DNA of 33,654 nucleotides from a virus, in the IMG/VR virus record IMGVR_UViG_3300033233_000112, positions 1-33,654 of that record. One strand, written 5' to 3'. Shown here in pieces: positions 1 to 33,654 of this stretch (position 1 is its first letter; each line of letters opens with the position of its first letter). Under the pieces are notes generated by a model. The model saw only the letters and a program-made list of their open reading frames with translations. It searched no databases and was not told where the DNA came from. The position numbers were made by a program, and so were the translations under genes.

Positions 1-111
1 AAGAGTCACCAAAGGAGTAACAGTTCCTGTTGCGAATACCGAAATGGTTGCTCCTGATAGAGCATTTCCTGATAGGTCTTGTGCGAAGTTTTCGTATCGT
101 TTTCTTGCCAT
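1..111 (-). CDS. Tail fibre or adhesin-like protein, N-terminal fragment (runs off the window)
   Basis: Only the first 37 codons are present. The peptide starts MARKRYENFAQDLSGNALSG and continues with ATISVFATGTVTP. An initial Y-x-N-x-x-Q-D-x-x-G-N segment followed by G-A-x-[IV]-x-V is typical of the first domain of phage tail fibres and of carboxypeptidase-regulatory-like beta-sandwich domains. An AAGGTG ribosome-binding site lies 8 bases before the ATG. It follows the 173-residue fibre-like gene by 12 bases, at the distal end of the baseplate cluster, where fibre genes are expected. The class is inferred from the N-terminus and position; the bulk of the protein is not visible. Confidence 0.55.
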   Translation of the reverse strand, partial: MARKRYENFAQDLSGNALSGATISVFATGTVTPLVTL

Positions 112-123
112 TTATAAAACACC

Positions 124-645
124 TTATAGAGAAATAGTTATTTGAAATGTTCCTTCTAAACTTACATCTGTATCCATCACCAAATCTGGACCAGTCCATT
201 TAATTCTGTTGAACATCGTATCATTCGTGGCGAATAAAGCAAATTCTTTTATAGTAAATGATGTCCCCGCGGGCCATTCTTCCGACCCTGTTTGTGTTAT
301 GAATATTTGGCCAGAAATATCGGTATTGTAATCCAACGCCCATGCAATTACAGCTTTATTTACACCCTCTGTATGTGTATTTCCTAAATCCAAAAAACTA
401 GATTCTATTCTATAGTAATCTCCGGCCAATTCCAAATCCCCAGATGTTGCCATTGAAGTTCCATCACCAAAGCCCATTTTTGTCAGAGCATAGCTTCCCC
501 GCCCAGCTAACATAGATGCGATGATAAGCAATCCGTTGGTAGTTATTTGATTATTTTGAACATGATTCCAGCAAAACTCGCCTTTATATCGTTTATTTAC
601 CGATAATCTACCATTTACCTTTATATCTTGTTCTCGAAAAATCAT
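124..645 (-). CDS. Tail fibre/baseplate-associated protein, 173 aa
   Basis: The protein begins MIFREQDIKVNGRLSVNKRY. This start is preferred to an upstream ATG at 690 because GGAG stands just before it and it avoids overlapping the preceding gene, which stops at 656. A middle segment (TNGLLIIASML, then FGDGTSMATSGDLELAGDYY) and a late IKEFALFA segment match the layout of many short phage fibre or baseplate-periphery proteins: a glycine-rich loop reading 'G-x-G-T', a polar 'D-x-x-L' stretch and a conserved 'I-x-E-x-[AG]-L-F' strand. No catalytic motif is seen. It probably forms a beta-rich attachment module beside the fibre that starts at 111. Exact function unknown. Confidence 0.55.
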   Translation of the reverse strand: MIFREQDIKVNGRLSVNKRYKGEFCWNHVQNNQITTNGLLIIASMLAGRGSYALTKMGFGDGTSMATSGDLELAGDYYRIESSFLDLGNTHTEGVNKAVIAWALDYNTDISGQIFITQTGSEEWPAGTSFTIKEFALFATNDTMFNRIKWTGPDLVMDTDVSLEGTFQITISL

Positions 646-655
646 TTGTTCTCCT

Positions 656-2815
656 CTATAATGGGGTATTGTGAAATACCAAATCATCAAATTCTGATGC
701 TGATGTTTCTCCCATGAATGTAAAAGTATTTATACTGTATGTTAATCTAGGTGCGCCCGATACTCCCGTATTATCATTATATATAGTATGAGGGTCAGTA
801 TCAGATTTATATGGGTGAATGCCATCATAATGAGCGTACATACTCATGACGTATTCGGTTCCGGATGTCGAATCTCCCATTGTTACAGAATCATCAAAAA
901 GAGAGTTACCTTCGAGAGTAAAGCTGACATCATCTAGCACTACATGAGCTGGTTTCAACCATACTATATTATCTTCCATCCAGGCCTTTATATCAGCCAG
1001 CGATGTTGTATCAATAGATGTTGACAAAATTTGTGTTTTTAAATCTATATGATGAGATTTATATAATTCTGAAGCAGTCTGAAGATTGAATCCTTGAATC
1101 TTATACAATGTATCTTCGTTAGGAATCCCTTCATTGAATCCAGGGAACCCTTGGATATACAGCTTTGTGCCCATCCACATATCTAATATGACAAGATTAT
1201 TGCTAGTATTTCCCTCAATTAATTTTCTTCTAGGCAAATCCCAAATTTGAAAAGTATTTTCATACGGGGCAATTAGAACGATGTCCCCTATGCGAATTCT
1301 TTTTCTATGTGGAGATACTGTTCCTACATTATCCGAACTGATAGATATATTCAAAAACCCGATACCTGTAAAAGATATAAAATGCGCCCTAGTGTAATAA
1401 GCATCAGTAAGAGCGCACTCAATAATTGTTAATTGAAACTCGCCTGATGAATATATATTCCAGTTGGTAGCTTGATAGCGAACTGGCAGGTCTACAACAT
1501 CGCTAACAATAGTAACGTAATCGGACTTTATTAAAATACACATCCCCTGATTATCTTCTGTTGTCAGAAAGTAATACTTCCCTTTTACTGCTTCGGTAGT
1601 TGCTCCTATATATTGAATATCTGTTATTCTTCCGAAGCCTACAGGTTTATTGTATGTCTCTGCTGGCAATAGCTGATATGAAGCAACACCAGAAATCATT
1701 TCTATATCTCTAATATCGAATTTATTTCCTGAAGGAGATTCGGTTAGAGATGGTCTATCTAACAGTAATTTTTTCCCATCATCAAAAATGATGAAGTTTG
1801 AAACATTACCATCATCAACAGAAAAATATGGTGTTGGGTCAACATCTTGATATGTTTCCATCTTTCTATCAATTACCGAGAAGAGAGCTGGAGATGCTGT
1901 TCGTATGAAAAGTCTGGAATCTAACGCTTCTATTCTCTGAAGAGTTCCACGTTCGCCATCTTTAGTAACCCCAAATCTATTGCTAGATTCGTACCATGTA
2001 TATGGGGCATATCCACTTGAAGGGTCATCGCCAGTTTTAAAGAATAATGTGTTTCCTTGAGTGGTGAGATATCTATAGCCATAATTACTATCTACGAGCT
2101 GGTTAATCCACGATATATAAGTTCCATCTGGGTATGTGGTGATAGGTTCTCCCATATCATCATAAAATGCGGCTGATGGGATATCCGCTACAATTTCTGC
2201 ACGAATATCATAAGGAACTTGTTGTTGGTCGAATATATAACCTGTTGGGTCATCCCAGATAGGAGTTCCATATTCTCGTAGTTCTTTTGGGATAGCAATA
2301 TCATTGACATTATTGGGCCACACAAAAGATGCGCTCGGTCCCGGTGATTCTGAGAACCATTTTTCTATAACTTCAACGGGGTATCCGTACTCATAAAATC
2401 TTGTGACTATGGATTGTGGTGTTCCTTTTAATAGATATCTAAACAGACAAAATTTGATATATGTTCTTTGAGAAGTTACCAAAGCATCGTACCAGTCTTG
2501 TGTTTGAATAACACCATCGCTGTTTATATAATTTCCATCAGCATCGACATAATTAGCTAGATTAGCAATATCTTCTATACCCATCTGTAAACCTAAATGG
2601 TATAGAAATTCGGGAGATGCTGTATCCACATCTAATTCATTAATCAAATCACCAAGCAAGCTGTACTGATGATTCCACAGTGCTTCCCATGCACCAAACA
2701 TATCATCATTTCTTAAACCTTCAGATGTGGTGAAAGAGTCGTACACGAACTGGGGTAGATTTTTTCTACACCAACCGTAAAATACATCACTACTGCTACA
2801 TGCTATTAATGTCAT
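656..2815 (-). CDS. Baseplate wedge/tail protein with P2 gpI-like N-terminus, 719 aa
   Basis: Residues 15-140 (LPQFVYDSF, then FLYHLGLQMG, then a FRYLLKGTPQSIV segment followed by YEYGYPVEVIEKW) match the pattern of the P2 gpI/tail-protein-I family. In that family a 'KGT' helix and a 'G...V.V.EW' strand follow a disc-proximal helical region. The middle (about 240-600) is beta-rich with repeated strand-turn patterns and may be a propeller or fibre-binding insertion. The C-terminus returns to a helical 'IKAWMEDNIVWLKPAHV' stretch. Position directly after the gp6/J gene is where T4 gene 7 and P2 gene I lie. A GGGGGAAA ribosome-binding site overlaps the end of the preceding gene. Assignment to the wedge is firm by context; the gp7-versus-gpI distinction is not. 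Confidence 0.65.
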   Translation of the reverse strand: MTLIACSSSDVFYGWCRKNLPQFVYDSFTTSEGLRNDDMFGAWEALWNHQYSLLGDLINELDVDTASPEFLYHLGLQMGIEDIANLANYVDADGNYINSDGVIQTQDWYDALVTSQRTYIKFCLFRYLLKGTPQSIVTRFYEYGYPVEVIEKWFSESPGPSASFVWPNNVNDIAIPKELREYGTPIWDDPTGYIFDQQQVPYDIRAEIVADIPSAAFYDDMGEPITTYPDGTYISWINQLVDSNYGYRYLTTQGNTLFFKTGDDPSSGYAPYTWYESSNRFGVTKDGERGTLQRIEALDSRLFIRTASPALFSVIDRKMETYQDVDPTPYFSVDDGNVSNFIIFDDGKKLLLDRPSLTESPSGNKFDIRDIEMISGVASYQLLPAETYNKPVGFGRITDIQYIGATTEAVKGKYYFLTTEDNQGMCILIKSDYVTIVSDVVDLPVRYQATNWNIYSSGEFQLTIIECALTDAYYTRAHFISFTGIGFLNISISSDNVGTVSPHRKRIRIGDIVLIAPYENTFQIWDLPRRKLIEGNTSNNLVILDMWMGTKLYIQGFPGFNEGIPNEDTLYKIQGFNLQTASELYKSHHIDLKTQILSTSIDTTSLADIKAWMEDNIVWLKPAHVVLDDVSFTLEGNSLFDDSVTMGDSTSGTEYVMSMYAHYDGIHPYKSDTDPHTIYNDNTGVSGAPRLTYSINTFTFMGETSASEFDDLVFHNTPL

Positions 2816-2818
2816 GGG

Positions 2819-4396
2819 TTAATTTCCCCCTGAAGCGTATGTTATCTTCGTTGAAGCGTCCCAAACAGGGTCGATTCTTGGAAAATCTATAGCATCAAGA
2901 ACCAAATTTTCATAGTAGGCGCTTATAGGACTGGTTTGTCCAGATAACGCTAATGTCAGACTCGAAATTCCTTCTATCTCCTGTAGTGATTTCAAAACTA
3001 CGGAATATTTTATTTCTTCTCCAAAAGTACGATTCGCTCTGCTGAAAAACACACGCAATGCTGATTCGATATCCGCTGTTATTTCTGCTGTCTGCTTAGT
3101 TGTTGTCGTGTCTTTTTTCCATCTTATAATAGGTGAAATATTATAGAACACGATAGGCTTTAGAACATAGTTCAATGATGTCATCTTGTAATCTTCGATA
3201 TAACCTAAAACTTGAGTAGAAAGATTTTCAGTTACCGTATCACCATAAACAGGAAGAATATATAGATAGATATTGTTATAATATAAACCACTCGTTTCTG
3301 GGGTTTCTCCAGTGATAGCAAAATAATCATCGCTATTTACTGTGAGAACTTTAGATATGTAATCGCTGTATCCTGTTAGCAGTTTATCCTCGTGGTCCTG
3401 AATAGTAACCATTCTATCTTGTGTTCTATAAAACTTCGGTGCGAGATTTTTTATCTCTGTTTCTGTAAGAGGGTCTCTACCACCATCCGATGGGTCTGCT
3501 TGAGTTATAGTAAAATCGATTGTCTGTTCTGTTATATTACCATCTGACCTATAAACTTTTACAGCTTCAACTAGACTTGTTATTGCTCCAGCCTCAATAC
3601 GGCCATCTTGCCCCAATGATTCTATATAATAAACTGTTATATTATCAGCACCGTACGGGGGAATCACACCAAATGTTCCGTTACCAAAGGTTATCTCTAC
3701 TTTTTTGTTTGAGTTCACTCGGGTAGTGAAGACCTTCGCTGTCGAATCTGGAGATGTGTATAGGTTAGCAACATATGTCCACTGTTCATTTGTTACTCCA
3801 TGGTTTACCCAAACCTCTAAATATTCTTCTATTGCTTTTGCGCTAGATAGTTCACATGATTGAAATTCTGTACCATCTGCACTAAACTTCTCTCCCAGCT
3901 CTGCATCAGAGTATGGCTCGCCCTGAACAACAAACCATTCAGCCGAGTACACATTACTACCTGATGTTCCTACAAAAATCACATCATTAGTTAAACAATA
4001 ATTAACCTGTTCTCCCAAGGGTGATGCATTTGGACACAAGAACGTGCTATATTTAGGAATCTCGAAATAATAATCATCCGCTGGAAGGTCAAATGTGGCA
4101 CATACCGTAACAGTTGTTGATGATGCTTTCACTCCGCCTGGGTTATACCCGAGCTGTTTAGATATTCTATTCAAATTCGTATACAATTCTGCTGTATCGA
4201 TGTAATACTCATTTGCTATAGAATTGATATAAAAATTAAACAAATCACCAACGGCAGCAACGAGTTCCACTAAAGTGAGAATATTAGACCCTGCAAAATT
4301 GTAATCCTTAAATGTATTTGTTGTTCTCAGATACGATATGAGTTCATTTTTTATTTCTGTGAAATCATATGCACTGTAATCTATCTTTATTGTCAT
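2819..4396 (-). CDS. gp6: Baseplate wedge protein, gp6/J family, 525 aa
   Basis: The start (YSAYDFTEIKNELISYLRT, then SNILTLVELVAAVGDLFNFY) is the typical opening of T4 gp6/P2 J-type wedge proteins: short 'D-F-x-x-I-K' entry, long helix, 'G-S-N-x-x-x-L-x-x-L-x-A' and 'Y-x-x-x-x-A-x-E-x-Y-x-x-T-A'. The middle carries the beta domain with FGNGTFGVIPPYGADNITVYY, here split as FGNGTFGVIPP and YGADNITVYY, a hallmark of baseplate J. The gene lies between gp25 and the gpI/gp7-like gene, the conserved wedge order. AGAGG precedes the ATG. Together with gp25 and gp53 it should form the iris of the inner baseplate that triggers sheath contraction. Confidence 0.85.
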   Translation of the reverse strand: MTIKIDYSAYDFTEIKNELISYLRTTNTFKDYNFAGSNILTLVELVAAVGDLFNFYINSIANEYYIDTAELYTNLNRISKQLGYNPGGVKASSTTVTVCATFDLPADDYYFEIPKYSTFLCPNASPLGEQVNYCLTNDVIFVGTSGSNVYSAEWFVVQGEPYSDAELGEKFSADGTEFQSCELSSAKAIEEYLEVWVNHGVTNEQWTYVANLYTSPDSTAKVFTTRVNSNKKVEITFGNGTFGVIPPYGADNITVYYIESLGQDGRIEAGAITSLVEAVKVYRSDGNITEQTIDFTITQADPSDGGRDPLTETEIKNLAPKFYRTQDRMVTIQDHEDKLLTGYSDYISKVLTVNSDDYFAITGETPETSGLYYNNIYLYILPVYGDTVTENLSTQVLGYIEDYKMTSLNYVLKPIVFYNISPIIRWKKDTTTTKQTAEITADIESALRVFFSRANRTFGEEIKYSVVLKSLQEIEGISSLTLALSGQTSPISAYYENLVLDAIDFPRIDPVWDASTKITYASGGN

Positions 4397-4416
4397 CTCT
4401 TTTAACCTCTATAGTT

Positions 4417-4800
4417 TTATTGTTGAAGCGTAATTGTAAATGTACCGATATCAACTGTATTTTTTATTTTGTAAGTTCCATCTACAGTGTACATACTCTT
4501 GTCCGCATCGATATTGATATTCAAATCTGTCAGTTCGATTCGAGAGCTTTCCCATGTATCGATAGCAGTATTTATCTCCGATAAAATTCTCCCCGCTGTG
4601 ACCTCGTCCATGGGTTCAAACAAGAGATTTGGTATGTTTGTCCCATAGTCAGGTCTGAATATACGCTCTCCACGCCTCGTATTAAACAGAGATTTAAGAG
4701 ATTGATTGACTGCGGCTTCATCGTATTTTATAGCTAAATCCCCACTCGAAATCTTTTTGAAACAAAATTGAAGGTCAGCATATATTTTCTTGAGTGCCAT
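4417..4800 (-). CDS. gp25: Baseplate wedge protein gp25 (GPW/gp25 family), 127 aa
   Basis: Small protein of the right length for T4 gp25 (132 aa). The core reads NQSLKSLFNTRRGERIFRPD followed by YGTNIPNLLFEP. The 'S-[IL]-x-x-[IL]-x-x-T-x-x-G-E-R-x-x-x-P-x-[FY]-G' block and the following 'L-F-E-P' are the family signature. The 'ER' pair is the region once proposed as lysozyme-like but now known to nucleate sheath polymerisation. Its ATG overlaps the stop of the preceding tube-like gene (TAATG), so the two are translationally coupled. Confident call. Confidence 0.92.
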   Translation of the reverse strand: MALKKIYADLQFCFKKISSGDLAIKYDEAAVNQSLKSLFNTRRGERIFRPDYGTNIPNLLFEPMDEVTAGRILSEINTAIDTWESSRIELTDLNINIDADKSMYTVDGTYKIKNTVDIGTFTITLQQ

Positions 4801-5318
4801 TATGGTCTCTCCAGTTTCCAGTAATCCATACTGAATGTTGCTGTATGTTCGAGGTCATCACCAGTTGCATCTCTCTTCGAGAAGTTCAACGGACCTAAAC
4901 CCGTCGGAAAGAAGTTCACTAGAGTAAACGCGAATTTTGGGTTGTCATTGTTCGTGTAGATGTGAAGAGATGCATTCACCATAGCATCGTTCGAACCGAT
5001 ACCAAAAGTTTCTGGGTCCTTGATATACATCATCCAGCGATACAACATCTCATAGTTAGCGAACAGTTCATCCACGTGATAGGTAATAGACATTTGCCCG
5101 AACTGAGCGTCCGAATTGAGCAATTTGAAGTCATGATATGCGGCATTTTCGATGTTCACCGCTGTGTTCGTGATACCAGGCAATGATACAGCATCGCAAT
5201 ACAAAAGAACGCTGTCACCCTTCTCATTTTCCGTTCCTGTACTCAAAAATGGAAGAAACGGGAATGATAATCTGAACTTGCTAGTATGTGAAAAACTTAA
5301 ATTCTTTGTATTAGGCAT
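4800..5318 (-). CDS. Tail-tube-like baseplate protein (gp19/gp54-type fold), 172 aa
   Basis: The pattern FPFLPFLSTGT, then YCDAVSLPGI, a central YEMLYRWMMYIKD and C-terminal HTATFSMDYW resembles the T4 gp19 tube fold shared by gp19, gp48 and gp54. An N-terminal beta strand, an 'A-x-x-[LI]-P-G' strand, a helix with 'L-x-x-W' and a closing strand 'F-x-x-D-Y' are visible. The true tube paralogues lie 9 kb upstream, so this third copy, inside the hub/wedge cluster just before gp25, is best read as a baseplate-tube junction (gp54-like) protein or a tube-initiator layer. It overlaps the upstream 646-residue gene by 8 bases. The precise T4 equivalent is uncertain. Confidence 0.6.
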   Translation of the reverse strand: MPNTKNLSFSHTSKFRLSFPFLPFLSTGTENEKGDSVLLYCDAVSLPGITNTAVNIENAAYHDFKLLNSDAQFGQMSITYHVDELFANYEMLYRWMMYIKDPETFGIGSNDAMVNASLHIYTNNDNPKFAFTLVNFFPTGLGPLNFSKRDATGDDLEHTATFSMDYWKLERP

Positions 5319-7251
5319 TGACTATGAAGGTCCCTTTCTCATGTTGGTGTGGAGTATTGTTACCCCACGCATGTAATCCGCTATCTGTTAGTGCCGCAAA
5401 AACTTCAAGATGTGCTATCCATTGGTCAGCTATAGCTGTTGATATTTTGTTCAACCATTCGTCCCAAAAAGCAAAAGAGCTTGAAATAGACCATTTCGAA
5501 TCCAATGCTGATATCGTATCATTGTAAATCTTAGTAGCCATATCAGCATTAGACATCGTGTACTCGAATCTACCTGATGTATGTGGTGCTGTACGGTCAG
5601 CATATGCACCATGAAAATGTTCACCTGAACCAGCATCACCCAAATCATTGATTTTTAGATTATTGCGGGTGTAATATATTAACGAACTTGCTATTCCTGT
5701 AGATAAGGCATTACAGAATTCATCAACGAACCCGTAACCACTTGTAACAAAACCATAAGTGTTTGTTAATTGATTTATCATAGTGTTATAAAGATATGAT
5801 TGCATACCAGTTGCATCGATACCTTTCCAGTTCGTTGTACCGACGGGATGCCCGTGTGTATTCTTTTCTACCCCATATATACCATGATAATGTGAAGCCA
5901 AATATACTTGTAGTTCATCGGCAAAATATTGTAACCCCTGATGCCCGATGCTATAACTCACTGAAGACACCCAAGAATCCATCCAACTGAAACCATTAGT
6001 TCTGTTGAATTGACTCAATGAATCTATACCAACATTCATACCTGTTGCTATCGCATTAGTCAGAATCGATTTACTTGCTCCCGTAATTGTGGGCCAAGAT
6101 ATAATCATCGTATCTGTATCGTTGTTGGCTACATAGCCATACTGATTTATTGTTGCACTTACGACATATGAACCTACAGATGATGGAGCTGTCGGGTCGC
6201 CATTGTAAGTAATCGAGTAGCTTAACCCAGCAGGTGAAGTTGTTACTGTTGGTGAATGTTGAGCCCCATCATAATAGAAGTTCAAATCCGTCAAGTTTAT
6301 CGTATCTGGAATAGCTGATATCGACATCGTGCCAGTTGCAGATGACGGATAATGATTAGCTTGGGTTATAACAGCGAGTATCGCGTAAGAACCGAGCCCA
6401 GATGGTGCAGTTGATGAGCCATTGTAAGTAATCGAGTAGCTTAACCCAGCAGGTGAAGTTGTTACTGTTGGTGAATGTTGAGCGCCGTCGTACTGGAAAT
6501 TAAGGTTCGATAGATTGATAGTATCTGGAATAGTAGTGATTGTTAAAGTACCGCTACCGCTGCCATAATACCCATACTGATTAACTGTACTGACGACCGA
6601 ATATGTACCAACTGCTGATGGCACAGTCGATGAACCGTTATAAGTTGTTACTGTGCTAATACCAGCAGGTGAAGTTGTTACTGTTACTGGTTTCGGCGAA
6701 CCATCATATGTCTGTGTAAGATTGCTTAGAGTAACCGTAACTGGGTCGGCTACTGTATATGTCAGATTCAGTTTAATGTCATCTACGAAAAGCTGACAAT
6801 AAGCACAAGCACCCGCACGTCCTCTTATGTAAAACTTAAACTTGTTAGTGTCTTGTAATTCTGCAAGCGTGAATCCATTCCCGAACGAGCCGCTACCGAA
6901 ATTATAATCGGTGAAAGTAATTGCTAGAGGATTTTGAACGACCCAACCACTAGCATTCACACCTACTCGTTCTACATAACATTCAAAATATTCGTTGTCA
7001 CTGGCAGTATCACTCTGGCATGCTCTAACAGTAACACTCCAATCAACTAATGCTATCGCATCACCTGGTATTGGATTTGTTAGAATCGAAACATTAGCAA
7101 TATCGGAATATCCTAAACCGTTGCTGTAGGTAGTGTAAGCATAATTACCATCAGCCGTTACTATACCACCAATATTATTCCAGTTGCGGTATGCGCCATC
7201 AGTCCACCCTACACTAGAGAACGAAGATGATACGATTACATTATGTGCCAT
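5311..7251 (-). CDS. Virion protein with three Ig-like (MBG-type) repeats and three HxH-ending C-terminal repeats, 646 aa
   Basis: Residues 1-160 form a beta-rich module (AHNVIVSSSFSSVGWTDGAY). Residues about 165-382 hold three tandem repeats of about 72 residues with 'L-x-Y-D-G-x-x-x-x-P-T-V-T-T-S-P-A-G' and 'Y-N-G-S-S-T-x-P-S-x-x-G-x-Y', the pattern of MBG/Ig-like surface domains. Residues 383-646 hold three further repeats, each with an 'F-x-x-[WF]-x-[DE]-x-x' helix and each ending near an H-x-H (SHYHG with NTHGHP; GEHFHG; PHQHEKG). H-x-H pairs chelate metal at the threefold axis of T4 long tail fibre tips, so a trimeric metal-bound structure is plausible but inferred. It sits directly after the gp5 spike gene. 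No strong ribosome-binding site is seen. Confidence 0.6.
   Translation of the reverse strand: MAHNVIVSSSFSSVGWTDGAYRNWNNIGGIVTADGNYAYTTYSNGLGYSDIANVSILTNPIPGDAIALVDWSVTVRACQSDTASDNEYFECYVERVGVNASGWVVQNPLAITFTDYNFGSGSFGNGFTLAELQDTNKFKFYIRGRAGACAYCQLFVDDIKLNLTYTVADPVTVTLSNLTQTYDGSPKPVTVTTSPAGISTVTTYNGSSTVPSAVGTYSVVSTVNQYGYYGSGSGTLTITTIPDTINLSNLNFQYDGAQHSPTVTTSPAGLSYSITYNGSSTAPSGLGSYAILAVITQANHYPSSATGTMSISAIPDTINLTDLNFYYDGAQHSPTVTTSPAGLSYSITYNGDPTAPSSVGSYVVSATINQYGYVANNDTDTMIISWPTITGASKSILTNAIATGMNVGIDSLSQFNRTNGFSWMDSWVSSVSYSIGHQGLQYFADELQVYLASHYHGIYGVEKNTHGHPVGTTNWKGIDATGMQSYLYNTMINQLTNTYGFVTSGYGFVDEFCNALSTGIASSLIYYTRNNLKINDLGDAGSGEHFHGAYADRTAPHTSGRFEYTMSNADMATKIYNDTISALDSKWSISSSFAFWDEWLNKISTAIADQWIAHLEVFAALTDSGLHAWGNNTPHQHEKGTFIVNA
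6201..6483 (-). repeat. Two identical 64-bp direct repeats inside the Ig-like region
   Basis: Positions 6201-6264 and 6420-6483 are identical over 64 bases. They encode the 'hearts' of Ig-like repeats 2 and 3 (PTVTTSPAGLSYSITYNG). Repeat 1 (about 6640-6700) is diverged. Identity at the DNA level, including third positions, indicates recent duplication or gene conversion, and makes domain number liable to change by recombination. Confidence 0.85.
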
Positions 7252-7259
7252 GAGTTATA

Positions 7260-8159
7260 TTATCCGTTTTCTTTTGTTGCTAGAACATTTTTAGAGCAGT
7301 CGAGATGTTCTTTACCCGTGAAGTGACATATGCTATTATATGTTATCACTCCAGTTTGGTCGCCACCATTCTTACCTTTGAATGTTATAGTTCCAGTCGT
7401 ACTTTTAAGATTCACATTCCCAACTACTGTAACATCAAGCGTTCCCTGAACTTCTTCAGTCTGTGCCCCTTTTATCAGAACTTTCTTGGTGCCTGCTACA
7501 ATCTCGTATGCATCTTTAGCTGATTTGAATACTGTATCCCCACTGTGCTGGAACTCGATGTAACTTTTTGTTTCTTTATGAAACATCGCATATCGAGTAT
7601 TGCCTGGGGTGTTATCGAACTCTAAGATTGCGCCGCCCAAATCAAGAACTACATTCTTAGGATACGTTGGGTTAGCTGTGTTTGCTGGTTCATTCACGAC
7701 TGAACCGGTCGTTCTAGTCCCCTTGCTGATAGGTGAGCGCGTTCCTTCATGCCAATCTTGTACACCTGCTGATTCCGGGAAAATCCTTGCTGGGTCACTG
7801 AACCCCTTATTGAAATCGGGCTTCTCTGTGTATTTACTAGCTATCGAAGCGAAATATATCGGAAAGCTGTGGTCTCCACCTATGAAAGTGATGAGAACGT
7901 GACTGCCTTGTTCTGGGACACCAGACCAACCTCTACCTGAAATTGAGCCACCTTGTATTGGAGACGCTGGAATAGCCCAAGGAAGCTGTGCAGTTGTTAC
8001 ACCGTCATTACCAGTAGTCATCTTGGAATCAGAGTGTAAACCCATCACACGCACACGCACACGACCCATTTTATCAGGGTCTACGTTGTCTTCCACTACA
8101 CCTATATAGATGCCGTTGAAATTTGTCTCTACGGGTACGATATCTTCATGTTTGAACAT
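7260..8159 (-). CDS. gp5: Baseplate hub spike protein, gp5/VgrG-like without lysozyme domain, 299 aa
   Basis: Residues 12-110 form the OB-fold of the tail spike: GIYIGVVEDNVDPDKMGRVR, then LPWAIPASP and a GVPEQGSHVLITFIGGD segment. Residues about 170-190 contain the 'L-D-L-G-G-A-I-L-E-F-D-N-T-P-G' strand. From about 210 the short repeats (IVAGTKKVLIKGAQ, EEVQGTLDVTVVGNVNLKS) fit the triple-stranded beta-helix needle. The T4 gp5 lysozyme domain, which lies between OB and needle, is absent, so peptidoglycan is not cut by this protein. It follows the gp27-like hub gene and starts directly at the stop of the small coiled-coil gene. Confidence 0.85.
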   Translation of the reverse strand: MFKHEDIVPVETNFNGIYIGVVEDNVDPDKMGRVRVRVMGLHSDSKMTTGNDGVTTAQLPWAIPASPIQGGSISGRGWSGVPEQGSHVLITFIGGDHSFPIYFASIASKYTEKPDFNKGFSDPARIFPESAGVQDWHEGTRSPISKGTRTTGSVVNEPANTANPTYPKNVVLDLGGAILEFDNTPGNTRYAMFHKETKSYIEFQHSGDTVFKSAKDAYEIVAGTKKVLIKGAQTEEVQGTLDVTVVGNVNLKSTTGTITFKGKNGGDQTGVITYNSICHFTGKEHLDCSKNVLATKENG

Positions 8160-8345
8160 TTATCTATGCAACCTCACATCTTGAATTTCGTCCATCATTC
8201 TATCTATCAGTATGCGAAGACCTCGCACTTCAGCTTCGAGTGCTTGAATTCTCATTCTGGTAACATCTTCAACTTGTTCAATTTTGTTCTTCAGTCTCTC
8301 TATATAAAAAGTAGAATCTTCTTCGATAGTGTTATATTCTGTCAT
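8160..8345 (-). CDS. Small coiled-coil protein between hub and spike, 61 aa
   Basis: The sequence from FYIERLKNKIEQVEDVTRMR onward has an almost unbroken heptad pattern (L-I-V-M-L-V-L-I-I-M-I at a/d positions), so it is predicted to be a coiled coil along its length. The start overlaps the gp27-like stop by 4 bases (ATGA) and its stop abuts the gp5 ATG. Coupled expression with hub and spike suggests a scaffold or connector for the hub trimer, but this is inference from position. I do not recognise a family. Confidence 0.65.
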   Translation of the reverse strand: MTEYNTIEEDSTFYIERLKNKIEQVEDVTRMRIQALEAEVRGLRILIDRMMDEIQDVRLHR

Positions 8346-9601
8346 TTCTTTTCGTGTCCTTTCAAATCAGATTCTTCGAATGCGTCTTTGATTAGAACGA
8401 GTCTCTGTTGGAATGAACCGTGAGCAAGATAATGTGTGATGTCTTTGATAAGCCATTTACCTGTATCTGGGCGATTGTATAAATCGTCTGGGTTTTCTGA
8501 GGTGGCTTCCAAGAAGATGACCTGACCAACTTGACGCTCAAGACTACCTTCAACTACAGCGTCTTTACGGAGGCAACTTTCTAGTAGAACTCTGAATGAA
8601 TAAGATTGTTTGCTCTGTACTTGATTGAGAGTGCCCCCAGTGAATGTTACTTCACCGTGATAATCATCTATTGATGTGGGGAGCAAAGAGACTTTTCCGA
8701 GAGTAGCAGACTTCTTAAAATAGTCTGTGTAAAGCTGTTTCTCTTGAATGATGTTCTTGTTCGTGTTGTAGTCAACTCCGAAGTATCTCTTACCAGTTAG
8801 ACCTGAGGATATCATGCTCTTATTACCGAACGTAGGTTGAATGATATCCTTGATAGTATTTATAAAATACTGATTCGAGTCTACTTTCATCAAGTAATAT
8901 TTGTTTCTAGGGTCATTTATGTCTATCTTCTGTTCGAATAGACTTGCGAAAGTGATACACTTGATAATTGGTGTATCTCTCTCTTTCCCACCCATAGCAG
9001 TAAAGAAAAGAAACCCACCTTCTTTTGGTGATTTCTCTCTCTTGGCTTTTCTTATCAAATGACGAATAGCCAAATTGGGTGGCCAAAAAGGAATAGTAAA
9101 ATCGATACGTTCGTTTGTCTTTTCGATATCAAAATCTGTTTTAGCTATACCCAAATTCTTTTCGAGAATGTCTGTTATAATTTCTGAGATGAGTTTCTGT
9201 GAGTACCCCTTGCTTCTGTTACCAGCAATGATGTTGTATGCTCCCTTTTGAATCAAATGAATCTTCATTGTCTTTTTGGTCAAAGTGACTTCTGTGACAT
9301 CTACATTCCAAATATCAAATTCGATAATCTTTGATAAATCGATTGATTTGACTTTTTCACCGTGGTCTTCAACTAATTGTGTGGCCACAATCTTTATACT
9401 TTCATTCCCCGTGAATGATATAGCTGACATGAATCCCGATGTATCTACGAGGGTCATTTCACCTATCAGAAACATGTTCTCGATGCTTTCAATGATAAAG
9501 AATTCATGAATATAACCTGGGTTTATTTCCATATCAGTTTCAGAATACCCTTTGTTGATATTCTGAATATAGAAGCTCCAAGATACTGTAGTCTTTTGCA
9601 T
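8342..9601 (-). CDS. gp27: Baseplate hub protein, gp27-like, 419 aa
   Basis: The N-terminus (SWSFYIQNINKGYSETDMEI, then a GYIHEFFIIESIENMF segment) has the 'I-x-E-S-I-x-x-x-F-x-x-G-x-[VIL]-x-[LIV]-x-D' opening of T4 gp27 and gp44/VgrG-type hub proteins. The middle has FWPPNLAIRHLIRKAK, the conserved 'P-x-x-[AT]-[IL]-x-x-L-x-x-[RK]' helix, followed by a GGFLFF strand. The C-terminus has the swapped barrel and GKWLIKDITHYLAHG, the 'G-x-W-x-V-x-x-[VI]-x-H' strand common to hub proteins. Gene order hub, spike supports the assignment. It should form the trimeric base of the spike complex. Confidence 0.8.
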   Translation of the reverse strand: MQKTTVSWSFYIQNINKGYSETDMEINPGYIHEFFIIESIENMFLIGEMTLVDTSGFMSAISFTGNESIKIVATQLVEDHGEKVKSIDLSKIIEFDIWNVDVTEVTLTKKTMKIHLIQKGAYNIIAGNRSKGYSQKLISEIITDILEKNLGIAKTDFDIEKTNERIDFTIPFWPPNLAIRHLIRKAKREKSPKEGGFLFFTAMGGKERDTPIIKCITFASLFEQKIDINDPRNKYYLMKVDSNQYFINTIKDIIQPTFGNKSMISSGLTGKRYFGVDYNTNKNIIQEKQLYTDYFKKSATLGKVSLLPTSIDDYHGEVTFTGGTLNQVQSKQSYSFRVLLESCLRKDAVVEGSLERQVGQVIFLEATSENPDDLYNRPDTGKWLIKDITHYLAHGSFQQRLVLIKDAFEESDLKGHEKK

Positions 9602-9602
9602 T

Positions 9603-9920
9603 TTATTTCAACTCTCTTAATTGGAACATGATGTTTGTTATAAGGTCACGTTTAATGATTTTAATCTTCTCTCCAGCTACGAGACCCACGAACGGGTCTT
9701 TGATTTTGTTGTAATTACAAATCAACCACCAAAGAAATGGTGTTTCATAGAATTTCTGAGAGATAGAATCCCATCTGTCATAATCTTGAATTATATATTC
9801 ATCGTAGAACGATATAGAATCCGCGTCTGATGTAGATATGATTTTCCAGATATTGACACATATGGTGCCTGAATATTCTACTGTGCCTAAAATATTCTTC
9901 GGAGATTTTGTATTAGCCAT
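9603..9920 (-). CDS. gp53: Baseplate wedge protein gp53-like with LysM-type fold, 105 aa
   Basis: The core EYIIQDYDRWDSISQKFYET is followed by PFLWWLICNYN and then FVGLVAGEKIKI. This is the LysM-like pattern of T4 gp53: 'Y-x-[VI]-x-x-x-D-x-[WL]-x-x-[IL]-[SA]-x-x-x-Y' then 'W-x-[IL]-x-x-x-N' and a closing 'G-x-x-[IL]-x-[IV]'. In T4, gp53 clamps neighbouring wedges together. It is shorter than T4 gp53 (196 aa), so it represents the LysM core only. It sits between the gp48-like and gp27-like genes. Confidence 0.75.
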   Translation of the reverse strand: MANTKSPKNILGTVEYSGTICVNIWKIISTSDADSISFYDEYIIQDYDRWDSISQKFYETPFLWWLICNYNKIKDPFVGLVAGEKIKIIKRDLITNIMFQLRELK

Positions 9921-9931
9921 TTTTCTCTCTT

Positions 9932-11305
9932 CTATACGACATATTTAGCGTATTTAATCTTCTTCATCTTAGCTTTGATTTCAACTCTATGTCTTGGGTC
10001 GATATCAAGCGCGGCGTTTAATCTTTTTGCAATGCTACTGTTTTGTATTATTTCTTTCACCTTTGATTCAGCTTGTTTCATTGCAATCTGTGTAGCATTG
10101 TTCAAAGCTCTAGTCACTAACTTATTGGTTAGTGGACTACCAGTTTCAGCCATCTTTTTGATATCAAAATTATTTCTTGCTGGGTCTGGAGCACCTTCTA
10201 CAGTTCCACCTGTAGCTTTTATAGTAGTGATATCATCAGTCTGTTTTGGAACTCTTTCGTACCAAGTCTTCGAATCAATTTCTTCCTGTCTTTCGTTTGC
10301 CGTTGGTGCGCCTTCAGTTTTTACTCCACCTCCAGGGATACCCATAATCATAATATTTTTTACTTCGTATTCATGGTCTTTAACAGATGGAGCACCAGTC
10401 ACACGCATAAGAACATCACTGTTCTGTTTCTGAATTTCTGCAAGCTCGTTTTTTCTGTTCTCTTCAGCATCAATAACATTCTTTGTGACTATTCCGTATT
10501 TCACCTTAGCTTGACTGAATCTTTCCCGAGTAGCTGGTAGAATTTCTGTAAACTTTATCGTCATACCAGCTTGCATAGGCATACCATATTTCATTAACTT
10601 TATCTTGTCCCCGTACGTCACAGACATATTTTCTATGATATAGAAATTTTCAGCCGATTGAAATGTCGACCAAACTCCACCATGAATCTTGAAAACTGCT
10701 GGCATCTCAATTCTACCAAGATAATGCCCTATTCTTTTTGGATAAGAAAATCTTCTGAAAAACGAGATGACATTGTAGATATCTTTATCCATGTCATCGT
10801 ATGCTGAAAGGTCTATTTGAACATCGAATGTTCTTCTGGTTGATTCTTCATAAATCTTTGGAGCATCATACAACACACCTTTTTGGCCACTAGATTTAAA
10901 GGACATAGCCGCATTGCCGACTCCAGCAAGCGCACTCTTAAATGCGCCCATAGCCATATCATATGTAGAGCCTGACCCATATGTATGCTGGATTGTTTCT
11001 ATTAGAGGAGTTGCTGGTAGATAAATAGCATAGCTACCGAGCAGGTCCGATTTTGAGAAAATATATGGTTCACTGAGAGCATTCATCCAATACTGAACTT
11101 CAGGTGGAGAATATGCTTCGAATGTCGTGAAATTGCTTGAGAAAAAATTAGGGTTTTTAGCCTTATCCACACCGAACATAGTTGCCCAGTCTTTGGGGAC
11201 TACCCCGTATTCAGGCGGCGGAGTTTCACCTACAGTGTTCTTCTCGAACCCAAGGGGTTCTGGACTATGTTTCTGTGCGAAATTTTCGAATATACTTTTT
11301 CCCAT
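9932..11305 (-). CDS. gp48: Baseplate tail-tube cap protein, gp48-like, 457 aa
   Basis: Residues about 60-300 are gp48-like: a FSKSDLLGSYAIYLPATPLI segment, a YGSGSTYDMAMGAFKSA helix, then strands around FDVQIDLSAYDDMDKDIYNV and a RRFSYPKRIG loop, ending with MSVTYGDKIKLMKYGMPMQA and TIKFTEILP. The last block is the tube-fold strand shared with gp19 and gp54. It is longer than T4 gp48 (364 aa) because of a polar, low-complexity C-terminal region rich in K, E and T. AAGGAG precedes the ATG. Role: with the tube-like protein at 4800-5318 it should seed tube assembly on the hub. Confidence 0.7.
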   Translation of the reverse strand: MGKSIFENFAQKHSPEPLGFEKNTVGETPPPEYGVVPKDWATMFGVDKAKNPNFFSSNFTTFEAYSPPEVQYWMNALSEPYIFSKSDLLGSYAIYLPATPLIETIQHTYGSGSTYDMAMGAFKSALAGVGNAAMSFKSSGQKGVLYDAPKIYEESTRRTFDVQIDLSAYDDMDKDIYNVISFFRRFSYPKRIGHYLGRIEMPAVFKIHGGVWSTFQSAENFYIIENMSVTYGDKIKLMKYGMPMQAGMTIKFTEILPATRERFSQAKVKYGIVTKNVIDAEENRKNELAEIQKQNSDVLMRVTGAPSVKDHEYEVKNIMIMGIPGGGVKTEGAPTANERQEEIDSKTWYERVPKQTDDITTIKATGGTVEGAPDPARNNFDIKKMAETGSPLTNKLVTRALNNATQIAMKQAESKVKEIIQNSSIAKRLNAALDIDPRHRVEIKAKMKKIKYAKYVV

Positions 11306-11316
11306 TTTGCTCCTTG

Positions 11317-13287
11317 TTAGATTCTCGAACCCTGTTGAACCCCTGCTTTAGCAACTGCTCTTAAATCCCCGTCTGGTATTTTATGTACAACGCTAGGGCC
11401 TGGTACGGGAATTACTCCCGGACTTCTCTGGCCATTATTAGCCATCAATGCGGCTTGAGTTTCTTTGCCTTGCGTCATAGATGCTTGTTCATATGCTGAT
11501 TTCTTTTCAAGTTTCTTCTGTTCGAGTGCTGGTATTTCTTCTGCTTTGGCCGTATTAGCATCTCGTTTGGCTTTGACTTCTTCGAGCATCTTCTGTCGCT
11601 CTCCGAATTTTTCTCTGTCTTCTTCATCAGAAGATTTGCTAGTCATCTTTTTAAGACCGAACCAAATCAATAGAGCGCCGATAACTACAGCTAGACCAGC
11701 TAACACATAAGGGTTTTTCAAGATTGCTAACATACCACCTGCGCCACCTCCACCTGTAGCCGCACCACCTGTAGCCGCACCACCAATCATTCCACCAGGC
11801 CCACCAGGAATTAGACTAGATGCTTTTGTTCTTCCCACTGCTCCAGCTCCAACTGATTCAGCCGCGCCTGAAGTAGACCCACGCAATCTACCGAGAAGTT
11901 TTGACTTCCCCTGAGCATATTGCTGATATAATTTTGTGCTATGTAACTCTTTAGCCGCTCTATCTTTAAGTGCTTGCTTGACTGTATCTTTATGCCCCGT
12001 TGTAGTTGCTGTCGTAGATGCTTTAGCGTGTTCAATAGCTTCATCGTGGCGTTCTGCTGTGTTCTTTTCGAGACCTTCTTCTGTACCATCAAGAATATGG
12101 CCAACATGTTTTGTAGCTTCAGATGTTTCTTTGGTGTGGAAACGAACCCCTACTAACAGCTCACCATGATTTCTTAATTCATCGAGAACAGCTTTCATAT
12201 CTTCTCTATTCCCACCAGAGGCTTCGTATTCAGACATCATTTCTTGATTGCCCATTTCAGCTTGATACGCTTCAGCTTCAGCACCACTTCTGATACCTTC
12301 AGTCAATCCAGCTAAAGTTTCTTTTTGAGCATCCTTTGACAACTGTAAAAATGATTCTTTGTATTCTGCTCCAAGTCCATCCTTCATGATTAGAGCTTTA
12401 GCCATTTTCTCTTGTTCTTTGGTAGATTTATCAAGAAATGCTGATTTCAGTTCTTCAAGTCTAGCTAGACGTTCATCAGCTTCTTTAGAGCTATAACCTT
12501 CAGTCTCGAATTCTTTAGCGATTCTCTGTCTGGATTCTTTTTGGTCCTCTGGTATACCACCCACATAACCTTTTCTTTTAAGAGTCGCTTCAGCTTCTTC
12601 TGGTGTCTCTGCTTCTTGGAGAATTTGCATCTCCTCATCGCTCATTCTTTTCTCGGCTTTTGCTAGAAGGTCTGCTATACGTTTCTCTGTTTCTCCATTA
12701 TCTCGTAGATGTTGAGCAATTTCTTGTGCGCTCATTTTATCTTGAAGAATTGAATCGTGTATAAGGCTAATCTGGGTTTCATCTCTTTTTGCTTGTTCCT
12801 CTTGTTGATATTCCGTCCATTCGTCAAGTTTAGTTGAGATGCTTTCACCAAAGTTACCCATCAAACCGATTTTGGACAAACCCTTAACCATACCACTGAG
12901 AACGTTACCGCCAGTGAACATATCTTTGAAGAGACCCTTTATGCCACCTTTTACAGATAGACCGCCATCACCCTTAGCTTTAGCTGATGTGATAAAAGTC
13001 TTGTATATAGAACTCTGTTGTGCTAACCATTTCTCTGATGTAGAAAGTTCCTGTCGAGAAACGATATTACCTTCTTTAAGATGAAGAGTCTGATTCTTTA
13101 CAGATGCAAGCAACTGAGCATCGTATCCAGCAGATTTCTTCAACTCCACAATCATAGACTGTAGCTTCTCTTCAGAGATAGTGGGTTTCACATCAGGGTT
13201 GTTGACATCCATACCATGACCAGTAGCACCCTTCACTAATCGAGTGAAATCTTGCGCTGGTATTACTACGTTATCATCTTTGGCCAT
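11317..13287 (-). CDS. Tape measure protein, 656 aa
   Basis: A mostly helical, charged, alanine- and glutamate-rich protein: coiled-coil segments occupy about 150-450, followed by a glycine-rich linker (IGGAATGGAATGGGGAGG) and a single strong membrane segment at about 538-553 (PYVLAGLAVVIGALLIWFG). A helical body with a hydrophobic stretch near the C-terminus, placed after the chaperone gene and before the hub genes, is the normal tape measure layout. With about 1.5 angstrom per residue in a helix, the length suggests a tail near 100 nm. GGAG lies before the ATG, inside the 3' end of the frameshift extension of the upstream chaperone. Confidence 0.8.
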   Translation of the reverse strand: MAKDDNVVIPAQDFTRLVKGATGHGMDVNNPDVKPTISEEKLQSMIVELKKSAGYDAQLLASVKNQTLHLKEGNIVSRQELSTSEKWLAQQSSIYKTFITSAKAKGDGGLSVKGGIKGLFKDMFTGGNVLSGMVKGLSKIGLMGNFGESISTKLDEWTEYQQEEQAKRDETQISLIHDSILQDKMSAQEIAQHLRDNGETEKRIADLLAKAEKRMSDEEMQILQEAETPEEAEATLKRKGYVGGIPEDQKESRQRIAKEFETEGYSSKEADERLARLEELKSAFLDKSTKEQEKMAKALIMKDGLGAEYKESFLQLSKDAQKETLAGLTEGIRSGAEAEAYQAEMGNQEMMSEYEASGGNREDMKAVLDELRNHGELLVGVRFHTKETSEATKHVGHILDGTEEGLEKNTAERHDEAIEHAKASTTATTTGHKDTVKQALKDRAAKELHSTKLYQQYAQGKSKLLGRLRGSTSGAAESVGAGAVGRTKASSLIPGGPGGMIGGAATGGAATGGGGAGGMLAILKNPYVLAGLAVVIGALLIWFGLKKMTSKSSDEEDREKFGERQKMLEEVKAKRDANTAKAEEIPALEQKKLEKKSAYEQASMTQGKETQAALMANNGQRSPGVIPVPGPSVVHKIPDGDLRAVAKAGVQQGSRI

Positions 13288-13290
13288 TAC

Positions 13291-13466
13291 TTACGTCTCC
13301 GCTTGTTTTCTGAGTTTTTCTACGAGCTTGCCCACATAGAACTCACGTTCGAATACTGGGATGTTCTCAATATATTCACCGCTCATGTGCATGTATTCAC
13401 TTAGGTACATTATGTCATTCAAAATATCTTCAAGGCGAATGTCGCCAACTAAGAACAGTTTTAGAA
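13291..13466 (-). CDS. Frameshift extension (57 codons) of the tape-measure chaperone
   Basis: In the -1 frame relative to the upstream 245-residue gene, codons stay open from the slip site to a TAA two bases short of the tape-measure ATG. There is no independent start near its beginning. The peptide reads LKLFLVGDIRLEDILNDIMY, then LSEYMHMSGEYIENIPVFER and EFYVGKLVEKLRKQAET. The 'I-P-V-F-E-R-E-F-Y-V-x-K-L' part looks like an ordered helical interaction domain, not random translation. A fused product of about 302 residues would correspond to the gpGT form of lambda or E+E' of P2, which bind the tape measure. The frame and boundaries are read directly; use of the frameshift is inferred. Confidence 0.7.
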
Positions 13467-14198
13467 AAAATTTACAATCTCGAACCCATTGAACTTCATT
13501 TCATTTTCTTTGGCGCAATGAGTACAATTCCACTTCTTCAGAATCGTGATACCGAAATCGTTTTCCTTAGGGAACTTCAATACAGATTCAGCTTGGTCCT
13601 TAGAAAGTTCTTCGATAATTTTCAGTTTATCTTCAATCGTTAGGTCAAGCAACTGCTCATCAAACTCTACGTTCTTGACGATTGATGCTAGAGTTATCAT
13701 GTCTCTCTCATCTCTGTGTCTGGAAAGAACTTCATGCATATCATCTACATTGATGTGGCCCAGCATGAGTTTCATGCTGTCTGTGATAGACACTATCTCA
13801 CCCTTAACAGCTTTAGGTTTTTCTATGATAGCATCTTTGACCAGGTCAACTGCGTATTCGTTCTCTTTAGAACAATGAGCGCATCGAGAATGTACTTCTA
13901 TAATTTCCCCCATTGTTTTGATTCTGAACTGAATTAGAAACCATACGAAATCTTGAATAGTCCAACCAGCCAAGGCAACATCATTCTTAACAATAAGCTC
14001 ATCAAGAAGATTGATAATATTCTCAAAATTAAGGAGTTCATTATCTTCCCCCTCGTCCCTTGCGATAATAGCGAACTTCTGGTCCTTTGTTTTTAGTGGT
14101 CTTACCCAGGTCGAATTCCCATCAACTGATAGCATAGGGATTTTGAAAGTAGGGGTCTTTTCCTGCATATGAGATAGCACATCTTTTAAATCTGGCAT
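13461..14198 (-). CDS. gp26: Baseplate hub/tape-measure chaperone, T4 gp26-type, with two CxxC knuckles, 245 aa
   Basis: It lies immediately upstream of the tape measure, the position of tail assembly chaperones. The N-terminus (IPMLSVDGNSTWVRPLKTKD, then FAIIARDEG) and the helix LAGWTIQDFVWFLIQFRIKT fit the T4 gp26/gp51 baseplate-assembly family. C106/C109 (RCAHCSKENEY) and C225/C228 (NCTHCAKENEM) form two matching C-x-H-C motifs that could bind one zinc. GGAGG precedes the ATG. The second knuckle lies only 17 residues before the stop, so the -1 frameshift appends the extension just after a folded zinc unit. Zinc binding is inferred from motif spacing. Confidence 0.75.
   Translation of the reverse strand: MPDLKDVLSHMQEKTPTFKIPMLSVDGNSTWVRPLKTKDQKFAIIARDEGEDNELLNFENIINLLDELIVKNDVALAGWTIQDFVWFLIQFRIKTMGEIIEVHSRCAHCSKENEYAVDLVKDAIIEKPKAVKGEIVSITDSMKLMLGHINVDDMHEVLSRHRDERDMITLASIVKNVEFDEQLLDLTIEDKLKIIEELSKDQAESVLKFPKENDFGITILKKWNCTHCAKENEMKFNGFEIVNFF
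13464..13473 (-). promoter_or_regulatory. Candidate -1 ribosomal slippery site
   Basis: On the minus strand the last sense codons are GTA AAT TTT TTC before TAA. This contains two overlapping canonical heptamers of type X-XXY-YYZ: A-AAT-TTT and T-TTT-TTC. A -1 slip on either gives the same downstream frame, open for 57 codons. Slippery heptamers directly before a stop, between chaperone and tape measure, are the arrangement of lambda G/T. Confidence 0.65.
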
Positions 14199-14278
14199 GT
14201 TGTTTGAACCTCCAATATTATTGTGTGTTTTGTGTACTTATATCCAAAGTGTTGCTGTGGGGAAGGGAAGAGAAAGAG

Positions 14279-14307
14279 ATGTGGGACGCTTTTGGTGCGC
14301 CCCACAT
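14279..14307 (-). terminator. Hairpin after the tail tube genes
   Basis: The two arms (14279-14289 and 14297-14307) pair over 11 positions around a 7-base loop. The central pair is G-U in the minus-strand RNA but A-C in the plus-strand RNA, so the stem is fully paired only in the direction of transcription. A pyrimidine-rich UCUCUUUCUCUU follows. It begins 3 bases after the tube stop codon and would separate abundant tube mRNA from the chaperone gene. Confidence 0.6.
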
Positions 14308-14309
14308 TT

Positions 14310-14819
14310 TTACAATACCTCAAATACGAAGTAATCGTACTCAAATGACAATTCTGCTGTTTGTGGGGCATGACTAGAATAGTCCAATGTAATGTCCCCG
14401 ATATCGCTTAACCAAGCTCCATTTAATTCGAACGATACGAGTCTATTCCCAGCTACGTCCAATTGATATACTGTGATTGAAGACTTATAACCACTCGGGA
14501 ATGCGGCTATATTCGTTTCTGTACCAATCATCACTTCTGACCAAGCTCTCATCTTTTTATAGATATCGAGATTGTCATCAATACGCATTGTACATGTCCA
14601 TGCGTCATATGTTGCGGCCCCTGCATAAAAGTGGGGTTGACCCATAAAATTAGCAGGGGTAGGCGCGTATGTCTTTGTTGGAACTTTTGTTGATTGCACC
14701 AGAATGCTTGCAATAGATGAAGACCCAACTATAGTGGGAAAGTTGATTTCACATTCGAACTGATATGAACGTGCAAGGTCTCTAACTGCACTTCTAAAAT
14801 CTTGTAATTTGAAAGCCAT
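14310..14819 (-). CDS. gp19: Tail tube protein, second paralogue, 169 aa
   Basis: The protein opens MAFKLQDFRSAVRDLARSYQ, then FECEINFPTIVGSSS, and has a GYKSSITVYQLDVAGNR strand and an ELNGAWLSDIG strand, the T4 gp19 tube pattern in a protein of about the usual length (T4 gp19 is 163 aa). It is clearly homologous along its length to the tube gene immediately upstream at 14842-15354, with near-identical N-terminal codons. The clearest divergence is in the central loop (FMGQPHFYAGA versus FMGQHYKLAG) and the C-terminal strands. A GG-rich leader segment precedes the ATG weakly. A terminator hairpin follows its stop. Confidence 0.85.
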   Translation of the reverse strand: MAFKLQDFRSAVRDLARSYQFECEINFPTIVGSSSIASILVQSTKVPTKTYAPTPANFMGQPHFYAGAATYDAWTCTMRIDDNLDIYKKMRAWSEVMIGTETNIAAFPSGYKSSITVYQLDVAGNRLVSFELNGAWLSDIGDITLDYSSHAPQTAELSFEYDYFVFEVL

Positions 14820-14841
14820 TTGTTTAGTCTCCTATCAGAGC

Positions 14842-15354
14842 TTAAAGAACTGTGAATTTGTTGAAGTCATACTGCCAAGTAACAGTCATATCGAGCGGGT
14901 CTCTTTTTGTTGTATCGAGTCCTGAAACTGTAACTGCTGTTGGCCATGCTCCATTCAGTTCGATAGACACAATTCTGTTACCAGCTACGTCCAATTGATA
15001 CAATGTAACAGACGATTTATACCCAGTTGGGAATGCTGAAATGTTCGTTTCAGTACCATGCACAACCTCATGCCACGCTTTCATCTTTTTGTATACGTCC
15101 CAGTTGTCATCGATTCTGAAAGTCCCCTGCCATGGTGTGTACGAGAGGTCGCCAGCAAGTTTATAATGCTGTCCCATGAACCAAGTTTCAGTTGTTGCAT
15201 CAACTTTACGACCTGGGAAGTTGTGAGAATGACAGAGAATATTTGCTAGTGATGAAGAACCTACGATTGTCGGAAAGTTGATTTCACATTCAAATCTATA
15301 CCCTCTCGTAAGGTCTCTAACAGCACTTCTAAAGTCTTGTAATTTGAAAGCCAT
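14842..15354 (-). CDS. gp19: Tail tube protein, first paralogue, 170 aa
   Basis: Opens MAFKLQDFRSAVRDLTRGYR followed by FECEINFPTIVGSSS; later strands read GYKSSVTLYQLDVAGNR and ELNGAWPTAV, ending TWQYDFNKFTVL. AGGAG lies at a good distance before the ATG. It is the promoter-proximal member of a tandem pair, so it may be made in larger amount. Two tube genes after the sheath raise the possibility of a mixed tube or of one copy forming a terminal ring; neither can be decided from the sequence. Confidence 0.87.
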   Translation of the reverse strand: MAFKLQDFRSAVRDLTRGYRFECEINFPTIVGSSSLANILCHSHNFPGRKVDATTETWFMGQHYKLAGDLSYTPWQGTFRIDDNWDVYKKMKAWHEVVHGTETNISAFPTGYKSSVTLYQLDVAGNRIVSIELNGAWPTAVTVSGLDTTKRDPLDMTVTWQYDFNKFTVL

Positions 15355-15370
15355 TGTTATTTCTCCTATT

Positions 15371-15607
15371 TTATGATGCTTCGGTTAGTCCGGGAGGAAG
15401 GTCGGACAGCCTTGCGGTTGTCCCGAAGCGCAAACCCTTTTTTACACCTAAACCAATCTTATTTTTTGTTTCCTCTGTATGCTTTTTCCCTGTACGACCT
15501 AATCTTATTTTTTGTTTTGTTTCTTCTGATAACTTCTTACCCAGCCTTATACCTTTTTGAGAATCACTTAACTTTTTTCTAGTTTCTGGGCTATACATCC
15601 AAGTCAT
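15371..15607 (-). pseudogene. Homing endonuclease remnant: NUMOD3 DNA-binding repeats only, 78 aa
   Basis: Three NUMOD3-type units are visible: SPETRKKLSDSQKG, LSEETKQKIRLGRTG and HTEETKNKIGLG. NUMOD3 repeats are the C-terminal DNA-binding part of GIY-YIG and HNH homing endonucleases. No nuclease domain precedes them: upstream in this frame there is only 60-odd bases before the displaced sheath end. The last 25 residues are encoded by unusually GC-rich, hairpin-forming DNA (15378-15427) that does not look like a NUMOD3 gene. Probably the stump of a second endonuclease once resident here, perhaps still translated. Confidence 0.6.
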
Positions 15608-15655
15608 CGATTAAATCGCCGCAGGAGCTACCTGTTGTCCCCTAATTAAACCGTC

Positions 15656-15694
15656 TTACTGAAGCTCTGCGAAGTCAACACCTGTCTTTGTTGC
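15656..15694 (-). repeat. Displaced copy of the sheath gene 3' end (13 codons)
   Basis: This 39-bp stretch matches the sheath terminus at 17428-17466 at 36 of 39 bases and encodes the same ATKTGVDFAELQ plus stop. All three differences fall in third codon positions and are synonymous (Ala, Thr, Asp). Homology stops abruptly on both sides. It lies 1.7 kb beyond the intact sheath end, across the homing endonuclease gene. Confidence 0.85.
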
Positions 15695-15749
15695 TCACCA
15701 ACCTATCGGCTGTCCTCTGGCTCAAAAGTGGATTGATTTGTACTACAAG

Positions 15750-15757
15750 TATTTATA
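15750..15757 (-). promoter_or_regulatory. T4-type late promoter upstream of the tube genes
   Basis: The minus strand reads TATAAATA here, a perfect match to the T4 late promoter element. The expected start, about 6 bases downstream, leaves about a 390-base leader to the first tube gene, containing the sheath copy and the NUMOD3 remnant. With no other candidate between the endonuclease and the tube, it probably drives tube transcription. Confidence 0.7.
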
Positions 15758-15779
15758 TCTTCAAAATTTATGATGTTTG

Positions 15780-17339
15780 CTAAAAAGTCTTAGTAAAAAC
15801 AATGTTCCCAGAGTCCCAAACACGGTCAAACCCATTGGATAACATGTTTTCGTATTCCGTCATATTTTCATCGAAAACTTGAAGTAGGTCTTTTAGTTTA
15901 TGTTTTTGGTACTTCACTCTGGATTCTAGTTCTCTATTTACGACATACCAATAATTTGGTGGAGATGTGTGTGACAGAGTAAAGAATTTAGAGTACAACT
16001 TCCCATCAGAGTATCTTTTATCAGCATATGTTATGATAGACTTTGGGTTAAATCTGTTCAAAAAATGAGCATAGAGTTTCCCGAATCCACCTACTACAGA
16101 TGTACCCAATAAGTTACAGAACCTCAATATCTCATACTCATAACTCTTATTATACCGAGACTTGCCCAGTGACAATAAACTAACTAAAACCCCCTGGTGA
16201 TATAACCCTAAATGAACAGAAGCATTGATTTTTCCTTGTAGATGGTTTTCTTCAAGAAATTGCTTCGCCATTTCACGGTCGCTTACTTTCACCTCACATT
16301 GACGGCCATAAATTCGTGAGGAGTTTTTCCCAATCTTGTTTTTTATTATAGATTGCCATATCGGTCTCTTGTTTATCCACTCATTTTCAAATATATGAAG
16401 AAGCTGGATATCGATGTTTTCACATGAAGCGGTTTTGTTCAAGTGATAGTTTTTGTTAGCAATCTTGCTTTCGGTGTGCCAGTAAATACCATCGAATTCT
16501 ATACCAAGTTTATAATCTGGTAAATAGATATCGATATGCAGTGGGTGTATTATTGTAGATGTATTTCTGATTATATTTACGACCCCACATTCATCTCGTA
16601 AAAATCGAACGACTTCTTCTTCACCAGAGCTTATATTATTCGATGTTGTGATTTCAACCCCAATTCGCTTTAGATGTCTCACCAGAGTAGTCACTGGTAT
16701 GCTTAACTTATTGTGTAAATCAATCACCGACTCAGATTTTTTATATTCTTCTTTTAGCTTATCTGGGTCTAAAAGTATTGGATACTTTTTAGTTATTTTA
16801 TCGAATCTATTGCTCACTAGTTTATCTTTTATTAACAAAATTCTACCAGGCTTTCTGGCAGCACATTGTCTTGAGCAAGCCTTCATATACCCACGAGTTA
16901 TCGTCCAAAATTTATTTTTTCCTCCACACACCTCACATATTTTTTCTTTTGGGTCTTTCATTATAAACTTATCGTAATATTCCTGAACGCTTATATCATG
17001 TGCTTGTTTTATATGATTCGCTACTCCCTGCAGGTTCTTGAAAAGTTTCTCGCATAATTCACATTTTATAAAATTATCACTTATTCTCTGAGAGACAATC
17101 TTTTCGTTGTGATTCTTAGTATGATAGCTATCTGCACATATTTTTGAACAAAATTTTCTATACCCACCTGTTCCCATAGTACGAAAAGTTGTAGGTTCTC
17201 CGCAGTTTAAACAGAATCCATCATGCCCCTTCTTAATGTACTTGTCATAATATTCTTTACTTTTTATATTATGGGTCGGGAGATGACGAGACAGTGAACG
17301 AAAACTATCTACCTCTTTTTGACATATTGAACAAATCAT
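15780..17339 (-). CDS. Free-standing homing endonuclease, Vsr-like (EDxHD) family with zinc fingers, 519 aa
   Basis: Domains in order: a C2H2 finger (CSICQKEVDSFRSLSRHLPT with its second His after), a four-Cys knuckle (CLNCGEPTTF to FCSKIC), then the same pair again (CELCEKLFKN with HIKQAH; ICEVCGG to CSRQC). A helix-turn-helix (VIDLHNKLSIPVTTLVRHLK) follows at about 215. The nuclease core is at about 235-310 with E in SSGEEEVVRFL, then HIDIYLPDYKLGIEFDGIYW and a following His, the E-D-x-H-D pattern of Vsr-like homing enzymes such as I-Bth0305I. The C-terminal 200 residues resemble a GNAT-like fold (SVHLGLYHQGVLVSLLSLGK). Start chosen at 17339 because GGAGG precedes it; a longer frame would overlap the sheath gene. 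Confidence 0.82.
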   Translation of the reverse strand: MICSICQKEVDSFRSLSRHLPTHNIKSKEYYDKYIKKGHDGFCLNCGEPTTFRTMGTGGYRKFCSKICADSYHTKNHNEKIVSQRISDNFIKCELCEKLFKNLQGVANHIKQAHDISVQEYYDKFIMKDPKEKICEVCGGKNKFWTITRGYMKACSRQCAARKPGRILLIKDKLVSNRFDKITKKYPILLDPDKLKEEYKKSESVIDLHNKLSIPVTTLVRHLKRIGVEITTSNNISSGEEEVVRFLRDECGVVNIIRNTSTIIHPLHIDIYLPDYKLGIEFDGIYWHTESKIANKNYHLNKTASCENIDIQLLHIFENEWINKRPIWQSIIKNKIGKNSSRIYGRQCEVKVSDREMAKQFLEENHLQGKINASVHLGLYHQGVLVSLLSLGKSRYNKSYEYEILRFCNLLGTSVVGGFGKLYAHFLNRFNPKSIITYADKRYSDGKLYSKFFTLSHTSPPNYWYVVNRELESRVKYQKHKLKDLLQVFDENMTEYENMLSNGFDRVWDSGNIVFTKTF

Positions 17340-17358
17340 ATAAGTTTTCCTCCAAAGA

Positions 17359-17394
17359 AAATAAGAGTGACAGAAAATTCTGTCACTCTTATTT
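17359..17394 (-). terminator. Sheath terminator hairpin, overlapping the endonuclease promoter
   Basis: A perfect 17-bp inverted repeat (arms 17359-17375 and 17378-17394) with a 2-base centre is followed on the minus strand by a U-rich run, so it is a good intrinsic terminator for the sheath transcript. Its 5' arm shares bases with the late promoter at 17390-17397, so transcripts from that promoter begin inside the arm and cannot form the full stem. Confidence 0.75.
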
Positions 17395-17397
17395 ATA
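17390..17397 (-). promoter_or_regulatory. T4-type late promoter for the homing endonuclease
   Basis: Minus-strand TATAAATA. The predicted start is near 17384, about 45 bases before the endonuclease ATG, with GGAGG at 17349-17353 between. It lies in the base of the sheath terminator stem. Confidence 0.68.
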
Positions 17398-17427
17398 TCT
17401 CTGAATTTTTTGTATCTTAACTTAACT

Positions 17428-19107
17428 TTACTGAAGCTCTGCGAAATCAACACCAGTCTTTGTGGCAGTGAATCTTACTACTATGAATTCTGCGGCTCTT
17501 GTTGGCTTGACGTATATTTCACACCAGAATTCATTACGGTCAATTCTTTCAGGTGTGTTCACTTTATCGCTTACGTCTACGAGATAGTCGTATACACCGC
17601 GACGGCCCTTGATATCCTCCATGAACGGGATAACCATGTTCTTGAATGTTGCTCTTGTCAAGTTGTCATTCGGTTCGAATGTCACATACTTGGCAGAGAT
17701 TGCAATTGCTTTTTCCATGTAGTTGAACAGCAAGCGCACGTTTACTCTGTCGAATGCTGAAGGCTTTGTCTGAAGTGTCTTCTGTCCCCATACAACGATA
17801 CCCTGACCAGGGAAAGAAACAATAGGGTTAACCTGTGCAACATACATTGTATCTCTGAATGCTTTCGAAGGATTCATAGCTACCTTGATAACATTTCTGA
17901 AGATACCACGATTCAAACCTGCTGGTGCCCACCATGCATCTGTTGTGTCTGCTGTGTACGCATACACACCTGCAACATGACCGCTAGAAGGAACCCAACG
18001 ATTCACATCATTGTACTTGTCGTAGATATACAACCAGTTAGCGTACAATGCGGCGTATGAAGGGTTCTCGTTCAACCTAACTTTTCTGTAGTCGATTGTA
18101 TTCTGCACGGCGTCTGAAAGCGATGCAACACCGACCATGTCAGTCTTAGGGCAGTCAAGAATTGCGAAACAATCTGCTCTCTGAACTGCTACAGCTACAA
18201 TTGCCTTGGCGATAGAAACTGTTGTGTGACTGCCGCCGATAAGATAGTTGATTTCGATATCTTCAGTGTTACCGAAGTATGTCTCGTAACCATCTATGAT
18301 GTCTGAAGCACCTGGCATACCGTCCATACCACCAGCAAGAAGACTTGCACCGATAGCTTGAGGCTGAGTTGCTATTGTGGTGTGGTTGAATGCAAGAATG
18401 TATTTTGATGCATTGTTGATAGCATCTTCTACATACATGTTGTTGCCTTGATGGTCCTTAGCACCTGCGGTGTCTGATACAAGGAAATTCTCTGCAAGTT
18501 CGAACTTACCATCTGTATTCAAGAGGTAAACCTGAACTACGAATTCGTTTGCTGATGCTGGGCCGTACTCAAGAGTTCCGAGTTCTGCTGAACAACCAGT
18601 TGTTTCTGCTGACCAAGCTGATGTAGGGTTAGTCGTGAAGTCTGTATATGCGCGATAGTTAAGAACTGCTACATTGAAGTTTGTGTTACCAAACTCGCCA
18701 GGGAACTTACCATATACACGAAGTTTCTCACCAGTGCCCCAATCATTGATTGCTGCCATGGTTTCCCAATCAGGAATGTAATCACCAGATGTCGATGTGA
18801 TTGTTCCTGCAGTTGTTACACCAATCTGTGCGTTACGAGCATAAGCTGGGTCAACTGCTCTTACGAAAATGATAGTCGATGCATATTTGAGGAAGCCTGC
18901 TACTGTGAAGAAGTCCTCGTATGTCTCATCTGTAGGAACACCAAACTGTTCCGAATATGTCTTCTCGTTTGTTACCTGTGTGCGTACAAAAACTGGGCCC
19001 CATGTTGCGGCACCAACATACGCGGCTATCGATGTTGCTACACCGGGAACCGTTGTAGACATGTCTCTCTCAAGAATATATTCGCCTGGACTTAAAAATG
19101 ATGGCAT
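17428..19107 (-). CDS. gp18: Tail sheath protein, gp18 family, 559 aa
   Basis: The start MPSFLSPGEYILERDMSTTV followed by PGVATSIAAYVGAATWGP is the classic sheath opening ('SPGVx-x-x-E-x-D-x-[ST]' then 'A-F-V-G-x-[AT]-x-x-G-P'). The C-terminal third contains NPIVSFPGQGIVVWGQKTL, the conserved 'N-P-I-x-x-F-P-G-x-G-x-x-[VL]-W-G-x-[KR]-T' block, then RVNVRLLFNYMEKAI and the final beta strand pair that links neighbouring subunits. AAGGAGAAAC precedes the ATG, and a late promoter lies 70 bases upstream. It is shorter than T4 gp18 (659 aa), consistent with fewer surface insertions. The last 12 codons are duplicated downstream. Confidence 0.95.
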   Translation of the reverse strand: MPSFLSPGEYILERDMSTTVPGVATSIAAYVGAATWGPVFVRTQVTNEKTYSEQFGVPTDETYEDFFTVAGFLKYASTIIFVRAVDPAYARNAQIGVTTAGTITSTSGDYIPDWETMAAINDWGTGEKLRVYGKFPGEFGNTNFNVAVLNYRAYTDFTTNPTSAWSAETTGCSAELGTLEYGPASANEFVVQVYLLNTDGKFELAENFLVSDTAGAKDHQGNNMYVEDAINNASKYILAFNHTTIATQPQAIGASLLAGGMDGMPGASDIIDGYETYFGNTEDIEINYLIGGSHTTVSIAKAIVAVAVQRADCFAILDCPKTDMVGVASLSDAVQNTIDYRKVRLNENPSYAALYANWLYIYDKYNDVNRWVPSSGHVAGVYAYTADTTDAWWAPAGLNRGIFRNVIKVAMNPSKAFRDTMYVAQVNPIVSFPGQGIVVWGQKTLQTKPSAFDRVNVRLLFNYMEKAIAISAKYVTFEPNDNLTRATFKNMVIPFMEDIKGRRGVYDYLVDVSDKVNTPERIDRNEFWCEIYVKPTRAAEFIVVRFTATKTGVDFAELQ

Positions 19108-19176
19108 CGTTGTTTCTCCTTTTCATGTGCTGACCGCCCAGACTCGGCTGGGTTATCCGTTAATTGTATCTGTAAG

Positions 19177-19184
19177 TATTTATA
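19177..19184 (-). promoter_or_regulatory. T4-type late promoter of the sheath gene
   Basis: Minus-strand TATAAATA, 70 bases before the sheath ATG, in the intergenic gap after the terminase. The leader contains a small hairpin (about 19136-19152, five G-C-rich pairs) just ahead of the ribosome-binding site region. Confidence 0.75.
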
Positions 19185-19214
19185 TCTTGCGAAATTATAT
19201 ACTTACATTGCAAT

Positions 19215-19238
19215 CATTTTGCTGATGTCAGCAAAATG
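19215..19238 (-). terminator. Palindromic hairpin after the terminase stop
   Basis: An 11-bp perfect inverted repeat with a 2-base centre begins 8 bases after the terminase stop. No clear U-run follows on the minus strand (UUGCAAUG), so it may be a weak terminator or an RNA stability or processing element that separates terminase from sheath mRNA. Confidence 0.4.
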
Positions 19239-19245
19239 GTCACTT

Positions 19246-21240
19246 TTAAACGAATCCAAACCCCTCCATTACAGGCATTACAGGCATTTCAGAAGTGCTG
19301 TCAGTCGAGTCGAGTTCATCTCCATCCTCATCGCGTTCAGGTTTCATCTTCAAATCTTCAGTGATGTAGTCTGTGTCTTCGAGGATATCAGCTTTGATAA
19401 TCCATAGAGCCCAATACAAACTTGTCACACAGTCATCGTTTTCACCGTCATCAGCGCCATAGACACCCGGCTTAGTCTCTACGAACTTGGATAGCTCATA
19501 GATAGTGTCAGAGTCTTTAACGACCAGTCTATTGTCTTCGAGCATTATCTTCAGAGTGTCAGTCGCTTGATGTTTGGTCCGCTTAGTCGCTCTGATTCCG
19601 ATTTCTCTTGTCTTCGAGTCGAGTTCGCCTGTAGATGCGGCTTTGTAGTTAACCAAGTTCTCGTACTCTGCATCATGCCACAACCAGTCACATGTAGCTT
19701 GGCCTATGTCATTGTTTTCTATACAGATATACGCATCATTGTAACGAACTGCAATCTTATGAGCGACCTTAGCGAATGCTCTAGTATCAATCATATTGTT
19801 GCGATAAGTTGCAACTTGCACGAAAGGAATCTGTGTAATATCAAGGACTTGACATATAGAGTAATCACCACCAGTACCCTTTGCTACGTCCATACCAACT
19901 GAATAAATTCTCTTAGGTATCGGTTGCTCCCAGATTCTCATGTTCCCCGAGAACTCTTCAGCAATGGGATTCCAGCTTTCAAGTGATTCTAATGTTTGAG
20001 ATTTTATGAGAGTTTTAGATGAACCAAGAAAGCAATTGTGTGATAACACATCATTCGTAAAATAAGACTTCCCATTGACGTTTAGTAAGTCATATAGAGG
20101 TTCAAAAATATCAGAACTTATTATATCTGTTACTCGCACATCTCCATTTTTTGTTTTAATTAAATCCCCAGCAATCAAATCTTTACAGAAAATTTGGCCA
20201 GATTGATTAAAAACTATATGATATGGTGAGCATTGTAATTCATTATCACCGAGACTTAGCTTCATTAACGGCAAATCTCTCGTTGCTCCAACCCCATCAA
20301 AAGACACGAAACCATTTGGGCCTTCTACTTCCCAGTTAGAAATTTTCTTTGTCTTTATGACTCTTTTGAATTCTTCTTCGGTTTTATAGTTCTTTTTTGA
20401 ATTTGTGCGTTTTGAACAGATACAGAGATTTGATATATCTCCTACGATGTGTGGGTTTATGTTATTTTTGAACCCATAAAAGCAACTTATTTTGTGGTCT
20501 ATTGATGGGGAATCTATCTTATTTTTGTGAATAAGATTCAATAATTTCCCAGTATAATAATCTTTACCGTCCCAATGTTCGTATAAAGAATCGATGTGCT
20601 TTCTTGTTACTTTCCATACTTCATTCTGATATATCTGGAAATCACTTTGTTCGGATAGTGAAGTCCATCCTTCGTATTTCTCCCCATGCTCTCTTCTTTG
20701 TTTAGATGAGAGATAATGTGAGCTATTAAATTTCTTTAGACATGTTGCCCTAACTTTAGATTTTACTTCTTCGTTTTGAGAGCAAAATTCTGTACCCAAT
20801 CTCAAAAGACATGTAGCTTTTACTTTATCTCTTATTTCTTTTGAAGCAGATGACCAAATAGTGCCAAATCTTCTCTGACTTGATTTAATAACTTTATCTT
20901 TGAAGTCTGATAAATGTGCTGTGTTTTTAACCCCAAATCTTTTGAGATTTGTTTCTTCTCTTTTTCTTGCGATATCAGTCATGACTTCTTCAGATTTGTT
21001 CTTATATGTTTGGCTACGTTTTAAATTTATTTCTGGTGAAGTTACTCGTTGAAGCCTAGAAGTCTTTACTTTGTCGAGTTGAAGTGTGGTTTTTGAACCA
21101 TACTTTAAAAGGCATGTTGCTTTTACTTTATCTTTTACTTCCTTTGCTCCACTAGCAGATACATGACCGTACTTTAGAAGGCATGTAGCTTTTCTTTTAG
21201 CGGATATAATATCTATCTCTTCTTGGGTTCTTTTTCTCAT
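19246..21240 (-). CDS. terL: Large terminase C-terminal part preceded by HNH homing endonuclease and C-terminal intein half, 664 aa
   Basis: Three parts. Residues 1-299: homing endonuclease with about six repeats of the type KVKATCLLKYG...EVKDK (DNA-binding) and an HNH-type core (SIDHKISCFYGF, then GDISNLCICSKRTNSKKN). Residues 300-402: Hint domain, opening SNWEVEGPNGFVSFDGV, with block B (CSPYHIVFNQSGQIF, then LIAGDLIKT) and C-terminal blocks (YDLLNV, YFTNDVLSHN) ending in Asn402, followed by Cys403 as +1 residue. Residues 403-664: terminase nuclease domain, starting CFLGSSKTLI, with acidic residues in GMDVAKGTGGDYS, CIENNDIG and ENDDCVTSLYWA. Splicing with the upstream gene would rebuild an uninterrupted terminase. 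The ATG has no ribosome-binding site and begins where a late transcript should start. Confidence 0.85.
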   Translation of the reverse strand: MRKRTQEEIDIISAKRKATCLLKYGHVSASGAKEVKDKVKATCLLKYGSKTTLQLDKVKTSRLQRVTSPEINLKRSQTYKNKSEEVMTDIARKREETNLKRFGVKNTAHLSDFKDKVIKSSQRRFGTIWSSASKEIRDKVKATCLLRLGTEFCSQNEEVKSKVRATCLKKFNSSHYLSSKQRREHGEKYEGWTSLSEQSDFQIYQNEVWKVTRKHIDSLYEHWDGKDYYTGKLLNLIHKNKIDSPSIDHKISCFYGFKNNINPHIVGDISNLCICSKRTNSKKNYKTEEEFKRVIKTKKISNWEVEGPNGFVSFDGVGATRDLPLMKLSLGDNELQCSPYHIVFNQSGQIFCKDLIAGDLIKTKNGDVRVTDIISSDIFEPLYDLLNVNGKSYFTNDVLSHNCFLGSSKTLIKSQTLESLESWNPIAEEFSGNMRIWEQPIPKRIYSVGMDVAKGTGGDYSICQVLDITQIPFVQVATYRNNMIDTRAFAKVAHKIAVRYNDAYICIENNDIGQATCDWLWHDAEYENLVNYKAASTGELDSKTREIGIRATKRTKHQATDTLKIMLEDNRLVVKDSDTIYELSKFVETKPGVYGADDGENDDCVTSLYWALWIIKADILEDTDYITEDLKMKPERDEDGDELDSTDSTSEMPVMPVMEGFGFV
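20035..20343 (-). other. C-terminal intein (Hint) half, about 103 aa
   Basis: About 103 codons, ending in SHN before Cys. It contains block B (Q-C-S-P-Y-H) as well as blocks F and G, so nearly the whole Hint fold is on this half. The opening 'PNGF-x-x-F-x-G' and overall length match, from memory, the atypically split AceL-TerL intein of phage terminases, whose C-half is about 104 residues. Canonical split inteins keep block B on the N-half. Confidence 0.85.
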
Positions 21241-21245
21241 ACTAT

Positions 21246-21253
21246 TATTTATA
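21246..21253 (-). promoter_or_regulatory. T4-type late promoter between the two terminase halves
   Basis: Minus-strand TATAAATA followed by ATAGT and then ATG. If initiation obeys T4 spacing (element at -13 to -6), the first transcribed base is the A of the ATG, giving a leaderless mRNA for the endonuclease-intein-terminase gene. No Shine-Dalgarno sequence is present, which fits. Confidence 0.55.
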
Positions 21254-21264
21254 TAAGAGAAAAT

Positions 21265-22203
21265 TTAATCAAAACTACGGTTGAATAGCTTTGATATTTG
21301 AACATTTTTGATTTGACCAGTTTTTTTGTTTCTAATTTTTATTCTCGTATCTTTTGCTACACAGTTACCGTACTCTTGATTGAACTTGGTCTGGCCAATG
21401 TTTCTGATTGTCTCAGTCTTCCAAAGGTCATCTCTACCTTCAACTTCCCAATAGTCTACTCGGAAGTGCTTGAAGTCATTCTTGCCGTTCTTGGCTTTGT
21501 TGTAGATGTCATGAAAGTGATTGAGTCCGTTAGGGGTCGAAACGATGATAATCTTACCCTCTGTAGTCGCGGAGATTGTCGGGTACACGCTCGTATAGAA
21601 TGCTTCAGCAATACCTCTGCGAACGAATGCGAACTCATCGAGAAACAATACGTTTGCAGTAATACCACGGAGACCATCTTCAGTAGTAGCTACAGATGTG
21701 CATGAACTCCCATTTTCTAACGTACAGCCATGCTTCTGCCATTCAACAACCCCAATTTGCAACCAATAAGGAAGTCGCTCGTATGCAATACGAACCTTCT
21801 GAAAGATTTCCTTAGCAATAGCCAGTTTGTTTGCGATGATAGCTATCTTCTTGTCTTTATTGAATAAAAGATAGTGAACGATGTAGATGCTGGTGATAGT
21901 AGATTTACCTACCTGGCGAGCGGCTAGAACACATGTGAACCTGTTGTTGTGAATATGACTCAACATCTTCTTTTGATAAGGACGAAGTCTCACCAGCGTC
22001 TTACCGATATTAGGGTCAACGATTGTGCAATAATGTTCAGCGAAGTAATTCACATCGGCCGCGCACCGTGCAATCTCGGCTATCTGCTCATGTGAGTATT
22101 CGATAGGGACGAATGCTTTCTTGATTGATGGATTTCCATCATATGAAGACCAACTAGGGAGCTTGTCGTAGCTCCCCTTCAAAACTCTCGATGCTGTTGC
22201 CAT
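21265..22203 (-). CDS. terL: Large terminase N-terminal ATPase part plus N-terminal intein piece, 312 aa
   Basis: Residues 1-280 are the packaging ATPase: Walker A AARQVGKST at 94-102, Walker B NVLFLDE at 184-190, and coupling motif VSTPNG at 221-226. Residue 281 is the first intein Cys, and 281-312 (CVAKDTRIKIRNKKTG, then QIKNVQISKLF) is intein block A, ending in TAA. The N-extein ends FNQEYGN and joins CFLGSSKTLI of the downstream gene, giving the continuous sequence expected of gp17-type terminases. Start at 22203 is chosen because AGGA precedes it and it lies 4 bases after the stop of the upstream gene; an ATG at 22233 would overlap that gene. The enzyme pumps DNA into the prohead. Confidence 0.92.
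   Translation of the reverse strand: MATASRVLKGSYDKLPSWSSYDGNPSIKKAFVPIEYSHEQIAEIARCAADVNYFAEHYCTIVDPNIGKTLVRLRPYQKKMLSHIHNNRFTCVLAARQVGKSTITSIYIVHYLLFNKDKKIAIIANKLAIAKEIFQKVRIAYERLPYWLQIGVVEWQKHGCTLENGSSCTSVATTEDGLRGITANVLFLDEFAFVRRGIAEAFYTSVYPTISATTEGKIIIVSTPNGLNHFHDIYNKAKNGKNDFKHFRVDYWEVEGRDDLWKTETIRNIGQTKFNQEYGNCVAKDTRIKIRNKKTGQIKNVQISKLFNRSFD
21268..21363 (-). other. N-terminal intein fragment, 32 residues
   Basis: 32 codons from the splice-site Cys (TGT at 21361-21363) to the TAA. Only block A is present (C-V-A-K-D-T-R-I). This cut, shortly after block A, is the rare short-N type of split, not the usual site between blocks B and F. It is about 7 residues longer than the 25-residue AceL-TerL N-half that I recall. 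Confidence 0.85.
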
Positions 22204-22207
22204 TTGA

Positions 22208-22393
22208 TTATTTTCCTGTAGCCGCGCTACCATACTTATCTCGGTATGCTTTGGCTTTCTTTTCGTATTCTATCTGTGCCTGTACTTTGGCTTTGGTGTA
22301 TGTCAGAGAAGGATTATTATGCATGATAGAAGCAATCATGCTCTCTAGTTTGTCTAGTTTGTCTGCTTCTTCATTGAATTGCTTGAATCTCAT
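22208..22393 (-). CDS. Small helical protein upstream of terL with M-x-F-K-x-F start, 61 aa
   Basis: Starts MRFKQFNEEADKLDKLESMI after a good AAGGAG site and ends 4 bases before the terL start, so the two are probably coupled. It is almost wholly helical and highly charged (TYTKAKVQAQIEYEKKAKAY). In T4 the gene before 17 is the small terminase 16 (164 aa); this protein is far too short to be an ordinary TerS and shows no helix-turn-helix. Its N-terminus resembles the M-x-F-K-x-F-x-x-E-E group in this region. Function not known; a truncated TerS or an internal head protein are both possible. Confidence 0.6.
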   Translation of the reverse strand: MRFKQFNEEADKLDKLESMIASIMHNNPSLTYTKAKVQAQIEYEKKAKAYRDKYGSAATGK

Positions 22394-22408
22394 ATATAGT
22401 TCTCCTTT

Positions 22409-22855
22409 TTAGGTTTCTTCTACTCTGTATCCGTATCCGACTGCTCTAGCGAGAGCTGGGTTGTTGTCAACTATCGAATGAACTTCTGTTCTGTCTTCAT
22501 TCTTAGACCAATGAAAAGCTGTATACCACTTTCCAGACATCATGGTCGTGCTTATCTCAACTGCGTGAAGAACAGCATCCAAATAAAGAGGAATGCAAGC
22601 AGACCCGTAGATATTTATGACCTTAGCAATCCAATCATGACCAGGGTCGCCGTGCCACACATATAGGTCATTCTTCAGTAGAAGACCTTTGATAACGAAT
22701 GTAGAGAATTTACCCTGCTCCTTATCAATCTCTCGAAGAAGCATATCCATTTCACTCTTGCTAGGATTTTTGAACACTTCAATAGTCCCAGTTCGATAGC
22801 TGAAAGAGTTGTAGAATTCTTCTTTGAGATATGCAGAGAATCTTTTACCAACCAT
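22409..22855 (-). CDS. KNP-family protein with capsid-targeting-like N-terminus, 148 aa
   Basis: Begins MVGKRFSAYLKEEFYNSFSY; the 'R-F-x-x-Y-L-K-E-E' segment matches the other N-termini of this cluster with a short extra leader. Next comes GTIEVFKNPSKSEMDMLLRE and later NDLYVWHGDPGHDW, the two shared motifs of the family. The second half (FHWSKNEDRTEVHSIVDNNP) is unique to this member. Its ATG overlaps the stop of the preceding gene (TAATG). If L-K-E is cut by the prohead protease, about 12 residues would be lost. Function unknown; an internal or injected head protein is the leading idea. Confidence 0.65.
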   Translation of the reverse strand: MVGKRFSAYLKEEFYNSFSYRTGTIEVFKNPSKSEMDMLLREIDKEQGKFSTFVIKGLLLKNDLYVWHGDPGHDWIAKVINIYGSACIPLYLDAVLHAVEISTTMMSGKWYTAFHWSKNEDRTEVHSIVDNNPALARAVGYGYRVEET

Positions 22856-23073
22856 TAATATCTTCTCCTACGTCTTCCACCATAATATGAACTAGCGGCT
22901 CTTCTCTTTGGAGTAGGAGCTACACCCGCCGCATATTCTTGTTTAGGATTCTTCACATCAGCGCCATATGGCATTGCTTTGACTATCTTCTCGATAGCAT
23001 CAACGTCAGAATATCCCATAACAAGCCCATCTAATGGGTTTATGATGTTCTTGAGTTTTTCTTGAATGTTCAT
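22855..23073 (-). CDS. Small basic protein with polyarginine tail, 72 aa
   Basis: N-terminal half is helical (NIQEKLKNIINPLDGLVMGY); C-terminal half is basic and ends YYGGRRRRRY, with a KRRAASS segment just before. AGGAG precedes the ATG. Such a tail should bind nucleic acid, which suits either a DNA-packaging accessory or an internal DNA-condensing head protein in this position two genes before terL. It is not recognisable as a small terminase and no family is recognised. Confidence 0.6.
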   Translation of the reverse strand: MNIQEKLKNIINPLDGLVMGYSDVDAIEKIVKAMPYGADVKNPKQEYAAGVAPTPKRRAASSYYGGRRRRRY

Positions 23074-23081
23074 GCACTCTC

Positions 23082-23483
23082 CTAGCTAACGATAATGTTT
23101 GCGCCAATCAATGACTGTAAGTTTTTGTTTTTCTTCATAGTATTTATAATGAAGTCAAAATCCTTTTTCACATAGAAATTGTAATGATTGGGTAAAGAAT
23201 AAGAAGAAACCTCAAGTCTATTCCCGGGATAGATATAAAATGGAATCCAAGTAGATGTAGGGAGTTTGTTCTTACTAGCCACAACTTCATGCTCGATATA
23301 ACCAGACGCCCACATGTAAGTATCACCAGTTTCTGGATTCAACCATCCACGAACTTCGTCATCGAGCTTGCGTATTTCCGAAAACTCATCCTTCTTTGGG
23401 TTCTTGAATATCTCTACAGTCATCCCACCTGTGCCTTTGAGTGCTGTGAAATATTCTTCTTTTAAAAATGTCTTAAATGTCAA
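23082..23483 (-). CDS. KNP-family protein with capsid-targeting-like N-terminus, TTG start, 133 aa
   Basis: Begins MTFKTFLKEEYFTALKGTGG, then MTVEIFKNPKKDEF, and DTYMWASGYIEHEVV, so both shared family motifs are present with a His after the Y-x-W strand. The start codon is TTG and overlaps the TGA of the endolysin gene (TTGA), so translation is probably coupled and weak. A late-promoter-like TATAAATA lies inside the gene at 23141-23148. Likely a packaged or head-associated protein; no enzymatic motif is seen. Confidence 0.65.
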   Translation of the reverse strand: MTFKTFLKEEYFTALKGTGGMTVEIFKNPKKDEFSEIRKLDDEVRGWLNPETGDTYMWASGYIEHEVVASKNKLPTSTWIPFYIYPGNRLEVSSYSLPNHYNFYVKKDFDFIINTMKKNKNLQSLIGANIIVS

Positions 23484-24028
23484 TGTGATATCCCCATCTC
23501 TGGTTCTATAAGAGCTATCTTCGCAACTTCGTATCTTCTCAATCTGTCAGAGAGTCCATTGAACCCACCATTGATACTCTTGGTAATGGCTTTCATATCC
23601 CCTAAGTCAGCAAGAGCATTCAACTTATTTATAGTCCAATATGCTACCGCTATTCTGAATCCAACTTCAGGGGTCGCGGCTATCGTAGGATTATTCTCTA
23701 AGTCGAGCTTGAGGAGAGCTCCATATTTCTTGTAATTAGAACGACCTGTCAACTGAATAGGTCCTCTTCCTTTATAGCGAACTCCATCACCCTTGTAAAT
23801 GTTGCCTAAGTCTTTTCTTCCCTCATAAGCAGAGCCATTTGCAATCTCTTCCATATATCGCAAGTCTGCTGATTCATGACCGAGTTGAGCAATGAAAGCC
23901 GCTTCTCTGAGTAGCGTATTGATTTCACCCTCTATCATAGCCTTCTGTAGAAAAGGGAAATACAATTCAGCTTTAACCTTCGGTAGTTGTGTCATACAAG
24001 ACATCAACTTCTTCAGTGTTATGTTCAT
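23480..24028 (-). CDS. Endolysin, glycoside hydrolase 19 (chitinase-like), 182 aa
   Basis: GH19 signature: FIAQLGHESADLRYMEE with H51-E52-S53 (catalytic Glu52), SAYEGRKDLGN, then RYKGRGPIQLTGRSNYKKYG, the conserved G-R-G-P-I-Q-L-T-G-R-x-N-Y block. GH19 enzymes of phages cleave peptidoglycan glycan strands. No signal peptide or membrane segment is seen, so release needs a holin encoded elsewhere. It is flanked by KNP-family genes, with ATGA overlap upstream and TTGA overlap downstream, so it is embedded in that cluster and not in a lysis cassette. Confidence 0.88.
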   Translation of the reverse strand: MNITLKKLMSCMTQLPKVKAELYFPFLQKAMIEGEINTLLREAAFIAQLGHESADLRYMEEIANGSAYEGRKDLGNIYKGDGVRYKGRGPIQLTGRSNYKKYGALLKLDLENNPTIAATPEVGFRIAVAYWTINKLNALADLGDMKAITKSINGGFNGLSDRLRRYEVAKIALIEPEMGISH

Positions 24029-24396
24029 CCTAGTATCTCCTTTACATAGTCAGCGATTTTCTTCCAAGCGAGTCTTCCCCTTTCAGGTATTTCTCGATAG
24101 CTTCTGTTATATGTTTTGTTCTGATACATCTGATACCATTTGTACCCTTTTCTCTTGGCTTTGAAAGTCTTTTCAATAGCGAACTCCACATCAGCATGTA
24201 AAGAACCAGAGCCGTCCCAGATATATAAAGTCTGCCGAGTGTCATCCCAAAGACCACGAATTTCGTATGAGCCCTTAGCGTGTTTGATAAGGTCAAAGAC
24301 TTCAATAGGAGAGGGGTTCTTCAGTATCTCCACTGAACCTTTCCATCCATCAATCCAAGTGAAATGTTCTTCGTTAATGTAATCTTTGAATGTCAT
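24025..24396 (-). CDS. KNP-family protein with capsid-targeting-like N-terminus, 123 aa
   Basis: Begins MTFKDYINEEHFTWIDGWKG, then SVEILKNPSPIEVFDLI, IRGLWDD and QTLYIWDGSGSLHADVEFAI. This is the clearest example of the shared domain: V-E-I-[FL]-K-N-P, an R-G strand, then Y-I-W-D and a His seven residues on. The C-terminal 40 residues are basic (KAKRKGYKWYQMYQNKTYNR). Its ATG overlaps the stop of the frameshifted relative upstream (ATGA). No known activity is recognised. Confidence 0.68.
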   Translation of the reverse strand: MTFKDYINEEHFTWIDGWKGSVEILKNPSPIEVFDLIKHAKGSYEIRGLWDDTRQTLYIWDGSGSLHADVEFAIEKTFKAKRKGYKWYQMYQNKTYNRSYREIPERGRLAWKKIADYVKEILG

Positions 24397-24805
24397 AGCG
24401 GGTAACTCGCCTCAAACTTACCGAGAAGATTTATGAGATGCTTGTTTTTCTCAAGTTTCTCAGCGGCTTTGCTAGGTTCTTTGAACCAGTCAGTCTGCTT
24501 CAGCGTCCATATGGAGATGCTCACAGAATTATCTAGGCTGATATAGAAAGGTATGCTTTTCTTCTTGTTCTTTATGAACTTAGGGTTCTTCATCATCTCG
24601 AAGTGTTCACCTTCAGAATCGAATATGTAGATATCACCATTCCCATCAGCAATGGCTTTTATTGCATCCGGAAAGGCTTCTTGTCTCTGTCTCTTTCTGA
24701 ATATATCTACTTCAGATTTTGTAGGGTTCTTAAACCTACATGGAGACCAACTTGGCCTACATAAGCACCAGCAAATTCTTCCTTTAGATAATCTTTAAAT
24801 TTCAT
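24393..24805 (-). pseudogene. KNP-family gene broken by a single-base frameshift
   Basis: The first frame reads MKFKDYLKEEFAGAYVGQVG then LHVG and stops after 32 codons. The next frame reads FKNPTKSEVDIFRKRQRQEA, then GNGDIYIFDSEGEHFEMMKN, and runs to a TGA at 24393. Joined at about 24750, after the GLHV codons, they give a complete family member of about 136 residues. The join needs one extra base; no canonical slippery heptamer is present, so mutation or an assembly error is likelier than programmed shifting. The ATG overlaps the end of the gp15-like gene and the stop overlaps the next ATG, the normal tight packing of working genes here. Confidence 0.7.
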
Positions 24806-25571
24806 TGCTGAAAGTCCAATCGTCACGGAGAATATTGAATGCGTCTGGGTTATCACCAGAGACAGAGTAAGTGTACACATCCGAAGATGGTGGGATTGTC
24901 TCTGTCGTTCCCCAATCAACAAGAGGTATTTTGACTGTTTTGATAAGCTCAACGATAGGGATTGGTTTGTAGAAGAAACAATCGATATCGAAGTCCAATG
25001 TAAATTCCACTTTCTTGATTTGTTCCTCAGTCACATCGTCAGCGAACGTAGGAGTTGTACCTTTCAGCGTTACTTTCAAATCTCTTGTCAGCTCAGGTAG
25101 GAAGTCCCACTCCTGAATCGTAATGTTTCTGTAAGGGTTGAACCAAGGTAGCAGTTGTTCCAGTATCTGTGTCATCTCTCTCATAGTCAGAGATAATATG
25201 GACAGTTGATACGAGATAGTGTAAGGGGTCCCAGAATAAATTTGATTGTGGGCTGAATTCAGTTCATTGTACCAGCGATACACCGGCGCTTCATATCCAC
25301 CGCGAATCTTGTTTGGTGCATAAGCCATGTTCTTTATCATGAGCCCAGCTATTGGTAGGTTCTGATAGAAGAATGTCATGTTACCTTCTCTGTTAGCAGT
25401 CAACAAAGGTATGAACTTCTGTCTATGTGCGAAGCGAACGGGAACATCTCTGTATTCCAATATCTGCCTAGCTTTGTTCTGCTTGGCAACCTGAAGTCCA
25501 CCAAAAAGACCGAGCATAGCCAGATTCACTTTTCTCATTATGTTTGGCCAGTAGAAGTCTCTTGCGTTCAT
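24795..25571 (-). CDS. gp15: Tail completion/sheath stabiliser protein, gp15-like, 258 aa
   Basis: Length and sequence features agree with T4 gp15 (272 aa): the opening FYWPNIMRKVNLAMLGLFGG, then 'V-P-[VI]-R-[FY]-A' (DVPVRFAHRQKFIPLL), LPIAGLMIKNMAYAPNK, GTPYTISYQLSILSLTMREM and an LEQLLPWFNPYRNITIQEWD segment. The last two are the conserved tube-terminator core. Position after gp14 and before the terminase is as in T4. It caps the tube and sheath at the end joining the head. A TAAGGA site lies directly before the ATG, overlapping the stop of the 42-residue gene. Confidence 0.85.
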   Translation of the reverse strand: MNARDFYWPNIMRKVNLAMLGLFGGLQVAKQNKARQILEYRDVPVRFAHRQKFIPLLTANREGNMTFFYQNLPIAGLMIKNMAYAPNKIRGGYEAPVYRWYNELNSAHNQIYSGTPYTISYQLSILSLTMREMTQILEQLLPWFNPYRNITIQEWDFLPELTRDLKVTLKGTTPTFADDVTEEQIKKVEFTLDFDIDCFFYKPIPIVELIKTVKIPLVDWGTTETIPPSSDVYTYSVSGDNPDAFNILRDDWTFSNEI

Positions 25572-25574
25572 TCC

Positions 25575-25703
25575 TTATTTCCCCAATTTCTTTTTGAGTG
25601 CTACAATCATGGCCTGAGCCACGGTTGGTAACTGTTTGTTGGTAGATTCAATTCTGTTAATTTCTGCAAGAATCTGTTCATCTATAGATGATTTCGTTTC
25701 CAT
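25575..25703 (-). CDS. Small helical protein upstream of gp15, 42 aa
   Basis: Reads METKSSIDEQILAEINRIES, then TNKQLPTVAQAMIVALKKK. Start 25703 is preferred because GAGGAAGG lies before it; an ATG pair at 25736-25739 would add 11 or 12 residues but has no ribosome-binding site. The stop lies 3 bases before the gp15 ATG, so coupling is likely. Two amphipathic helices are predicted. No family recognised; the clean ribosome-binding site and lack of gap argue it is real. Confidence 0.55.
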   Translation of the reverse strand: METKSSIDEQILAEINRIESTNKQLPTVAQAMIVALKKKLGK

Positions 25704-25761
25704 AATCCCTTCCTCGGCGAACGTAATGTCCACCATCATTTGTTCAAATATTTTGAATAGT

Positions 25762-26151
25762 TTAGTCGTAGGACCTATCTCCTAGAAAGACTGAACGAGC
25801 AAGTTGCATCTTCGTTCCCATAGACAGATTATCGAAGTATGGGATAAGCTCATTCTTAGCGCCGATAACACTTATGATGGTGCTCATATCCAATCCAGCG
25901 ATATAAGCAGGTATGTCTTTGACATCGATGCCGGGTTTCTTCAGAGTGTCCCAGATTTTCTTCATAGCGATTTTCATCTTGTCATGAGCCCAGTTTTCCT
26001 GAAGATTCTGAATCTCGGATTCAATCAAAGTCTTTTCGAATATTGCACGGAGCTCATCATGTATTTTCTTTCCCATCTTTGTCTTCAATTGACAGTATGT
26101 ATCTTTCTTGCCTGTGCATTCCTCTTCTTTTAGAAATTGTTTGAACTTCAT
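25762..26151 (-). CDS. Protein with capsid-targeting-like N-terminus, 129 aa
   Basis: Starts MKFKQFLKEEECTGKKDTYC, the closest match in this window to a T4-type internal protein signal. Start 26151 is chosen over 26160 because it forms an ATGA overlap with the upstream stop and GGAG is then correctly spaced. The body is helical (DELRAIFEKTLIESEIQNLQ, then MKIAMKKIWDTLKK) and lacks the KNP motif, so only the leader is shared. A possible cut after L-K-E would leave about 120 residues. Function unknown. Confidence 0.62.
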   Translation of the reverse strand: MKFKQFLKEEECTGKKDTYCQLKTKMGKKIHDELRAIFEKTLIESEIQNLQENWAHDKMKIAMKKIWDTLKKPGIDVKDIPAYIAGLDMSTIISVIGAKNELIPYFDNLSMGTKMQLARSVFLGDRSYD

Positions 26152-26495
26152 ATTGCCCATGCTCCAGTAGGAACCTTGAAACTATCCATCCAATTGGCTT
26201 CAGTAATCCCTTCGAAGTACATAATCTGATTCTTCGTATAGACTTTGTATTGGCCGTGGGTCGTAACAACCTTTGTACCGAATGCAAGGTCTGATTGAGA
26301 AAGTCTGGCAGCCTCTTTCGCTGGGACATCTACAGTGAAGTATGTGGGTGTATAACCTGCGCCATGATACTGCTTGTAGCCCGGTGAATTGGCCATTACT
26401 GTCACTCGAACGAACTCTAGCTTGGGTTCTACCTTAGTAACCATGGAGAACCAGTCTACTGATTCATTCGTTGCCGCGTATTGTTTGAATTTCAT
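26148..26495 (-). CDS. Hypothetical protein after gp14 with M-K-F-K start, 115 aa
   Basis: Starts MKFKQYAATNESVDWFSMVT after AAAGGAGA. The body is beta-rich (LEFVRVTVMANSPGYKQYHG, then YFTVDVPAKEAARLSQSDLA, TTHGQYKVYTKN) and suggests a small SH3- or OB-like fold. The N-terminal M-K-F-K-Q-Y is like its neighbours, but the L-x-E cleavage motif is replaced by T-N-E, so membership of the capsid-targeted group is doubtful. It starts 9 bases after the gp14 stop and overlaps the next gene. Confidence 0.58.
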   Translation of the reverse strand: MKFKQYAATNESVDWFSMVTKVEPKLEFVRVTVMANSPGYKQYHGAGYTPTYFTVDVPAKEAARLSQSDLAFGTKVVTTHGQYKVYTKNQIMYFEGITEANWMDSFKVPTGAWAI

Positions 26496-26504
26496 AAATC
26501 TCCT

Positions 26505-27167
26505 TTACCATTCACCCCAGGGATTTGGGTCATTTGTCTTATTTCTCAGAATACCCGTTATCTCAGGGGTGTTTGCAAGCGAGTCATCATTACCGCTAGG
26601 CGCGACATTGAGCATGTTCGGGTCGAACAATTGGTCATTCGGGTCATCGCTACCAGATATCTCAGGATTGACTGATGCGCCTTCACTGTCAGCATGAACG
26701 AGATGAATTCTGTATGTGTGCTTATGCTGAAGAAAGATGTGGTCTTCCTGCTCAACTGAAGAGATGTAGAACACTCTACCGTGATTGGTGCCGTCTTCAA
26801 CTGTGATATCTTCACCCATGTATTTAATTAGAATGAAATCCCCAGCTCTGGGTGTAGCATATTCACCGTATGCGCTCTCGAACTGTGTACGAGTTATATA
26901 TAGGTCTGTTTGGTCGGGCGATTGAAAGCCGAACTTACCGAAGTTGTAGATTTCCTTCATGAGCACACCGTCAGAACCTGGATATGCTTTCATATCGAAT
27001 TTCTTAGAGATATTCGGATATGCATCTTCAGTGTAGAGCAAATCTTTTTCAGGGTCACGGTCAGCACGCCAATACTGAATTGAAATCCCAAATATTTCTA
27101 TCGCTTCTGTTAATATCCCCTGATATAATGCTCTATCTTGTGGGCAATTATCGAAATCAAATGCCAT
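26505..27167 (-). CDS. gp14: Neck protein, gp14-like, 220 aa
   Basis: Begins AFDFDNCPQDRALYQGILTE, then IEIFGISIQYWRAD and a LYTEDAYPNISKKFDMKAYP segment, YGEYATPRAGDFILIKYMG and GRVFYISSVEQED. This arrangement (helix, G-x-x-[IV]-x-Y-x-P/R, 'P-x-x-G-D-x-[IV]' and 'Y-x-x-x-x-V-x') fits T4 gp14 neck proteins (256 aa). Start 27167 is chosen for GGAGG, located inside the end of the GIY-YIG gene; the longer frame to 27224 lacks a site. With gp13 it seals the portal and forms the platform to which the tail joins. The tail of the protein is acidic and proline-rich. Confidence 0.8.
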   Translation of the reverse strand: MAFDFDNCPQDRALYQGILTEAIEIFGISIQYWRADRDPEKDLLYTEDAYPNISKKFDMKAYPGSDGVLMKEIYNFGKFGFQSPDQTDLYITRTQFESAYGEYATPRAGDFILIKYMGEDITVEDGTNHGRVFYISSVEQEDHIFLQHKHTYRIHLVHADSEGASVNPEISGSDDPNDQLFDPNMLNVAPSGNDDSLANTPEITGILRNKTNDPNPWGEW

Positions 27168-27468
27168 TTTTAGCCTCCATGAACTTGTTACGCTTCTTTT
27201 CATTCTGAAGTCTACAATTAGCAATTATATTTTCACTTGCAGTTCTCCCATGAATAAAACGACAGTAATGTTCACGCTCGTCTAAAATTTCACTAGAACA
27301 TATCTCTATGGTCTCTCGAACGAAATTCTCTTTACCATATTTCTTTATTGCTCTTTTTATATAAAGACCAGTCCCCAGATAACCATCAAACTCGATTGTT
27401 TTCTGTTCATGTTGCCCGATGTAAATCTTTCCTGTAATTTGGTTTGTAGTTTTGTAGACTATCAACAT
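27157..27468 (-). CDS. GIY-YIG endonuclease, nuclease module only, 103 aa
   Basis: The motif pair IVYKTTNQITGKIYIGQH (with V-Y and Y-I-G) is followed by GYLGTGLYIKRAIKKYGKEN and EILDEREHYC, where the Glu is the usual metal ligand of GIY-YIG enzymes. The catalytic Arg may be K/R in the YIKRAI helix. NUMOD DNA-binding modules are absent: the chain stops after EKKRNKFMEAKNG. It is thus shorter than usual phage homing enzymes, probably truncated. AAGGA precedes the ATG; its last 11 bases overlap the gp14 start and supply its ribosome-binding site. Confidence 0.75.
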   Translation of the reverse strand: MLIVYKTTNQITGKIYIGQHEQKTIEFDGYLGTGLYIKRAIKKYGKENFVRETIEICSSEILDEREHYCRFIHGRTASENIIANCRLQNEKKRNKFMEAKNGI

Positions 27469-27481
27469 CTATTTTTCCTTC

Positions 27482-27868
27482 TTAGCGAACTGACCCGTTG
27501 CGCTGATATTCACGCTTCAAATTATTTCTTTCAGCTTGACTCAACTTTTTCTTGGCTTCTTGTTCCTTACGGTAAGTCGCTTCAAGTGGGGACTCTTTCA
27601 ATTGGTTAGCGAATGCTGTAGATGCCTCTCTAGCACCAATACCACCGCGTTCTTCTACGTCTGTGAAGAGTAGATAAGGTTTCTTGTCTGATGGCAACTG
27701 TCTCCATATGTCAATCATGCCGTAGATACCACATCTGTCATCACCACAGATTCCCTGTGCTGAAGTCCATATTCCCTTTTTATTGACAATCTTCTTTGGT
27801 TGGCAACTGTCGAATATTCTGTCAATGTGAGCGACAAGACATATCTTAGTTCCATTATCAGGGACAAT
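27482..27868 (-). pseudogene. Remnant of an M20/M28/M42-type metallopeptidase-like gene
   Basis: An open frame encodes ICLVAHIDRIFDSC, then GICGDDRCGIYG and LLFTDVEERGGIGA. H-x-D, the D of 'G-D-D-x-x-G' and the E-E pair are the metal and catalytic residues of co-catalytic zinc peptidases of the M20/M28/M42 type. The later Asp and His ligands are missing; the frame ends after about 45 charged residues. No ATG, GTG or TTG is available before these motifs (first ATG at 27718 is after them); an ATT at 27868 with GGGAG in front is the only candidate start. A remnant is most likely, perhaps trimmed when the GIY-YIG gene arrived. Confidence 0.6.
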
Positions 27869-27873
27869 GCCAT

Positions 27874-28737
27874 TTATTCTCCCAGATATTTTGCTAGGCG
27901 AACGTCAATAGATTCGTTCTTCTCTTCTTTTGAGCCAGCACGGAAAGAATGAATCACGATATTGACGATGGTGCCATGGTCTTTCTCGTCATGCTTTGCT
28001 TTATGTGTATTCAGCACTTTATCGATATGTTTATCAGCTTGGTCTTTGTCGTACTCTTTACCATGAACCTTCTTAGCAGTAGCATGACCAGCTTCTCTAG
28101 CTTTCTTTTCTGCTTCAGGAGAGATTTCAGGAACGGTCTGCTTCTTGCCGTCATCTTTCTTATCATCATCGGAACCCTTCTTCTTATCAAAGTTCCATTC
28201 ATTCAATTTGGTCAATGTATCTTTTTCCATTGTTTTATCCCCTTCGTCCTGGTTCTTTTTGTTATATGCCCATATAACTGTGCCAGGTACAGATTCATTC
28301 ATATCTTCTCCAATATGTTGAGTAGAGTGAGATACGTCAGCCAACATGACAGTCACATCATATGATTTCTTGGCTTTCAATACGATAGCGGCAGCCTTCT
28401 GTGCTTCATAGCTAGAAGTTGCCCATACTTCACATTTCTGCCCTTTATAGAAACCTATATAAGGTCTCTTCCCTGGCTCAGGTGATGTGTCATTCATAGA
28501 GCCTTCAACAACGACATACTCCAAGTTAGGAGCAATCTGCTTGAGATAGGAAACCACTCTGTCCTTATTCGCAGCCAGAACGTATGCAATCTGTTCGCCA
28601 CCCTTTTCGAAGAAGTTCTTGATAACAGTTAGCCCAGTATCACGAACAGCTTTACCAAATTCAGCTTTCTTGTCTACTGAAGCTGTTATCTTCGTCTGCA
28701 TCTTCTCTTTTGCTTCGTTCATATCTTTGAATGACAT
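27874..28737 (-). CDS. Hypothetical charged protein between gp13 and gp14, 287 aa
   Basis: Starts MSFKDMNEAKEKMQTKITAS after GGAGAACAGAAG. Residues about 30-130 look like a folded alpha/beta domain (GEQIAYVLAANKDRVVSYLK, then LEYVVVEGSM, KCEVWATSSYEAQKAAAIVL, YDVTVMLADVSHS). Residues 185-260 are low-complexity and Lys/Asp-rich. The C-terminus is DVRLAKYLGE. The N-terminal M-S-F-K-D-x-N-E-A recalls the neighbouring leader peptides but lacks the E-E. It follows gp13 and may be a head or neck accessory. No family recognised. Confidence 0.65.
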   Translation of the reverse strand: MSFKDMNEAKEKMQTKITASVDKKAEFGKAVRDTGLTVIKNFFEKGGEQIAYVLAANKDRVVSYLKQIAPNLEYVVVEGSMNDTSPEPGKRPYIGFYKGQKCEVWATSSYEAQKAAAIVLKAKKSYDVTVMLADVSHSTQHIGEDMNESVPGTVIWAYNKKNQDEGDKTMEKDTLTKLNEWNFDKKKGSDDDKKDDGKKQTVPEISPEAEKKAREAGHATAKKVHGKEYDKDQADKHIDKVLNTHKAKHDEKDHGTIVNIVIHSFRAGSKEEKNESIDVRLAKYLGE

Positions 28738-28796
28738 CTTCTGTTCTCCTTTAAATTGTAGTGGCTCCGTCCCTGCCAGCGTTTTAGTGTATCTGA

Positions 28797-29537
28797 TTAT
28801 TCTACAAAGAACCCGAGTGGTTCTGCTTCCATTCCTATCAATTTATCTTCCAAATCCTTCTTCTCTGCATTACCTTCTGCTAGAATCGTACCAGCATCAA
28901 GATGGGCGCCACCAGGAATTACCATACCTGTATACTTGCCCCAGATTCTACCTAGAATTATCTTCGTCAACGCAAGCGCATACTCTTTCACCCACCATTC
29001 ATCATAGAGGGTTGATTTCTCATTCTCAGCAGGCACATACTTCGTCCAAGCTTCGAGAATTCCGACCATCGGAATAACTGGGCGCGGATAGATATAAAGT
29101 GTGTGGGTATACTTGTTGAAGTCCAAGCTGAACTTTGCTTCGAGTTCGGCATGCATCAATTCGAGATACTGCATACCCATTTCGAATGTAGTAAGTCCAC
29201 CACCAAATGAAGATGAGAAGAAGTTGATATAACCCTGGTTGTACATCTGGTTCAATGGAGAGAACAGTACAGTGACTCCAGAACCAACATCAGATTGATT
29301 ATCAAACGATACTACAGACTCGATGTTATCCTGTAATGTGTAAGCCTGGACGCCGGCACTAAGCACAAGCACATAAGCGCAACGATTATTCGTATCTCCG
29401 GAATGTCTGTTGAAATAGTCAAGACTGTCTGTGATGCACTGAAGAATCTGTTCGTTCTCGATTTCCAGTTGAATCACTGGAGCACCCAATCTTCTGCGTA
29501 TCCACTCAACTAATGCTTGTTTTGTAAGAATGGCCAT
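28797..29537 (-). CDS. gp13: Neck protein, gp13-like, 246 aa
   Basis: Opening LTKQALVEWIRRRLGAPVIQ, then LEIENEQILQCITDSLDYFN, is the 'I-x-x-x-L-G-x-P-x-x-x-[VI]-[DE]-[VIL]-x-[DE]-x-Q-[VIL]-x-x-x-[VI]-x-x-[AS]' start of T4 gp13 and related neck proteins. Later come QYLELMHAELEAKF and a YIYPRPVIPMVGILEAW strand, and the helix WWVKEYALALTKIILGRIWG. It is shorter than T4 gp13 (309 aa). A late promoter lies 40 bases upstream and GAGG precedes the ATG. It is the first structural gene of the 13-14-15-17-18-19 series. Confidence 0.87.
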   Translation of the reverse strand: MAILTKQALVEWIRRRLGAPVIQLEIENEQILQCITDSLDYFNRHSGDTNNRCAYVLVLSAGVQAYTLQDNIESVVSFDNQSDVGSGVTVLFSPLNQMYNQGYINFFSSSFGGGLTTFEMGMQYLELMHAELEAKFSLDFNKYTHTLYIYPRPVIPMVGILEAWTKYVPAENEKSTLYDEWWVKEYALALTKIILGRIWGKYTGMVIPGGAHLDAGTILAEGNAEKKDLEDKLIGMEAEPLGFFVE

Positions 29538-29545
29538 TTCTGTTG

Positions 29546-30165
29546 TTACCTCATATAACTATTAGAATTCATAAGATTATTTATATCTTTATGTAATTTC
29601 AAACCTTTATTCCAGGGAACAAAACCTTTTTCTCTACGTTTGACCCATGATGCCCTCATCTTTTCTCTTGCTTCTTCTGAATACGTCAAATCTTGCAGAC
29701 TTTTTGTATGCTTAATCTTTCTTTTGGTCTCTTCTGAATGAGGTTTTTTATTCGTGATTCGTTTTCTTACAGTTTGTTTTGCTTTGAGTTTTCTTTCTGG
29801 CGTCCATGACGCTTTCAATCTCTCGCATCTCTCTTTTGTATGTTTTACCCCAGTCATGGTTTTCTTGATTTTCTCTTTATGTTCTTTTGAGCATGGAATA
29901 CCGCGTTGTTTTTCCAAATGCTCATCTCGTATTTTCTCGTACAATCTACTGCTTAATTTACCATATCGTTTTGAATTAGACATACTATAAAGTGCGAAAT
30001 TTAAACCTCTCACAGAGTAGATGTTAGCTAATAAAAGGTGTGCGATAAAATGCTCTTTCAGAGTAAGATACATTTTGGTATAATGTGATGTATCTCAGAT
30101 TTTCCTGCAGGCTCAGATTTCAATCTTTTTGTCACTAAAGCATTGTAATGTTTGAGATAATTCAT
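29546..30165 (-). pseudogene. HNH/NUMOD3 homing endonuclease, broken in its catalytic core
   Basis: The true start is an ATG at 30165 that overlaps the preceding stop (ATGA): MNYLKHYNALVTKRLKSEPA, then GKSEIHHIIPK. The frame then goes wrong and stops. A second frame takes up at about 30073 with YLTLKEHFIAHLLLANIY, followed by NUMOD3 repeats (CSKEHKEKIKKTMTG, HSEETKRKIKHTK, YSEEAREKMRAS). Normal enzymes have about a dozen residues (containing 'G-G...N-L-V') between HHIIPK and YLT. So the His-Asn-His core has lost codons and frame. The last 40 bases contain the gp13 promoter. Confidence 0.72.
29578..29585 (-). promoter_or_regulatory. T4-type late promoter of gp13
   Basis: Minus-strand TATAAATA, 41 bases before the gp13 ATG and inside the 3' end of the broken HNH gene. 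It is the likely entry point for the neck gene operon. Confidence 0.72.
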
Positions 30166-30542
30166 ATTTTCTTTTTCTTCTTCGTATTTGATTTTTCTGG
30201 TTCTAAAATCTTTTCGGCGAAGAACTGCATATAGTAAGCCATTGCTTCGGAATTTGCGTATGTGATAGGGATGCCGCGGTCTTTGAATACTTCTTCGACT
30301 AGGTGGGTGATTTCGTGGATGATTGTGCCTATTTCGCGGGATTTCTTGACCCAGATAACGTAGATGTTCATGTCATCCTTTGTGGTGCATACATAAAAGG
30401 AAGCCGCATCGGTCTTTTCGACCCATAAATATTCTTGAATCTTGAAGGCTCGATTAGCTTTCTTCTGGCATTCTTCAATGCTCATACCAGAACAGAAAAC
30501 CAGCCGGGCTCCATAAAGGTCATCGGTTATCTTCTTATACAA
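30162..30542 (-). CDS. Zincin-like metallopeptidase fold protein, 126 aa
   Basis: Contains H76-E77-I-T-H80 in REIGTIIHEITHLVEEVFKD, and a later Glu (NSEAMAYYMQFF, E99) at the right spacing to be the third zinc ligand, as in gluzincins. Small proteins with this 'H-E-x-T-H...E-A-x-A-Y' pattern are widespread in tailed phages, without a firm function. The C-terminus is lysine-rich. It is the first gene after the strong terminator at 30581-30612 and has its own late promoter 19 bases before the ATG, with GAGGTG as ribosome-binding site; it is therefore expected to be late-expressed. Confidence 0.75.
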   Translation of the reverse strand: MYKKITDDLYGARLVFCSGMSIEECQKKANRAFKIQEYLWVEKTDAASFYVCTTKDDMNIYVIWVKKSREIGTIIHEITHLVEEVFKDRGIPITYANSEAMAYYMQFFAEKILEPEKSNTKKKKKI

Positions 30543-30560
30543 TAGGTCACCTCATGTAAG

Positions 30561-30568
30561 TATTTATA
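30561..30568 (-). promoter_or_regulatory. T4-type late promoter at the border of the late region
   Basis: Minus-strand TATAAATA, 19 bases before the metallopeptidase-like ATG and 13 bases past a strong terminator stem. The tight pairing of terminator and promoter suggests a real boundary between transcription units. Confidence 0.75.
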
Positions 30569-30580
30569 TACAAACAGAAA

Positions 30581-30612
30581 AGGCCCGTTCAGAAATCATT
30601 CTGAACGGGCCT
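30581..30612 (-). terminator. Strong intrinsic terminator
   Basis: A perfect 14-bp stem with a GC-rich base (AGGCCCGTTCAGAA on one arm) and a 4-base loop. On the minus strand it is followed by UUUUCUGUUUG; on the plus strand no U-run follows. It closes the accessory-gene transcript coming from the right. Confidence 0.85.
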
Positions 30613-30637
30613 CGGGAACTTTGATTCATCGTCATGG

Positions 30638-30751
30638 TCAACTACCATTACCTCGATTCGATAGACTGTATTTCTCGCTGTCGTTTATCCAGTCTGCATT
30701 ACAATCGCAGTTGGTAGCCAAGAGCTTTCCCTTGTATGAGACAACTTCCAT
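30638..30751 (-). CDS. Possible small protein, 37 aa
   Basis: Reads MEVVSYKGKLLATNCDCNAD, then WINDSEKYSLSNRG. Composition (a C-x-C, a Trp, alternating hydrophobic residues) looks like a real peptide and not a chance frame. Weak GGGAAAG site before the ATG. It lies between the 90-residue gene and the terminator, so it would be the last gene of that operon. Otherwise unknown. Confidence 0.42.
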   Translation of the reverse strand: MEVVSYKGKLLATNCDCNADWINDSEKYSLSNRGNGS

Positions 30752-30783
30752 AGCTTTCCCATTGACAATTTGGAGGTTTCATT

Positions 30784-31056
30784 TTATGCATTCCCTTTCA
30801 GTTCTCGTTTCTTGATACCTTCGAGAGTGTGAACAGTTTCTTTTATTTCCTTGACGAGGTCGATACAGATAGCATCGACTGTCTTTTCATCAGGAGATAT
30901 GTCGTGTATCAATGCACCCATGCTCATTGAGAGCAAATGAAATGCTTCATTCACTGGGGCTGGGGAAAGACCCTCTTTCTTTATTTCTACCAACAGTTCA
31001 TTGAATGACTCATGAAAGTTGATTGCGAATCTCTCCAAGTTGACGTTCGTTTTCAT
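30784..31056 (-). CDS. Hypothetical helical protein, 90 aa
   Basis: Reads MKTNVNLERFAINFHESFNE and ends GIKKRELKGNA. All-helical, soluble, with hydrophobic periodicity (LLVEIKKEGLSPAPVNEAFH, LLSMSMGALIHDI, TVDAICIDLVKEIKE). AAGGA precedes the ATG. It lies in the same direction after the lipoprotein gene and before a terminator. I recognise no family. Confidence 0.65.
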   Translation of the reverse strand: MKTNVNLERFAINFHESFNELLVEIKKEGLSPAPVNEAFHLLSMSMGALIHDISPDEKTVDAICIDLVKEIKETVHTLEGIKKRELKGNA

Positions 31057-31114
31057 TGTTATCCTTTAGTAGCGAGTTTTATCCAAGCATTTTGTAAAGC
31101 GAGGATGAATGTCT

Positions 31115-31264
31115 TTATACCTGTTCGAATACAGGGAATCCGCCTTGTTCTTGACAGATAGTTGCCGACTTTCTATCAATTTTGGCTATTTCATCTTCTG
31201 TTGTGTTATGATGCGAACACCCGAAAAGAAATAACAGCAGTACCAGAGTCCCGAATGATTTCAT
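31115..31264 (-). CDS. Small lipoprotein, 49 aa
   Basis: MKSFGTLVLLLFLFGCSHHN has a short basic N-region, hydrophobic core and lipobox L-F-G-C, so Cys16 should be lipidated after signal peptidase II cleavage. The mature chain is about 34 residues (TEDEIAKIDRKSATICQEQG and a final GFPVFEQV). Start 31264 is chosen for GGAG and because it fits the signal peptide; a longer frame to 31330 would bury it. It overlaps the previous micro-ORF by ATGA. An outer-membrane spanin (Rz1-like) is possible from size and lipobox, but no inner-membrane partner is obvious nearby. Confidence 0.7.
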   Translation of the reverse strand: MKSFGTLVLLLFLFGCSHHNTTEDEIAKIDRKSATICQEQGGFPVFEQV

Positions 31265-31341
31265 TTTATTCTCCTGCGTACTGACATGTTGGGCTCCTGT
31301 ATCTCTGTGATGCGTATCGGGAACTTCCATATCTTCGCCAT
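31261..31341 (-). CDS. Micro-ORF behind a sigma70-like promoter, 26 aa
   Basis: Reads MAKIWKFPIRITEIQEPNMS followed by VRRRIK. A strong AAGGAG lies before the ATG, and the stop overlaps the lipoprotein start (ATGA). The 'K-I-W-K-F-P-I-x-I-T' opening resembles the N-terminus of a common small phage protein, so this may be a truncated version now serving as a translational lead for the lipoprotein. Confidence 0.5.
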   Translation of the reverse strand: MAKIWKFPIRITEIQEPNMSVRRRIK

Positions 31342-31357
31342 TTTTCTCCTTGTCAAG

Positions 31358-31385
31358 AGAATAACACAGATTTGAATTTTGTCAA
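31358..31385 (-). promoter_or_regulatory. Sigma70-like promoter with extended -10
   Basis: -35 TTGACA (perfect, 31380-31385), a 16-bp spacer and -10 TATTCT (31358-31363) with TG one base before it (extended -10). The predicted start near 31351 is about 10 bases before the micro-ORF ATG. It is the only strong host-type promoter I see in the window, so genes to its left up to the terminator at 30.6 kb are probably expressed early by host polymerase. Confidence 0.65.
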
Positions 31386-31389
31386 GTTT

Positions 31390-31644
31390 TTATGAACCCT
31401 TAGGCTCTATTACAGCATCCCCAGGGAAGCAATGCCCACAGCATTCAACCTACAAAGTTACCATACTGCCTATCACCCTTAGTATTCTTCAGGTAGCTAT
31501 GGTCACCAGGTTTAAGGCTGAACTCTTGAACTAGTAGGTGGAACTCACCATCATGCTTGACTACTCGTTGTATTTCTCTTTACAGATTTTAATCCCTACC
31601 CAACCACCCGTTGAGAACCAGATGAAACAAAACAATGTCAGCAT
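31390..31644 (-). pseudogene. Decayed small genes: fragments in three frames
   Basis: After the ligase stop a good AGGAG starts MLTLFCFIWFSTGGWVGIKI (27 codons, single membrane segment), stop at 31561. From there a second frame, without any start codon, reads VVKHDGEFHLLVQEFSLKPG then DHSYLKNTKGDRQYGNFVG to 31445. A third, also without a start, reads CCGHCFPGDAVIEPKGS to 31390. The second and third look coding. A -1 shift near the K-E-K-Y codons would join the first two into one membrane-anchored protein of about 66 residues, but no canonical slip site is present. This fills the 380-base gap between the ligase and the lipoprotein operon. Confidence 0.5.
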
Positions 31645-31646
31645 TT

Positions 31647-32246
31647 TTATTTTTCTCCTATCGATTTGAACATATCGTCTGGCTTCTTCACTTTGAGCCA
31701 CATCGGATTTTGCTGACATTTGTTTGGATGAACAAGATACTTGCTATCAAGACGTTTCAGCACAATACCTTCGAGCAGATTATCTCCGATGCTCTGGAAG
31801 TACAAGTTCTTCTTGCCTACTGTGACCCACAGTGATAGTTCGATTTTCTTTTCCCATGATAGATACTTGTTGTAGACTTCTTCTAACAGCTTACGTCTTT
31901 CGCTTAATGGAAGTTCAGTGACCATCATACCTTCATACATGATGATATCAAAGAGATAGATATGCTTTTCGACATTCTTCGGTCGCTTGCTCACCAATTC
32001 GCCGTCAAGAATGAATCCATCGGGAAGTTTGAGCAACTGCCTTCGAATCTCTGGAAGAGCATCATTGACTATCGTATTGTTACGAGTCCATAACTCTTGC
32101 TTTCCATCGAACGTGTATATCATCCCACGAATGCCGTTCTTCTTGACTTCCGCAATCCATCGAGGGTCTTTATCTATCAGCGTGAATAGTTCAGATTCGA
32201 GAGGTAGACGGTTGGGCTTGCAGGGGTAGATATATTTCATTACCAT
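31647..32246 (-). CDS. ATP-dependent nucleic acid ligase-like adenylyltransferase, 199 aa
   Basis: All nucleotidyltransferase motifs of the DNA/RNA ligase superfamily are visible: motif I EVKKNGIRG (adenylated Lys; usual Asp replaced by Asn, K-x-N-G), motif III FILDGELV, motif IIIa YLFDIIMYEG, motif IV LEGIVLKRLDSKYL and motif V WLKVKKP. The chain ends soon after motif V, so the OB-fold domain of ordinary ligases is missing; a partner or a short ligase is implied. Start 32246 is chosen because AAAGGA stands before it. DNA or RNA as substrate cannot be decided. Confidence 0.78.
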   Translation of the reverse strand: MVMKYIYPCKPNRLPLESELFTLIDKDPRWIAEVKKNGIRGMIYTFDGKQELWTRNNTIVNDALPEIRRQLLKLPDGFILDGELVSKRPKNVEKHIYLFDIIMYEGMMVTELPLSERRKLLEEVYNKYLSWEKKIELSLWVTVGKKNLYFQSIGDNLLEGIVLKRLDSKYLVHPNKCQQNPMWLKVKKPDDMFKSIGEK

Positions 32247-32305
32247 GCTTGTCCTTTCGGGAGTTTGAAATGCCATTCACTTGTGGGAGTTGTTTTTGTA
32301 AACAT
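32240..32305 (-). CDS. Possible micro-ORF coupled to the ligase gene, 21 aa
   Basis: Reads MFTKTTPTSEWHFKLPKGQA and a final Trp. Its stop overlaps the ligase start region. A very strong AAGGAGGTG lies upstream but is better spaced for another ATG (32308) in a different frame that gives 39 unconvincing residues. The S-E-W-H-F-K-L-P-K-G-Q-A-W sequence looks protein-like. Low certainty. Confidence 0.35.
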   Translation of the reverse strand: MFTKTTPTSEWHFKLPKGQAW

Positions 32306-32352
32306 TCCATTACAACACCTCCTTCAAGATTCTCCAACTCTTGAGCATCATT

Positions 32353-33345
32353 TTAAACTTCATCTTCAAAAATGTCTCCCATATCTTCCACATCATCAGC
32401 ACGATTAGCAATCTGATTGAACGCTGTGATAATCTTCTTGTAATTCCCATCAGGACACAATCGCTCGATGAAATATTCCTTCAGATGACCATTCGTGTGA
32501 AAGTTCTTTTTGTTCTTGGCGTTTCCATATTTGCTGAACATACGCTCAAACATGTGATGTGTCAAGAAATATTTTTCATTCCACTTACCAAGTTCATCGT
32601 TAAAATGAAAAGGCCAGAACCCTACGATTCTACTGAAGTAGAAGAGTTCCTCATCTTTGAAGGGCATGACTGCTTGGTGACCTTTTGATTCGATGTACTC
32701 ACCAATGACCTTGTAATTAGAACGGTCGTTCCACTTCCAGTAGTCTTCCACATGCTTCTCGTATTCGTACAGTTCTCTCCAAGAAATCAGACCCTTACGA
32801 GCCATCTTGAAGTGCTTTTCGTGCGTCATGTCCGATGCATGATACGATAGCTCTGGATACATACCCATAACGAGCGGAACGCCGGGTTCCAGCATTTCTA
32901 GCATGTACTTGTACGCATAGCATACCTGAATATCAATAGAGCGTATTTTGGGCACCCAAGCGATAATATCATGCAAGTCCTGTTGGAGCATAAAAGTGGT
33001 TACGTTCGGGATTTTGGCCACCAGCAGTTCAATCCTGAGGTCGTCTGCAATCTTCCTAGAGAATTTCAGGTCAGAAGATTCTGGGTAGCCTTCCAACATG
33101 AAAGTTACCATCTGTTTAGGGGTTTTGTCGAGTTCATGAAGACCGAACAGGATAGCTGAACTATCGATACCTGCAGAAAAGGACAGTACCGCATTCTCTG
33201 GAACTTTATCGAGTGAAGCTAGAAACAGCTTCTTCCAGACAGGCATCCAACCATGAGTTGTTGGGAAGTTCATGTTTATCTGCGCCTTTGATAATTCGTT
33301 TGCTGTCCTGTAGTCAACTTCTACCCCAAGTAATTCTTTCAACAT
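32353..33345 (-). CDS. PP-loop ATP pyrophosphatase, asparagine synthetase-like, 330 aa
   Basis: The PP-loop SFSAGIDSSA lies at about 55-64 (usual S-G-G-x-D-S; the first Gly is Ala here). The following MVTFMLEGYPESSDLKFSRK and ELLVAKIP segments fit the asparagine synthetase C-terminal domain, where ATP activates a carboxylate or ring oxygen for amidation. The glutamine amidotransferase domain is absent, so ammonia or another amine donor is needed. The C-terminal half is aromatic (YPELSYHASDMTHEKHF, then WKWNDRSNYKVIGEYIE) and acidic at the end. AAAGGAGAATAAC precedes the ATG. Substrate unknown; modification of nucleotide, host component or peptide are all possible. Confidence 0.68.
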   Translation of the reverse strand: MLKELLGVEVDYRTANELSKAQINMNFPTTHGWMPVWKKLFLASLDKVPENAVLSFSAGIDSSAILFGLHELDKTPKQMVTFMLEGYPESSDLKFSRKIADDLRIELLVAKIPNVTTFMLQQDLHDIIAWVPKIRSIDIQVCYAYKYMLEMLEPGVPLVMGMYPELSYHASDMTHEKHFKMARKGLISWRELYEYEKHVEDYWKWNDRSNYKVIGEYIESKGHQAVMPFKDEELFYFSRIVGFWPFHFNDELGKWNEKYFLTHHMFERMFSKYGNAKNKKNFHTNGHLKEYFIERLCPDGNYKKIITAFNQIANRADDVEDMGDIFEDEV

Positions 33346-33367
33346 GTTATTCTCCTTTTATTTATGG

Positions 33368-33616
33368 TTATCCTTTTGCGATTCTCTCGATATCATCAGC
33401 GAGATTTTCTGTCCATGTGCGTTTCGGGAAATGCTTACCTTCCCCACCGAGACCAGTGCGCTCTAATCCTCTACATACAGCTTTTGCTTGGTCTTCTGTT
33501 TCATGTAAATCTGTCGTGATATTGTTTTGAATGTTGCTTGATGCATCAACAATCTGTGAGAAGATGAGCAGGAAAATCCCGGTGATGAGAATGTTATAGT
33601 TTATGAACGTCTGCAT
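33368..33616 (-). CDS. Small exported or membrane protein, 82 aa
   Basis: MQTFINYNILITGIFLLIFS followed by QIVDASS is either a signal peptide with cleavage after D-A or an N-terminal anchor. The rest (HETEDQAKAVCRGLERTGLG, then KRTWTENLADDIERIAKG) is soluble and charged with one Cys. AAGGAGAAC precedes the ATG. An N-in anchor with a periplasmic helical tail would suit an inner-membrane spanin, but the tail is not a clear coiled coil. No family recognised. Confidence 0.6.
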   Translation of the reverse strand: MQTFINYNILITGIFLLIFSQIVDASSNIQNNITTDLHETEDQAKAVCRGLERTGLGGEGKHFPKRTWTENLADDIERIAKG

Positions 33617-33628
33617 TTGTTCTCCTTT

Positions 33629-33654
33629 TTAGTCGAAAGCACAGATAGGGGCAT
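33629..33654 (-). CDS. C-terminal end of a gene entering from the right (partial)
   Basis: Seven codons plus stop (APICAFD, TAA) are visible before the AAGGAG of the next gene. The normal spacing to that site suggests a real gene end, but another frame is also open to the edge, so this is weak. Confidence 0.25.

What the first reader, a model, noticed from the sequence alone, without database searches (positions are those of the whole stretch)
19246..22203. Large terminase carries an atypically split intein with an HNH homing endonuclease fused to the C-intein
The terminase ATPase part ends EYGN then Cys and only 32 intein residues (block A). The downstream gene starts with an HNH endonuclease with repeated DNA-binding units, then a complete rest-of-Hint domain including block B, then SHN-Cys and the terminase nuclease domain. 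Known short-N split inteins of the AceL-TerL type (as I recall them) have the same cut position and similar C-half length but no fused endonuclease. The fractured-gene inteins of marine phages have free-standing endonucleases between halves. Here the nuclease is part of the C-half and would be spliced away with it, so one polypeptide should do both trans-splicing and homing. DNA packaging would depend on this splicing.
Basis: partly seen in the sequence, partly recalled or inferred. Interest (0 to 1): 0.92.

Follow-up and report, generated by a model that had tools for sequence, protein, structure and literature searches.

The report
Split terminase intein with fused endonuclease
In this T4-like phage the DNA-packaging motor protein is encoded in two pieces that are predicted to be stitched together by a self-splicing element (a split intein) with a DNA-cutting homing enzyme fused into its second half; split terminase inteins of this type turn out to be common in phages, but the fused form is rare.

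Summary
ORF A (start 22203 or 22233, stop 21265) encodes the TerL ATPase plus a 32-residue N-intein. ORF B (21240-19246) encodes DUF7487 repeats and an HNH nuclease, the C-intein, and the TerL nuclease domain. I reject that: about 100 related viral loci end the N-half at the same place; ORF B begins 5 nt after a TATAAATA late promoter, as do many free-standing endonucleases at this split site; and contig L175 carries the same HNH-C-intein fusion with overlapping halves and a good ribosome-binding site. The two intein pieces fold together (pLDDT 94-98; best PDB match VidaL). Exteins are collinear with intein-free TerLs. Novelty is less than claimed: Aeromonas phage PX29 17B is already annotated as GIY-YIG endonuclease plus C-intein, Vibrio phage Va1 has another nuclease fused there, and Vibrio phages K469 and 1.244.A fuse one to the N-half. 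The HNH/DUF7487 fusion (window and L175) is a new variant. Splicing, cleavage and homing were not tested. By-product: intervening endonuclease genes often start almost leaderless behind a late promoter.

The parts
21364..22203 (-). N-extein: TerL ATPase part (Walker A AARQVGKS, Walker B VLFLDE), ends EYGN; ATG at 22203 has an SD-like AGGA, ATG at 22233 does not
21268..21363 (-). N-intein, 32 aa, CVAKDTRIKIRNKKTGQIKNVQISKLFNRSFD (C1 = codon 21363-21361)
21265..21267 (-). TAA stop of ORF A, in frame with ORF B
21246..21253 (-). TATAAATA, T4-type late-promoter motif, ends 5 nt before the ATG of ORF B; one of ten, all on the coding strand
20338..21240 (-). Endonuclease part of ORF B (about 301 aa): DUF7487 DNA-binding repeats, then HNH core (WDGKDYY...SIDHKIS...NLCI...TNSKKN)
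20035..20337 (-). C-intein, about 101 aa, NWEVEGPNGF...SPYH (block B)...LYDLLNV (block F)...VLSHN (block G)
19249..20034 (-). C-extein: TerL nuclease domain starting CFLGSS; acidic motifs GMDVAKGT, CIENND, DDGENDDC

Best explanation
This is a naturally and atypically split class-1 intein in gp17/TerL of a T4-like phage. The halves come from two genes. A 32-aa N-intein tails the ATPase domain. ORF B, with its own late promoter and an almost leaderless start, makes one polypeptide of HNH homing endonuclease + C-intein + TerL nuclease domain. The intein halves associate, splice EYGN to CFLGSS to make full-length TerL (inferred), and release a stable HNH-C-intein protein (inferred). That protein is expected to cut intein-free terL alleles and copy the whole split cassette into them (inferred). 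The fusion most likely arose by joining a free-standing HNH gene, of the kind that commonly sits between split TerL halves, directly onto the C-intein: relatives of this HNH end 44-65 aa after the catalytic Asp-His, and the C-intein starts at about that distance in the window. Shown here: sequence anatomy, conserved catalytic residues, predicted fold, collinear exteins, conserved promoter position, a second example with the same architecture. Not shown: splicing, cleavage, mobility.
For: Anatomy and families. Exteins join collinearly with intein-free TerLs. In over 150 viral loci with the same TerL junction, the N-half ends about 31-44 aa after C1 and the C-half typically has about 95-130 aa before HN|C. 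The same split with free-standing GIY-YIG, HNH_3 or Vsr-like endonucleases in the gap. L175: HNH (DUF7487 type) fused to the C-intein; N- and C-genes overlap and gene B has GGAGGA before a GTG start. TATAAATA within 60 nt of the endonuclease ATG in 51 of 65 loci, within 2-13 nt in 27 (window 5 nt). Read-through model: N-intein and C-intein blocks mostly pLDDT 94-98, top PDB hit VidaL (E 1.5e-8), then gp41-1 (TM 0.72). HNH residues D248, H249, N271, N280 invariant in 26 aligned sequences. HNH region pLDDT about 89-98.
Against: ORF B has no Shine-Dalgarno and lies in frame with ORF A across one TAA, so a low-level read-through product that splices in cis cannot be excluded. No close DNA-level relative of this window was found to confirm the stop. 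No biochemical evidence exists. The record is incomplete, so a second terL cannot be ruled out.
Confidence: 0.86

Rival explanations
1. A contiguous cis-splicing intein with an HNH nuclease in the loop after block A, broken by one nonsense mutation (or sequencing error), or read through at TAA.
For: Same frame, a single TAA, 8 open codons before the ATG, no Shine-Dalgarno. Contiguous mini-inteins exist at this TerL site (L020, L023, L024, L037, L048, L130).
Against: The stop falls exactly where split relatives end. A TATAAATA promoter sits before the ATG as in free-standing endonuclease genes. None of the contiguous relatives seen carries a nuclease at this loop. L175 has the same fusion with overlapping genes. 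TAA is the commonest stop in the window, so it is not recoded; no tRNA gene, hence no suppressor, in the window.
Confidence: 0.08
2. The intein no longer splices: TerL works as two separate domains, or a second intact terL serves, and the fused nuclease is a decaying selfish gene.
For: Record is partial; no experiment.
Against: C1, block B His, block F Asp, HN|C+1, Walker A/B, TerL nuclease acidic motifs and HNH residues are all intact; only one TerL nuclease domain in the record.
Confidence: 0.05
3. The split is bridged at RNA level by a self-splicing intron, as in ICP1 terL (PMC10448857).
For: terL introns with nearby homing endonucleases exist.
Against: No intron family of Rfam hits 18800-22700; both sides are clear Hint sequence.
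Confidence: 0.01

Closest known systems
Aeromonas phage PX29 gp17A/17B (also AsFcp phages; contig L176 is similar)
   Same: TerL split at almost the same place, 33-aa N-intein, endonuclease fused in front of the C-intein in one ORF with the TerL nuclease domain; GenBank notes say so.
   Different: Endonuclease is SegE-type GIY-YIG/NUMOD3, not HNH/DUF7487; genes overlap; intein inserted two codons earlier (QEH|C).
L175, IMGVR_UViG_3300040801_000600
   Same: DUF7487-like repeats + HNH fused to C-intein + TerL nuclease domain; N-half stops at the matching point.
   Different: Only about 27-31% identity; extra N-terminal cysteine-rich part; overlapping genes with a Shine-Dalgarno; insertion one codon earlier (FN|C).
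AceL-TerL / GOS-TerL / VidaL atypically split inteins
   Same: Short N-intein, long C-intein; VidaL is the best structural match.
   Different: Characterised examples, as I recall them, carry no endonuclease in the C-half.
Fractured genes of Dassa et al. 2009; Pseudomonas phage MIJ3 PolB (PMC6892783)
   Same: Split intein with a homing endonuclease at the break; MIJ3 also uses an HNH.
   Different: There the endonuclease is a separate gene (for MIJ3; Dassa from memory); here it is fused to the C-half.
Vibrio phage Va1; Vibrio phages K469, 1.244.A, VP-1
   Same: TerL split at this site with a nuclease fused to one half.
   Different: Va1: DUF559/Vsr-like nuclease on the C-half. K469, 1.244.A, VP-1: GIY-YIG on the N-half.

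Membership tests
Class-1 intein (Hint) | Cys/Ser at 1, block B His, block F Asp, block G His-Asn, Cys/Ser/Thr at +1 | tested here: met
   C1; SPYH; LYDLLNV; SHN; C+1
Class-1 intein (Hint) | The two pieces form one Hint fold | tested here: met
   Model pLDDT mostly 94-98 in both halves; VidaL, gp41-1 and CatC hits; single chain with TAA read as Gln
Class-1 intein (Hint) | Protein splicing | not testable with these tools
   needs co-expression
Atypically split TerL intein (AceL type) | N-intein of about 25-40 aa, split before block B, in TerL | tested here: met
   32 aa; relatives about 31-44 aa
Fractured gene with free-standing endonuclease (Dassa type) | Endonuclease is a separate ORF between the halves | tested here: not met
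   HNH is in the C-half ORF; no ATG/GTG/TTG codon near the HNH-C-intein joint in the sequence
Contiguous endonuclease-containing intein | One ORF from N- to C-extein | tested here: not met
   TAA at 21265-21267
HNH homing endonuclease | Catalytic Asp-His / Asn / Asn motif and DNA-binding repeats | tested here: met
   DH, NL, N..K invariant in 26 aligned sequences; DUF7487 repeats; no PDB homologue found by sequence
HNH homing endonuclease | Cleaves intein-less terL | not testable with these tools
   needs an in-vitro cleavage assay

The most novel reading that the evidence does not exclude
TerL maturation and endonuclease release are coupled: the C-half of the packaging motor is made only as a fusion to the homing nuclease, from the nuclease's own near-leaderless late promoter, so the phage must make one nuclease per motor subunit, and trans-splicing is the step that frees (and perhaps activates) the nuclease.
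Probability: 0.3. Interest if true: 0.72.

Novelty: new variant of a known kind. Interest (0 to 1): 0.52.

Why it matters
It shows that the endonuclease of a split intein need not be free-standing: several nuclease families have been fused, to either half, at the same TerL break. That gives a natural series (contiguous, split without nuclease, split with free nuclease, fused to N, fused to C) for testing how fractured genes evolve. The C-half could be a source of split inteins that tolerate a large N-terminal fusion on the C-intein. It ties a selfish element to an essential motor gene.

Tried and rejected
Single-protein scan of viral contigs with ORF B: no hit. Alignment A1 as a scan query: not conserved enough. 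Rfam for introns: nothing. Alternative genetic code: rejected, TAA ends most genes. Empty-site 'operator' upstream of ORF B in the window: not found (p 0.85). Neighbouring Hef-like gene at 15780-17453 as a relative of the fused HNH: no similarity. Literature searches for PX29 or gene 17 inteins found no paper discussing the split TerL of these phages. Dassa 2009 is not held.

Full report
OBSERVATION. The two ORFs are as described. ORF A carries the TerL ATPase part and ends 32 residues after EYGN, counting the Cys that follows it. ORF B carries DUF7487 repeats, an HNH-type nuclease, the remainder of a Hint domain, SHN-Cys and the TerL nuclease domain. Against intein-free TerLs of Pelagibacter phage HTVC008M and Rhizobium phage RHph_I1_18 the N- and C-exteins are collinear, with the same three residues between QEY and F. 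Walker A, Walker B and the nuclease acidic motifs are intact. The first question was therefore whether this is a split intein at all.

IS THE SPLIT REAL? Four lines say yes. In the split ones the N-half stops about 31-44 residues after C1, and the C-half typically has about 95-130 residues before HN|C. The window's stop is at 32. (2) In most loci a separate endonuclease gene fills the gap: GIY-YIG, HNH_3 or Vsr-like. In 51 of 65 (window included) a TATAAATA late-promoter motif lies within 60 nt upstream of the endonuclease ATG, in 27 only 2-13 nt upstream, mostly without a Shine-Dalgarno. In the window it lies 5 nt upstream of ORF B. TATAAATA occurs ten times in the window, all on the coding strand, against 2.3 expected. 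(3) Contig L175 has the same DUF7487-HNH-C-intein-TerL fusion, but there the two genes overlap in different frames and gene B has GGAGGA before a GTG start, so that architecture does not depend on the window's stop codon. (4) TAA ends most genes in the window, and no tRNA gene that could suppress it was found. Contiguous mini-inteins at the same site exist, but those seen carry no nuclease at this loop.

FOLD. AlphaFold2 on the stretch from KFNQEYGN to CFLGSSK with TAA read as Gln, using 54 relatives, gives pLDDT mostly 94-98 for both intein pieces. Foldseek puts VidaL, an atypically split intein, first, followed by gp41-1; the consensus intein with atypical split site (6dsl) is also found. 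A profile of the C-intein finds CatC at 1e-22, gp41-1 and VidaL by sequence. A second model of ORF B with HNH relatives gives pLDDT about 89-98 over the HNH. Forty-seven viral loci encode relatives of this HNH. The free-standing ones end 44-65 residues after Asp-His, and only the window and L175 continue into a Hint domain. Asp-His, Asn-Leu and Asn are invariant in 26 aligned sequences. No solved structure is related by sequence.

MECHANISM (inferred beyond the anatomy). N-half and C-half associate, splice TerL, and release a 32-aa N-intein and an about 402-aa HNH-C-intein protein, which can act as homing enzyme on intein-free terL. I see no start codon near the HNH-C-intein joint, so the C-half should be made only as the fusion.

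KNOWN OR NEW. Split TerL inteins of this type are widespread, and nuclease fusions already exist in deposited genomes: PX29 17B (annotated, GIY-YIG + C-intein), Va1 (DUF559/Vsr-like + C-intein), and N-half fusions in K469, 1.244.A and VP-1. Escherichia phage kaaroe has a TnsA-like nuclease fused to the N-half at another TerL site. PolB of phage MIJ3 has a split intein with a free HNH gene (PMC6892783). The HNH/DUF7487 fusion in the window and L175 is a new variant of this kind. The insertion point QEYGN|CF is shared only with L018 (QEFGN|CF), and nearly with L017 (QEMEA|CF); other inteins sit one or two codons earlier.

BY-PRODUCT. In many GIY-YIG and some HNH relatives the bases around the N-intein stop and just before the TATAAATA repeat the empty terL site, for example GAATGTGAGTTTTTTGGATTATAAATA, reading E|C E F F G. 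16 of 48 endonuclease-bearing loci reach p<=0.01 against random stretches of the same locus; these loci are related, so they are not independent. T4 I-TevI binds a homing-site-like operator over its late promoter and represses itself (PMC2988022). The same design is suggested here, but the window itself does not show the site copy (p 0.85).

LIMITS.

Noticed in passing
L041, L055, L040, L066, L097 and others: the roughly 20 nt before the endonuclease gene: A copy of the empty TerL target site (E|CEFLG coding sequence) sits against the TATAAATA late promoter of the free-standing endonuclease between split TerL halves (16 of 48 loci at p<=0.01); looks like an I-TevI-style autorepression operator.
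   Followed up: partly
IMG/VR loci; window 21246-21253: Endonuclease genes between split TerL halves often begin 2-13 nt after TATAAATA without a Shine-Dalgarno, i.e. almost leaderless late transcripts (27 of 65 loci).
   Followed up: partly
L126, L020, L037, L173, L017; VP-1 (L003): Single TerL genes carrying two or three inteins at different sites (Walker A, Walker B, ATPase/nuclease linker).
   Followed up: no
window 15780-17453 (-): Hef/MobE-like homing endonuclease (phrog_3339, 1.4e-111) between the tail sheath and tail tube genes; the likely start is after the TATAAATA at 17390, not the GTG at 17453.
   Followed up: no
window 14310-14819 and 14842-15354 (-): Two tandem tail tube genes (both phrog_45).
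   Followed up: no
window 22409-22855, 23082-23483, 24025-24396 (-): Three small paralogous proteins next to terL sharing an N-terminal F..YL.EE.F....G..E.FKNP motif; unknown function (22-27% identity).
   Followed up: partly
L010 (Salicola phage SCTP-2, 4465-5358): C-half of a split TerL intein at the Walker A site with no N-half annotated in the neighbouring kilobases; it contains the start of a second intein.
   Followed up: no
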